DNA from: Brachypterus glaber
Taxonomy: Eukaryota > Arthropoda > Insecta > Coleoptera > Kateretidae
Direction: 5' to 3'
Assembly (NCBI GenBank): GCA_958510825.1
Contig: OY294048.1
Span: forward strand, 11,735,589 to 11,799,588
Length of the DNA stretch: 64,000 bases
In this document: positions 1-64,000 of the stretch, in pieces
Numbering within the stretch: the stretch's first letter is position 1
How the letters are laid out: each line of letters opens with the position of its first letter
Translations under genes and position numbers: made by a program
Notes under the pieces: model-generated
Told to the model about the DNA's origin: nothing
The model's input: the letters and a program-made list of their open reading frames with translations, nothing else
Database searches by the model: none

Positions 1-424
1 AGCTATGCCCTTTAAAGTTTAAAAATTCACTACATTGCTTGATTTTAGGTCTAATTACAGGCACAAAAAAATGTTTTTCATTGCTTTCAAACATTGTGCG
101 TGTAGCCCAATATGTCCTCACATAAAAACAACTATATTTTTTTTATCGGATATACAGATATACGGATATAACGCGTTATATAGAAGTTCCCTTATTTTGA
201 GTCCTACCTTGTCACTAAAAACCAAATTTATCTCTCAAAAATGTTAAAAAAATGTATATAGTATTTTTTCTGGATACCCTGTATAAAATATAGTTGTTTT
301 TATGTGAGGACATATTGGGCTACACGCACAATGTTTGAAGACAATGAAAAACATTTTTTTGTGCCTGTATTTAGACCTAAAATCAAGCAATGTAGTGAAT
401 TTTCAAACTTTAAAGGGCACAGCT
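1..424. repeat. Foldback (inverted-repeat) element, about 140-bp arms
   Basis: Positions 1-140 and 285-424 are near-perfect reverse complements, separated by an AT-rich centre of about 145 bp. The left arm may start before the window. The centre carries GGATACCCTGTATA at 272-285, a motif seen at the edges of other insect non-autonomous elements. Open frames across the arms (35-247, 304-510) mirror the repeat and are not genes. Confidence 0.85.
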
Positions 425-1347
425 CCGCCATTTTGAAAGAAAAATTGAGATTTTTATTGAGGTTAGCAATTTACTATCGCTTTATACCGTTTTGTGTTAA
501 AAAGATTTAAATAAAAAATCCTTGGGCCTTAAAAAAAAAATAAAAAAGCTAAGCAAACATATTTTTTGAAAAATGGCTGTGAGCGACCTCTAGATTTTTT
601 CAAAAATTTTGAACAAAATTAGGGATGAAACTCTTACCCCAATAAACAAATTCAAACTTTTTAATTTGAAATTTTTTTGGGTCACATATATACTAATTTT
701 GTTCTCAACGAACATGTAATTCGGAAAGCATTAGAAACAATACCCCGTTGTCAGTTATGGGGTGTTCGATTTTTTCATCTCCGTAAGCTTAAAGCCCACC
801 GTGCCATCTCAACTGGACGACAGACGCATCTTATTTTTAGTTTCTTAGATAACTACGGAAACCCTATTACTCTCGCTCGATTAAATGTCCGTCCGATTAT
901 ATCGCTTTCTGGCTTCTAAACTATAAAACTTAAATAACCACGCACAACCTTCGTATGATTTTGGATTTCGGTGAATTTGGCTATTTTTTTTATATATTTT
1001 TGAACATTTTAAGCTTATTAAGAGTCCTGTTTTCGTTTTTTAATTGTATGAGTAGTTTTGGAGTTATGCGCATTTAAATAAAGACAGCTGGCGCATGACT
1101 TTGGGCAAACAATATACAATGCTGTAGTGTCATCCTTCTATAAAGTTAGGTTATAAGAAATTATTAAACGAGGCTGGTTGATAAGAGCTAGTTTCCGCCT
1201 ATCATACAATAAAAAAACTCATTAATTTTCTTTTTGTTTTTTTTTGCAAAAAGAAAAAAATATATTTTTTATTTTTTTTTCAATATTTTTTTCGCAAAAA
1301 GGAAATAAAAACAATTAATTTAGTTTTTTTTAATCTTTTTTTGAAAA
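425..1347. other. No gene recognised; AT-rich with homopolymer runs
   Basis: An 80-codon frame at 677-919 has no motif I recognise and no neighbouring coding signal, so I do not call it a gene. 1215-1345 is a mosaic of T and A runs. Nothing else stands out. Confidence 0.5.
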
Positions 1348-1735
1348 ATAACATAAAAATCTAGTTTTATCATAGTCTCGATATATAAAAGTTTACTTAA
1401 CATTTATTAAATAAAATACGATGATTACAAAATTAAAATTTAAAAACAATGTAAAAAATATAAACGGCCAGCCGCGGTTCCTAAAAAAATAGGTTTAATA
1501 ACTATTAACCAGACCATATTTTTCTTATGTTGAGCGCTGCAAACAAATTTGACAATAAAAAAGCTTGAGCCCCTTAGGGCACTAGATCTTGGGTACGTAT
1601 TCTTGACTTTCAGGGAGTAGAACCACTTACAGAACAACGCTTAAGCGCTTAGAGTATGATCCCAACCTCAGATTCGTTCTACTTTCTACTTCCCGAAAGT
1701 AAGAAGGTGTTGATTAACGCATAGCTAAATACCCA
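1348..1735. repeat. Interspersed repeat, uninterrupted copy (pair of 2845-2880 plus 4034-4365)
   Basis: About 1349-1640 matches 2845-2880 followed directly by 4034-4300, including the shared block GCCGCGGTTCCTAAAAAAA. In the second copy a foldback element (2881-4033) splits the repeat. This copy therefore shows the ancestral, unfilled target. No coding potential is seen. Confidence 0.8.
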
Positions 1736-2001
1736 CATAGAAAAAACGGATTCCCTGAGTCAAGGACACATGTCTTTGTATATGTTCAAAGCCATATTCT
1801 CTTGTTTCAAGGCTGGCATTTTCTTGAACCAAAGTCAAAGTCCTTGAATGAAGAGCACGGGTTTTGGAATAAAAATCCGCGCTCTTTATTCAAGGACATT
1901 GACTTTGGTTCAAGAAAATGCTAGCCTTGAAACAAGAGAATATGGCTTTGAACATATACAAAGACACGTGTCCTTGGTTCAAGGAATTCGTTTTTTCTAT
2001 G
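1736..2001. repeat. Palindromic MITE-like element, copy 1
   Basis: A 266-bp near-perfect palindrome starting CATAGAAAAAACG and ending CGTTTTTTCTATG, with arms of about 110 bp around a short centre near 1855-1885. A second full copy lies at 12761-13024. Transcripts would fold into one long hairpin. No clear target duplication is visible at either copy, so the transposon class is open. The 88-codon frame at 1848-2114 is a product of the palindrome. Confidence 0.85.
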
Positions 2002-2135
2002 CTCGCCTCTTTGCATCGGCTGTATACTTATTATTTATAAAATGCACCTACGAGAAAAAAACGCAAACAAATGTCTCCGTTCTGATTTGTAAACTGCTAT
2101 TTAGAAGTTTATAAATTTGAAAAAAATTTTATCTT

Positions 2136-2217
2136 CGTATTTGCCCTCCTGCCGATATGTGGCTCTGAAGACGGCTAATAAGCACGAAATTGATCAGTCA
2201 CTTCGGTTGGACTACTG
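2136..2217 (+). ncRNA. Degenerate hammerhead ribozyme (dispersed relic)
   Basis: The segment aligns to the ribozyme of the 436-bp array at 15.5-16.9 kb. The catalytic boxes are kept: CUGAAGA at 2164-2170, GAAA after stem II, and AUC before the expected cleavage point. Inner stem I (GUGGCU with AGUCAC) is intact. Stem II is damaged (CGGC facing GCAC) and the outer stem I no longer pairs well, so it is probably inactive. Homology continues past the ribozyme to about 2255. This shows the family also exists outside the tandem array. Confidence 0.7.
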
Positions 2218-2298
2218 AATTAATTAAAAGTTTTAAGGAATAGTAAATATTTTAAATAATATTTTATTTTATTATTTTTAAAACTTTAACCTAATATT

Positions 2299-2588
2299 GT
2301 TTGTTGTTTGTTTGTTTGTTTAATCATTTTATGTCATTTTTCGCTGCTATGGCCTAATTGACGGGACCGCCATCTTTACGTGCCCTCCGAAGCACGGTCC
2401 TCAACAGAACTCGCATCCACCCTGAAATGTTGTTACAGTTTCACCTGCAACCCACATTACAGTTAGTCATCGTAATTCCATCTACCGACTATTTACACCA
2501 CTATACATCCATGCTCTATGTGGGGCTCGAACCCACAATCTCAGTGTTCGCAGCCGGACACACTACCAACTGCGCCACCGAGATCGGC
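2299..2588 (-). mobile_element. tRNA-derived SINE, copy 1
   Basis: Read on the minus strand, the element opens with a tRNA-like head: an A-box-like TGGCGCAGTTGG (2566-2577) and a B box GGGTTCGAGCCCC (2522-2534). A body of about 190 bp follows, then an AAAC-rich tail at 2299-2322. A perfect 12-bp target duplication, TAACCTAATATT, flanks it at 2287-2298 and 2589-2600. Polymerase III transcription and LINE-driven retroposition are known for such elements. The 77-codon frame at 2358-2591 is a SINE artefact. The head diverges from that of the second copy at 19592-19869. Confidence 0.92.
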
Positions 2589-2600
2589 TAACCTAATATT

Positions 2601-2880
2601 AAAAAATATATAGATATATTTAAGTTTAAACAGAGTATTTAAAAATATACGTTTTATATAAAAATATTAAATAAAGGATAAAATTCATCGATCATAATAC
2701 TTTTATGGAAATTTATTATCGTGTTTATGTCTCTGGAGTATATTTTATATTCTAATATGAATAATAATATAATTTTATTATAATTATTGAAATAATAATT
2801 TAATATTCTATAAAACTCAAATTATAATAAAAGGTTTATATTTTAACATAACAATCTAGTTTTATCATAGCCTCGATATA
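2601..2880. other. AT-rich spacer ending in the interrupted interspersed repeat
   Basis: 2601-2843 is simple A/T-rich sequence without signals. 2845-2880 is the left piece of the repeat that has its uninterrupted copy at 1349-1386. Confidence 0.6.
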
Positions 2881-4033
2881 CACGGTGTATTTGAAATAGC
2901 GTAGGAAATTTTAACAGAGTATTCTACATCATAAAATATGACAAAAAGTTCCTAGAAACATATGTCTCAAAATGCGTCATAAGGGAGCTACGCCCATTTG
3001 AAAGTGGCTAAAAAAATCGGTTTTTATTTAATAACTCAGGAACCCTTTGAGATATATTAACGAGGTTTTGCACGTGAATTAATCCTAATAAGCCCATCTT
3101 TGTATGTCATTTTCACGTACTTATTTAAACCAGGGGTGTGCGAAATGGGGGGAGCTTATCAGTTTTTTGTCCCAAACTCTTTACTGTGTAACTTTTTTGC
3201 AATTTTATTTTTGAAATATGATTCCTCAGGTCAAAATACATAAAAACGGTACTCTTGTTGTAATACTGTAGGATTAACCGTTTTCGAGAAAAATTAATTT
3301 GAAGGTGAAATTCCACGGTTCGAGGACGAAAAATTAAATACTAAAATGTTGAAAACCAAAATTTTAATGATGCAGGGCGAATGTACATTAAAAACTAAGG
3401 TACTTCCAAAAATCAATCCTAATGGAGCTATGGTCTCCTAAATATGCACCATTTTTAAAGGGCTATGGTAGCTTTAAAAGCGTTTTTTCGACCTACATGT
3501 ATGGAAACTTTTTTTCTTAGTTTTTGATGTAGAATAACATTGCATCATTAAAATTTTGGTTTTTAATTAATAATATTTAATTTTTCGTCCTCGAACCGTG
3601 AAATTTCACCTTCAAATGAACTTTTCTCGAAAACGGTTAATCCTACAGTATTACAATAAGAGTACCTTTTTTATGTATTTTGACGTGAGGAATCATATTT
3701 CAAAAATAAAATTGAAAAAAGTTACTCAAAAAAAAGTTTGGGACAAAAAACTGATAAGGCCCCCCCGTTTCGCACACCCCTGGTTTAAATAAGTACGTGA
3801 AAATGACATACAAAGATGGGCCTTATTAGGATTAAATCACTTGCAAAACCTCGTTAATATATCTCAAAGGGTTCCTGAGTTATCAAATAAAAACCGATTT
3901 TTTTAGCCAATTTCAAAGGGGCGTATCTCCCTTATGACGCATTTTTAGACATATGTTTATAGGAACTTTTTGTCATATTTTATCATGTAGAATCACCTGT
4001 TAAAATTTCCTACGCTATTTCAAATACACCCTG
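2881..4033. mobile_element. Foldback element family F1, full copy, TA target duplication
   Basis: Arms of about 500 bp (2881-3376 and 3541-4033) are reverse complements around a centre of about 160 bp. Termini read CACGGTGTATTTG and CAAATACACCCTG. Comparison with the unfilled paralogue at 1380-1390 shows that TA was duplicated on insertion, which fits a non-autonomous Tc1/mariner-like element (inference). A frame of about 63 codons recurs in each arm (3125-3316 minus, 3598-3792 plus) and again at 54419-54610, but it only mirrors arm similarity. Shorter relatives lie at 48611-48945 and 54119-54860. Confidence 0.88.
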
Positions 4034-4365
4034 TATAAAAGTTTAGTTAAAATTTATTAAATAAAATACTATGATTACAAAATTAAAATTTAAAAACAAT
4101 ATAAAAAATATCAACGGCAGGCCGCGGTTCCTAAAAAAAATAGGTTTAATAACTATTAACTATGTAATGTTGAGCGCTGCAAATAAATTTTACAATGAAA
4201 AAGCTCGCTTATCCTCAAAATACCTCGCTCCCCTAGGACACTAGATCCTGGGTACGTATTCTTGACTTTCAGTGAGTAAAACTACTTATAGAACAACGCT
4301 TAGAATATGTCACATAGTGTTGAAACAAACAGAGTACGATTACAACCTCAGACTCGTTCTACTCC
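4034..4365. repeat. Interspersed repeat, right part of the interrupted copy
   Basis: It continues the repeat seen at 1387-1690, including the TAGGTTTAATAACTATTAAC block. It ends at the 8-bp duplication of the next element. The 72-codon frame at 4272-4490 crosses an element boundary and is not a gene. Confidence 0.75.
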
Positions 4366-4628
4366 CCGAAAGTCGAGGGGTGTCTCACTGGCCAAAATGT
4401 GTACATGTATTGTCAAAAATGCAAAATAATGTCGTAATGTCGAGTAATGTCAAGGTAATGTCAAGGTATTGTCAAGGTAATGTCAAGTAATAAATAATAA
4501 AATTAAACAAGAGTATCCCGTCCGGCTGTGACAGACGGACGGAAAACCGAGCGATGCTATACGGGTTCAATATTTCGTTACGGACCCAGGGTCCGGGACC
4601 CTTTAAAAATGAACATATGTAGTGGTAA

Positions 4629-5791
4629 CCCAGTCCGCAGAGGCACGTAAAAATGACGTCAGAATCTGGTGATTACTGGTCAATAGACGTCAGTCGACCA
4701 ATGATCGACGACATTTTGACGTCAGTTAATTGACGAATTTCTGACGTCATTTATTCACGTCATGTTTCCGACTTTTTTTGGTGATATAATATATTATACT
4801 TTTATTATTTTTATTAAAAAACTATAACACCAACGAGGTGTATAGTCTGAAATAGGTAGTAGGTACTCGGAAAGCATTTTCTTAGTTATGGTATGTAAAA
4901 AAAAATCTATCTCAAAAATAAAATATCGTTTATTGTTTAGGTAACTCCCTTTACTCAAACGCATATGGTAATTAACTTTTTTTATATTTTACGTAGCTAC
5001 CTAAACTACAATTTATGTATGCTACCTAAACTACAATTTATGTATAATTTAAATTTCGCGCTTTTATTTTTGGCTGCACGCGCAGTACACGCCCATCTTG
5101 AATCTTGTCAGAAACACGGACGCTAGCTCTACGTGATTGTTTTGAGTTTTTCGTTTGTTTGTTTTTGGTTTTTCCGAGGAGTTTCCTTATATTTTCGTGG
5201 GTAAGTACCTAGAATAACTATGACTATGATAGTTGCGAACTGGGGACACCCTAAATATTGAAATAACATTATTTTTTATTGTAATTGTAATGGTTTATTG
5301 TCGTTCTAGGGCCTATTTTTATGGGTATTTTACACTATATTAATATAATTAGACAGTTATAACATAATATTTTTTTTTATTATTTTAGGTTTAGAGGATT
5401 AGATTTAGAATTAAGCGAAGAGGTAAAAGAAGTAAAAGCCATTTTAAAATAGTCAAGAAGTTTGGGTACTGCTTCCATACCAAGTGATATCTCTGTAGAA
5501 TTTATATTTTGTTTACATCTATATTAGATCATGTAACATTGTTATCATAGTGTGGTCAATATATACACTTACACAATAATATTCAGTGGTTTTCTGGGTA
5601 AATAAAAAATATTTTAAGACGTGAAATTCACGTCGTAATAATGACGTAAAAATGACGTCAGATATATCACGTTATCGGTCTGTGACATTAGGAGGTTATT
5701 TTCACGTCATATTGTCGTTATATAGTCACGTCATATCTGGAGAAAAGTCACCAGATTATGACGTCATTTTGACGAGGTTCTGCGGACTGGG
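4629..5791. mobile_element. Nested inverted-repeat element rich in TGACGTCA
   Basis: Ends are CCCAGTCCGCAGA and its reverse complement, with inverted similarity over about 140 bp on each side. The arms hold five exact TGACGTCA octamers (4654, 4717, 4742, 5653, 5759) and one AGACGTCA (4685). That octamer is the known CREB/ATF site. I see no convincing target duplication and no transposase. The interior has a possible spliced transcript (5201-5388). Confidence 0.7.
5201..5388 (+). other. Possible intron inside the nested element
   Basis: The donor GG|GTAAGTACC at 5201 matches the consensus very well. It is followed 188 bp later by a T-rich tract and TTTTAG at 5383-5388. The downstream exon could encode about 19 in-frame residues (RGLDLELSEEVKEVKAILK) before a stop at about 5450. 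No ATG is found upstream in that frame, so a noncoding transcript or a captured gene fragment are equally possible. Confidence 0.35.
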
Positions 5792-6258
5792 AAGTATACT
5801 TTAGTTGGCCGCAGTATTTTATTTGAATGAATGGTTGATTTTTTTACTTATACACCATTACTAGTGGTCCACTGGTGGTATTCTTTTGCACTGGGAAAAA
5901 ACTGCTTGTATGATTTTTAATTAATAACTAAAACAAATCGTTTTTTAAGTTTAAGTTTATGTTTAACGAATATGACCTTAATACTATAGAAATAAAAAAC
6001 ACCCATACCATGTCATGTTTCAGAACTAACCTCACCCTTTCGCGTAGAAATTTTCAGGCACGCAATGTCTACGCGCAGGCGTAAATAGTAGATAATGTCT
6101 ACGCACATGCGCACTAGGACCTAATGTCTGTAATGTCGAGTAATATCAAGTAACGTCTTGTAATGTCAAGTAATGTCCCATACTATCAAGTAATGTCGAG
6201 GTAATGTCAGCTAAAGCGTACATGTATTTTCAAAGGTGAGACACCCCTCGCCGAAAGT

Positions 6259-6570
6259 CAAGAATAGTTGCCCAGGTCTTAAGCAAGGGAAACACATGTC
6301 TCCTTGTTAACTTAAGACCTAGATCTAGTGCCTTTATGCTTCCTTTTCATGAAAGTAAAAAGGGCTTCGATCTGATTTGGACGAAACTATTAAAATTATT
6401 TGAGTACTTTGTAAATAAAATAAAACGAGTAAATAGATAAAAAATTTCTTACATCGGCACTTAGCCCTACTAAGAGTGCCGATGTATTGAAATCTTCGCC
6501 GAAAAGTCAAAATCTTTGACCATGTTTTTTTACATTTCTCGACGTTTTAGACAGTAAAAAAAAATTCCGC
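6259..6570. other. Spacer with a strong hairpin
   Basis: 6451-6485 forms a hairpin: ACATCGGCAC pairs with GTGCCGATGT, extended by TTAG/CTAA around a short loop. Otherwise AT-rich and without coding signs. Confidence 0.5.
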
Positions 6571-6614
6571 CCGTCTGTCTGTCCGTCTGTCTGACTGTCT
6601 GTCTGTGTGGCTGC

Positions 6615-6647
<33 letters not shown>

Positions 6648-6673
6648 GTCTGTTTCTCTGTCTGTCTGTCTGT
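6571..6673. repeat. GTCT microsatellite
   Basis: Interrupted (GTCT)n over about 100 bp. Related GTCC or GGAC tetramers recur at 17769-17800, 41218-41270, 42148-42200 and 61601-61627, always beside other repeats. Confidence 0.9.
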
Positions 6674-7199
6674 AAACTCGATAACTCCATTTCTAAATAA
6701 GATATTGACAAGAGATTTTTGGCATATTGTTTCTTATCGTATTTCGAAGAGCTGATTAGATTTTGGGGTAAACAATTGGGGGTAAGGGGGTAAGAATGGG
6801 GTAAAACTCCTATTTTTAGCGTTTTTTGGTCATAATTAAGGCAATTATTATCGTATTTTATTAACTTATATGAAAGAGAATTTTAAATTGGTCAAAAAAT
6901 GTTACAAATTATTTTTTCCTAAAACGCATTGTTTTCGAGGTATTGGCGTTTAAAGTAGTAAAAGGTTTTTTAGCATATCTCACTTATTTATAATCCGATT
7001 TCAAAAAATTATATTTTAAATGAAAGCTAATTTTAAGCCCTATAAAAAATGTAATATACAGTTTTTTGCTAGAATATAACTTTTAAACTTTAATAAATTA
7101 TGCAGGTGTATTAATGGTTGCCTATTCACGTCATCACATAACCTTCCTTTTCATAACGTTTCAATGTGCCAATGTTTTGACAAGGTGCTTGAAACTGTT
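6674..7199. other. No feature recognised
   Basis: AT-rich, no frame longer than about 60 codons, no repeat partner noticed in the window. Confidence 0.45.
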
Positions 7200-7370
7200 T
7201 TGCTCGTTTAATATTTAATTTTATTTAATAGTATAAAGAACTCTTTTCATAAGATATTAGGTGCACTTGTTTATTGGAAAACTCCCCGATTCGCGAGTTT
7301 TTTTTTCCAAATATGGACGCGTGCGCCCAAACTGTGTCTTACGTGACTTGTCCCTTAATATAATATAACC
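7200..7370. repeat. Interspersed repeat, uninterrupted copy (pair of 62135-63070)
   Basis: It shares TTATTGGAAAACTCCCC, the CGCGA block and TGTGTCTTACGTGAC with 62200-63060. The other copy is split by a 756-bp insertion (62261-63016); here the same site reads CCAAATATGGACGCG without interruption. Confidence 0.7.
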
Positions 7371-8225
7371 TGAAATGAGCTATTACACAACAGAAAATTT
7401 TTAGATCTTTAAAAAATCTCTTAACAAATTATGCCATTTAAAGTGACTCTAAAGGCATAAAAAAACTAAAAGAAATGAAAGCTCAATGCCATAGAATTAA
7501 TTTCAAAAGGAACAAATAAAATTAAATAAAAGCTTTCCTTCCAAACGGAAAGAAAATATCTTTTCCTGCTAAATGCTTGAAAAATCAATTCAACTGCACT
7601 TTTGAAACTAAAAATCAAAGTGTGATTTTGATTAGTCAAAGTTGTAAAAATAAACGTTTTGTATTATTATACACTACAGTAAGACTCTTCACCAAAAGCC
7701 ATCAAATGTACACATTTACCATGGTTTAAAATTTTTAAAATCGTCAAAAATTAACCTGAAAAGTATTTTTTTAAATAATTATTAATATTAACACAATAAC
7801 TATTTAGTTAACCTGTATAATTATTATTGTATTTTTAATACTTTTTAATTTTAATTTTAATTTTAATAAAAAAAAATACTGAATATTATTTGATAATACA
7901 TATTTTTTTTAATATCGCCACTATTGGTATTTAGTACTTTACTTGTGATATTTAATACTGCAATGTGTGTATTGTATACAAAATGTTATCATTCTAACAT
8001 AGAGACCGTGCTGGTACATTTGGATCCCCACGCAACATGTGTTTATTAATACTGTAACATTTGGTAAATTATATCACAGTTATAGTTTGGTATTATTTAA
8101 CTATTATTATATATTATTGATCTAGTTTAAAGTATGTAACAGTATTTAGTAAAATAAGAATTGGTAAATAAACCAAAATTTTGTTTAGTAATAATACAGA
8201 GAAAAGTAAAAAATACAGGTATAAT
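7371..8225. other. No feature recognised
   Basis: AT-rich with long A and T runs (7840-7890). No coding, RNA or repeat feature could be supported. Confidence 0.45.
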
Positions 8226-8473
8226 CTAGGATATTTTGGTAATAAAATAAGCATTTATATTGCTTATCAATAAAAATAAATCAACTAAAGGTTAGCTTTA
8301 CAAATTAAAAACAAATTTTGCAAAAATATAACATTTATTAAGATGTTACTGTCAGTTTCTTGTTTCCAAGTGATAATTGCACATGTGCAAAAATTATTCA
8401 TTTTGATCTGATTGGTCAAGAAACTAAAAATGCAAGGTTTTGATTGGCCTATATATTGTTTGTGAAATAGTAG
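8226..8473 (+). repeat. Interspersed repeat (inverted relative of 39541-39811)
   Basis: It matches the reverse complement of 39541-39811, sharing TTTTGATCTGATTGGTCAAG and the stretch around AACTGACAG. Neither copy has an open frame. Both lie just upstream of a copy of the 520-bp repeat (8523, 39914). Confidence 0.75.
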
Positions 8474-8522
8474 TGCAAAATTACCCTTACAGCCTGTAAC
8501 TTACAGGGTTAAAGTATTTAAT

Positions 8523-9045
8523 AGTATATTAAAGTACTAGATTCATAACATACATTTTTAGCGCACGAGAACAAGTTTAGAAAACGAGCAGCTTGCGGCG
8601 AGTTTTCCAAAGTACTAGTACGCTAAAAACGTGTTATGAAAAGAGTGCTTTATAAATTTTTTTATATTTTGCTCTAAAATTTTAAAAAGCTTACATTTAA
8701 GTTGATTACTAATTTAGGCATTTTTGTTTCGAGTTGGCATTACAGTTTTCGCCATGTTTAAAATTCTAAGAACAAATATTATTTTGATTTATTTTATAAT
8801 CATGTCTTCTCTTTTTCACTGCAAGTAACCAAGCCACAATTTTAACACGGTAAAAAATAACCTAAACACAAAATTTTGTAGAAAATTAAACTTTAAAGCG
8901 ACTTTGACATTTGCACGGAAAACGTCAAGCGATAGGCTTTTGTCTGTTGCCAACCCAAACGAAAAAAAGTAGAGACCTCTTATGGGCCTATACGCAAGCA
9001 AAATGCGTGTGATTATGAGCTTATAAGAGTCGCAAAATAGAAAAA
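8523..9045 (+). repeat. 520-bp interspersed repeat family R2, copy 1
   Basis: It begins AATAGTATATTAAAGTACTAG and ends near GAGTCGCAAAATAGAAAA. It shares GAAAACGAGC, a CTTATGGGCCTATA block and the whole body with 11322-11842 and 39914-40406. The 84-codon minus frame at 8816-9070 is not kept in the other copies. Class unknown. Confidence 0.85.
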
Positions 9046-9764
9046 AGATATTAAATAATATGTTTAACATTCTGCTGTCATTTCAAAATGTGGGTTAACA
9101 TATTATTGCAAAACACAGTCCATATATTAAAAAATAAAGTACTAACGAGAGGACAATAACATACTTTATTGTACTCAAGTAAGTAAAATTTTAAAGCCTC
9201 TTAACATTTAAATTGTATTTGTTAGCTTTCTTCTCTTTTGATTCCTCTTTCAATACTAAATAGATGTATAGCAGTAAAATCGTTAGCATAAAAAACAGAT
9301 AATTTTTATCCTTAAAGAAGATCTTAAAGAGCCTAATTGCCTTTCAAATAAATATTCAATACACGATTCGAGTTTGTTTAGGAGAATGTTTATGTACTGA
9401 TTCGAAATTAGAAAATATTCCTAATGTTTTTAAGCGACATTTCGCTTTAAATCGAATTATTCTATAATCCTTAATTATATTTTGATTTTTCCTTTTTTCA
9501 AAACGACTACAGGGCAATTCCTGAGCGCTGAAGTTCATTTTTTCATGGAGTTTTGCTTATTCATCGATTTTTTCATACTTATTAATTAACTGAGTAATGT
9601 TTCGTTAGTTAATCATTCACATTTCCCGTAGTGGATATTAAGTTTTAGGTTTAAGTTCCTTAGATTTCATGATAATGTTTTATGTTTAAGATCCTTAGAG
9701 TTTAGGGTAATGTTTTCATTGGAGTAGCAAAATTAGTTTTTATACAAACCGAGATATTATATAT
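9046..9764. other. No gene; short shared block with 13145-13205
   Basis: 9075-9135 resembles 13150-13205 (around CAAAATGTG.GTTAACA.ATTATTGCA). The rest is unremarkable AT-rich sequence. Confidence 0.45.
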
Positions 9765-10058
9765 ATTACCAGCTTTATTTTAAATAGATAAACTCAATAA
9801 TAACCCCCGCGTGACTTTTACTTTATTGAGTGGATAATTATTTATTTTACACACTCAACTGTCACTTGTCAAATTATTTTTTTGTAAATGTCATTATTTT
9901 TAATAAAAATATGAATTCCTAAGCTATTTATTGGATAAAACCTTGTATGGCACTCATGGGTAAACCGATATTGCCCATGAGAAAATTAACCTGCGAGGCG
10001 TCAGCCAAGCAGGTTAATTTTTAATTTACTTTACCCACTAGTACCATAAATAACTATT
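9765..10058 (+). repeat. 300-bp interspersed repeat family R3, copy 1
   Basis: It shares ATTACCAGCTTTATTTTAAA at the left, an internal hairpin TTAACCTG...CAGGTTAA, and TAGTACCATAAATAACTATT at the right with 50329-50620 and 55625-55950. The left end is truncated compared with the other two copies. No target duplication or promoter box recognised. Confidence 0.85.
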
Positions 10059-10400
10059 ACATATTCGTGCTAAAAAAGAATTTGACAGTGAAAACTTTTC
10101 TGACAACCAAACTCTTTTAAAAACTGGAAAAATAGTATATTCTATAACTAGTATGGAATAGACAATATTCCGCTCGAGCGGAAAGTTAGTAATACGAGCC
10201 GGTAGGCGAGTATGACGATCCCGCGAGCGCGGAATGACTATTCCATACGTGTTGTAGACTATACTTTTTCTTCGAGTGCAAATATGAAACACTGTATGGC
10301 TTTAAACTGCGTACAAGGTTGAAAACAATGTTTTTTGTCACTCGACATTGTAAATACAACAAAACACATATTTTTAAATAAAGCAATTAATGTTATTTAA
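10059..10400. repeat. Small inverted repeat with CpG-rich core
   Basis: GTATGGAATAG...ATTCCGC at 10151-10173 faces GCGGAATGACTATTCCATAC at 10229-10248. The loop carries CTCGAGCGG and CCGCGAGCGCGG. Just before it, ATAGTATATTCTATAACTAG resembles the ends of families R2 and R4. Overlapping minus frames here (10038-10292, 10186-10386) look accidental. Confidence 0.6.
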
Positions 10401-11321
10401 TAATTTTATCAAATCAGTACTTAAAAAAGATTTTTATTTAATTTTAGCACATATTTACAAATTATAATGCAAAAATTGAAAGTTATGTCAGATTGTTGTG
10501 ACAGATATCAGGTTTAAATATTTAACAATAGATCGGGCAGTTTTAATTTTTTGAACTAAATTGATAAAAAAAACTGGTCAAATATTAAGAAAAACTAATA
10601 ATCTTTATGTAATTTTAACGCAAAACTTTAAATTGCATTAAATTATTCAATATTTCATGGTAAAATATATATATTTTTGCTAATTTTGCCACAGTTTTCT
10701 TTACTTTTATAAACAAGAGATAACACTACATGTGCTCATTTTAGCACTTGATACGGAATATTCATACCGTATCTAGAGCTAGAATGGATTCATTCTGTGT
10801 TTGAAAAGTGTGTGTATTTTCTAACATTCTAAAGCAGTCGTAGAAAAATAATATTCTCAGTTGGGAGAAAAGAATTTGACTACAATTAAAACGTTCTTCT
10901 TTAAAACTGATGTGTATAAAATGTCATTACTTCTCAATATAATTTTTCAAAATGCCAAAATTATACTCATTTAGAAAACACGCAAATAACTCCATATTAG
11001 AGATATAGAAGACTAGGACTTATTAGCAGTACCAAACACGGGGTAAAAAGGGAACGGTCACTAACGCATCATTGAAGGAGAAAGGGATATGAATCAAAAA
11101 AGGTATTTACATAAGAACAGGACAACAGGCCAATATTAAATTGTATGAGGCAAAATGTTTTAGATCCTATAGTAACCGATATTGCAACCACCGAGAACCA
11201 ATAATTTTACTGAGTCATTCTGGACACAGGTTTCATGGTTTGCGAAATAATGTTAACACGTTGTAGCAAAAATAAAAAAACAAAAGAAATAAACACCCAG
11301 AGGCTCATGAGGGATTTTTTA
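10401..11321. other. No gene; one short hairpin
   Basis: GATACGG...CCGTATC at 10751-10774 is a small palindrome. Nothing else could be supported. Confidence 0.45.
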
Positions 11322-11842
11322 TAGTATATTAAAGTACTAGTTTCATAACATACATTTTTAGAGCACGAGTAGAAGTTTAGAAAACGAGCCGCTTGTAGCG
11401 AGTTTTCTAAAGTACTAGTGCCCTAAAAAGTATTATTAAACGAGTGCTTCATACAATTTTTTCTATTTTGCTCTAAAATTTAAAAAACTTTCATTTAAAT
11501 TGATGACTGATTTAGGTATTTTTGTTTTGGGTTGGCATTACAGTTTACACCACGTTTAAAATCAAAGAACAAATGATAATTTGACATATTTTATAGTCAT
11601 CGCTTCTGTTTTTTACTACCATTAATCAAGCCACAATTAAACACAGTAAAAAATAACCGAAACACAAAATTTTGTACAAAATTAAACTTTAAAGCGACAT
11701 TGACATTTGCACAGTAAACGTCAAGCGGTAGGCTTTTGTTTGTTGCCAACCCAAAAGAAAAAAAGTACAGACCTCTTATGGGCCTATAAGAATACGCAAA
11801 ATGCTTGTGATTATGAACTTATAAGAGTAGTAAAATAGAAAA
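11322..11842 (+). repeat. 520-bp interspersed repeat family R2, copy 2
   Basis: Same body and start motif (ATAGTATATTAAAGTACTAG) as 8523-9045, with scattered substitutions. Confidence 0.85.
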
Positions 11843-12760
11843 ACTTAATTATGTTTTATATCCATAATAAAGGTGCAAGTTATACCTACATATTTTTTAA
11901 ATTTTGCAAATTTGCATGCAGAAATTCACAACTTTTCTTTTATTTGAAATAGTCTCATCCATGAAGCAGAAAAAAAGTTAAATTTGCAGGGCTGTGTAAT
12001 TTAAATATTAGACATTTTTAAAAAGTGTGCTATCTAAATATCTTTTGCTTTACAATCTCGATATTTGGTAGAAATGTTGTTTATTAATATCGACAAGAAA
12101 GTTGTTTCAGGAATTTTTGATATTCGACCCTAAAGTTGGTAAAAATCGTGATATTTAAGTCGTAAGTATGTAAATATTAACTTTTTTTGAAAAGCGTATA
12201 TATCTCAGAGGCCTCGAGGCATCTTAATTTAGAATCTTAATATTTGGCATAAATTTTCTTTATCGTAATTAAAAAGATACATGTTTTAGAAATTTTAGAT
12301 TTTCGACCCTTAAAAATAATACTTCCTTATCTTAAACAAGAGAGAACTGATTTAAGTTTTTAACTAACCCTTTTGAAAAACGGGCTTCAGGGCTTGTTTC
12401 CTATAAAACAGTAAAAAAAATCTGTTTAAATTATATGAATTTAACAATTTAATCTTAATTATAGTTTTTAATAAAACCATTTTTTTAAAGTGTATGTTGT
12501 TTAACAATGTAAAATTCCTCTTAAACCTACTTTTTAATAAATACTTATTTTAAATGGGTCGTTATTATTAAAGTGCACAATTCATCAACCTGAAAGCTTA
12601 CATATAGGACCTCTATTGTAGGATTACAATTATTCTGGAAAAAATTACTTTCGTACAAAATGACATGTCTACTTATATTCCAACATTGACTGCATTTCGT
12701 AATAACATGTTAAACAACACTGTAAAATGATAGCAAGTTTTTGAATTTTTTTCAAACAAA
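11843..12760. other. No gene; degenerate local duplication
   Basis: 12030-12160 and 12185-12325 are loosely similar (both hold TATTTGG, a TTTTAGAAATTTT-like block and TTCGACCCT), which suggests an old tandem duplication. No coding signal. Confidence 0.45.
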
Positions 12761-13024
12761 CATAGAAAAAACGAATTCCTTGAACCAAGGACACGTGTCT
12801 TTGTATATGTTCAAAGCCATATTCTCTTGTTTCAAGGCTGGCATTTTCTTGAACCAAAGTCAATGTCCTTGAATGAAGAGCACTGGTTTTGGAATAAAAA
12901 TACGTGCTCTTTATTCAAGGACATTGACTTTGGTTCAAGAAAATGCCAGCCTTGAAACAAGAGAATGGCTTTGAACATATCCAAAGACACGTGTCCTTGG
13001 TTCAAGGAATCCGTTTTTTCTATG
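12761..13024. repeat. Palindromic MITE-like element, copy 2
   Basis: A 264-bp palindrome homologous to 1736-2001, with the same CATAGAAAAAACG ends. The small number of differences suggests both copies moved fairly recently. The 64-codon minus frame at 12669-12863 is a shadow of the arm. Confidence 0.85.
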
Positions 13025-13581
13025 TACTATTTAAAAGATTTGAATTAATGATAACAGATGTTTACGTGCAATGAGCAAGTAGAGAAAATGTCTAATTTTA
13101 ATTGTTTTAGTCGAGACATTTATAAGATATTAAGGAAAAAGTTCTAAAACTTATTGCCATCTCAAAATGTGAGTTAACACATTATTGCATAACACAATCC
13201 ACATATTGTAACAAAGATGTTCGCGTAGTGGTAGCTAAGCAATACCCTAAAAGAATAAACTCATTCTAAAGTTATGCCAACATTCACAATACACAGTGGT
13301 CTATTTACAGTTCTTCTAGAAAACACCTACAAAAATCCGAAAAATCCTAAACCCTAAATCAAACAAATTTTTACTAGAGACCCTAAATAATAGTTATGTC
13401 ATATTTTACATATGTGACATAAAAGGGTTGAGACAGTAACCTAGTAATTTTCACTGGGTCCAGTTTTTTTTGCAAATTGGCCCTATTGATATTGTTTAAA
13501 TCAAGTAATTTTATTTAAGAGTGATTTATATATTATTTAGATGTCATTTTCTTAAAATTAATCTTAGTAAAAATATGATAA
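13025..13581. other. No feature recognised
   Basis: AT-rich; only the short block at 13150-13205 shared with 9075-9135. Confidence 0.45.
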
Positions 13582-13729
13582 GGGAACGTTCAAGTATTTC
13601 GTAACACTCCTAGAGGGCGTGGGGGTCATTTTGGAGTATTACTCCCATGTTAATAGTATAGGAAAATAGCGTTACAGGGGGAAGGTGGGGGTCCAAAATG
13701 ATAAAAATTTGCGTTACGTAATACTTGAA
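13582..13729. repeat. GGGAACGTTC MITE, truncated copy
   Basis: Inverted-repeat element starting GGGAACGTTCAAGTATT and ending ...TTACGTAATACTTGAA, homologous to 57982-58129. The outermost right end is lost, so the target duplication cannot be read here. Confidence 0.75.
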
Positions 13730-13915
13730 TATACAATTTTCACGAAAAGAATCTCATTTATACTGGAATCACGATTTTATAAAATAACCAAACAGATAAT
13801 GTCTGTATGCCTTATTTAAAAAAAACTTGTTTCAATTTTTAAAGGTGTTTTTATACCTTTTTAAAACTTTAAAGCCATAATTATATTAAAAATAAAAAAG
13901 AATATTTCTATAATA

Positions 13916-15100
13916 ATATCTAGTCCACAAGCAGCTTATACAGCTTTTACCAAATCTTTACAATTTGAATGGACTTTTATGCAGCGAGTAGTTAAAAGTA
14001 ACTGTGAAGAATATGTCCCTATTCGTGAAGCAATAAGAGAACATTTAACTCCAGCTATATTAAGATGGGAAATATCTGATATTGAACATCAGCTTTTCGA
14101 TTTACCAGTCAGATTAGGAGGATTAGCCCTAAATGATCCTGTTAAAACATGTGAAGATGCTTATCAAGTGTCATCAAATACAGTTAAAAAATTAGTTGAA
14201 TGCATAAAATTAAAGGAGCCTCTCGATATTCGTGAATATGAAAATTCATTAAAATCTAGTTTAAAAGAAAAAATATCTAGAATTAAAACAAAAGAATTAG
14301 ATGATAGTAATATTATTATTGATTCCTTGCCACAAAAACAACAACGTACTTTACGGCGCATTGTTGAATCAATCAATCAATGGTTGACAGTAATTCCAAC
14401 TGCATCTGATAATTTTGATCTGTCACCAATAAAATTTCGGGATGCCCTTTCATTAAGATACAGCCATCAACCAGCAGGTCTACCAACAAAATGCGATGGA
14501 TGTGGAGAGAATATGAATATTACACATGCCCTTGACTGCAAAAAAGGAGGTCTAATAAAACATGGCCATGATAATCACAGAGATAATTGTGCAATGTTAG
14601 GAAATTTATTATGGAATGGAGTTTCAACAGAACCAATATTAAGAGAGTCGGATTCTTTAACAAACACTTCTGCATTGATCGCAGATATAAAAATATATGG
14701 AGTTTGGGAGTCTGAGAGGGCTGCGTTTTTTGATAATCGCATTGTAAATGCAGACGCACCCTCTTACCTCTCCTTAGACTGGTCTACTATTTCGTATAAT
14801 CATGCACATGAAAAACACAGGAAATATGATAGAGTTACTGAGGACATTAGAGGATCTTTTACACCTTTAGTTTGCTCGTGTGATGGTGCTTTAGGCAAAG
14901 AGTATGAAATGTTTTTAAAGCGATTGGCAAACGGCCTTTCTGAAAAATGGAGTAAACCATTTTCGAATGTGGTTAGTTGGGTTAGAGTCCAGACTCAATT
15001 TTCCATTATTCGAAGTATTTCTTTGAGACTTAGAGGAAGAAGAAGAAAATTAAGAAGCCTAGGTTTGGAAGATGGTGCGGCTCTTCCAATAATCTTTTGA
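13916..15100 (+). CDS. C-terminal part of a retrotransposon polyprotein (zinc knuckle, endonuclease-like domain), partial
   Basis: The frame is open from the insertion edge; the first ATG is at 13979 but is internal, since [19 protein letters not shown] upstream of it fits the same family. Counting from that ATG (373 residues): [15 protein letters not shown] at 40-54; a zinc-knuckle-like C172, C175, H183, C187; HDNHRD at 197-202; then IADIKI with D236, FFDNRI with D252, and HEKHRKY with E278 and K279. This order resembles the tail of reverse-transcriptase proteins common in cnidarians and other invertebrates. I infer a restriction-like (PD-D/ExK) endonuclease fold from the D...D...E/K pattern, not from an alignment. 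The reverse transcriptase itself is missing through 5' truncation. Many lysine and arginine residues precede the C-terminus (352-359), suggesting nucleic-acid binding. Function as retrotransposon tail: sure; clade: not settled. Confidence 0.82.
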
Positions 15101-15194
15101 ATAATTGAAAATTGATTTTTTGGAATTATTCCATTTTGTGTATTTTGGAGATTTCTTATAAATAAAATATTTGATTATTAAAAAAAAAAAAAAT
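13916..15194 (+). mobile_element. 5'-truncated non-LTR retrotransposon with 14-bp target duplication
   Basis: The insertion begins inside an open frame, keeps a stop at 15098-15100, an AATAAA signal at 15161-15166 and a 14-A tail at 15180-15193. It is flanked by the perfect 14-bp repeat ATATTTCTATAATA (13902-13915 and 15195-15208). Truncation, poly(A) and a duplication of this size are the classic marks of target-primed reverse transcription. The intact frame and perfect duplication point to a young insertion. Confidence 0.92.
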
Positions 15195-15208
15195 ATATTT
15201 CTATAATA

Positions 15209-15484
15209 TGTTTACACCTCAGCTACACCAGCATTTGAGCTTTTAGTTTGTAGGTCTTTATTATTTGGACAGAAGAGTAAATTAAAAAGAGATTTTTTAA
15301 TTGTGGATGACCCTTTAATATTCATTAATTTTATCAATAGGGAATGACATGAAATGCTTTTGAATAGAATAGCACGCTCGATGTGTATGCAAACTACATG
15401 CACTGCTGGCAGCATGCTGCCTATAATAATACGAGTCGTGGAGACAAGTATTGCTTCGCAATCCACAGTATACCTAATCTTTAC
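15209..15484. other. Unassigned spacer between retrotransposon and ribozyme array
   Basis: A 125-codon minus frame (15212-15589) starts inside the inverted ribozyme unit and runs through this stretch. Its first 35 or so residues are translated ribozyme sequence, so I do not believe it is a gene. Confidence 0.5.
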
Positions 15485-15733
15485 ATAAAACATTTTACTA
15501 TTCCTTAAAACGACTTTTGTTTGATTAACGCAGTCGTCCCTCCGAAGTGACTGATCGATTTCGTGCTTTTTAGCACTCTTCAGAGCCACATATCGATAGT
15601 AGGGACAACTACGAAAATCAAATCCTTTCCATATATCTCTATATAGAGTTTAAAAATCGTTGTAAGGAAAAGCAAAAACAGCTAGCGACATCTACTGCTA
15701 AAAGCAGAGACTGGATAAACTTATCGACAGTCC
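15485..15733 (-). repeat. Inverted partial copy of the 436-bp ribozyme unit
   Basis: Reverse complement of about 15769-16015, separated from the direct array by a 35-bp loop (15734-15768). The pair forms a hairpin with arms of about 245 bp. The copy stops at ATAAAACATTTTACTATTCC. Confidence 0.88.
15529..15613 (-). ncRNA. Type I hammerhead ribozyme, inverted copy, intact core
   Basis: On the minus strand this has the same parts as 15890-15974: long stem I, CUGAAGA, stem II GUGC/GCAC with a six-base loop, GAAA, the AUC site and the returning strand of stem I. The only change noted in stem I (UCGA for CCGA) still pairs as U-G. Predicted cleavage is between 15553 and 15552 in plus coordinates. 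Confidence 0.82.
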
Positions 15734-15889
15734 AATAGGTTCTTGAAACCAATAACTGCTTCCTTTTTTGGACTGTCGATGGGTTTATCCAGTCTCTGCT
15801 TTTAGCAGTAGATGTCGCTAGCTGTTTTTGCTTTTCCTTACAACGATTTTTAAACTCTATATAGAGATATATGGAAAGGATTTGATTTT

Positions 15890-15974
15890 CGTAGTTGTCC
15901 CTACTACCGATATGTGGCTCTGAAGAGTGCTAAAAAGCACGAAATCGATCAGTCACTTCGGAGGGACGACTGCG
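15890..15974 (+). ncRNA. Type I hammerhead self-cleaving ribozyme, unit 1, intact core
   Basis: Outer stem I: CGUAGUUGUCCCU (15890-15902) pairs fully with AGGGACGACUGCG (15962-15974), two pairs being G-U. Middle stem: CCGA with UCGG. Inner stem: GUGGCU with AGUCAC, with an internal loop UAU/U. Catalytic core: CUGAAGA at 15920-15926, stem II GUGC/GCAC around UAAAAA, then GAAA at 15941-15944. Cleavage is predicted after C15950 (AUC). Stem III is only AUC/GAU with no loop (AUCGAU is self-complementary), so a dimer or the multimer is probably the active form, as known for hammerheads with short stem III. Confidence 0.88.
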
Positions 15975-16325
15975 TTAATCAAACAAAAGTCGTTTTAAGG
16001 AATAGTAAAATGTTTTATATAGATTTTTTAAATTTGTAAATATCAAACAATTTAATTTAGTTTATTAATTCAGATACCACTGTAAAAGGTGACCTCCTAG
16101 CGTTTAGGATTCAATTGGCGGCAATGTCCACCGTGGCATTGATTAATCTGCCCCCTATCGACAGCGTGCAATAGGTTCTTGAAACCAATAACTGCTTCCT
16201 TTTTTGGACTGTCGATAGGTTTATCCAGTCTCTGCTTTTAGCAGTAGATGTCGCTAGCTGTTTTTGCTTTTCCTTACAACGATTTTTAAACTCTATATAG
16301 AGATATATGGAAAGGATTTGATTTT

Positions 16326-16410
16326 CGTAGTTGTCCCTACTACCGATATGTGACTTTGAAGAGTGCTAAAAAGCACGAAATCGATCAGTCACTTCGGAGG
16401 GACGACTGCG
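16326..16410 (+). ncRNA. Hammerhead ribozyme, unit 2, core C3 changed to U
   Basis: Same fold as unit 1 and the same predicted cut after 16386, exactly 436 bases on. The core reads UUGAAGA, so C3, which pairs with G8 in the active site, is lost; activity should be poor or absent. Stem I reads GUGACU, which pairs perfectly with AGUCAC. Confidence 0.8.
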
Positions 16411-16761
16411 TTAATCAAACAAAAGTCGTTTTAAGGAATAGTAAAATGTTTTATATAGATTTTTTAAATTTGTAAATATCAAACAATTTAATTTAGTTTA
16501 TTAATTCAGATACCACTGTAAAAGGTGACCTCCTAGCGTTTAGGATTCAATTGGCGGCAATGTCCACCGTGGCATTGATTAATCTGCCCCCTATCGACAG
16601 CGTGCAATAGGTTCTTGAAACCAATAACTGCTTCCTTTTTTGGACTGTCGATAGGTTTATCCAGTCTCTGCTTTTAGCAGTAGATGTCGCTAGCTGTTTT
16701 TGCTTTTCCTTACAACGATTTTTAAACTCTATATAGAGATATATGGAAAGGATTTGATTTT

Positions 16762-16846
16762 CGTAGTTGTCCCTACTACCGATATGTGGCTTTGAAGAGT
16801 GCTAAAAAGCACGAAATCGATCAGTCACTTCGGAGGGACGACTGCG
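16762..16846 (+). ncRNA. Hammerhead ribozyme, unit 3, core C3 changed to U
   Basis: Fold as in unit 1, predicted cut after 16822. The core again reads UUGAAGA, while stem I has the unit 1 form GUGGCU. Sharing the C3 change with unit 2 suggests the two arose from one mutated unit. Confidence 0.8.
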
Positions 16847-16936
16847 TTAATCAAACAAAAGTCGTTTTAAGGAATAGTAAAATGTTTTATATAGATTTTT
16901 TAAATTTGTAAATATCAAACAATTTAATTTAGTTTA

Positions 16937-17083
16937 CTAATCTTTACAGTTTACTTCGAAAGACATGATTTCTTTGAGCTCGGGCGCTCACTTAATTCTC
17001 TAATCAGCTTTACACTCCGCAATGGAGCTCTTTACAACTAGAATTATGAAACAAAAGACGCCTACGCTATCTCTACCTCATTT
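16937..17083. other. Spacer, nothing recognised
   Basis: Unique sequence between the array and the next hairpin. Confidence 0.45.
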
Positions 17084-17175
17084 GTGCTACACTTTCTAGC
17101 CAACCAAATAAATACTGTATTTGTTTTTCATACAACAAATACAGTATTTATTTGGTTGGCCGGAAAGTGTAGCAC
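17084..17175. repeat. Long hairpin, 43-bp arms
   Basis: 17084-17126 and 17133-17175 are near-perfect reverse complements with a six-base loop. The arm core (CCAACCAAATAAATACTGTA) recurs in degenerate form as another hairpin at 17290-17349, so this is a small mobile or expanding family. Confidence 0.8.
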
Positions 17176-18017
17176 TGAGCGGCACGAACGAACATAGCTA
17201 ATGTGAATCTGTAGAATAAGATAATTCTACTAAAATTTAGATGGCGCCAGTAATTTCTTTAATAAAAATAATAAAGTTATACTTTTCGCCCGGCCAAGTA
17301 AATATTGTATTTGTTCAACAAAGAACAAATACAGAATTTGTTTGGTTGGGTGGAAGTGGGAGTGTATATATGTTTTCTATCCTTTTTGGGTAGAACTTTT
17401 GTCCCTGTCTAATCTAACGGGAGAAATCGCCATTCTCCGGCAATACAAGTTGTCGTATGAGAACAACAAGGTTTCAACTATACAAATTATAGATTTGAGT
17501 TTTGATGAAATCAAAACTTTAAAATCAGGAAACTTACCTTAAATTTCATAATCTTATACAGAATCACGTGATCTTTAGGAAATTATTACACGAAGTAGGT
17601 ATAGTATACCTGGTATAGTATACCAGGTGTATACCTAATCACAAATTATGTCTGAGTTTTTCTGTTATTTTTTAGGAAGTTGAACCCAAAAAAGTTGTAT
17701 GGGTTGGACTTTTTGTCCAATGTCCAATGGACATTTCGTTCTTAAATGAGCAAAATAAAAACATGACACACGGACGGACGGAAAGACGGACAGGCAGATT
17801 TTTTGAAGTTGTTTAGAACTCAATAAAAAGTAAGTGCGAATAAAAATGTCTGTTGGAATGTTTGACTTTGGAAATTTAAAACTATCGTATAATACTCTTT
17901 TAAGACTACGTGCTGTGGAGAGTATATTAATTGCGGATCATTGGAACGCATTGGCTTAAAATGACTTCGAAAGTTTGAACAACTAGTAATTACAAATCCA
18001 ATCTAAGTTTAATAATT
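17176..18017. other. No gene; related hairpin, palindrome and GGAC repeat
   Basis: 17290-17349 is a weaker relative of the hairpin at 17084. 17597-17636 is a nested palindrome (AGGTATAGTATACC then TGGTATAGTATACCA). 17769-17800 has GGAC tetramers. The 66-codon frame at 17342-17542 has no recognisable motif. Confidence 0.5.
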
Positions 18018-19290
18018 ACACAGGCCCACAAAAAAGTGGAAAGTACTTTAAATGTGACTAGGCTATCCTTATAGATTTTTAGCCGCTGATCCGAATCCTG
18101 CCTCAGAATTTCCCCTAGACCCCACAATTTTCCCTTAGCCTAGGAAAAAAGTGCTAAATCTTGGAAATTTCAGGCTCCGTTAAAGTAATATTTTTCCAAT
18201 TTAACGTTAATGAAACAATGTGGTTTCTACGTATTTCGAGTGGCTAAGTTTAAATCCAACATCAGAATTTTTCTACAGTACCTAAGAATTCCCCTAGCAA
18301 AATGAAAAACTGAGCAAAACTTAAGGTTTACCGCAATCGTTATTTTTGTACCGAAAAGCAAATATCTTTCCGTATTTTGAGTTACTGACTTTATATCAGA
18401 TATTAAAAGTTTCCTACATTACCTCAGAATTCTCTTAGCCTAGGGGATAAAGTGTATAACTAAGCAAAACTTGAGATTTCACGGAGGTTTATTTTTGAAC
18501 GAAAAAGCTGGCATCTTTCCGTATTTTGAGTAGCTAAGTTCAAATCTGGCATCAGAATTTTTCTATATTGCCTTAGAATTCCCCTAGCCAAGGGGAACAT
18601 GGAGTAAAACTTGAGAATCTAAGGTTTAATTTTTGCTCGTAAAAGCTGCCATCTTTCCGTAGATGCTCAAGTTTTTCTCAATGTCCAACTCTTTCCCCTG
18701 AACTAAGGGAATTCTAAGGCAATGTAGAAAAATTCTGATGCCAGATTTGAACTCAGCTACTCAAAATATGGAAAGATACCAGCTTTTCCGTGCAAAAATA
18801 AAACCTTTGTGAAACCTCACCTTTGCTTGATTATACACTTTTCCCCCTAGGATAGGGGAATTCTGAGGAAATGTAGGAAACTTCTAGTATTAGATATAAA
18901 CTCAGAAACTCAAAATACGAAAAGATATCAGCTTTTCGGTACAAAAATAAAGTTTTCGGGAAACCTCAAGTTTTGCTCAGTTTTCCACTTTTTTTTCCCA
19001 AGGCTAGGGAAATTCTAAGGTACTGTAGAAAAATTCTAATGTCGGATTCGAATTTAGCCACTCGAAATACGTAGAAACCACATTGTTTCATTAACGTTAC
19101 CGTGGATAAATATTAGTTTAACGGAGCCTGAAATTTCCAAGATTTCACACTTTTTCCCTAGGCTAAGGGAAAATTGTGGGGTCTAGGGGAAATTCTGAGG
19201 TCGGATTTGGATTTAGGGGCTTAAAATCCATAAGGGTAGCCTAGTCGGGTGTAAAGTACATTCCAATTTTTTTGTTTTTTGGGCCTGTGT
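18018..19290. mobile_element. Foldback element with internal subrepeats
   Basis: Ends are ACACAGGCCC and GGGCCTGTGT. The 1273-bp element folds on itself about a centre near 18660. Each arm holds about four degenerate subrepeats of roughly 140 bp built around CAGAATTT..CTA, a CCCTAGCCTAGGG-like block, an AAACTTGAG block and TCTTTCCGTATTTTGAGT. Long arms made of short direct repeats are typical of the Foldback class of insect transposons; assignment is by architecture only. No clear target duplication and no open frame. Confidence 0.85.
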
Positions 19291-19332
19291 TATTTCTAAT
19301 ATCATATTATACATATATAGTATTGTTATTAG

Positions 19333-20103
19333 CACGGGTCGGATCGAAGTAGCCATTATCGGGGGCATGCAAAAATTAGAATGTTAAAAAACTCTTTTTT
19401 TCATAAATAGTAAATAGACACTTTAAACTATTGTTCACCAAGCGGAATGTCATGTCGACGCTGTTAATATTTAGTGAGTAACTTGGTTATGGTCCATGAC
19501 TCATAGAGAAAGACTTTTTTTTTTGAAAATTGTTTCCTATTTCACAAAACGAATAATTAATTAAAAAAAAAAAAAACATTATTTTTGTATTGTTTGTTTT
19601 ACTGTTTAAGGTCGTTTTTCGCTGCTATGGCCTAATTGACGGGACCGCCATCTTTACTCGCCCTCCGAAGCATGGTCCTCAACAGAACTCGCATCCACCC
19701 TGAAATGTGTTTACAGTTTCACCTGCAACCCACATTACAGTTAGTCATCGTGGTTCCATCTACCGACTATTTACACCACTATACATCCATGCTCTATGTG
19801 GGGCTCGAACCCACAACCCCAGGATCCGTAATCAAACGCACTAACCATTGCGCTACCGGGGTCGGCTACTATTTTAGTATTAAGTATTCGTTTTTTAAAA
19901 AGAGAAACATTTTTCAAAAAAAAATTAAGTCCTTCTCCATGAGTCATGACCAAGTGACTCACTGAGTATTAACAGGGTCGACATGACATTCCGCTTGGTG
20001 AACAATAGTTTAAAGTGTCTATTTACTTAAAAAAAGAGTTTTTTAAAATTCTAATTGTTGCATGCCCCCCCCCCCCTAAATGGCTACTTTGATCCGACCC
20101 GTG
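19333..20103. mobile_element. Foldback element interrupted by a SINE, with poly-C tract
   Basis: CACGGGTCGGATCGAAGTAGCC at the left faces GGCTACTTTGATCCGACCCGTG at the right; inverted similarity runs through AACTATTGTTCACCAAGCGG. The arm near 20064-20076 has 13 consecutive C. The SINE occupies 19592-19869. Without it the element is about 480 bp. A second, left-truncated copy without SINE is at 21165-21490. Confidence 0.85.
19592..19869 (-). mobile_element. tRNA-derived SINE, copy 2
   Basis: Body nearly identical to 2299-2588. The B box GGGTTCGAGCCCC is at 19800-19812 and an A-box-like TAGCGCAATGGTTAG at 19841-19855. The 12-bp flanks (19580-19591, 19870-19881) match at 11 of 12 positions (TATTTTWGTATT). 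The tail is short. The tRNA head diverges strongly from copy 1 between the A and B boxes. Frames at 19636-19965 and 19771-19962 are SINE artefacts. Confidence 0.9.
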
Positions 20104-20121
20104 GTTATTAGTAATAATTAA

Positions 20122-21164
20122 TACCCGGATATTTGGTATTGATTACGAGGAGCGCGCGGAAGTTTATTTTTTTATGAACATTCTGACATGGGTGACACTT
20201 ACTGTGTATAATGACACAAATTTGTAATTTATTATAAATAAGTTTTTCCCGAGCTGCAATTTAATCGTGAGGTAATTTATTGTTGAACGTGCGAAAAAGA
20301 TATAGGTTTGTCTTAGAAATGTAATGTTTCAAAGCACTTATCATCAAAATAATAGCATACAAAAATGTATGCCAGTTGTAACATTCCGTCGATGAAAATT
20401 GAAAATCCTCAGGGTTTATAGAAAATTGGAAGTTGTAAAGTTGCCAAGCGAGCCTACAAAGAGAAAGAACTATTTACCAAAGGTGTTCGAGGATATAAAA
20501 TCCAAAATTTTAGTACAAGATAAAAATATTTTTAGCATATATGAAACCAAAAATGTTTTTGGTTAAAGATTGCGCATGTTATGTTATTCCGAATTTTTAA
20601 CAATGTTCAATAGTAGACCTTTTTAATGGCAAAGAAATTGAGTTTTCTAAACCAAATATAAATACTAATAAATGCATTAAGAAATCATACATTCTTTAAT
20701 TATGCTCTACTTATGTACTTCGGTAGACATAGAACGTTCATTTTCAGATTATAAATATACTTTTGGTAAAAGAAGACGAAGCTTAATAGCCGAAAACATG
20801 GAGAAAATCTTGATGATATATTTTTATATTCAACAATAATATTAATTAATTATGTTTAAAAATATGGGTACATTTAGTTTTAGAACATGTAAATATTTTG
20901 TAAAATACACATAATATAGTTTTTTGTTGCTTTACCTTTGATATTTATATAGTTAAATAAAATATAAATCTTTTGTAATACTAAAAGTATAGTTATTTTC
21001 CCGTGTTATAATAATAATACACCTCTTTAACATAGTCGACAAGTTACCCCATGAATAATAACTATCGCGAGATGGTTAAGAAAGTGTGTCATTAATCTTT
21101 AAAAACTTTTTTTTACAAGTAACATTTGCGCGACCCTCGTAATCAATACCAAATATCCGGGGTA
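20122..21164 (+). mobile_element. hAT transposon remnant, copy A
   Basis: Inverted ends TACCCGGATATTTGGTATTG and CAATACCAAATATCCGGGGTA. The interior keeps the dimerisation end of a hAT transposase (20702-20839) and a decayed upstream part. A TATG junction at 21164 joins it to the next duplicate. An 8-bp duplication, expected for hAT, is not evident. Confidence 0.75.
20702..20839 (+). CDS. hAT transposase C-terminal dimerisation fragment, copy A
   Basis: A 45-residue open frame too short for a usual gene call. It contains SVDIERSFSDYKYTFGKRRR followed by SLIAENMEKILMIYFYIQQ, which matches the hAT-family C-terminal pattern (S-D/E-R-x-F-S ... R-R-x-L ... N-x-E-x-L). In intact elements this segment mediates transposase dimerisation. 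The catalytic part is absent, so this is a fossil. A near-identical frame is in copy B. Confidence 0.8.
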   Translation: MLYLCTSVDIERSFSDYKYTFGKRRRSLIAENMEKILMIYFYIQQ

Positions 21165-21508
21165 TGTTCATGACTCATAGAGAAAGACTTTAATTTTTTT
21201 TTTTAATTATTTCCCTTTTCAAAAAACGAATAATTAATAAAAAAAACAATATTTTTGTGTTAACTATTCGTTTTTTAAAAAGAGAAACAATTTTCAAAAA
21301 ACTTAAGTCCTTCTCCATGGGTCATGTACCATGACCAAGTGACTCACTGAGTATTTACAGCGTCGACATGACATTCCGCTTGGTGAACAATAGTTTAAAG
21401 TGTCTATTTACTTAAAAAAAGAGTTTTTTAAAATTCTAATTGTTGCATGCCCCCCCCCCCCCCTAAATGGCTACTTTGATCCGACCCGTGGTTATTAGTA
21501 ATAATTAA
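21165..21508. repeat. Left-truncated foldback copy without SINE (start of tandem duplicate)
   Basis: It corresponds to 19490-20121 minus the SINE. The site where the SINE sits in copy A reads AACAATATTTTTGTGTTAAC here (21246-21265), an empty site. The duplicate starts at a TATG shared by both parents of the junction. Confidence 0.82.
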
Positions 21509-22525
21509 TACCCGGATATTTGGTATTGATTACGAGGGGCGCGCGGAAGTTTATTTTTTTATGAACATTCTGACATGGGTGACACTTACTGTGTATAATG
21601 ACACAAATTTGTAATTTATTATAAATAAGTTTTTCCCGAGCTGCAATTTAATCGTGAGGTAATTTATTGTTGAACGTGCGAAAAAGATATAGGTTTGTCT
21701 TAGAAATGTAATGTTTCAAAGCACTTATCATCAAAATAATAGCATACAAAAATGTATGCCAGTTGTAACATTCCGTCGATGAAAATTGAAAATCCTCAGG
21801 GTTTATAGAAAATTGGAAGTTGTAAAGTTGCCAAGCGAGCCTACAAAGAGAAAGAACTATTTACCAAAGGTGTTCGAGGATATAAAATCCAAAATTTTAG
21901 TACAAGATAAAAATATTTTTAGCATATATGAAACCAAAAATGTTTTTGGTTTAAAGATTGCGCATGTTATGTTATTCCGAATTTTTAACAATGTTCAATA
22001 GTAGACCTTTTTAATGGCAAAGAAATTGAGTTTTCTAAACCAAATATAAATACTAATAAATGCATTAAGAAATCATACATTCTTTAATTATGCTCTACTT
22101 ATGTACTTCGGTAGACATAGAACGTTCATTTTCAGATTATAAATATACTTTTGGTAAAAGAAGACGAAGCTTAATAGCCAAAAATATGGAGAAAATCTTG
22201 ATGATATATTTTTATTTTCAACAATAATATTAATTAATTATGTTTAAAAATATGGGTATATTTAATTTTAGAACGCACATGTAAATATTTTGTAAATATA
22301 AAAAGTTTTTTGTTGTTTTACCTTTGATACTGATATAGTTATAAATCTTTTGTAATACTAAAAGTCTAGATAATTCCCGTGTCATAATATCGCTACACCT
22401 GTTTAACATGAATGAATAATAACTCTCACGGGATGGTTAAGAAAGTGTGCCATTAATCTTTAAAAACTTTTTTTTATAAGTAACATTTGCGCAACCCTCG
22501 TAATCAATACTAAATATCCGGGGTA
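21509..22525 (+). mobile_element. hAT transposon remnant, copy B (tandem duplicate)
   Basis: About 97 per cent similar by eye to 20122-21164, with the same inverted ends. A 71-codon frame (21786-22001) is open here but frameshifted in copy A by one T in GTTTTTGGTTTAAAG. I cannot match that frame to a known transposase segment. Confidence 0.75.
22090..22227 (+). CDS. hAT transposase C-terminal dimerisation fragment, copy B
   Basis: 45 residues, differing from copy A by AKN for AEN and FQQ for IQQ near the end. Both copies keep the frame open, which may only mean that the duplication is recent. Confidence 0.8.
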   Translation: MLYLCTSVDIERSFSDYKYTFGKRRRSLIAKNMEKILMIYFYFQQ

Positions 22526-23767
22526 TGGTAATAATAATAATAATATTTTTCGTATTAGATATATTAGTTATTTCCTGAATGGGGAAAAAATATAAAATTT
22601 ATACATTGTTGTGTAAATATAGATTCTATTGTATCTGTTCAGATATAATAGAATCTATATTTGAATTTATTTATGAGTCCAAATGAGTCATTAAGACTCA
22701 TAAACGAATATTTTACGAAGTGGCTATTTTCACGTCCTACGTCACATGACCTTATTATTTGGTTTGTTTCGGATTTTTCTTGTTTAAAAAAATGCAAAAT
22801 TATGAAAACAAAATTTTAATTCACCAACCAACCATTTCTCCATGTAAGAATTCGGAATTTAGAAAATTAAAAAAAAAAGTATGTTCCGAGCAATTTTGGA
22901 AAAGTAAGTATTTTCTATAAATTTAAGTGTGCACAATCTTATTATATTGCGCATTTAGCACAAAACCTGATATATTCCTTTCGCAAAAAATGTTTTTACT
23001 TCAGTGTAAATTATTTTTTATAGTGTAGCAAAACTCGACATGCTCTCAGAATATAGTCAAGTCATGTCGTGGAAACCTCATTTTTCTGCTTAATTTGAGA
23101 TTTTCTTTGTGTCTTATTATTACAATTTGCTCCTGTTACGTTTAGCAAGATGTTAACCCCAGAATTCTCCTGTCTACGTTTTGTTTTATTGCTTTCCCCT
23201 TTCAATCAGATAAAAAGTGGGAAAGCCTCGTGTTAATAAAAAAAATTGTTTTACTGAGACCACCTATGAACGAAAAATTTTACACAGTTGCCCCCGAGAA
23301 GCTATCATGATTTATTTTTCTAACTACCTATTTATCGTTTTATTATATGTTTCGCCATGGAAAATATAAACTTTGGACTTGTATATAAGTTAAATAAATA
23401 AGAATAAACTTTTGCTCGTGGATAATATCCTACTTAACTCACTAGCTATGTAAATAACTATTACCTTCATAAATTCAGCAACATAAAAATGTAAAAAACT
23501 AAAGAACGACTTTAAAACAGGATAATAAAGGTAGAATGCATTTTATATTTTATCTAAAGATAAATTTTATGGCCTCCTTTTTACGTTTTCTTTCTTACTT
23601 TGCACAATATGCTCTTCCTCGACATTATACACAAATAGATGTTTTAATATTTTATGCTAATATAATATAGTTCATAATATTATAAAAAAATTAAAAATAA
23701 AATATATATTATAAAGAACTTTCACTTTCGGGTTTAGACCGTGTTAATGGATTTTCACTTTCCGACG
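22526..23767. other. No gene; one 16-bp-arm hairpin
   Basis: AAATATAGATTCTATT at 22615-22630 pairs with AATAGAATCTATATTT at 22647-22662. The rest is AT-rich with no feature I can support. Confidence 0.5.
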
Positions 23768-23967
23768 NNNNNNNNNNNNNNNNNNNNNNNNNNNNNNNNN
23801 NNNNNNNNNNNNNNNNNNNNNNNNNNNNNNNNNNNNNNNNNNNNNNNNNNNNNNNNNNNNNNNNNNNNNNNNNNNNNNNNNNNNNNNNNNNNNNNNNNNN
23901 NNNNNNNNNNNNNNNNNNNNNNNNNNNNNNNNNNNNNNNNNNNNNNNNNNNNNNNNNNNNNNNNNNN
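23768..23967. other. Assembly gap (200 N)
   Basis: A run of exactly 200 N, a conventional size for a scaffold gap of unknown length. Frames drawn through it are meaningless. Confidence 0.99.
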
Positions 23968-24103
23968 GAAATGTAAAACAGTACAATTTTACTGCCTTAT
24001 ATGGCAGCATAACCACAGAAATGTAATTTAACAAGTAAACTCAAGTTTGAATTTATTTAGGAATAGGCAACCCATTAAACAGCTATGTATTGTATTATAT
24101 GTA
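23968..24103. repeat. Truncated copy of family R4, identical to 32776-32911
   Basis: All 136 bases immediately right of the gap match 32776-32911, then the two diverge. The other family member (60716-61084) differs at many positions, so perfect identity beside a gap is suspicious. Confidence 0.85.
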
Positions 24104-25261
24104 TTTTAATGTTTAGTATTCCTTGTTTTATACAGACCATTTTTTTTTTTGGTAGGACGTTATATGTAATTTATGTATAATAAATATATATATCAATATA
24201 AAATAAGTACTACATTTTAAAATAATGTTTTTCTGTATTACTAGAAATGAAATACCTACGTTACTTCGCTAGTTTAGCGATAGAGGGTAGGGCTGTTTTT
24301 CGTTTTCTATTTTTTGACAGCTGACGTTTATTGAGACAATATTAAGTTAATAAATAAACTATTTATTTATAGTTTTCGGTGTAAAATACTAAGCAAAACA
24401 GGAAATGTAAATGTATATACTAGCTAAAGCTTAATGACAATTTTGATTATAGCAGGCATACATCAAAGAAATACACTGAAGTCAACAAACTTTAAAACTA
24501 TTTTTGGTTATTTGTCATATCAAGTTAGGTACCTTATACTGTTATGCATTTTTTTAACTTAAGTTAATTACGTTTAACCTAACTTCAAAGTAGTAATATA
24601 ATAACCTATAAAGTTGGAAGTAGTCACGTTTTATTTATCATAAATGCCAAAAAAATAATAATTAATTTTATATGTGATGTTATTTTATAAAAATACATGA
24701 ATAAATAAAAAAATAAATGTATTTAAAACTGTTTTGTCATAAAATTCAAGTCCAGAAATTCAAATATATAACTTTTTAGGGAGTTGCAGTTAATAATTAT
24801 TAATTTTTCAACTTTTGTGTATATATGTAATTAGCTAATTACTGAACGGTTGTGAGTAAAACTTGTTGTGGTTACCAGAAACTAACTTTAGATTTTTAGT
24901 ATCTGGGAAACACAAAAATTAGTCTTGTCCTTATCAGAGTTCTTGTCGCAGCAACCAGAAAAATTTTTGTTCCATTTTTTTTAGTGTAAATTTGACTTTA
25001 AAACACTGTGCGTTGCAGGAGCATAGACTATCGACATATTACACATACATATTACACATCTGTGGAATTGATAACACCATTGAGGTTATATGAAATGTGA
25101 TTTTGATATTTTATGGCTGTTAACATCTTCACATGTTACAGTTTTTGCGAGGTCCTTAATAATCTGTTGACAATTTCGATGCATTCTAATTTATTTTATT
25201 TGCAACTGTAAACATACATTACATGTAGCTAACGGGTGGAAAAAATACAGTTTCTACGCGT
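24104..25261. other. No gene recognised
   Basis: AT-rich; no open frame over 60 codons and no clear repeat partner. Confidence 0.45.
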
Positions 25262-25485
25262 TCTCAGATTCCACATTTTACATTTTATTAATTTTGTATG
25301 CAGTTCTAGGATATATTAAAATTTAATGCACTTTGCTTTAATTAAAACGAAATTATATCAGTATGAAGTATGAAGTTTAAAAGTAATTTGCATACTAGGC
25401 AAGTGGAGAAATGGCGCGTGGATGTATATATTCGTTTTATAATAATTTTTAAAAAATATTACAGTTAACTAGTTAAAGTACTCAT

Positions 25486-25532
<47 letters not shown>

Positions 25533-25785
25533 CTTTTTTCCTGTGGGAGAGAGAGAGAGAGACAGAGTGTATTTTCACTGAAAATGTATCAGTAAAATCC
25601 AGTAAGTTACAATTTGTAACAACGAATATAATATAAATCTTTGTCGTTTTCCATTTGTCTAATATGCATATTACTCCAAAACTTCATATTCATACACTTA
25701 ATTGGAAAATTTGGTTTAATTAAAGCCCTTTATAGGACATATCCTAGAACTACATGCAAAATTAGTACCTTTAAAATGTTGAATC
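25262..25785. repeat. Foldback-like inverted repeat with CT/GA microsatellite at its centre
   Basis: 25262-25390 and 25665-25785 are diverged reverse complements, sharing the TTCTAGGATAT and TTTAATTAAA blocks. The centre holds (CT)n at 25491-25529 and (GA)n at 25547-25561, which themselves face each other. A single-arm relative is at 33160-33300. Confidence 0.7.
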
Positions 25786-26166
25786 TGAAAATGTGAAAAC
25801 AATTATTTTTTTCACCCTGTCACTGCACTCCTAAAGCGTGAATAGGTTTGATAAGAGTGTAGCTAAAGTCTGACCATGGATCATGGTAGAAAATGGTCTT
25901 GATATTATTTGATGTTTTGTTTTAATGAAATAGGCCTACTGTAGGCTACCTACAGGGGAAGTATTCTTTTTTTGGCAGCAATATTTTATTTATGTTAATA
26001 GTATATAATAGAATGCGTAGCATTAAATACCTTCACGACTTGTTTTTAAATTACGGTATGAGTTCGGCTAAATTTTAAAATATGCTTTTAAACGTCTGGT
26101 AACGATCGCAGCCGAATTGAATTGCAGGAAATATTTTTTTCCTACGATCCTCTATGAAAATGACAT
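25786..26166. other. No gene; edge motif near 25997
   Basis: 25997-26048 (AATAGTATATAATAGAATGC...) resembles 47652-47708, a boundary motif seen at several repeats. Otherwise nothing. Confidence 0.45.
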
Positions 26167-26170
26167 ATAG

Positions 26171-27340
26171 TGTAGTGAAGTGGTTTTTTACTATTAAATA
26201 TTTTTCTACTAATGTAGTGATGTCGAATTCTATCACTAATTTAGTGATGTGGTATATAATTCGGTTATAGCCGAGCAGTTAATTATAACTTTTATGATAA
26301 CTTACTCAGTTAGGTTGGCCATACAATCTTCTGTCATATTTAAAGTATACCCGAGCGGAGAATATACTTAACCACTTATCACTTTATTCGGGAGCGGGTA
26401 TTCTAGGAGACGGCGCTTTGGAAACAGATAAAACGATTTCTTCTTAACTTAAGAATAATATATTAAATAAATGTGAATAAATTCTTCAAGAACATGAAAG
26501 ATCAATTCTTACTTCTAAGACCTATTTCTATGCAAAGCCCTTAAATTCTAATTTCCATTATATATTAGTTTTCCATTAAATACTACTAACTTAAAACATT
26601 CTATGTTTGAAATCCCAACTATTCGCAATCATTTTCAAATCCCATTTTATTTTACACATTTTTCTTAGTGTATATTAAAACTGGTTCGTATAAGTCATTT
26701 AAATTATTTTACAAAATATTTTTCAAAGTTAATTAATATTCGTCAAAATTTCTATCAGTGTTCAAACTATCAATATTTATAAGTGTCCAAAATTATTTCT
26801 ATGTCTGAAAATACGAGTCTCAAAATTTTTCTAAGTTTTAAAACTATTTTTAATTCAAGAATAAATCTCAAAATAAATTCTCACAGAAACTACATTTTCA
26901 CTTTTGAATTTGCCATAGTGACACCCTGAATAAAACTGAATAATTATGAATCTTTTCATGAGTTTATATACCCAATAAGAAGGTCACTAGTTAAATTTAT
27001 TTGACAATGCTATTAGCGCAAAATATCTACAAAGATACCGCGAATATTTAATCACCCCGACAAAAGAGTTTCAGTCTCATCAATTTGCAAGCTAATTGCT
27101 ATTTCTGACATCTGAAACGATCATTTTGACCGTAAATTAAATTTTTATAAACAATTTAGATATACTAGACAACTTTTAAGTTATACCGACAAGAATTACC
27201 GAGGAGGGGTCCGATGTAATGTAGGTCAAACCGGACTTTACCGAAGCCGAATCTCGTGAAGCCAGATTGTATCATAGCGCAATATTAAAGAAATATTATT
27301 TTAAAATTTTAACTACATATAAAATATTCGGATCATAACA
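26171..27340 (-). repeat. 3' LTR (left copy)
   Basis: From about 26240 to 27340 it matches 31331-32432 with essentially one substitution that I noticed (CAGATAAA versus CATATAAA). The outer 42 bases or so differ: here TGTAGTGA occurs twice (26171 and 26213) with an extra stretch between, whereas the right LTR has one. Confidence 0.9.
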
Positions 27341-27343
27341 TAG

Positions 27344-27353
27344 CTCTCCCCCT
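27344..27353 (-). other. Polypurine tract
   Basis: The minus strand reads AGGGGGAGAG six bases or so before the LTR start TGTTATG, the expected place for plus-strand DNA priming. Confidence 0.8.
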
Positions 27354-30300
27354 AATTTTTGAAAAATGATAAGCATTTTTCAAAAAGAAAATGTGCAACA
27401 TTTTCCTGTTCGGTTCTTGCTTAAGTTGGAATTTCAAAACACATTACAAAGACCAAAAACCTATATCTAAATCATAAAAACAACTAAAACATTACTTTTA
27501 CGAACAACAAGTTATAACCTCCTTATACGTTTTATAGTTAATAATTTACATTATTACTTACATCAACTTCAATAAAAAAAATCTTTACTACGTATTGACA
27601 AACTTGCTAAGTTATACAGTTTAATAACTGGAACTTCGTACCTTTAAAAAATAAGTTATACCATTAATGAATAACCCCTTACATATTTCAACAAAAATAA
27701 AGTTCAATATTCATATAGCCACTTATTGGACTAGGTATTTATAATCATTCGTAACTTACTATATTCGAACTATCCCTCGTATTGATACAACTTCTACTAC
27801 TTTTCCGAGAATCTCTAACTCATTTTAAAAATAAATTCATTTATTTCAAAAAAATATACTTAGTATTCGCAAAATTTATTGCGACCAACCCCACTCACTA
27901 TTTGTCGACTATTTATCGGTGCCTATCTTATACTTCATAAAAAACTACCCATTTTTTTTTTTTAGTTTTGAAACAAAAATTCATTCCTCCACTTGGGTAA
28001 CATCACGGCTCCTGTCACCAGGTTACATGGCAATTTTCTTTGGTAACTGCAAATTATTGCGAATTAACCAAGACTGTTTGGTTCTGTGTTAAAAACACTA
28101 CCTAACCCCCTGATTTAAAGTTTGAGTCTTTACTTAATTGTAATACTTTTTGTCAAATTTCTTACTATTTCCAGATTTTAATAATCGTACTATCGTAATA
28201 CTCTTTGCGAAATTTTGCGCATATTTTCGTAAATTTCTTACAATTTTTCAAAAACCCAAAACTCCAAATCTGCACCATTTTATAACTTCCACTTTTGCTT
28301 AAGTAGCAAATTTAAAAACATAAAGGACTATGTCCTTCTTCAAACTTTTCATGTAACAACCAAGTGTTACTTATTATAACACCAATTTCTCGGACCTTTA
28401 ATATAATACGTCAATATATTATACTCCCAACTCGATATTTAACTTTACGTAACGTATCCCTCTAATATCCTAACTTTCTACGTAAATTCCAAGATAAAAC
28501 CTAATAAAAATAAGCCTACATTGCAATGAATCGCAGGCGTTCTCAAGTTATCATATAAATGCTTTGAGACAGAATAAATTTATTTGGTTTACTTTAAACT
28601 ACGTTAAGCTGTTTGACGATATATTACGCCTTTTTTTTTACCAACTGGTTAATTATTTTTTTACATAACATAACCCTCATAACCCACATATATTCCAAAC
28701 TTTTACGTAAATTATAATAAAAAATCATCCTACATTGTAGGCGTTTTAAGTTATTGTAATAACTTTTCTGAGACCTTTCCGATATTTTATTTTATTTACA
28801 CTCTATATTACTATAGGCAGAAAGACTACGTTAGCCTTCTGAAAGTAAAAGCTTAATAAATATATTTATTGTTAGTTACATATATGCGATATACGCACAC
28901 CTTTTATACGATATTTCGAATTCACCAAAAATACTAAAAAACAAAAACATAACTCATTATTGAACTTCATTTTGTTTATACATATGTTTTACCCAATATA
29001 CCAAAAATTGTATCTTTCATTAAAAAACATTACTGGTATTTTAATATCCCCAACCAAAATAAATTTAATAATATATAACTTGCTGCCTTAATTTATTTTT
29101 GAACTGGACTTTTAAAACCTATGATAACCTTTAACCTTAGTTTTTTCACAAAAAAAAACTGTTACTCAAATACATTTTAAAACCAATACAACTTTTTAAC
29201 CTTTGTCCACAGAAAACTATTTTTGTTATAATTTTCATAAAATAAAACTGGCTTTCCCTATTTTTACAATTATTTAAATGGGAAAGCAAAAGATGCGACC
29301 ATCTGTGACAATATGTGACTGTCTATCTCTTTGTGCAATAAATATCTTGCCTAAACAAAATAAAGTTATATAAACCAACGATAAAACTGTAAATTCCATA
29401 AAAAAAAATAATTAAATACACGGAGAAAAATATAGTTACTTTCAGTTTGGCCAGTACTGAACAAACAGTATTTTTCCATAAAACTGTAGGTTTTCTCAGA
29501 TTATACTAAACAAATTCGCTTTGACTTAAAATTATTTTTAAAAAACTATAGACTGAAATTAAGAACAAAAACAAAATATTATTTCGAAAGAACAAAAAAA
29601 AAATCTGAGAAAATAACCAAAAATACTCATCACGTTTGGGGTAGCTAATCCCATACGAATAAATACTTTTTTTTATAAACTGATTATTCACATCTTCAAT
29701 AAGATAGATAAAATTGTTTTATAAATATACTAAGATAAAAAATGAAGTCACAAAATAAACCATTAAATTTTCAAATCGTAAACACTATTAATTTTTATTA
29801 CATAAACACTTTCAAAGACCCAGCGTGCACCTGTGGGTGAAGAGAGACTTACGTATTTCCTATACACTGAAAGCAACATTACAAAATTATAATAAAGTGG
29901 TTCTTAAAATATTTTTTTTATAATAAAAAAAATCAGAAATCAACTAAACATTTTTCAAGATATTTAAACTACATCCAAGTAGGCATTCCTTACATATAAA
30001 ACCTCGACATTTTTTTGGTAATTTTAAAACATTTTGTTTAAGTTTTCTCACCGAATTACAATAATAAAAAAAAATTAAATATTTCTGTATCCATTAAAAT
30101 AACAATCAAATTCCAGTTAAAAAAAAAATTAATAAATGATAACCGTTAAAAAAAAAACATACTAGGTACACTTTAATAAAAAAAAATTAATATTTCTATA
30201 AAATAAAATTCAAAATTTAGTTTTTCAGAAAAAATCATACTGTAGATACACGTTAATAATAAAAAGTCAAATTTAAATTTCCCAAATAAAAAATAATCAA

Positions 30301-31280
30301 AAAAAAAAATATATATTCCTTTTTTTTTAATATTTCTTAAAAAAAAAATCTGTACTATTTAATGAAGAAAAAAAAATCATTTATAAGTTCCAAAAAAGTA
30401 AAAAAAAATCTGAGAATAATTATAATTTAAAAAAAAAACATAGTACGCTTTAATAAAAATATCATTTAAAAAAAAAATAATAAAATACAAACCTAAAAAA
30501 AAAAATTACGTTTTTTTTTTAAGTACGCTAAAAAAAATATCGAAAAAATAAAAATATCCTGAAAAATTATTCCATTAAATAAAATAAGGTACACGCTAAT
30601 GAATAAAACTAAATATATATTTTCTTTCCGTCCAGTTCAAATTAAAATTATCAAATACTCTAAACCTAAGTATATTCATTTCTTTCTGACAAAGGAAAAT
30701 ACTATTGAAAAAATATTGCTTAAGTATCAAATCGTATTTTTATACTTTATTTTAAAGACAAAAAATTCTACCATTGTAATATAATTAAAATTAAAAAGCC
30801 AAAAAATCAACAAAAAACACTCATAATTTCCAAAAATTTTAAATACGATTTCATACTTTACAAATCTACAACGAATAACTCGAGAAAAAACATACCAACA
30901 TTTTTGAAAAACAAAAAAAAAACAATCTTCCCTTCAACTGACATTTTTCTATAGCCCATAAAATTCTGCAATTTTTTTTTTAAATATCACTCTTCTTTCC
31001 TATTCATGATGTGGCCAATTTTTGATGCTATCTACTTTTCCAAAATTCTACTTGCCTTTTCTGCCATTATTCAAGCTTCTGAAGTCTCTGTTCCCTTAGC
31101 CTATTTTTGATTTTAAGCAAAAATAATCCAGTCTCACATCAAAAACGATTTTTTAAATTTATTTCTCATAAAAAATAAAATCATTCATATTACCGACTCT
31201 TTTGTCATAATTTCGTTTCTTATTTGATTTTTTTTTATTAATTACTTCTGCACAAAAATTTCTGCTTTAAAATCGCTTTT

Positions 31281-31302
31281 GTCCCGTATGACTTGAACAC
31301 CA
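31281..31302 (-). other. Primer-binding site
   Basis: The minus strand reads TGGTGTTCAAGTCATACGG one or two bases after the LTR end (ACA). Its complement ends in CCA like a tRNA 3' end. I cannot name the tRNA. Confidence 0.65.
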
Positions 31303-31303
31303 T

Positions 31304-32432
31304 TGTAGTGAAGTTGAAAATCTATCACTAATTTAGTGATGTGGTATATAATTCGGTTATAGCCGAGCAGTTAATTATAACTTTTATGATAACTTACTCA
31401 GTTAGGTTGGCCATACAATCTTCTGTCATATTTAAAGTATACCCGAGCGGAGAATATACTTAACCACTTATCACTTTATTCGGGAGCGGGTATTCTAGGA
31501 GACGGCGCTTTGGAAACATATAAAACGATTTCTTCTTAACTTAAGAATAATATATTAAATAAATGTGAATAAATTCTTCAAGAACATGAAAGATCAATTC
31601 TTACTTCTAAGACCTATTTCTATGCAAAGCCCTTAAATTCTAATTTCCATTATATATTAGTTTTCCATTAAATACTACTAACTTAAAACATTCTATGTTT
31701 GAAATCCCAACTATTCGCAATCATTTTCAAATCCCATTTTATTTTACACATTTTTCTTAGTGTATATTAAAACTGGTTCGTATAAGTCATTTAAATTATT
31801 TTACAAAATATTTTTCAAAGTTAATTAATATTCGTCAAAATTTCTATCAGTGTTCAAACTATCAATATTTATAAGTGTCCAAAATTATTTCTATGTCTGA
31901 AAATACGAGTCTCAAAATTTTTCTAAGTTTTAAAACTATTTTTAATTCAAGAATAAATCTCAAAATAAATTCTCACAGAAACTACATTTTCACTTTTGAA
32001 TTTGCCATAGTGACACCCTGAATAAAACTGAATAATTATGAATCTTTTCATGAGTTTATATACCCAATAAGAAGGTCACTAGTTAAATTTATTTGACAAT
32101 GCTATTAGCGCAAAATATCTACAAAGATACCGCGAATATTTAATCACCCCGACAAAAGAGTTTCAGTCTCATCAATTTGCAAGCTAATTGCTATTTCTGA
32201 CATCTGAAACGATCATTTTGACCGTAAATTAAATTTTTATAAACAATTTAGATATACTAGACAACTTTTAAGTTATACCGACAAGAATTACCGAGGAGGG
32301 GTCCGATGTAATGTAGGTCAAACCGGACTTTACCGAAGCCGAATCTCGTGAAGCCAGATTGTATCATAGCGCAATATTAAAGAAATATTATTTTAAAATT
32401 TTAACTACATATAAAATATTCGGATCATAACA
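31304..32432 (-). repeat. 5' LTR (right copy)
   Basis: 1129 bp, reading TGTTATGATCCG... on the minus strand and ending ...CACTACA. Should contain the promoter, but I cannot point to a TATA box with confidence. Confidence 0.9.
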
Positions 32433-32436
32433 ATAG

Positions 32437-32775
32437 CACACTCTTTTGTTCTTTAGAAAACGCCTCATATCGCACTAGTTTGATATTTTTATATCACACT
32501 CGTGTGATATTTATGTAAGGAGGTTGGCCTAATTTTATTTCTATATTTACCTGGTAGATTCTACGAATTTTATTCACCTTGTTTTATAAACCATTTTCCA
32601 CCTTTTACCACAGCCTTTTATATCTTTTAAGTGTTTTAGTCCAAATATTTAACGTTACTATTTTGACCATTACTGTCTAGTCTAGACAGTCTAGATCTTA
32701 TAAAAATTACTTAATTTTTTATTTAGTTACCTTACATTACATAAAAAACATCAAAATGCACAGTGTTTTTCTTAG
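32437..32775. other. No gene; small palindromes
   Basis: TATCACAC-TCG-TGTGATA near 32492-32510 and CTGTCTAGTCTAGACAG near 32669-32685 are short palindromes. No other feature. Confidence 0.45.
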
Positions 32776-33153
32776 GAAATGTAAAACAGTACAATTTTAC
32801 TGCCTTATATGGCAGCATAACCACAGAAATGTAATTTAACAAGTAAACTCAAGTTTGAATTTATTTAGGAATAGGCAACCCATTAAACAGCTATGTATTG
32901 TATTATATGTAAAACCAAGAAAACTAAAGCTAAATGAAAATCATATTTCCTGTTTGACATACCTACATATATCAATTTGTATGCTCTTTATAATTATTTT
33001 GTGCTTTGCTTTTCTTAACAATTAATAAAAATTAGAAAATTTTAAAATAAGAAACTTCATATTTTTTCGGGATCTCGCCTATCGGTTCGTTTGTAAACCT
33101 TCCCACTCGCGTGAAATATGTCACTTTCCACACTAGTTATGTAAAATACTATT
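32776..33153. repeat. Interspersed repeat family R4, full copy 1
   Basis: Homologous over its length to 60716-61084; both end CACACTAGTTATGTAAxATACTATT. Read in reverse, the end is AATAGTATxTTACATAACTAG, like the start of family R2. No frame is shared between copies. Confidence 0.8.
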
Positions 33154-33159
33154 ACAGTG

Positions 33160-33300
33160 TAATATTCAAATTACTCCACAACTTCGCATTTCATACATTT
33201 AATTGATAATTTGACTTTAATTAAAGCAAAGTGCATTAAATAATATGTTCTAGAACTGCACATTAAATTATTACCATTTAAAATGTGTAGAAACTGTGTT
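33160..33300. repeat. Single-arm relative of the 25262-25785 inverted repeat
   Basis: It matches 25660-25800 around ATTACTCCA.AACTTC, CTTTAATTAAAG and TTCTAGAACTGCA. It directly follows family R4. Confidence 0.65.
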
Positions 33301-33413
33301 TTGCCACCATGGATTTAGCATATCCAAAAGCTTATCTAACCCGCACTTAAATTAACGATGACTGCATACTAGCGGATTGTTAAATTTCTGGTGCTTTAGC
33401 ATAAAACTATATT

Positions 33414-35191
33414 AGTCCAGTCAAATAATAAATGTAAATTGTAATAAATGTACACGGGCTGATATTTTAAAGGCTAGTAGTGGATGGTAACAAAACACTC
33501 CCGTTAGTTTTTCACCCGGTGCACCGGGTGATTTGCGTAAGGGGTGTCCGCTATCTTGAATTTCAGGGGTAAGTGCGGTAATCTCGCTTAATAATGCATC
33601 TTACGATAAAAGTTCATATAACCAATAAGAAGCAAATTTCCAACAATTTTTGTAAAAATAATTTATTCATTATAATTATAACAATCGAGTTATATTCAAA
33701 AATAGCCATATTGGAGGTACAATGGGTTTGGACTTTTTCGATTATTTAGCCAAATTATTCAACGGAGGATAAAAGTGTTTATAAACAAACATGTAGCTCT
33801 TGAAATTATCGTGATTATTTTTTAACGTTTTTTTCAACCAATCATTTAACAATACATGTTTACACGTGTTTATTTCGGTCCAATCATATTATAGCTATAC
33901 TGGGAATTTTCTACTGTAGCAAATTCCAGTGAGAATCGCTGTAGTATTTTTTTTCTCAGTATTTCTCTTTTAAAACAATATTTCATACCTAAAACTAATT
34001 AATAATTAAATATGAATATATTACTATTTATAATTATTGTTATTAATTTATTATTTACCAAAAAATACCTCAAATTATTCTTTTTATAAAATGACAGTTT
34101 TTATAGGATGCTTGCAAGCCTAGCACAGTACCGCTCTAGTCAGTACTGCAGTAAGTGACTAAACTATTGACAGAACTATTATTTGCAATTTAAAAATGGA
34201 CAAAAAGGTTTTAGTTTAGCCGTTGAGAATGTTATTAGATTAACCAAATCAAAGAATATGCCCCTAAAAATTAATATTAAGATAAGTAATAAAAAAATTT
34301 ATATCAATTTGCGATGAAAAAAATATAAAGGTTGGTTATTATAAATCGTTAAAAAATAATCTTCTGAATTAAACATGATTCTTCGAGTTATCGGGAAAAT
34401 TTCACAGTTTTCATTCAAATTTGCTGTCAAAGGAAATAATTACCCCAGCCTTGACTCCGTTCTACCAATATCCACTGGTTGTTTACTTTGACCATTCTCT
34501 GAAACTTAAGTTAATCTCAGGCCTGCCCTGATAAATAATCAAAAATGACACTGACATTTGAATGGTTGAGTTAAAAAAATAACTAACTTTATATTAAGAT
34601 GCTTAAAATTATCCATTTTCAAATTTTAAATGCATTTTTTATGGTGTACTTTTCAATAAACAGTTTTATTTGTCTTTGAATTTATCGAGCAGAGGATCAA
34701 ACAAAAACTTAAATATTATTAGTTTCTAGACTTTAATTTCTATAGAACAAATATTTTTTTATAAAACAACTTTTCCAGTACTGCCTATAAAAAGGAAAAG
34801 GTTGTTTAATCTACAGCATTAATATTTACAAGTTTTGTTTTTTTTTTGTTTGAGCGAAAATAACTTGGTCTTATTCCCAAATGCCCTAAATATCTGGTGG
34901 GCATCCCAGCTCTATTAGGAGTAGTCTTGTAAAACTCTTCAGGGCTCTATAACTAGAAAAGTATTATGTGATATATTTTTATCAAATTCTAAACAACTTT
35001 AAATAGGTCCATCCATTCTAGTTCACCCGTAAAATTCAAGATAGCGGACACCCCTTACGCAAATCACCCGGTGAAAAACTAGGAGAATTCTAGAAGTTTT
35101 CTGTTACCATCCACTACTACCCTTTAAAATATCAGCCCGTCTACATTTATTGTAATTTAACATAAGAATTTATTTACTATTTGACTGGACT
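33414..35191. mobile_element. DNA transposon-like element with long terminal inverted repeats, no coding
   Basis: 33414-33570 and 35025-35191 are inverted copies starting AGTCCAGTCAAATA and sharing GGTAGTAGTGGATGGTAAC (or a near form) and TTGCGTAAGGGGTGTCCGCT. The interior of about 1.45 kb has no frame over 60 codons. No target duplication read with confidence. Non-autonomous; class unknown. Confidence 0.78.
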
Positions 35192-35573
35192 CTCCGTGTA
35201 TCATGTTTTTTTATATGTTCGGTTACTCAAGAACAACTAATCTATACGAAATACTGCTCTCAAAAAAGAAAACTATCCCCTTTAGGTCTAGGTTCATTAA
35301 AACAAAACAAAATTTAATCGACATTTTCTTTTTCGAAAAAGTAAAAAATAAGAAAAAAATAACAAAACTTTGTTTAATCAACAATTATTTTTATCGAAAA
35401 AGGAAAAAAAAAATAAGAAAAAAAATAAAAAAAATACCTTATTACCCTCTTACCCCCCAAAATTCCAGCCTAGAACTTTGCATAAGGAATATAGTCCAAA
35501 TCTTAAGTCTTTGGCTCAAAGCATTCTGGAGTCACAAATTTCCCTATACACCCTTTTTTTTGTGGAATTTCCA
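35192..35573. other. Low-complexity stretch with a spurious 127-codon frame
   Basis: The frame at 35203-35586 is built on A-runs (35340-35435) giving poly-lysine and has no domain. I do not call it a gene. Confidence 0.6.
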
Positions 35574-35760
35574 CAATTTAACATGATTTAATCATGTTAA
35601 ATTGTAGTTGAAATAAATAATGTGCTAAGTGCCAAAAAATTAGGAATTTGAGTAAACACTTGTTTATTGTGTAGGAACAGTTACTGGACACTAAACAAGT
35701 ATTTATTCAAATTCCTAATTTTTTGACACTTTATTTATTTTAACTCTACAATTGTTTTAA
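35574..35760. repeat. Two overlapping palindromes (MITE-like)
   Basis: 35574-35604 is a tight hairpin (CAATTTAACATGAT). 35598-35666 and 35694-35760 then pair over about 65 bases, sharing CCAAAAAATTAGGAATTTGA in inverted form. Confidence 0.75.
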
Positions 35761-36726
35761 TTTTTTTTACTGATGCAAAAAATTCTTTTGCAAAAGTAAA
35801 ATTAAGTTATTTGGGAAAAACCTACTGTTTAAAAAAAATAATTAGGGCACAACGATTTAAAAATATATTATAAAAGTCCGATAAATTTAAGTACCTAGCT
35901 CAAGCGCGAATTAAAATGTGACAAACCTGATTGCACCTGATATGCGAAACCGGTCAGCTGAAATAATTTAGAATTTTATTTTTCCCCTAACCCAAGAAAG
36001 TGACTATAATCTGATTGCACACGTTCATCAACATATACATAATATATTATATTTACATATACTACTTTGCTTTTTCAAAAAAATAATTATAATTGGCTGT
36101 AGTTTCGTTGGAAAGTATTCTCGAACTCATCTTCGTAGGAACTTGATTTCTTATTTTTTAGTTCTTTTTATTCGATACGTCTCTTGATAAGTTTTTTTTA
36201 TTACATGTAGACTATATGCATATTTTCTAAATGTAATAAAAATAAAAATAAATGTAAAAAAAGTGCTCGCTTTTTATTTTATCAAAATTTTATATAGTCA
36301 GTACCATACAGTACAGTACACTGGAGTGTCATTTGGGTGATTTAAATAAATCTTTTGATGACCAACAAAAATCGGTTCAAACGTTTACATTGCACAGTTG
36401 AAACTGCGCTGGTTACGAATCAATTCAGAACTGAGATTTTCGAGAACCAAAACAAACCTATAGACATAGATCATTATCCTCCTTTCGTACAGTCGGATAA
36501 AATGCGCACAAAATTGGTTCAAAGAATATCGTTTTTGAAGTTGTGAAGGGTATACTATGAATAGCAAAGAATTACATATCCTCACGGTTTGTTATTCTTT
36601 AAGACTGCTAGACCATGATTTTAAAACAAAAATAAACGAAAATAGTAAAGGGATAAAAGACGTGAGATTTTAAAAAAATTATTGAGAAAGGAGCTGAAAA
36701 ATATGGGAGCGGGAGGTTTTGTTGAA
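35761..36726. other. No gene recognised
   Basis: Two frames overlap on opposite strands at 36355-36585 (63 and 66 codons). Neither shows a motif, so they stay unassigned. Confidence 0.45.
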
Positions 36727-36935
36727 ATTTACCGCCAAAGAAAATATCGCGATATTATTTTTTCTGCGCAAAGAATTCACAGCCATAAACCTTTACTGCG
36801 AAAAAATATTAAAGCAAAATAAAAATAGCGAAATATATAACCGCGCAAAGTTTTAATAGCGAAATGCAATTACCGCGAAAAATATATAGCGAAAGTAATA
36901 GCCGCGAAAATATTTAACTCGCAAAGCAAATTTTG
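36727..36935. repeat. Degenerate GCGAAA/CCGCG minisatellite
   Basis: GCGAAA or CGCAAA recurs about every 15-20 bases in AT-rich spacing, with CCGCG at 36841, 36878 and 36902. Clearly non-random, but too diverged to fix a unit length. Confidence 0.6.
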
Positions 36936-37156
36936 CATCCAATTTTAAATTATATTTTTTTTTCTGTAATACATTTTTGCCAGTTAGTTGTTTAAAAAAT
37001 ATAAATATAACGAAATTAATTGGTTTTGTTTTAAAAAAATATATACCGTGTGTCCCACCAGGTGACAAGCTATATCTCCGTTATTTGAAAAGATAGAATT
37101 TGTTGCAAAAAAACAGCGTTAAATGGGAGCCACTGAAGTTATTATTTACGTATCCA
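36936..37156. other. Spacer before a foldback
   Basis: ACCGTGTGTCCCACCAGGTG at 37046 looks like an element terminus, but no partner end was found. Confidence 0.4.
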
Positions 37157-37978
37157 AAACCACCCCTTGCTTACCCACCCCCTTGAAACTACCACCAACT
37201 TCTGTTTTTCAAATAGCACCCCCCCCCCATTTTTATCAAAGAATATAAAGTGGTATCTTATCATTTAAGGGTATCTAAACAACAATTATTATTTATTAAT
37301 AGTAGGGTGGTATTAAGAAACAAGGTGGTTCCAGCAGAGTGGGTTTGGACTTGTTTGCTTGTGATATTGTACTTTAGAGCCCCTTAAAAAATAAGATATT
37401 ACTTATACTGCCCTGCTAAGACAAGTTGTCCTATCTGCAAAATTTCACTCTTTGAGATAAGTACACCATTGCAATGCATTGTATTCCTTTACACTAGCCC
37501 CATGTGCCTACTAAAATAAATGTCCTATCTAAAATCCAAATCCTAAAAATTAACCTAATATGTTTATCCTATTTGGAAAACTTTCAATGTTTTGTAAATA
37601 AAATTATCCTAACTAGTATTTACTAAACGAATAAGTCAGGACTAGTTAGTCCTAGGACTAACTTTACAGATCTTAGTAATTTAATTGGACTTTTTAGCTC
37701 ATTTCATCTTAACTTTCTCAGATAGAACAAATTTAGTATGACAATTTTATATTTATTTAAACATGTTTTCAAAAAGTGGAAACAAAACAATAAAACTGGC
37801 CATATCCCAAAACATCTAATTTGCAGATAGGACAAATTGCCTTAGCAGGGCAGTATAATACATGGTTGAATTTAGAATAATGTGCTTTTAAATGTGCTTT
37901 AGTAAAAATAGTGAGGTGCTATTTAAAAAAAAAGTTGGGGGTGGTTTCAAGAGGGTGGATAAGTAGGGGGTAGTTTTA
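37157..37978. mobile_element. Foldback with a second inverted repeat nested inside
   Basis: Outer arms 37157-37219 and 37916-37978 carry C-rich and G-rich strands (ACCCACCCCC against GGGGGTGG). Inner arms 37405-37441 and 37820-37857 pair over TTGTCCTATCTGCAAA and CTGCCCTGCTAAG. No coding frame. Confidence 0.75.
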
Positions 37979-38093
37979 CAAAAAGTAAGTAAATTCTACT
38001 TTAACTGGCATTTTATTTGTTTTTTTAGAATTTTCTTAATTTTTTTGCAGTGTTAAATACACAGTGCAATATAAAAAAAACTGGCATAGGACC
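37979..38093. other. Spacer
   Basis: Nothing recognised. Confidence 0.4.
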
Positions 38094-38225
38094 AATTTTT
38101 TTAAGTCAATTTTGGGTCGTAGATTTCGAGTCTGTAATCAGATTATTTGGATCGCGTCAGAATTTTTTTCTATATGAAAAATCTGATTACAAATTCAAAA
38201 TCTATGCCTCAAAATTGACTTTTTT
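38094..38225. repeat. Inverted repeat, about 50-bp arms
   Basis: AAGTCAATTTTGGG..TAGATTT and TAATCAGATT on the left face AATCTGATTA and AAATCTATGCCTCAAAATTGACTT on the right. The 79-codon frame at 38050-38289 spans it and is not credible as a gene. Confidence 0.7.
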
Positions 38226-38289
38226 TTCTGTGGCACTGTGTTATTTTTTCAAGTTAGTTCCATTAAGTCCAACCGTAAACCGACCATAA

Positions 38290-39540
38290 GAATTTTTCAT
38301 ATCATTCTACACATTTTTCTAATATTCAGCTTTTTATGATATGACGTAATATGAAACGGTATGATTAAGAAAGACATTTAGAGTGATATGGGTCTGATTT
38401 CTGTCAGAAATATCTGCAATGGGATGAAACGCTCCAATGCGTGTTTAGTTTGCCAATCTCCCATTGTGATACAATAATCGTTTCCAACGTCAGACAGGCG
38501 TTACAGTTTCCTATTTTTTTATTGTTTTAGTTTCAGTTATACCACTAGTCGACAAACTAATAACTTATTAAAGCTTTTCCCTCCTGGGAAAACTTGCTAT
38601 TTACGCATGATTACCATCAAAGCAGAAAAAAACTTGTTCAAGCTGAAAGACAAACTTTCCTTAAACATATTTTTCACACATAGACACTTAAGGCCACTAC
38701 AATGACAATACTAATAAAACTAAATATCTAGGATTATATTTTGACCAACATATAATTGGGAACCAACCAACAACATCAAATTATATATTCTCGAGTGTGT
38801 GTGTTATGTAAAAAAATACATCTGTATGACACAAGAAATAACACAAACATACGAAGTAATTTTCACAGAATTGAGAAATTTAAGGACTTATAAATTACTA
38901 TGGACCATTATTGTTTAATAAAGTACCACTGAGCTCTAAACTTAAAAAAAAAAACAGGTCAAAATATATTTAATTGAAAATGTAGTGTAGTAGTGTAAAT
39001 TAAGTTTTTATAACGTAGGTTAAAATAATTTGACAAACTAAGTCAAATTGGCTTAGATAAATAAATAATGCTTGATATAAACATCAAAAGAATTTTAAGT
39101 ATACCACTTTTTTCGATAGAAGTGTAATATGACTATTATGAAAGTTCAAAACATGAATCTAAATTATATTCAGTTGATGTGGATCTCGCCTACAATGTCA
39201 AGAATGACACCACAAAAATGAATCAATTTCTGTTCCGTGATGACATAATAATAACCTCCCTGCAAATGGATTCCCTCAGGAAATTTCACTGTTTGCATAT
39301 ACATTTTGGTACCATGGTTGTATTAGGATCAATATTTGATCTTCGTGCAAATTACGTGTGTCAACTTGTGGAAACATTTTTGTCCTAGACCAAATTAATT
39401 CTACACCAAGTAATGCCACTGACAAATAAAATTGTCTAATTTAAAAAGCAGGGGGCTTTTTCCGCTGTTTCCATGCCGCATATGAGTGGGGTTGCTGATA
39501 GGCATTAAAACTCTCCAAAATGTAACAATAAAATACTTCA
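38290..39540. other. No gene recognised
   Basis: A 69-codon frame at 39179-39388 extends upstream in frame by a few codons and has a protein-like composition, but I recognise no domain and see no splice context. Confidence 0.4.
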
Positions 39541-39811
39541 GACTATTTCACAAACAATATATAAAAGTCCAAACCAATTAAAACCTTGCATTTTTAGTTT
39601 CTTGACCAATCAGATCAAAATGAATCTGATAATTTTTGCACAAGTGCAATTATCACTTGGTTACTATGGAAACAAGAAACTGACAGTTACTGACATCTTA
39701 ATAAATGTTATATATTTGTAAAATGTGTTTTTAATTTGTGAAGCTTACCTTTAGTTGAGTTATTTTAATTGATAAGCAATATAAATACTTATTTTATTAC
39801 CAAACCATCCT
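39541..39811 (-). repeat. Interspersed repeat (inverted relative of 8226-8473)
   Basis: Reverse complement of the plus-strand copy at 8226-8473 with scattered differences and small insertions. Confidence 0.75.
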
Positions 39812-39913
39812 ATCAGCGTCGACTCTCTTACTTTTCGTTCTAGACCCAAAAATTGTACTTTTCGTTGGGATTTATTATACAATATTTTTTCCTTTTAGAT
39901 AGGTACTATCGAA

Positions 39914-40406
39914 TAATAGTATATTAAAGTACTAGTTTCATAACATACGTTTTTAGCGCACGAGTACAAGTTTAGAAAACGAGCCGCTTCCGGCGAGTGA
40001 AACGAGTGCTTTTTACGATTTTTTCTATTTTGCTCTAAAATTTAAAAAAACTTACATTTAAATTGATGACTGATTTAGAGATTTTTGTTTTGGATTGGCA
40101 TTACAGTTTCCACCATGTTTAAAATTCTAAGAACAAATTATATTTTGATATATTTTATAGTCATCTCTTCTCTTTTTTACTGCAATTAACCAAGCCAATT
40201 TTAACATGGTAAAAATAACCTAAACACAAAATTTTGTAGAAAATTCAACTTTAAAGCGACATCGACATTTGCACGGAAAACGTCAAGCGATAGGCCAAGT
40301 CTGTTGCCAACCCAAAAGAACAAAAAGTACAGACCTCTTATGGGCCTATAAGAACACGCAAAATGCGTGTGATTATGAGCTTATAAGAGTCGCAAAATAG
40401 AAAATA
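39914..40406 (+). repeat. 520-bp interspersed repeat family R2, copy 3
   Basis: Same start (ATAGTATATTAAAGTACTAG) and end as 8523 and 11322, with a deletion in the CGAGTTTTCTAAAGTACTAG section. ATAGTATATTA also follows its right end at 40404-40414, so this may be a target duplication or an adjoining element. Confidence 0.82.
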
Positions 40407-40408
40407 GT

Positions 40409-40540
40409 ATATTATGCACCTAGTATGCGAACTAAGGCTTTAGTGATCGAGACTGAAGTTTTTTTTTGCTGAGACGGAGTCGAGGCAAAAAATCAGTCAA
40501 GAACACTTAAGACAGTTCGCATACGTGGTGTATATAATAT
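40409..40540. repeat. Small inverted-repeat element
   Basis: TATTATGCACCTAGTATGCGAACT faces AGTTCGCATACGTGGTGTATATAATA in inverted form (quoted ends abbreviated by mismatches). The right half is repeated at 41275-41330 as part of the tandem duplication. Confidence 0.6.
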
Positions 40541-42210
40541 TTCTACTACCTAAAGCTAGTAACTCCAAATATTAGTTAAAAATATAGTTTAAAAAATATT
40601 TTGACATAGCTGTCAGTTTGACATATAAGTTGAAAAAAGTTAGTAGTTGTCTTAAATTTTATTATTATTGACCGTAGTCAATAAACAATGCTTAACAACG
40701 GTCAATAATAAATGAGTTCACTAATTTTATTGGTTGCCAAGGTAAACAAGCCTTGACAACGGTAGATAATATGTAAGCTACCACTTATTTGATAGTAGAA
40801 GAAAAACTTATATATGTTTTATAGTTATAATTTAACCTGTAAAAAAATCAATAGAAACCAAGTATAATTTAAATACTGGTTTCAATTTTGACAGATGTCA
40901 AAAACTAATTTTCCGTTTAAAAAAATTATAAATATTATAATTGGCCAGTAGCTTTAAAATAATATTTTCAGTGTCAAGTATCTGATTGGTGGTTGGAACT
41001 GAAATTACCGCAATTACTAATTGCAAACGTATTGATACTGGGAATTACAGGAATTACACAATTATGCTATTAACCAAAAACGATTTAGTGGTAAAATTTA
41101 CTATACCGGGTTAACAATACCGTGTACCATTGGTACACCTCCTATTTTTACTTTCGAGCGATAGAAGTATTGGCAAAATAAAAGTTTTCCAGATTTTGAT
41201 GTATTTAATTTTTGATTCCCGTCCGTCCTTGGGTCCGTCCGTTGATTTGTCAGTCTTTTGGTCCGTCAGATCAAAATCAGTCGAGAACACTTAAGACAGT
41301 TTGCATACGTAGTGCATATAATATTTTTTCTACTACCTAAAGCTAGTAACTCCAAATATTAGGTAAAAATATAGTTTAAAAAATATTTTGACATAACTGT
41401 CAGTTTGACATATGTCTTAAGTTAGTAGTTGTCTTAATTTTATTAACATTGACCGTCGTCAATAAACAGTGCTTAACAACGGTTAATAATAAATAAATTT
41501 TATTGGTTGCCAAGGTAAACAAGCCTTGACAACGGTAGATAATATGTAAGCTAGCACGTATTTGGTAGTAGAAAAAAAAACTTATACATGTTTTATTGTT
41601 ATAATTTAGTATATATAGTAACCAAGTATAATTTAAATACTGGTTTCAATTTTGACAGATGTCAAAAACTAATTTTCCTTTTAAAAAAATTATTATTATA
41701 TTAAGCTAGCACTTATTTGGTAGTAGAAGAAAAACTTATATATGTTTTATTGTTATAATTTAACCTGTAAAAAAATCAATAGTAACCAAGTATAATTTAA
41801 ATACTGGTTTCAATTTTGACAGATGTCAAAAACTAATTTTCCGTTTAAAAAAATTATAAATATTATAATTGGCCAGTAGCTTTAAAATAATATTTTCAGT
41901 GTCAAGTATCTGATTTTGTGGTTGGAACTGAAATTACCGCAATTACTAATTGCAAACGTATTGATACTGGGAATTACAGGAATTACATAATTATGCTATT
42001 AACTAAAAACGAATTAGTGGTAAAATTTACTATACCGGGTTAACAATACCGTGTACCATTGGTACACCTCCTATTTTTACTTTCGAGCGATAGAAGTATT
42101 AGCAAAATAAAAGTTTTCCAGATTTTGATGTATTTAATTTTTGATTCCCGTCCGTCCTTGGGTCCGTCCGTTGGTTTGTCAGTCTTTTGGTCCGTCAGAT
42201 CAAAACCAAA
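40490..42210. repeat. Tandem duplication (784-bp offset) with a further internal triplication
   Basis: AATCAGTCxAGAACACTTAAG occurs at 40491 and 41275. Everything from there to GTCCGTCAGATCAAAA is repeated (ending at about 41275 and 42205). The second unit is about 145 bp longer because the segment with GCTAGCAC..TATTTGGTAGTAGAA to GATGTCAAAAACTAATTTTC is itself doubled (about 41551-41690 and 41705-41860). No protein motif; 62-codon frame 42059-42247 rejected. Confidence 0.8.
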
Positions 42211-42860
42211 CTCTAAACTTAAGGTTTTTAGAGGACTGAAACTATAGTTGTATACCGTGGGATTATAAAGTGCCGAATACGTCTTTTTAATGCAAAACTG
42301 GCATTAGCGATGAGTAAAATGCAAGAAAGCTGTGTTCGTTTTACTGGCCACCGAGCTGTTGTACATAGCAATCACATGGGCTTGTCGCGCACAACTCTAA
42401 CAGAGGCGTGGCTTCAAACGAAGAGTATTTTCTTTTCAAACTGTTCTGCACTTTATAATCGCACTGTATGTTATTTATTGTTGTATAATCTAATTATGCT
42501 AATAATTAGATTAAAGTGTTCTATCAGTGTACGATAACCAATACTTAGTGTACAATTTATTATTAACTTCGCCTTGAATGTTTAAAAACAACTTAAAGTT
42601 TATTACAAATCATCTTTAGAAATAACCGGAACCAAAGAATCCATACTTTTTAGAGAAAATACGGAAAGTTAAATTACTTTTAATTAGTTTTAATGCAGGT
42701 GTTAACAAAGTAGAATAACTAATCATTTTCCACAAATGCAAGTTTTACTTCGTTACCATAGAAAACAAATAACTTTTATTAAAGGACTAAGAGCCATTGT
42801 GCACTAGGGTATTTCAAAAACACTAATTTTTAGGAATTTTGAGCCCCCTATGTCGTGAAA
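42211..42860. other. No gene recognised
   Basis: A 75-codon frame at 42310-42537 lacks any known motif. Nothing else. Confidence 0.4.
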
Positions 42861-42875
42861 AATACAACAACAAAA

Positions 42876-43002
42876 TTACATATGCATTTCATTAAAAAAA
42901 AGTCGTTCTCTTGAAAATTGCACTAATAGAACAATAGACTAATTAATAACTTAATTAGGTTATCATATACAACAATAAATAGTTGTATATGCGCCAACCA
43001 CT

Positions 43003-43033
<31 letters not shown>

Positions 43034-44060
43034 TAAAAAAAAAGAGTTGAGGTTAAAAACCTATTTACTCAAGTTAAAAAAAAAATTATGTAAAAAGTAT
43101 TAAATAAGTCTATCCAACTGGTTTTTAAAAGTGTTTATAGTTGGCGCAAGCACAACATCATGAGTTCCAAGTCGTAAATACTCTGCTACTTAAAAATGTT
43201 CTTCTGTGGGCAGTCCTGTATATTTCATATTTTAGCTTTAGGCTGTGTCCTCTAAGGCGTCCATCGTTGTTTAATGAAAAAAGTGATCGCAGATCAATGG
43301 AAAATGTATTATGTAGTATTCTATATGTCATTATAATGGAACCTCTTTCCAACCTGTCCATAACACTGGGTAGACCAAATAAAATGAGGCGGTTTTCGTA
43401 CGATGGTCGAGTTCTTCCGTATGGTAATCTCGTAGCACTTCGTTGAACATTTTATAATAAATTAATATCACGCACCAAGTTAGGGTACCATACTGAGAAT
43501 CCGAATTCCAATATAGGGCGTATATAAGTTTTATACAAGCAGGCTGCTGTTTGAACATAGGGTCTACAAAACGCCTTTTTAAATAGAAATATAGTTTTTC
43601 TAGATTTACTACACACTAAGTTTATGTGTTCAGACCATGTTAAGTCGCTTGTTACTATAACTCCAAGATCAGTATGTTTTTCCACTTTTGTTAGGTTACC
43701 ATTATCTCAAACATAGTCCATCCGAGGATTGTTTTTACCCAGGTGCAGCACAACGCATTTACCGATATTTAAAGGAATAAGCCATATTTCACTCCACCTT
43801 AGAATGGTATTGATATCTTGTTGAAGTAGGTGATGCTCTAGAAATGGATTCCCAAAAAGTTTTGAGTCATCAGCAAAAAAAGAACTAATGCAGTGGAGAA
43901 GACGAGGCAAATCGGCAGTAAATATTATAAACAATAGGGGGCCTAATACCGACCCCTGGGGCACGCCACTGTCTACAGAGTAAAATCTAGAAAAGCAGTT
44001 GCCAACTTTAACTCGGAAAGAGCGGTTTGTTAAAAACTGAGCGATCCAGGCATTGCATAG
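42876..44060 (-). mobile_element. 5'-truncated LINE on the minus strand with a 15-bp direct repeat
   Basis: The dead reverse transcriptase (43100-44062) plus its 3' region lie between two perfect copies of AATACAACAACAAAA (42861-42875 and 44061-44075), a likely target duplication. The 3' region includes an (ATT)n microsatellite at 43002-43033 and a hairpin at 42963-42992 (ATATACAAC/GTTGTATAT). LINE insertions of CR1, I and Jockey types often end in such simple repeats. Confidence 0.78.
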
Positions 44061-44062
44061 AA
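43100..44062 (-). pseudogene. LINE reverse transcriptase C-terminal half, nonsense-damaged
   Basis: Read from 44062 down: a segment beginning WIAQFLTNRSFRVKV, then VPQGSVLGPLLFIIF, FADDSKLF (the catalytic F/Y-A-D-D box, motif C), HLGKNN, the thumb-like LGVIVTSDLTWSEHI, and a tail ending NTFKNQLDRLI. Two in-frame stops interrupt it, TGA at about 43707-43709 and TAA near 43449, and a frameshift lies near 43155, just before DVVLAPTINTFKNQLD. The palm N-terminal half and the endonuclease are missing. The pattern fits a CR1/Jockey-like LINE. The plus-strand frame 43141-43446 is antisense shadow. Confidence 0.9.
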
Positions 44063-44075
44063 TACAACAACAAAA

Positions 44076-44592
44076 AAATAAACGTGTTCAGTATTTACAA
44101 ATGAGTGCAGTTGTTTGATCTACAACGACGAACTGCTAAGCGATGAGGTTTTTCTTTATCGCGCAGAGAGCAAACTGGGCGGGGCTTGCAATTCCGCAGG
44201 GTCGGATCGTAGCTCCTTACTACGTCACGATCCTCGCTTTAAAATGCAGGCAATTCATCTGACCCGTCCGTGTGCGGCTGGCTAGCTGAACCTGGGGTGC
44301 GTCGGCTCTCTACTGCTTTTCAAAATTTGGTGTAATGTATTTTAAATATTTATTTGCACATAGAAATTACATATCATATGTAATTACATGTACATGCTTA
44401 TCGTTGAGTATACTTATGCACATACAAATTTTAGCGCAAACTGGCTACTTTCAATATTTTGGTAAAACTTTGATTAGATTCAGCTGATTGTAGCCACCTT
44501 TATTGATCATCCTTTCTCAAAAAACTACAACAACGTTGTTGTATTATTAAATAATATGAATCTACAATTTTAATAGTGTATTCAATATAACG
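44076..44592. other. No gene; slightly GC-richer stretch
   Basis: 44140-44310 is richer in G and C than its surroundings (GGGCGGGGCTTG, GGGTCGGATCG) but has no open frame of note and no repeat partner noticed. Confidence 0.4.
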
Positions 44593-44596
44593 TTAT

Positions 44597-44848
44597 CGTC
44601 GGCTTACAAGTAAAGAGCACTAAGTCCAAAAACATGGTTTTGAGATATTGACAAATTTAACTTTCATTGTCGTTTTTTAATTTTTGTAATAATTGTTTTT
44701 GGAAAAAAACTACCTCAAATTGCAGTGACATGTTTGGACATAATGATGTCCCATTTGCAGTTAAATAAAGAAAAATTGAAGTAGTTTAATTCAACTAAAT
44801 TTGAAAAAAGACACGGACTTAGTGCCTTTTACTTGTAGGCCCACGACG
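44597..44848. mobile_element. Short inverted-repeat element, first of two back-to-back
   Basis: Starts CGTCGGCTTACAAGTAAAG and ends with an imperfect inverse (CTTTTACTTGTAGGCCCACGACG). It abuts the next element with the same start, sharing the CG. Confidence 0.75.
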
Positions 44849-45665
44849 TCGGCTTACAAGTAAAGAGCACTAAGTCAATAAAATAACATAAAAATCAACT
44901 ATTTAAAATTAAAACCCTTCTATTAATATAAACGTATAACTATAAAGTAGAAAACAAGATCTTAAGATGTTTGAAAAGGTATGTACTTTTCAAAAATTAG
45001 ATTTTTAAAAGAAGGGTTTGGACTTTTTGATTGTTTAAAGTAAGTTTCCATTTTGGACTTTAATATTAGTATTAATTATATGAAACTGCTTACTATGCCA
45101 AAAGTAAGACAGTTTTCAGAGGCCGGCAAAGAAGCATCTCCTAAAGTCAATAATTATTATGAATCATTATTAATGATAAAACACTTCACGGTGCAATTCT
45201 AAGGGCTGTTTTCCGAACTTGCCGCGAACTTTAGTTTTTTTCTTATATTCTTGTTATTTATGTAGTAATCAAGGATTTTAAAGCAAAATTAAAATAATCT
45301 GTCAGTTAAAATTTGAATGCGTTTGTCAGTACAATAAATAACGCGATATTGTATCATATAAATGATTCAAGCAATCGTAGTTTTATAAATTAACTCTTTT
45401 TAGAAAGTCGTTTAGTGCAGAAACATTTGAAATAATCTACAAGTAAAGTGCACTAAGTGCACTAAATGACTTAGTGCCTATTGCCAGATAAAATTTTAAT
45501 CAAAATTAAATTGGTGCGTTTTGTATAGGGGGTAACTCCCTTGGCAGTCCACCTAGAAGTTAGTTCGGTTTACCTATACATAGATCATCAAAAATTAACT
45601 ACAGTGCTATTAAAATCCCATTTTTGCAAAAAAGTGACTTAGTGCCTTTTAGTTGTAAGCCGACG
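44847..45665. mobile_element. Inverted-repeat element, second of two back-to-back
   Basis: Starts CGTCGGCTTACAAGTAAAG and ends CTTTTAGTTGTAAGCCGACG. An internal relic of the end (ACAAGTAAAGTGCACTAAGT) is at 45441-45460. The tandem pair as a whole is flanked by CGTTAT (44591-44596 and 45664-45669), of which TTAT lies outside the ends. No coding. Confidence 0.75.
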
Positions 45666-45669
45666 TTAT

Positions 45670-46084
45670 AATGTTTTAGAATAATCGTAAAATTGTTATT
45701 ATATACCTCAAACTTGATACAACAACGTTTGGTTGTACTATTTTTAGATCAGTGTGGAAAAAAAATAAAAATAATATTTTTTTAAACGTTTTTTTTTTTA
45801 ATAAATATGCCCGGTAAACCATATTGTGCAGAATACACGTCATTTGAAAAAAAAAGAAAGTATCTTGTTTTTAATTGCAAACAAGAAATTGTGCCTTTAG
45901 CTCAAAGCAATAACATTGACCCCCTTCCATTACATTTAAAAACTAAAAGAAAAAAAGAAAATATTTTTTTAATTTCAAATTTTTTTTTATTAAGTTGAAA
46001 TTTGACACAGATTTATATTTATGCATTTTGCATGACCACATAGTTACCTTTTCTCGGAAAATCTACCTGTTATAAATATATTTA
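45670..46084. other. No gene recognised
   Basis: The 63-codon frame 45807-45998 is lysine-rich by A content and lacks a motif. Confidence 0.4.
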
Positions 46085-46086
46085 TA

Positions 46087-46839
46087 CCGGGTGAGTTTTA
46101 TTTATGTCAAACCCTAACATTAAGATTAATTATTATTTGATAAAAGTGAAACTTCGGTGATTTATATAATTTTACATTGGCTATAAAAGGGCTTTTTTGT
46201 TTATTTTTTTTTGCTGCGCTCTCGTTTTCGCCGGAAATGACCTCAACTTTTAATTTTTAAATGGAACACCCTGTATATTTTTACATATTTTAATTCAGAA
46301 TTAAATTTTGAATACAACAATATATCATTTGTCAATTTTTGACAGTTTTTTTTTTAAGAACTTTAATAAGAATTTTTTGTCCATAAATTTTTATTAAAAT
46401 ATATTGATATTACTATCAGGCTTTTAAGCTAAAAATATGTGATTTAATGGTAATACGGGCTTATTAATTAAATAATACATTGTATCATATTTATGCTAAA
46501 AAAATACTAAGCCATATAATAATTTTGAATATTTCAAAGCTAACTAGATTTAAAATTAAAATCAAAATAAAAAATGAAAGGTTCTGTTAAAAATTGACAA
46601 ATGATACATGATTGTACTCAAAATTTAATTTTGAATCAAAATGAGTAAAAATGTATAGGGTGTTCTATTTAAAAATCTAAAGTTGAGGTCATTTCCGGGG
46701 AAACCGAAAGTGAAACAAAAAAAAAAATAATCCGCCATTTTATAGCCAATGTAAAATTATATAAATCAACAAAGTTTCGTTTTTATCGAATTAAAATTAA
46801 TATTAATTTTAGGGGTGGACCTAAATAAAACTCACCCGG
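46087..46839. mobile_element. Foldback family F2, full copy, TA duplication
   Basis: Ends CCGGGTGAGTTTTATTTA and its inverse, TA on both sides (46085-46086, 46840-46841). Inverted similarity runs about 330 bp into each side and includes ACACCCTGTATATTTTTA. Relatives at 51800-52560 and 54867-55269. Probably a non-autonomous Tc1/mariner-like element. Confidence 0.85.
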
Positions 46840-46841
46840 TA

Positions 46842-47350
46842 TATAATATTATAAAATGAGGAATGGAAGACTTTTATGGAATTGTGGCTGATTATGTCAG
46901 ATTTATGTAACACTTGTGGATATAAAAAACCAAAACTTTAGTAACTAAAACTAATCAACACATTTTTACTTTATTTTATAATACATTTATTATTTCACTA
47001 GGTGCGGGATGTTTTTCACAATAAACGTTATTTTTATACTATTCACAGCTCGTAAACGCTAGAAAAGTATAATACGGTAGTTTCAAATTTCCTAGACAAG
47101 GAACTCTTGGATAAAAAAGTGTTTTATGAAAAAAAGAAGAAAATTTATAAATATCCATCTGTCGGTCCATCCTTCCTTCCATTTGTCCGATGTCACGTTT
47201 AATGTGGAGATAACTCAAGAACAAATTATCCAATTGCCTCAACATTTTTAGGAAAATCAGGTTCTATGAGACGAAGATTCCTATTAATAGGGATATTGTT
47301 TTTAAAAATAATTTCCCCGAAAACAAATAAGTTATGGTGGGTTAAATAAT
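46842..47350. other. No gene recognised
   Basis: Short frames on the minus strand (47039-47245, 47226-47411) overlap the next repeat and lack motifs. Confidence 0.4.
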
Positions 47351-47351
47351 T

Positions 47352-47650
47352 TTGCTTTCCCATTTTGAAAATTTTCAAATTTTCGGGGAAGCCTTGTATG
47401 CATTCATACAAAAAAAAAATTGTTGCGAATTTTTAAGTTTTATGACGTTTTATGTCGATATAAATCAATTTCGAGCAAAAAAAAATTGTATGTCGATGGG
47501 TCGGTCAATCTTTCGGTCGTTCTGTCGGGGAAATCTTGTAAGCACGATAACTTAAGAACGCTTTAAAATTTGGCATACCAATATTTACCCTCTTACCCCC
47601 TCACCGCAGCGGGGGTAAGGGGGTTAATATTTTTAAATGTACCTACCTAC
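47352..47650 (+). repeat. Interspersed repeat family R5, copy 1
   Basis: Shares AATCAATTTCxAGCAAAAAAA, GGTCGGTC, GGGAAATCTTGT and AAATTTGGCATAC with 59056-59320. It ends in GGGGTAAGGGGG followed by TAATATTTTTAAAT, the same start as the minisatellites at 49190 and 59320. Confidence 0.75.
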
Positions 47651-48047
47651 TCTGAATAGTATACTATGAAATGCGAAGCATAAAATATCTCCCCGACCTG
47701 TTTTAATTTTCATTTATTCTATAAATAACCCAAAAACCCATTAAATACCATTTATCATGCGATAAAGAGTTAGAATGGGAGGGTATATCACTTATCATTT
47801 AGAAAAGGACCTTAATATATATAAAATATATTTAATTGATTTATTTTATTATCGATAAAGGAATCGCACCCTAAAATGATATGGACTGGTTTATTGTCTT
47901 TTAACATTAACACTAGGGTATTTAAAAAGATACGACTTTTTAAACATTTTAGGTCCCCCTATCCTACCATAACAAAATTCTGAGCAAAATATAAATGTGT
48001 TAGCATAAAAATAAACAAAATTTGGCTAGGTTGAGCAAAAATTTGGG
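47651..48047. other. No gene; boundary motif at 47652
   Basis: 47652-47708 resembles 25997-26048. Nothing else recognised. Confidence 0.4.
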
Positions 48048-48312
48048 TATAATCAACGAACTAACAACTATTCTCTCTAGAATACGCATACCGTTAATAT
48101 AAAGTATCGCCAACATCTAAGTTTGTTTGTAAACAAATAGTGGGTATAGTCAGGCCTGAACAATTAAAATTACCAGTAACTGTTATTGTTGTCTCTGTTA
48201 GAACAAAGCTGTGCGAGTAAGATAGACAAATGTATATGTTGGCTTCGTTTTTGTCAGTTTTTATAAATGAAATGCCTATTCTAGAGAGAAGAGTTATTAG
48301 TTCGTTGGATAT
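48048..48312. repeat. MITE-like element, about 40-bp inverted ends
   Basis: ATAATCAACGAACTAACAAC and the ATTCTCTCTAGAATA block at the left face TATTCTAGAGAGAAGAGTTA and TTAGTTCGTTGGATATA at the right. Interior of about 180 bp is unique. Confidence 0.7.
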
Positions 48313-48610
48313 AATATAAATAGTATATTTCTAACCTAATAAGAGAGTTGGAAATGTAATTTTCTTATGAGGTTAGAAGAGAACTTTATTCACAAGCATA
48401 TTAAATAACACATTATTATAATGTGAATTCACCATCTATGAGGTATAACCAACACCGCCAAAATAGGTTAGAAACTAATTTATATCTAACCTAGGTTAGA
48501 AAAGAAAAGCTTTTTTATAACTTTAAAAGAACAAAACAAAAATGATAGATTTTTCAACGTTTTTCTGTATGATTGTGAATAAAGGTATTTTGTTACAAAT
48601 CCCAAAAATA
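48313..48610. other. Spacer with repeated TCTAACCT/AGGTTAGA words
   Basis: These words recur near 48330, 48370, 48464 and 48485-48500, some inverted. No larger structure could be fixed. Confidence 0.4.
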
Positions 48611-48945
48611 TACAGGGTGTATTTGAAATAGCGTTTTGGTTTTCGACATTTTAGTATTTAATTTTTCGTCCTCGAACCGTGAAATTTCAACTTCAAATGA
48701 ACTTTTCTCGAAAACGGTTAATCCTACAGTATTACAACAAGAGTACCTTTTTTATGTATTTTGACGTGAGGAATCATATTTCAAAAATAAAATTGCAAAA
48801 AAGTTGCACAGATAAAAGTTTGGGACAATAAACTGATAAGGCCCCCCGTTTCGCACACCCCTGGTTTAAATAAGTAGGTGAAAATGACATACAAAGATGG
48901 GCCTTATTAGGATTATGAGTTATTAAATAAAAACCGATTATAAAC
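48611..48945. repeat. Foldback family F1, truncated single-arm copy
   Basis: Begins ACAGGGTGTATTTGAAATAGC, then jumps directly to the inner arm (GTATTTAATTTTTCGTCCTCG) and ends inside ...AAATAAAAACCGATT. Internal deletions removed most of the element. Confidence 0.8.
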
Positions 48946-49188
48946 AGCTTAACACATTTTTGCCACAAACTTTTATGTGTATTTTTTTTTAATTTTAAGA
49001 AAAATATAAATTTCTTAAGTAAAAATACATAAAAGTGTGACACTGTGGAAGCAATCGTTAAAAAAAGTAATAAAGGGGAAGTAAAATTTCGTTCCACCAA
49101 AAATTCTCTCTCGGGATTGCTTTTGGTGAACATTCGGGTGCGACTTTGGTGAAAAATACATTTTTTTATAAAAAATAGAAAATTGTTA
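48946..49188. other. Spacer
   Basis: The 119-codon minus frame 48774-49133 runs from the foldback into this spacer and has no domain; rejected. Confidence 0.5.
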
Positions 49189-50065
49189 TATAGGGGTTTA
49201 AGGTTGCTAAAATTGAATCTGATAATATATATTTTTTAAGTCCAAACTCACCCCCGAGGGGATGAGGGGGTAAATATTTTTAAATACTTATATTATTTTC
49301 GTAAAAATTGGTATATAGGGGTTTTTGGGGTCTACGAATCTGAATCTGACAATACAATTTTTTGCATTTCACGCCCTGAGGGGTGGGGTGGTTCTCGTAA
49401 AAATTGGTATATTTGGGTTTTTGAGGTTGCTGAAAGTGAATCTGATAATAAAAAAATCTAACTCCACCCCCTGAGGGTCGAGGGGTTGTTTTTGTTTTTG
49501 AGGGGTGGGGTGGTTCTCTTAAAAATTGGTATATTTTGGTTTTTGAGGTTGCTGAAAGTGAATCTGATAATGAAAAAAATCTAACTCCACCCCCTGAGGG
49601 TCGAGGGGTTGTTTTTGTGAAAATTGGTATATTGGGCTTTTTGAGGTTGCTGAAAGTGAATCTGATAAAAAAAATATTCTCCTACCCCTGAGGGGTGGGG
49701 GGTAGTTTGTTTTGGACTTTTCGTATATTGGGTTTTTTGAGGTTGCTGAAACTGAATCTGGCAATAAAAAAATTCTATTAAACCCCCTGAGGGGCGGGGG
49801 GTAGTTTTTGTGAAAATCTGTATATTTGGGTTTTTGAGGTTGCTGAAGGTGAATCTAATATTACAAAAAAAAATCTAAATCCACCCCCTGAGGGTCGGGG
49901 GGTTCTTTTCTAGAAAACTTATATATTGAGGTTTTTGAGAGTGCTAAAACTGAATCTTAAATACATTTTTTCTAAATCCACCCCCTGAGGGGCCAGGGGT
50001 AGTTTTCGTTAAAATTGGTATATTGGGGTTTTTAAGTTTACTGAAAGTGAATTTGATAATAAACA
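49189..50065 (+). repeat. Minisatellite, about 100-bp degenerate units
   Basis: About eight units, each with AAAATTGGTATAT, GGGTTTTTGAGGTTGCTGAA, GTGAATCTGATAATA and CCCCCTGAGGG, spaced 96 to 122 bp. Each unit carries a CCCTGAGGG palindrome. A two- to three-unit relative is at 59320-59590. The 81-codon minus frame 49519-49764 is translated repeat. Confidence 0.88.
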
Positions 50066-50328
50066 ATCCTCTTTTACTGGGCAGGTTATTGAGTTTATTT
50101 TACTAACGCAAGACTTTCCTCGGAGAAAGTAATACAATTATGTAAATTAATTTATACTAATTACTATTTTATCACAACTGGGTAGTTTTATTTAGAATTT
50201 AAATATGGCCTATTGTACCATGAAACTCTGATACAATCTTTTCTTGATTAAAAAGTGGACGTTTAACGTTGACATTGTATACAGTGTCGGACTTAGCATT
50301 TTTGGATACATGTAAATCAACTTTATCC
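50066..50328. other. Spacer
   Basis: Nothing recognised. Confidence 0.4.
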
Positions 50329-50620
50329 AATACATACAGATAATAAGACAATTACCAGCTTTATTTTAAATAGATAAACTCAATAATAACCCCCGCGTAG
50401 CTTTTACTTTATTGAGTGGATAATTATTTATTTTACCCACTCAACTGTCACTTGTCAAATTATTTTCTCGTAAATGTCATTAAAATTTTTAATAAAAATA
50501 TCAATTCCTACTCATGGGTAAACCGATATTGCCCTCTCGAAAATTAACCTGCTTGGCTGACGCCTCGTAGGTTAATTTCGCATTATCTTATTTTACCCAC
50601 TAGTACCATAAATAACTATT
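50329..50620 (+). repeat. 300-bp repeat family R3, copy 2
   Basis: Full-length relative of 55625-55950 starting AATACATACAGATAATAAGA; lacks the AAGCTATTTATTGGATAAAA segment present in copies 1 and 3. Confidence 0.85.
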
Positions 50621-51799
50621 TTTCTTAGAACAGAATATTTTATAACCACTAGTCGGCGAATTTCCAGTACTCGCATATCCGCCTCATCGACTCTAGCGTT
50701 GAGGCGAGGTTTTAAATATTTACATTTTTATTTCTTTTTATCTTGATTTTTTTTAATGGTTCCATTTAAATGAGTAAGGTGGGAAAAAAAGTTATCAATA
50801 AATAAAAATTAAAAACTTTCGTATTCTTAAAAGATAAAAATCGAATGTCGTTTTTTTCTTTGAAAAACACCGATATATATACGTATGTATAGTTAATATG
50901 TATAGTTAATATTGTTGTGGGTAACAAATTAGTCGTCAAATGTTTCGATCTATAAAAATTTCACTCATAATTCGCAAAATTATTCCGTAAGCCTATGTTT
51001 CTGTGTTTATTTTCAACGTTGATGAGTCATAACTGATTTTACGCCGAATACTGTGTACAACACAGTATTAAAAAAAATGTCAGCGTTTTAATAAATTCAA
51101 AAACAGCCATTCTTTTGCAACTGATACCGAGTACAAAAAAAAAGTTAGTTAAAATAAAGAAAGATCCAATTTTGTATTAAGATAAAAACTTACTCTTTAA
51201 GTTTGGAGAATATTTTTTAGTTTTTTTCTGTAAAAGTTTTTGCATGTTTTTTATTTTTATTTTTTGTATTTTATATGTTTTGGATATATCTTTGGAAAAC
51301 AAGTAACTAGGATTTTGATTCAGCAGATTTATAGCACAAAGATTTTGCAGAAATCATAATCCAAAAGCCGTGTTTGTGGCGATGGAAATAATGTTAAACC
51401 TAACCAAATATATCAGGTTTAAGCTAACCAAATATATAAGGTGTCGACATCGTGTCTATAAGATGTGTAAAAAAATTTAAATTGTAAACTCATACAATTA
51501 ACAAAATTTTAACGAAATGTGAGCAAGTGTAGAATGATGTTTTGGGTGTTTTTTTTTTTCACACCAGACACACTCATTAAAGTTGCTGTGGCAAGAAAAC
51601 TATATTCAGCTTTACAATGATACTTGACATGACGAAATTAGTTTCTATTGCAAGTACTATACATTAAAAAAAAATTAAATATAGTTTTAGATTGAGAGAT
51701 ATTTGTGTTTCATTATCTGACAAGAAAAATATATAATGGAACATTCTGATAAAAAAAAGTTTCTATAAACGTCTAAAAAGGCTTAGTTTCCGAGATATA
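50621..51799. other. No gene recognised
   Basis: AT-rich; no open frame over 60 codons, no repeat partner noticed. Confidence 0.45.
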
Positions 51800-52560
51800 C
51801 CCGGTGAGTTTTATTTATGTCCACCACTAAAATTTAAAAAATAATTTTCGTTCGATAAAAACGAAACTTTGGCTATTTATATAATTTTACATTGACTATA
51901 AAATGGCTGATTTATTTTTTTTGTTTCACTTTCCGTTTCCATCACTTTTTTTAATGGAACACCAGGTATAATTTTTACATATTTTAATTCAGAAATCTGA
52001 GAACATTCTTAGAACAAGCATGTCAATTTTTGACAAGTCATGTCATTTTTTATTTATTTTTTATTTTAAATATACAGTGCTTATTCGCTTAATTTTTGGA
52101 CTAGTATCCTAAGAAAAATACTATTTAGATTCTTTTCCCAAAACTCTAAATTTGGTGGGCTCTTAAAAGTGTGAAAATCATACTTTGGCCCATAAGAATT
52201 TTTTTGAAATGGAAAGAGGGTGGCGCATTAGGTTAAAATGAGACAGAATTTTCTTGCCAACATTTTGATACCACACATGAATAGTTTATTTGGAAGAACT
52301 TGGCATTAAAACATTAAAGATTTAAAATGAAATTTAAATAAATAAATGACATGGCCTGTCAAAAATAGACAAGTGTCCAGGCTTATTCTGAGAATATATT
52401 TCTGAATCTAAATTTGTAAAAATACACAGGGTGTTCCATTAAAAAAAACATGTTCAAGCCACTTCCGGCGAAACCGGAAGTAAAACAAAAAAAATTAAAT
52501 CAGCCATTTTATAGTGTAAAATTATATTAATCACCGAAGTTTCGTTTTTATTGAATGAAA
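51800..52560. mobile_element. Foldback family F2, copy 2 (right end lost)
   Basis: CCGGTGAGTTTTATTTATG at the left; inverted partner up to TTTCGTTTTTATTGAATGAA at the right, where the terminus is missing. Contains ACTTCCGGCGAAACCGGAAGT, a palindromic 20-mer-like block near 52460. Confidence 0.78.
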
Positions 52561-54118
52561 ATTATTCAGAACCTCAAAAAACATACTTTTCGCAAGGATA
52601 TGATATGATTTTTGAGGTTATGCTGAAGATGGGAGCTAACTTTCGAATTCTGGCCTCAGATTCGGATTCAGCGACTCAAAATGCATAGGAGTTGACTATT
52701 CGAGTCCGTCGGATATTGAACTTTTTTAATTTTTGTGGCTTTGTTGTCTCTGCTACTAAAAGTCCGATCACAAAAAAGTTTTTACAAAAGATTTTTATTT
52801 TTTTGAGGAGAATTAAACAACAGTAAAAAAATATATGTTTCTATTTAAAAAAACAAAGTTGACCTTGAAATTACCTTAAAAACTTAAATATCCGTAAAAA
52901 ATAAATATGCCATTTTGTTTCCCCCATTAAAATAAACAACTTTTCTCCGACATCTTTTTTTCAAAAATGCATAGTATTCAAGATATTGAAAGTTTTAGGT
53001 TAAAAAAAACACCCGGTATACTGGGTTATAGAATCATTTGTCTTAGTAAAAAAGTTTATACAAATATGTGTCTAATATTGCTTAGTTTCGGAGATATTGG
53101 CATTTTCCCGGTAAAATGCATAGCCAGTCCAACACTGAAAATCTTTTCTTGATTAAGCTGAAAATGTCGACTCTTAACGTTAACATTGTATCCCATATCT
53201 AACCTGTCCATTAGTGTCGACTTGGTAATTTTTAAAACTTGATTTATGGAGAAAAACTATAATTATCGCATTTTCTTTTAAACTTTATTATACGCTGTGA
53301 AAAATGCTTTAGCAAACATTACTAAAACATACAAATAAAACTAGCTGTGTAATTTGTACAGGCCTAACGCACGTACCGCTTTTTAACCTTACTTTTCAGA
53401 ATCATGTGTTTTTAAATATGCTATTAAAACCGAATCCGATGTTTCAAATTCAAAGCGACAAGGCGAACTTAAAAATACTTAATCGGTAATTTTCGGCAAA
53501 AAATGTAAATGTTTTAAAAAATGTCAAAGCCATATAATTTTTAACATCGTATTCTATTTTAGCAACTTAAAAAACCCTACCCATTTTCAAAAATATTATG
53601 TAATATACCAAAATTCTAATTAATTTGTATATTTTAACAAGTTTGAAATCAATTATCTCGAAAACGGCTTGTAGTAGAAAACTATTAGTTTTTAGGATAG
53701 TAACTAGAAATTAGGTAGATCCAAAATCTCTTGACAGAACTTGGGCACCTTTACAGCTGTTGACCTGTGTTATTAGTGTATAATTCGTGAATGAAGAAGA
53801 AAATCTGAAAGGGTAGCAAAAAAATATTTATGATTTTTATAAAAGTAGGGTAGGTATCAAAAATTCTAGATGTGTAGACAGAAATATGTAGTAAACAATA
53901 TTCCAAAAAGTTTTAAGCTTTCCTTTGGGACCCATGGGCGAAATTGCTTTTGACTATCCCTCAAGTTAAAACAAAAACCATTTTATAGCATATGTGATAA
54001 GTAAAGTCCTTTCGTTTTAGTTACCAAAGTTTAGGTCATACTTTTGGTATTTACAGTAACGGTAATGGTATTAGCCGTAATGGTAATACCGTTTGATTGA
54101 CAGGCAGTTGAACTGAAA
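52561..54118. other. No gene recognised
   Basis: The 61-codon frame 52967-53152 has no motif. Some words (CTCAGATTCGGATTCAGCGACTCAAAAT near 52651, abbreviated) recall the 18-kb foldback subrepeats, but the match is weak. Confidence 0.4.
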
Positions 54119-54860
54119 TATTTGAAATAGCATAGGAAATTTTAACAGATGATTCTACATGATAAAATATGACAAAAAGTTCCTATAAACATATGTCTAA
54201 AAATGCGTCATAAGGGAGCTACGCCCCTTTGAAATTGGCTAAAAAAATCGGTTTTTATTTAATAACTCAGGAACCCTCTGAGATATATTAACGAGCTTTT
54301 GCACGTGAATTAATCCTAATAAGGCCCATCTTTGTATGTAATTTTCACGTACTTATTTAAACCAGGGGTGTGCGAAACGGGGGGGGCCTTTTAGTATTTA
54401 ATTTTTCGTCCTCGAACCGTGGAAGTTCACCTTCAAATGAATTTTTCTCGAAAACGGTTAATCCTACAGTATTACAACAAGAGTACCTTTTTTATGTATT
54501 TTGACCTGAGAAATCATATTTCAAAAATAAAATTGCAAAAAAGTTACACAGAAAAAAGTTTGGGACAAAAAACTGATAAGCCCCCCCCCCCCCGTATAGC
54601 ACACCCCTGATTGAAATAAGTACATAAAAATAACACATAAAAACAAGCCTTGGTAGGATTTGTTGACGTGCAAAACCTCGTTGATATATCTCAAAGGGTT
54701 CCTGAGTTATTAAATAAAAACCGATTTTTTTAGCCACTTTCAAAGGGGTGTAGCTTCCTTATGACGCATTTTTAGACATATGTTTATAGGATCTTTTTGT
54801 CATATTTTATGATGTAGAATCATCTGTTAAAATTTCCGATGCTATTTCAAATACACCGTG
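54119..54860. mobile_element. Foldback family F1, copy 3, with internal deletion
   Basis: Left arm stops at a G-run near 54384 and is joined to the inner part of the right arm, which then runs to CAAATACACCGTG. A run of 12 C at 54581-54592 marks the arm. Frames 54419-54610 and 54492-54743 are arm artefacts. Confidence 0.85.
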
Positions 54861-54866
54861 TATATA

Positions 54867-55269
54867 CCGGGTGAGTTTCAATCCATGTAAAACCCCTAAA
54901 ATGGGATTTTTTTCTTTCCGATCAAACCAAATTTTTTGTAGCTTAAATTTTTCAACAAACATTTTTTACAAAATGGGGTACAAAATTATTTGCACTTCCT
55001 GTTTCTCCGGAAACTAAGTTAAATTATTTTTTTTAATCACACCTCCTGTATATTTTTGTAGTTTTGGATCCAGAAAACAATTTATGTTAAAAAAATTTAC
55101 CATTAAAAAAAATAAAATTTACTTTTTTCCGGCGAAACCGGAAATGTAAAAAAAAATTGTACACCATTTTGTAGCTCTTGTTGAGAAATGTAAGCTACAA
55201 AAAAATTGCTTTGATTGGGCTGAAAACAATCCTATTTTAGGGGGTGTACAAGGACTGAAACTCACCCGC
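54867..55269. mobile_element. Foldback family F2, copy 3, diverged, TA duplication
   Basis: Ends CCGGGTGAGTTTCA and TGAAACTCACCCGC, TA at 54865-54866 and 55270-55271. Arms share TTTTTTGTAGCTTA and TCCGG blocks. It sits five bases from the end of the F1 copy. Confidence 0.8.
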
Positions 55270-55624
55270 TATACAGCTATTCCTAACATCAGAATTGTGT
55301 TACTTGTTGTATAATAATAATGATTAATGGTTTATTTTAATTTGTATAATAATAATGAATAATGATTTCATTTCTATTTACATATTAAACCCTTTTTTTT
55401 ATTTTGACCAAAATCTATCTGCTATCTATCCTGACAAAACAAAAAACACCCTACTTATAGTAGTAGATAATTGGTAGATAATTTTAACCAATCATAACCA
55501 TAAACGCTATTTTGGTAAGCAAAACGAAAAGGCTTTTAGACTGTCATACTTTGCTTGCTACTTTGATTTAACTAACTTTTAGAACATTTAAGTACTTCCA
55601 ATTAAGAAAAAAATATATTTATTC
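55270..55624. other. Spacer
   Basis: A TTTAATTTGTATAATAATAATGA-like word is doubled at 55300-55360 (abbreviated); no other feature. Confidence 0.4.
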
Positions 55625-55950
55625 AATACATACAGATAATAAGACAATTACCAGCTTTATTTTAAATAGATAAACTCAATAATTACCCCCGCGTGGCTTT
55701 TACTTTATTGAGTGTTTAATTATTTATTTTACCCACTCAACTGTCTCATGTCAAATTATTTTCTTGTAAATGTCATTAAAATTTCTAATAAAAATATTAA
55801 TTCCTAAGCTATTTATTGGATAAAACCTTGTATGGCACTCATGGGTAAACCGATATTGCCCTCTCGAAAATTAACCTGCTTGGCTGACGCCAGGTTAATT
55901 TTTTCATGGCCAATATCTTACTTTACCCACTAGTACCATAAATAACTATT
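55625..55950 (+). repeat. 300-bp repeat family R3, copy 3
   Basis: Starts AATACATACAGATAATAAGA as copy 2 does; includes the AAGCTATTTATTGGATAAAA segment like copy 1. Confidence 0.85.
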
Positions 55951-56243
55951 TCAATTTAAAATGTATATTATAAATAAAAAAGTTATGATAAGAATCTTAC
56001 CTCAAAAAAAAATACCTTGAGAATACAATTTGTATATATGTAGTATGCTGTACTGATAAGTGAAAATACCTTACCCCATACGATGGTTTTTTTACCCCTC
56101 TTTTCTCTAATCTAAAATCGTGCTTATTGGTTGCTTTTTAATTTATAAAATATAATTTATTTGTGGATTAATACGTTATAATTAAGAGGTATGTGTATTA
56201 AATATAAATTATATTCTCTCCCTAACTATCAATTCGTGATACT
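55951..56243. other. Spacer
   Basis: Nothing recognised. Confidence 0.4.
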
Positions 56244-56391
56244 AGGTTAGGTACCAGTGCTTTTTTTTCAAATTTTACTCATATTAATCCCAATTTTTGG
56301 AAAATGCAACTCCTGCTAAAGCAGTCGTTGCATTTTCGTCATTGGGATTAATATTCGTAAAATTTATGTAAAAAACCACCGATACCTAACC
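56244..56391. repeat. Palindromic element, about 60-bp arms
   Basis: AGGTTAGGTACCAGTG and ATTAATCCCAAT at the left face ATTGGGATTAAT and CGATACCTAACC at the right, with a GCAACTCC..GCAGTCGTTGC centre. Confidence 0.75.
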
Positions 56392-56567
56392 AAATCACTT
56401 ATGATATTACCCCTGAAAATAAAGGGAGCGCAAATTTTCTAAAAATTCATTAGTTACGTTTAGCCCGATGGATTATTTGATTTTTGGTACTAAATTGATA
56501 TTCATATTATAAGAAAACTGGCCATTTTTAAAGTCGAACTAAAAGTTTATAGCGACGAAGCGTGATA
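56392..56567. other. Spacer
   Basis: Nothing recognised. Confidence 0.4.
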
Positions 56568-56569
56568 TA

Positions 56570-57161
56570 CAGCCTGTTCCAGAACTCGCGTACAGAAATT
56601 TGAGGGTATATTAAAAACCCTCTAGAAAATATGAAAAAAATTTCAAAAAAAATCCATCTTCAATACTAATTAAAAAGAAAGCTATTTAATCTGACCAATC
56701 CGGTTGCTGATGTTCAATTACCTACAAATTAGTTTCTCCCTACTTATTAGTAACTATGGTTGCATTTTAATTGTTGACGCGTGCATTGTTTGAGACTTTC
56801 AACTTTAGAATCTTTCTAGGTTATTATATTTTGACAAAACCGACAGAGACTATCAAATATTCTATTTTTATAGGGTCACTCCGTCCGGCAGTGATTTTTT
56901 GACATTAATAAATATTTATGTCACATTAATCACCATGTCAACCTACAGAATATGTACCTGCAATAATTAAATTTGCTTCTATAGCTACAAATTCAACTTT
57001 TAAAGGTAATTTGACATCAGCAACAGTAACAGGTCCACTTAAAGCGTTCTTATTTTTGAATTGAACGAAGATGGAAATTTTTTTTTGACATTTTTTTCAT
57101 ATTTTCCAGAGGCTTTTTAATATACTCTCAAATTTCTGTACGCAAGTTCTGGAACAGGCTG
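56570..57161. mobile_element. Foldback family F3, TA duplication
   Basis: Ends CAGCCTGTTCCAGAACT and AGTTCTGGAACAGGCTG; TA at 56568-56569 and 57162-57163. Arms of about 100 bp. Interior unique, without coding. Confidence 0.82.
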
Positions 57162-57163
57162 TA

Positions 57164-57611
57164 TTATAAATATAAATTAAAAATTAAGTTTAAATATATC
57201 TCTAATTAACGTTTATTTAATTAATGGCTATAAATAATTTATAAAATACACAATTACAGTGAATAAATGTTATATATAATTTTGACAACAGGACATGTTT
57301 AATTTTCGAACAATGGTTTAATATTACAACTCGTTTTCATAATAGTACGTTATTATTAAAACAACACTATCCACGTAAATTACGTAAATAATAATAGCCA
57401 TTAAAAAGGTTATATTTAAATTTAATTAGATAATTACAAGGGACTTTGTATGACTTTCTATCTAAAGCCTTTCTTTGTTAAAGGTTTACGTTGAAAATAG
57501 GTGTAAGAGTTTTTGGCGTAATACTAATAAATCTCTTGTTACATTATCTCAAAAATTTTGTTTTAACCCTTAAGCAGGCAGGTGCATTTTTTTTTAAATG
57601 ACGATTGATTT
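57164..57611. other. Spacer
   Basis: AT-rich, nothing recognised. Confidence 0.4.
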
Positions 57612-57870
57612 TTAGCTAAACTGTAAAATGTTAACTGAATATTCAGTTAAAAATGGATATGAAATCGGAAGTTATTATCCTATACAATTTTACTTTAATT
57701 TTTGTTAAAAACACGCAATATTTCATGTTCGTTCTTAAATATTAAAGTACGTGACTTTAGAACTATAGTGTTTTGAACAAAAATTAAAGTACATTTGTAT
57801 AGGGTTATAACTTCCTATCCATTTGTTACTGAAAATTCAGTTTACTTTTTACAGTGTAGTTTAAAGCAGT
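57612..57870. repeat. Inverted repeat, about 100-bp arms
   Basis: CTAAACTGTAAAATG..AACTGAATATTCAGTT and AGTTATTATCCTATACAA at the left face TTGTATAGGGTTATAACTT and AAACTACACTGTAAAAAG-type sequence at the right. Confidence 0.7.
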
Positions 57871-57981
57871 TAGAGTGCTGGGTTTGCGTTAACACGTTAA
57901 GCTCCTCACAAAGTTAACCCTCTGTGATAATGAGGGGCATGCGTATCTCTCACTATAACCCTGTTTTTTAAACATTATTAA

Positions 57982-58129
57982 GGGAACGTTCAAGTATTAC
58001 GTAACGCATATTTTGATCATTTTGGACCCCCCCCCCCCGTAACTTTATTTTCCTATACCATTAACATAGGCGTAACACTCCAAAATGACCCCTCCCCCTA
58101 GAAGAGTTACGTAATACTTTAATGTTCCC
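57982..58129. mobile_element. GGGAACGTTC MITE, full copy, TAA duplication
   Basis: Inverted ends GGGAACGTTCAAGTATTACG and CGTAATACTTTAATGTTCCC; TAA at 57979-57981 and 58130-58132. A 3-bp TAA/TTA duplication is the hallmark of PIF/Harbinger elements. The centre has 13 consecutive C (58027-58039). Confidence 0.8.
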
Positions 58130-58132
58130 TAA

Positions 58133-59055
58133 GTGAGATAGTTATTTTTGCACGATCGGGTAATTTGACGTGTTTACTAGCCTAATTACCACAGCAGTAG
58201 GTTATGTTTACAAATTGCTGATCGTTAAGTAAATTACTTACCGATCGGAAGGCGGTAAGTTAATAATAATCTAATTTTTAATTTTTAAAGCTTTAAATTA
58301 GTTTTTATTAAAGCTTAATATTAAATTACAACTGGAACAATAACTTTTAAACGCTATTGGACTTCTTTGAACGAAATAATTATTTATTAATAGGCCAACA
58401 GTAACTTTTCTATGTTTTCACATATTTTTTTCACTGCACAATGTTTTGATTTTTTTTTAACTATTTTCATACCGATCTTTGGATTTGTCGGTATACCGAC
58501 ATGCATACCACGGAAACGCCAACCCATAAGATTTTTCCCTACCAAAAATCGCTCAACAATCGCTAAACAACACAACGCTAACATGTCGGAACGAGAACCC
58601 ATAAGATTTTCCCCTACCAAAAATCGATCAACGCGCCTAAAGATTTCACTTCAAAAAAAAAATCAATTTGAAAAAAAAATAGGGGCAATACAATTAGGTT
58701 TAGTCTACTTACAAGTGGGAGGTGTATACTATAGAATTCGAAGCATTATATTTCGTCACAGTTTCTTTGATATTTACAATTATGGCGAAGGCGCTTGTAT
58801 TGATATGGTCCTGGGCCGGAGCTTTTCAAGTTACGACTCATAACATATGAGGCATTTACCACATACCTACATGAATAGTAAACTTGTTCGTTTTAGTCAA
58901 AGAAGCGTGGATAATAACACTTAAAAAAAAGTCCAAACACCCCTTTATCAGACTGACGCATTTTTCGCTGGATCTTTCCCGAGTTAAGTGGTATTTTCAA
59001 AGATGTTTTCTCAAAAATTTGGTAATCTTTTGAGTTTTTTATTTAGATATATTAT
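58133..59055. other. No gene; short direct duplication at 58522-58631
   Basis: ACCCATAAGATTTTxCCCTA through CCAAAAATCG occurs at 58522-58557 and again 75 bases on. The 143-codon frame 58412-58843 and the minus frame 58387-58620 run across it; composition and absence of any motif argue against a gene, though this is the second longest frame in the window. Confidence 0.5.
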
Positions 59056-59320
59056 TTTGCTTCCCTATTTAGAAAACTTTCAAAATTTTGTAATATTTTT
59101 TTTTTGCATATTAATGCGTTTTTTGTCGTTTTGTGTCAATTAAATCAATTTCAAGCAAAAAAATTGCCGCTTGATCGGTCGGTCGAAAGGTCTGTCCGGG
59201 AAATCTTGTGGGCACAATAATTTAAGAAATCTTTAAGCTAGAGACTTGAAATTTGGCATACAGGTATGTTACCAAAATGGGAAAAATACATTTGAGAGTG
59301 AAGGGGTAAATATTTTTAAA
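59056..59320 (+). repeat. Interspersed repeat family R5, copy 2
   Basis: Diverged relative of 47352-47650; runs straight into the minisatellite, which suggests that the minisatellite is the 3' part of this family. Confidence 0.72.
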
Positions 59321-59590
59321 TATTTTGAAATATTTTTTTCAAAATTGGTATATAGGGGTTTTTGGGGCCGCCGAATATGAATCTGATAATATTTTTTTTC
59401 TAATTTTACCCCCTAAAGGGCGGGTGGTAGTTATCCTGAAAATTGGTATATTGGGGTTTTGAGGTTACTGAAAGTGAATATGATAATAACAAAATTCTAA
59501 CTCCACTCCCTAAGGGACGGGGGTTGTTTTTGTGAAAATTTGTATATTGAGGTTTTTGAGGTTATTGAAAGTAAATCTGACAATAAAAAA
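59321..59590 (+). repeat. Short minisatellite related to 49189-50065
   Basis: Two to three units with AAAATTGGTATATxGGGGTTTT, GAATCTGATAATA and CCCCCTAAAGGG. Confidence 0.8.
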
Positions 59591-60088
59591 TCCATTTCTC
59601 ACTACCAAGTAGTTACACTGAAAATCATTTTGCACTGAAGAACACGTTTTTTAATAAGTATTGTATATTTTGGAGAAAAAAAAATCTTTTTTCGGGGTCC
59701 AAAGTAAACGTATACTACCTCTGTTGTAAAGCTGCAATGAGTATAATGAGAATTAATAGAACTGTAAGCTTGTAGTAACCCTTGCCCAACTCTGCCCTGT
59801 ATATAGATATATTTATCTAGCTTATAACAAGAATTTATTCCAAAATAACCGCCAAATCTGTGTTAAGAGTGTATATTTGAAATTCAAACTATCTAGTTTA
59901 CATTTCTTGCTCTTTATGGTTTACTTTCCTTTAAAGATAAATAGAACTAAATTGGGAAATACATTTTGACATTTGGTGGTTGGTATTCCTTTATCTTAAA
60001 TAAACGTAAGGGTAATAATAAGATTTAAGATTTTAGAATTGCTTTTGATATCACAGTTAACTCATAGTGCGCTATAGCGCTAACTATA
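59591..60088. other. No gene recognised
   Basis: AT-rich; nothing found. Confidence 0.4.
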
Positions 60089-60402
60089 CACGGTAAAAAA
60101 TGTATGTAAAATAGTGTAAAAATATCTTAAATTCCTACAATCTAAAATATATTTTCTGCAATTAAAAAAAATGTAAAATTTTGCCTCATTTTATACCTTA
60201 ATGTTAATATACATAATATAAAAGATCGGTAAAGTTTTGTAAATTAATTTAAATTTCAGAAAATTACAACAATAATGTAAAATTATCTTAAATTACATAG
60301 ATTTGCATTGATTTTACAGAAAATTACATATCGGTTCATGCTTTAGGGAACATTTTACGAATCAGTATTTGGCAACCAGTTGCCATTTTTTTACAGTTAC
60401 AG
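60089..60402. repeat. CACTA-like short element, diverged
   Basis: Starts CACGGTAAAAAATGTATG and ends TTTTTTTACAGT, like 62261-63016, and is also full of TGTAAAAT words. TA may flank it on both sides. Weak call. Confidence 0.5.
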
Positions 60403-60532
60403 TTTACCCTTGGTCTTATAAAACCAAATTACGCATTTAATGAGTATTTGTTTATATGTATTACTATGTATTTGTATTTTTTATATTATGTATATGTTTA
60501 TATTGGGCGTTATCCCGTAACTCATCTGGAAA
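60403..60532. other. Spacer
   Basis: Nothing recognised. Confidence 0.4.
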
Positions 60533-60701
60533 ATGGCCGAAATCACAGATTTAGCTTTAGAGTTTGGTGTAAGTGAAAGAACAATTAAGAGAATTAGAAC
60601 AAAATGGCTGGCTGAAGGTACTATATTCAGGCTGTGGGCTTAGGTATAAAAAAGGTAGTGGTGCTAAAGATGATGAGCAGCTAGTTGACTATCTATCTTA
60701 G
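60533..60701 (+). pseudogene. Helix-turn-helix fragment, possibly from a transposase
   Basis: ATG at 60533 opens 36 codons, LALEFGVSERTIKRIRTKWL being a plausible helix-turn-helix (the GVS turn followed by a basic recognition helix). A stop at 60641-60643 follows; the next frame continues with RYKKGSGAKDDEQLVDYLS to 60701, suggesting one frameshift near 60630. Such domains open many DNA transposases and some host regulators. No other exon seen nearby. Confidence 0.4.
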
Positions 60702-60715
60702 AGAAAATCAAATTC

Positions 60716-61084
60716 AATTTTACCGTCTTATATAGCAGCATAACCACAGAAATCTAATTTAATAAGCAAACTCAAGTTTGCATTTATTTAGAAATAGGCA
60801 ACCCATTAAACAGCTATGTATATGTATTAAATATAAAACCCAGCTAAATGAAAATCATATTTAATGTTTGACATACCAACATATATAAATTTGCATGGTA
60901 TTTATAATTATTTTGTGCTTTGCCTTTCTTAAAAATTAATAAAAAAATTAGAAAATTTTAATTTTTTTTTTCGGGATCGTAGGAAAACTAGTGTACATAA
61001 CTCCTTGGAAAGTGTAGGTGAGGTTTCCTTCCCACTCGCGTTTAATATGTCACTTTCCACACTAGTTATGTAATATACTATTGA
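60716..61084. repeat. Interspersed repeat family R4, full copy 2
   Basis: Collinear with 32790-33153, ending CACACTAGTTATGTAATATA. Confidence 0.8.
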
Positions 61085-62134
61085 AATATTTGTTATAAAA
61101 CATTGCATTTTTATGTCAAATTCACTTAACCTATAAATGTTTAATGTGACAACTTCATTTAAATAAATATAACCTAATTTAAATAGTATTTAAACAGTAC
61201 AAAATTAGTAAAAAATGACTTTAATAATTTTGACAATAGCACAATTTTTGTGGCGCCTTCTGTAATATCAAGGGACTTTTGTTATAGTTGGTAATATATT
61301 CAATTCCAATATGGCAATTTAAATTTTGCTCAAAAAATAGTATTCAAAATGGATTTCACCAGGTGACATGGGTCCTATGTTAGTCACTTGTGCAGCCTTA
61401 TTTACAAATACGATGTAAAAACGTAAAAAACGTAAAAACCTAAAATAATCAATTCATGCAAATAAATGGTGCAATGTACAATTGACAATTTTACGTTTTT
61501 ACATTTACATTTTTACGTATTTACGTCGTATTTGAAAATAAGCTTTTAGCCCGTTTTCTAAATCGTTGGTTATTTTATAAGTAAACATGACATATGGGTA
61601 GACGGACGGACAAATGGACGGACGGACTTTTAAAACTTTTAAAAGTTATTCAGAACTGTATATAACGCACACTGATGCATTTTTTTTATTTTGGATATTT
61701 ATTTATTTTTGGGGTTTGAAGTAAACGTACAATAATATGCTGCGAAACTACGAGGAGTATAATAAGACAAGATATACTAAAGGATTATTTAAATACGAAA
61801 TTACAATACTCTGAATAGAAATGCATGCAATTTGTAAGTAAACTTAACAAAAGGATACACTTAAGGGCGTTTCTACGAAAACTTACCGCCTGCTGAAGAA
61901 AAATTAGGCAAGAAAATTGCGATGTCTTTGAATAGGCCTTCTCCAGGAAAACATTACCGACTGTTAAATTTTTGATACACTACGATTTATGCATAATTAT
62001 GCTATTTATGCGCTCTGTGGTGTAAAACTGGCCGCGTCCCTTACTATCTTGCATAACTGGATGGAGTATAGTACAGTTCATTAAATTCTCTAAATCAGTA
62101 ATATTGAAATTATTTAAATTAAAGAACTTTTTAA
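61085..62134. other. No gene; inverted repeat at 61399-61541 and GGAC repeat
   Basis: 61399-61440 faces 61489-61541 through CGTAAAAA/TTTTTACG words and ATACGA..TCGTAT. GGACGGAC words at 61601-61627. The rest is unassigned. Confidence 0.5.
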
Positions 62135-62260
62135 GCAAAATATAACGCGCAAATAGATAAAATATTATAAAGAGCTGTTTCCATAAGACACTTGGGGCAT
62201 TCGTTTATTGGAAACTCCCCAACTCGCGGATCGTTTTCCATTGCAAAATTTCCAAACATG

Positions 62261-63016
62261 CACGGTAAAAATTAACTACATTAAATTACATAGTCCGTAA
62301 ATGGTAATATGTTGCCATAGACCGGAACGATAAAAATTACATAGTCCAGAATGGTAATATTTTGCATAGACCGGAACGCTAAAAATTACATAGTCCAGAA
62401 TGGTTTGGACTTTTTGACATAGAGACTTGAAATTTAAAAAAAAAATATTTACTACTTAGAAAATGTTTGTTCCAAATTACAAGTCTCTGTGTCAAAGCTT
62501 TTTTGAAATATCGTAGCGTAAAGTTCATTTGGTTTAATAAATCAAATGATTTGCACCCTTAATAGGAGAATAAACTGCTTACATCTTTCTTTAAAGATCT
62601 ATTGGTTGATAAATATCGTAATTTATAATGAATGTAAATTTTAGGCCACAAATAAAGTATTTAAATATCGTACATAAATAATATTTACCTTTTTTTACAC
62701 TTTTAACACTTTAACCTAGCAGCATGCGTCGCGATCTCTCTAACAATAACAATATTAAACGGTCCGTCTTATGATGCGACGCCTTCTTGGTTATTGTCTA
62801 AAGCGCACGCGCGTCTTAAAATAACATAGCCCGACATTGTAAAATCATGTAAAAATATGTAAATCAATGTAAATATATTTTTTTACATTATTTTACATTC
62901 TTTTACATTCTTTTACATTCTTTTACATTATTTTACATTCTTTTACATAAATTCATGAATCCGTACTCTGTAAATTCATGTATTTTTACATTATTTTACA
63001 TGCAGTTTTTACAGTG
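62261..63016. mobile_element. CACTA-like non-autonomous element, TG duplication
   Basis: Ends CACGGTAAAAA and TTTTTACAGTG. TG lies on both sides (62259-62260, 63017-63018), and the uninterrupted paralogue at 7290-7310 shows a single TG in AAATATGGACG. CAC-GTG ends with 2-3 bp duplications are typical of CACTA/EnSpm elements, a tentative assignment. Inside are 50-bp repeats of ATTACATAGTCCAGAATGGT (62285, 62336, 62385), an inverted repeat around 62402-62510 and a 10-bp tandem array. Confidence 0.75.
62881..62948. repeat. TTTTACATTC 10-bp tandem array
   Basis: Nearly seven units of TTTTACATTC or TTTTACATTA, inside the CACTA-like element; matching TGTAAAAT words precede it, so it can fold back locally. 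Confidence 0.88.
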
Positions 63017-63070
63017 TGGACGCATGCTCCAAAAAAGTGTCTTATGTAACTTAACATTTAATATACTATT

Positions 63071-63406
63071 ATGTTATTTATTCTTTGACATAAGAATTAC
63101 AATCAAGAAATAATTTGTCACTCCCACACCCATAACTATGGACACACCCTTAAACTTCACTAACAATTTATCTTTAAATTACGAAAATCCCTAATATTTT
63201 AATATATTCAAATTTCTTAGTTACACTTTTAATACTTTATACCTACTTTAAACTTTATTTTAACAATATCGTTACAATACGCTAGATAAATTAATTAGGA
63301 TTGTATTTCGTAATTTACATAAAGAACGAAGGGAAAAGTTCCTACATTGATAATTATAACAAATTATAATTTGTTACAGTATTAAATACTATAAAAGTCC
63401 CAACCT
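63071..63406. other. Spacer
   Basis: AT-rich, no feature. Confidence 0.4.
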
Positions 63407-64000
63407 AGAGCAGAAATAAAATTAAAAATAGAGGACAAAACAATAGAAAATCCCAAATAAGTCGCGAATATCTTCGGTAAACATTTCTCCACCGCTACAC
63501 AAAATCAAATGAAGAAACATTTTGGAGAAAATACATCAAAGGAATGAACTATTGGAAAAAGAATATCGTCAACCTTCTTTTTTGAGCCAGTAACAATAAA
63601 CGAACTAAAAAACATAATCATAAATCTCAAAAACACAAACTCTACAGGTATAGACGATGGTTCGGTTAAAGTCCTAAAAGAAGTACATGAAGCAATCCTA
63701 GATCCGTTAGCAACCTTAATTAATAACTCTGTTAAATGTGGAAAATTTCCTTCGTCATTAAAACTAGCGTCGATTACACCAATACATAAAAAAGCTGAAA
63801 AGGATAATTTAGAGAACTATAGGCCGATTTCACTTCTGAGCATTTTTTCAAAAATATTTGAACGCGTCATCTACAATAAGCTCCTTAACTTTATAGAGAA
63901 ATATAAAATACTAGCTGACTCACAACATGGTTTTCGCCCTGAACGCTCCACTAAAACTGCCTTCGCCCAGTTCGTTGACTATATTTATAGAAACTTGGAT
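63407..64000 (+). pseudogene. LINE reverse transcriptase N-terminal part, runs off the window
   Basis: In one frame: IEDKTIENPK, stop TAA (63458-63460), VANIFGKHFST, stop TGA (63545-63547), then about 150 open codons to the window edge. The open part has FFEPVTINELKNIIINLK, STGIDDGSVKVLK, FPSSLKLASITPIHKK, NYRPISLLSIFSKIFERVI and QHGFRPERSTKTAF, the known order of reverse transcriptase motifs 0-2 in CR1/Jockey-like LINEs. The catalytic FADD box would lie beyond the window. Stops show it is decaying. It may belong to the same clade as 43100-44062. Confidence 0.9.

What the first reader, a model, noticed from the sequence alone, without database searches (positions are those of the whole stretch)
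15485..16936. 436-bp tandem units each carrying a type I hammerhead ribozyme: a candidate animal retrozyme
Seen: exact 436-bp period, and in every unit an 85-nt segment with all hammerhead parts (CUGAAGA, stem II GUGC/GCAC, GAAA, AUC before the cut, a 23-bp stem I in three blocks). The 13-base outer stem arms pair completely, which chance would not give. Known: animal and plant retrozymes and ribozyme satellites are tandem DNA repeats transcribed, self-cut and circularised. Inferred: transcripts of this array yield 436-nt monomers. A stem III of AUC/GAU with no loop implies dimeric or multimeric action. Unit length, core variant (A at position 7) and extended stem I may be new.
Basis: partly seen in the sequence, partly recalled or inferred. 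Interest (0 to 1): 0.92.

Follow-up and report, generated by a model that had tools for sequence, protein, structure and literature searches.

The report
Ribozyme retroelement inserted by paired priming
The repeat is one of about two thousand copies of a tiny self-cutting-RNA mobile element in this (probably insect) genome, and the way its copies end suggests that a Penelope-type enzyme copies one RNA from both broken DNA strands, each strand starting at its own fixed site.

Summary
The 436-bp tandem and its type I hammerhead are real, but two of three direct units carry a damaged core (UUGAAGA), and the feature is larger than reported: one retro-insertion (15486-16936) with a 12-bp target duplication, an inverted partial unit joined head-to-head to 2.8 direct units. 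The genome holds 2136 exact matches to the core (reversed control 0). In 48 of 48 two-armed insertions whose outer ends could both be classed, one end lies at a 'short' site and the other about 45-50 nt further, at a 'tail' site (4 needed bridging of later inserts; one locus was set aside as a recombinant; 3 have an end at neither site). Inner ends are scattered, mostly joined with small overlaps; arms of one insertion share template variants. A Penelope-like element (PLE) here shows the same pairing in 14 of 14 classed pairs. I read it as an animal retrozyme inserted by PLE-type priming of both strands of a staggered cut on one, probably circular, RNA. Animal retrozymes, PLE hammerheads, two start sites and an optional tail are published; the strict pairing and its sharing by retrozyme and PLE were not found in my searches. 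Activity and circularity are untested.

The parts
15474..15485 (.). left target-site duplication CTAATCTTTACA (11-12 bp), preceded by AC
15486..15735 (-). short-site (S) arm: inverted partial unit, outer end at unit about 250
   Evidence: 98% complementary to each direct unit
15530..15601 (-). hammerhead in the S arm, core CUGAAGA kept
   Evidence: HH9 31.2 bits, sub-threshold
15722..16936 (+). tail-site (T) arm: about 2.8 direct 436-bp units, outer end at unit about 297-301; overlaps the S arm by 14 bp at the head-to-head junction (15722-15735)
15890..15974 (+). hammerhead of direct unit 1; core at 15920, cut 15950/15951; core intact
16326..16410 (+). hammerhead of direct unit 2; core C3 to U at 16356, expected inactive
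16762..16846 (+). hammerhead of direct unit 3; core C3 to U at 16792, expected inactive
16937..16948 (.). right target-site duplication CTAATCTTTACA, followed by GTTT
2126..2228 (+). old diverged copy (unit 113-216, 84.6%) with remnant hammerhead

Best explanation
A non-autonomous hammerhead retroelement of the animal-retrozyme kind, inserted by PLE-type machinery. Shown: dispersed copies with duplications mostly of 12-14 bp, two cDNA arms facing outward, one arm starting at site S (unit about 250) and the other at site T (about 297), scattered inner ends, mostly small overlaps at the join, arms up to about three units long, template variants shared by the two arms, and the same S/T pairing in a PLE of the genome. 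Inferred: the tandem RNA is cut by the HHR and closed into a circle; a dimer of PLE RT-endonuclease cuts both strands near an NTT (often GTT) motif, leaving 12-14-nt 3' overhangs; each overhang primes reverse transcription on the same circle, one at S and one at T; the RTs run round it until they fall off; the two cDNA ends are joined by end joining with microhomology and filled in.
For: Discrete ends: of 46 RZ-A two-armed loci, 43 have both ends classed and all 43 are one S + one T (39 read directly; 4 after bridging later inserts); RZ-B 5 of 5 (ends read by eye). At 1:1 odds and with independent insertions 48 of 48 has p about 7e-15. The bins were drawn after about 20 insertions; of the loci fetched later (L037-L076) 25 direct and 3 bridged are all S/T. 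In the 35 simple two-arm insertions: TSD 12-14 bp in 28, inner overlap 0-5 nt in 24 (more in 3, extra bases in 8), one of 70 inner ends within 180-187 round the ribozyme cut (1.3 expected), 19 of 70 arms over 436 bp. Minor alleles at diagnostic sites agree between arms 0.78, permuted mean 0.17, maximum 0.41; between laps 10 shared, 5 discordant. At 35 target sites TT lies at +1,+2 of the nick in 18 (S side) and 19 (T side), background 0.149. PLE-A: 48 of 50 listed pLTR matches end at S (280-297) or T (317-319); 13 of 14 head-to-head pairs in the list have both ends classed, all S/T, plus C11:22.0 Mb; one of the 13 read by letters has S, T and a 14-bp TSD. Published: a PLE protein nicks and extends both strands, starts at two adjacent internal sites and is predicted to be a dimer (PMC11167929; main text read).
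Against: No RNA data and no biochemistry. No similarity of note between the unit and PLE-A, so which PLE acts is unknown. The published work saw no difference in start site between top and bottom strands in vitro. For PLE-A, T was called when the match reached the query's end, so except in two loci read by letters a T may be an inner pLTR-ORF join; the list holds 40 of 148 candidates. 5 lap and 11 arm discordances exist at diagnostic sites, and window units 2 and 3 share C3U while unit 1 does not, which a single clean circle does not predict. 5 insertions have a single arm and a duplication. L004, L033 and L056 have an end at neither site; L018 looks T/T and was set aside as a recombinant. The S bin was widened from 266 to 268 to admit L051. 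The sample is mostly C1, 0-22.5 Mb, and was picked by an intact HHR core. GT lies within 2 nt of both nicks in only 8 of 35 sites.
Confidence: 0.8

Rival explanations
1. Same element and same double priming, but the template is an uncut linear multimer (or two RNAs), not an HHR-made circle.
For: Units 2 and 3 of the window share C3U, unit 1 does not; 5 lap and 11 arm discordances; HHR mutants insert normally for a lizard PLE in vitro (PMC11167929, main text read).
Against: Minor alleles mostly agree between laps and between arms. Arms consist of head-to-tail unit sequence; but the 35 simple cases were selected for that (no gap over 60 bp), and copies with long foreign stretches would have been split into single-arm clusters, so this is weak.
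Confidence: 0.3
2. Head-to-head arms come from self-priming of a cDNA on an antisense template, as proposed for rotifer Penelope.
For: Proposed for head-to-head pLTRs with palindromes at the junction (PMC3846280, passages).
Against: Both outer ends sit at internal start sites next to target DNA; inner ends are scattered and mostly joined with 0-5 nt overlap; the second arm would not regularly begin at the other site.
Confidence: 0.06
3. Mobilised by an ordinary LINE with twin priming.
For: Twin priming also gives inverted arms; TPRT duplications are of similar size (recalled).
Against: Two fixed internal starts; S and T arms overlap in template, unlike the parts of a twin-primed LINE copy (recalled); a PLE of the genome shows the same pairing. 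LINEs of this genome were not searched.
Confidence: 0.05
4. A satellite array or a foldback DNA transposon that happens to hold a hammerhead.
For: Tandem units and long inverted repeats.
Against: Dispersed copies, duplications mostly of 12-14 bp, variable inner ends and arm lengths, two alternative outer ends.
Confidence: 0.02

Closest known systems
Animal (non-LTR) retrozymes, Cervera and de la Pena 2020 (PMC7229834)
   Same: Small non-coding tandem units with type I HHR, TSDs larger than 4 bp, many copies, self-paired monomer; PLEs suspected as movers
   Different: 436 nt against 170-400 for the RNAs they report (genomic repeats 150-450 bp); minimal stem III; head-to-head insertion with two start sites not seen there ('inverted' occurs 0 times in the main text; supplements not seen); RNA not tested here
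Penelope-like elements and their pLTRs (PMC3846280 passages, PMC11167929 main text)
   Same: Head-to-head copies, 30-40 nt tail on one end, TSDs, two RT start sites, HHR
   Different: No ORF in the unit; the tail is on exactly one end in every classed two-arm copy, where it was called optional
PLE minimal hammerheads acting as dimers (Lunse 2017; title seen in a reference list, paper not held)
   Same: Type I, minimal stem III, possible dimer
   Different: Stem I here is long (23 pairs in three blocks); comparison rests on recall
Newt satellite HHR repeats and plant LTR retrozymes (named; details partly recalled)
   Same: HHR repeats, multimer processing
   Different: Satellite repeats, or LTR elements with 4-bp TSDs and type III HHRs

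Membership tests
animal non-LTR retrozyme | type I HHR in the unit | tested here: met
   but window units 2 and 3 have a broken core
animal non-LTR retrozyme | short non-coding unit, dimers to multimers | tested here: met
   436 bp; 19 of 70 arms over one unit, longest about 3.2 units
animal non-LTR retrozyme | TSD longer than 4 bp | tested here: met
   7-15 bp in 35 of 35 simple two-arm insertions, 12-14 in 28
animal non-LTR retrozyme | no LTR, primer binding site or polypurine tract | not tested
   no separate search was made
animal non-LTR retrozyme | transcribed, self-cleaved, circular RNA in tissues | not testable with these tools
   no RNA data held
Penelope-like element | RT and GIY-YIG ORF | tested here: not met
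   the 436-nt unit is too short and has only short frames (units inside L018); the genome's PLE-A has both domains
mobilised by PLE machinery (works like) | head-to-head arms with outer ends at two start sites | tested here: met
   48 of 48 classed; PLE-A 14 of 14 classed
mobilised by PLE machinery (works like) | shared RNA recognition sequence with a PLE | tested here: inconclusive
   no meaningful similarity to PLE-A; of the other PLEs only 1.3 kb of one was read (L078)
hammerhead ribozyme (Rfam) | covariance-model match at gathering score | tested here: not met
   best 31.2 bits against 52, none at gathering
hammerhead ribozyme | paired stems kept by compensatory change | tested here: met
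   weakly: 96.7% of cells paired in 62 distinct copies (slid controls 33-53%); both-side changes at 3 pairs in 10 cells, 8 of them one G-C to A-U change of RZ-B/L044; shuffles reach the number of such pairs in 70 of 500, of such cells in 0 of 500

The most novel reading that the evidence does not exclude
PLE-type retrotransposition is a two-handed reaction: a dimer cuts both target strands and each protomer owns one of two start sites on a single circular RNA, so every full insertion is one S-primed and one T-primed cDNA from the same circle, joined by end joining. The animal retrozyme is the minimal substrate of this reaction: a ribozyme to make the circle plus an S-T start module.
Probability: 0.45. 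Interest if true: 0.82.

Novelty: new variant of a known kind. Interest (0 to 1): 0.64.

Why it matters
Who moves animal retrozymes, and how Penelope elements make their odd head-to-head copies, are open questions; PLEs were named as strong candidates only (PMC7229834, discussion read). A one-S-one-T pairing shared by a retrozyme and a PLE in one genome ties the two together and predicts what a purified PLE protein should do with this RNA. The many young copies make a natural assay of the reaction.

Tried and rejected
Satellite array: rejected by dispersed TSD-flanked copies. Foldback DNA transposon: rejected by variable inner ends. Seeming S/S loci: L045 is T+S split by a later 1.9-kb insert; L059 and L065 belong to RZ-B, which has its own tail. 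Seeming T/T locus L018: identical to L021 for 2743 bp, L021 being T/S with TSD CAATAATAAAG, while L018's right end is that of L025; read as a recombinant and left out of the count. Linear HHR-cut monomer as template: no pile-up of inner ends at the cut. Origin of the unit from the PLE-A pLTR: no meaningful similarity. Rfam HHR in L077, L078, L080: none; HHR-like motifs there were seen by eye only. A first count of GT at the nick was biased, because the duplication was extended to its maximum and so forces a mismatch at position 0; I replaced it with positions +1,+2. Telomere pattern as a clue to the host: TTAGG uninformative, TCAGG did not complete. Dropped before the counts: L005 and L006 (short diverged hits); fragments contained in another cluster's sequence (such as L045:120-177) were merged away by the script. 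Single-arm clusters without a found duplication, not counted: L029, the second of L041, L043, L060 (beside a run of N), L062, L072.

Full report
What is there. The window shows 2.8 copies of a 436-bp unit at 15722-16941. Left of it lies an inverted copy of 251-254 bp, 98% complementary to each direct unit. The whole, 15486-16936, is bounded by CTAATCTTTACA on both sides. It is therefore one insertion with two arms facing outward, not an array. An older, 84.6% copy lies at 2126-2228.

The ribozyme. The segment round 15920-15951 has all hammerhead parts and folds far better than shuffles (z -7.1). Rfam gives only sub-threshold matches to HH9, in all four copies. Two of three direct units carry UUGAAGA, a change at C3, which is invariant in hammerheads as I recall them. 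In 62 distinct copies taken from the fetched loci 96.7% of the pair cells are standard, against 33-53% when the partner is slid; changes on both sides occur at three pairs, mainly one G-C to A-U change of the RZ-B subfamily, and the number of such pairs alone is reached by 70 of 500 shuffles. The stem III sequence AUCGAU can form a 1-bp stem with a UCGA loop, or a 6-bp stem between two molecules; monomer action is uncertain. The 436 nt from the cut of unit 1 to that of unit 2 fold as a strongly self-paired RNA (z -7.65).

Copy number and age. The core pattern has 1103 + 1033 exact matches in the 648-Mb genome and 0 for the reversed control; decayed cores are not counted. Arms differ from the majority letters of the sample by a median of 1.1%, so the family is young.

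Anatomy of insertions. From L001-L076 (without L005 and L006) a script listed 68 clusters. Forty-six RZ-A loci have two arms. In 39 both outer ends fall directly in two bins, S (243-268) and T (288-310): 35 simple ones and L039, L041, L067 and L076; 38 with the S bin as first drawn (to 266). Four more are classed after bridging later inserts: L038, L045, L054 and L021/L023, whose arm is split by a tRNA-like SINE. All 43 have one S and one T. Three have an end at neither site (L004 at 348, L033 at 53, L056 at 200). The diverged RZ-B subfamily has another tail sequence, and 5 of 5 two-armed copies again have one S and one T about 50 nt apart, read by eye from the table; L064 shows no second arm there. 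L018, which looks T/T, is read as a recombinant of L021 and L025 and left out. Five more have a single arm with a duplication: L010, L049, L053 (S), L013, L071 (T). The bins were drawn after about 20 insertions; the later loci L037-L076 added 25 direct and 3 bridged cases, all S/T.

How the arms were made. In the 35 simple cases the duplication is 12-14 bp in 28, the overlap at the inner join is 0-5 nt in 24 (longer in 3, extra bases in 8), inner ends are spread over the unit with no excess at the ribozyme cut, and S and T arms do not differ in length (p 0.52). Nineteen of 70 arms exceed one unit. A second set of 35, the directly classed insertions with a duplication of at least 9 bp (35 of 39), was read as empty sites: TT at +1,+2 beyond the nick in 18 (S side) and 19 (T side) against 0.149 in the flanks (p 5e-7 and 7e-8), T at +1 on both sides in 21 of 35. 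G at position 0 (14 and 18 of 35) looks enriched too, but the maximal extension of the duplication biases that position. Head-to-head arms with outward 3' ends and a duplication are what two target-primed cDNAs on the two 3' overhangs of a staggered cut would leave. The two arms of one insertion share minor alleles at diagnostic sites far more than re-paired arms (0.78 against 0.17, maximum 0.41 in 1000 shuffles), and laps of one arm mostly agree (10 shared, 5 discordant). This points to one RNA, or identical RNAs, per insertion. It does not prove a circle: 11 arm comparisons and 5 lap comparisons disagree, and the window's C3U is in units 2 and 3 only (a later duplication could explain that).

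The Penelope link. The genome holds PLEs with RT and GIY-YIG domains. PLE-A is tandem with a period of about 3001 bp. One head-to-head PLE-A insertion ends at S on one side and 34 nt further, at T, on the other. A pLTR search listed 50 matches (40 of 148 candidates scored); 48 end at S (280-297) or at the query end, T (317-319). Fourteen head-to-head pairs can be read from it; 13 have both ends classed and all are one S + one T, one pair having an end at 239. Letters fetched for one of the 13 confirm S, T and a 14-bp duplication with AAC before and GT after. For the others T may be an inner pLTR-ORF join. The distances from the cut to S and T are about 69 and 114 nt in the retrozyme, and about 54 and 88 in PLE-A if the HHR-like motif seen by eye there is right. 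PLE-A does not resemble the unit, so a closer PLE may be the true partner.

What is known. Cervera and de la Pena (PMC7229834; abstract, sections 13 and 17 and search passages seen) define animal retrozymes and name PLEs as strong candidate movers; the word 'inverted' does not occur in the main text. Frangieh and colleagues (PMC11167929; main text read, passages) show that a PLE protein cleaves and extends both strands, starts at two adjacent internal sites that match the tail, and is predicted to be a dimer; they report no start-site difference between strands. Arkhipova's group (PMC3846280; passages) describe head-to-head pLTRs, TSDs of 8-10 bp in the examples seen, and a tail optionally on one inverted pLTR, and suggest self-priming on antisense RNA. 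The strict pairing and its sharing between retrozyme and PLE did not turn up in the listings of the searches, of which I opened four papers (PMC7229834, PMC11167929, PMC3846280, PMC7761336; the last by passages); the key PLE-hammerhead papers of 2014 and 2017 are not held, so I cannot exclude that they or older work state it.

Verdict. A new variant of a known kind: an animal retrozyme with a PLE-type insertion signature that is sharper than the published descriptions I saw. What is shown is the sequence pattern; the enzyme, the circle and the division of labour between protomers are inferred.

Noticed in passing
window 2126-2228: Fossil copy of the same ribozyme unit, 84.6% identical, CUGAAGA kept, stems partly decayed.
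   Followed up: partly
window 13865-15100 (+): Open frame of 411 aa just upstream of the element with no Pfam match at E up to 1; perhaps part of another mobile element.
   Followed up: partly
window 17076-17184 and 17264-17375: Two related hairpin (MITE-like) inverted repeats right of the element; they give dozens of sub-threshold microRNA matches in Rfam, most likely spurious.
   Followed up: no
window 49522-50063 and 59411-59591: 97-bp tandem repeat with a G+C-rich CCACCCCCTGAGGGG block; a related stretch lies near L076:4490-4545, minus strand.
   Followed up: no
window 43707-44087 (-): Reverse transcriptase fragment (RVT_1, E 1.4e-10) of another retroelement.
   Followed up: no
L044, L059, L064, L065, L069, L073: A second, older subfamily (RZ-B, loop UAACAA; L044 with core CUGAUGA) with its own tail sequence, the same S/T pairing and a compensatory stem I change.
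   Followed up: yes
unit positions 395-410: Mild excess of inner arm ends (8 of 70, 2.6 expected) next to a GGUUCUUGAAACC hairpin; perhaps an RT stall or a natural RNA end.
   Followed up: partly
L018 (C1:3.374 Mb) and L021 (C1:3.426 Mb): Near-identical loci that differ from the retrozyme end onward; L018 looks like an ectopic recombinant of L021 and L025.
   Followed up: yes
L078 (C12:20.12 Mb), minus strand: A second PLE family with CUGAAGA and GAAACG pieces downstream of its endonuclease, seen by eye; no Rfam match.
   Followed up: partly
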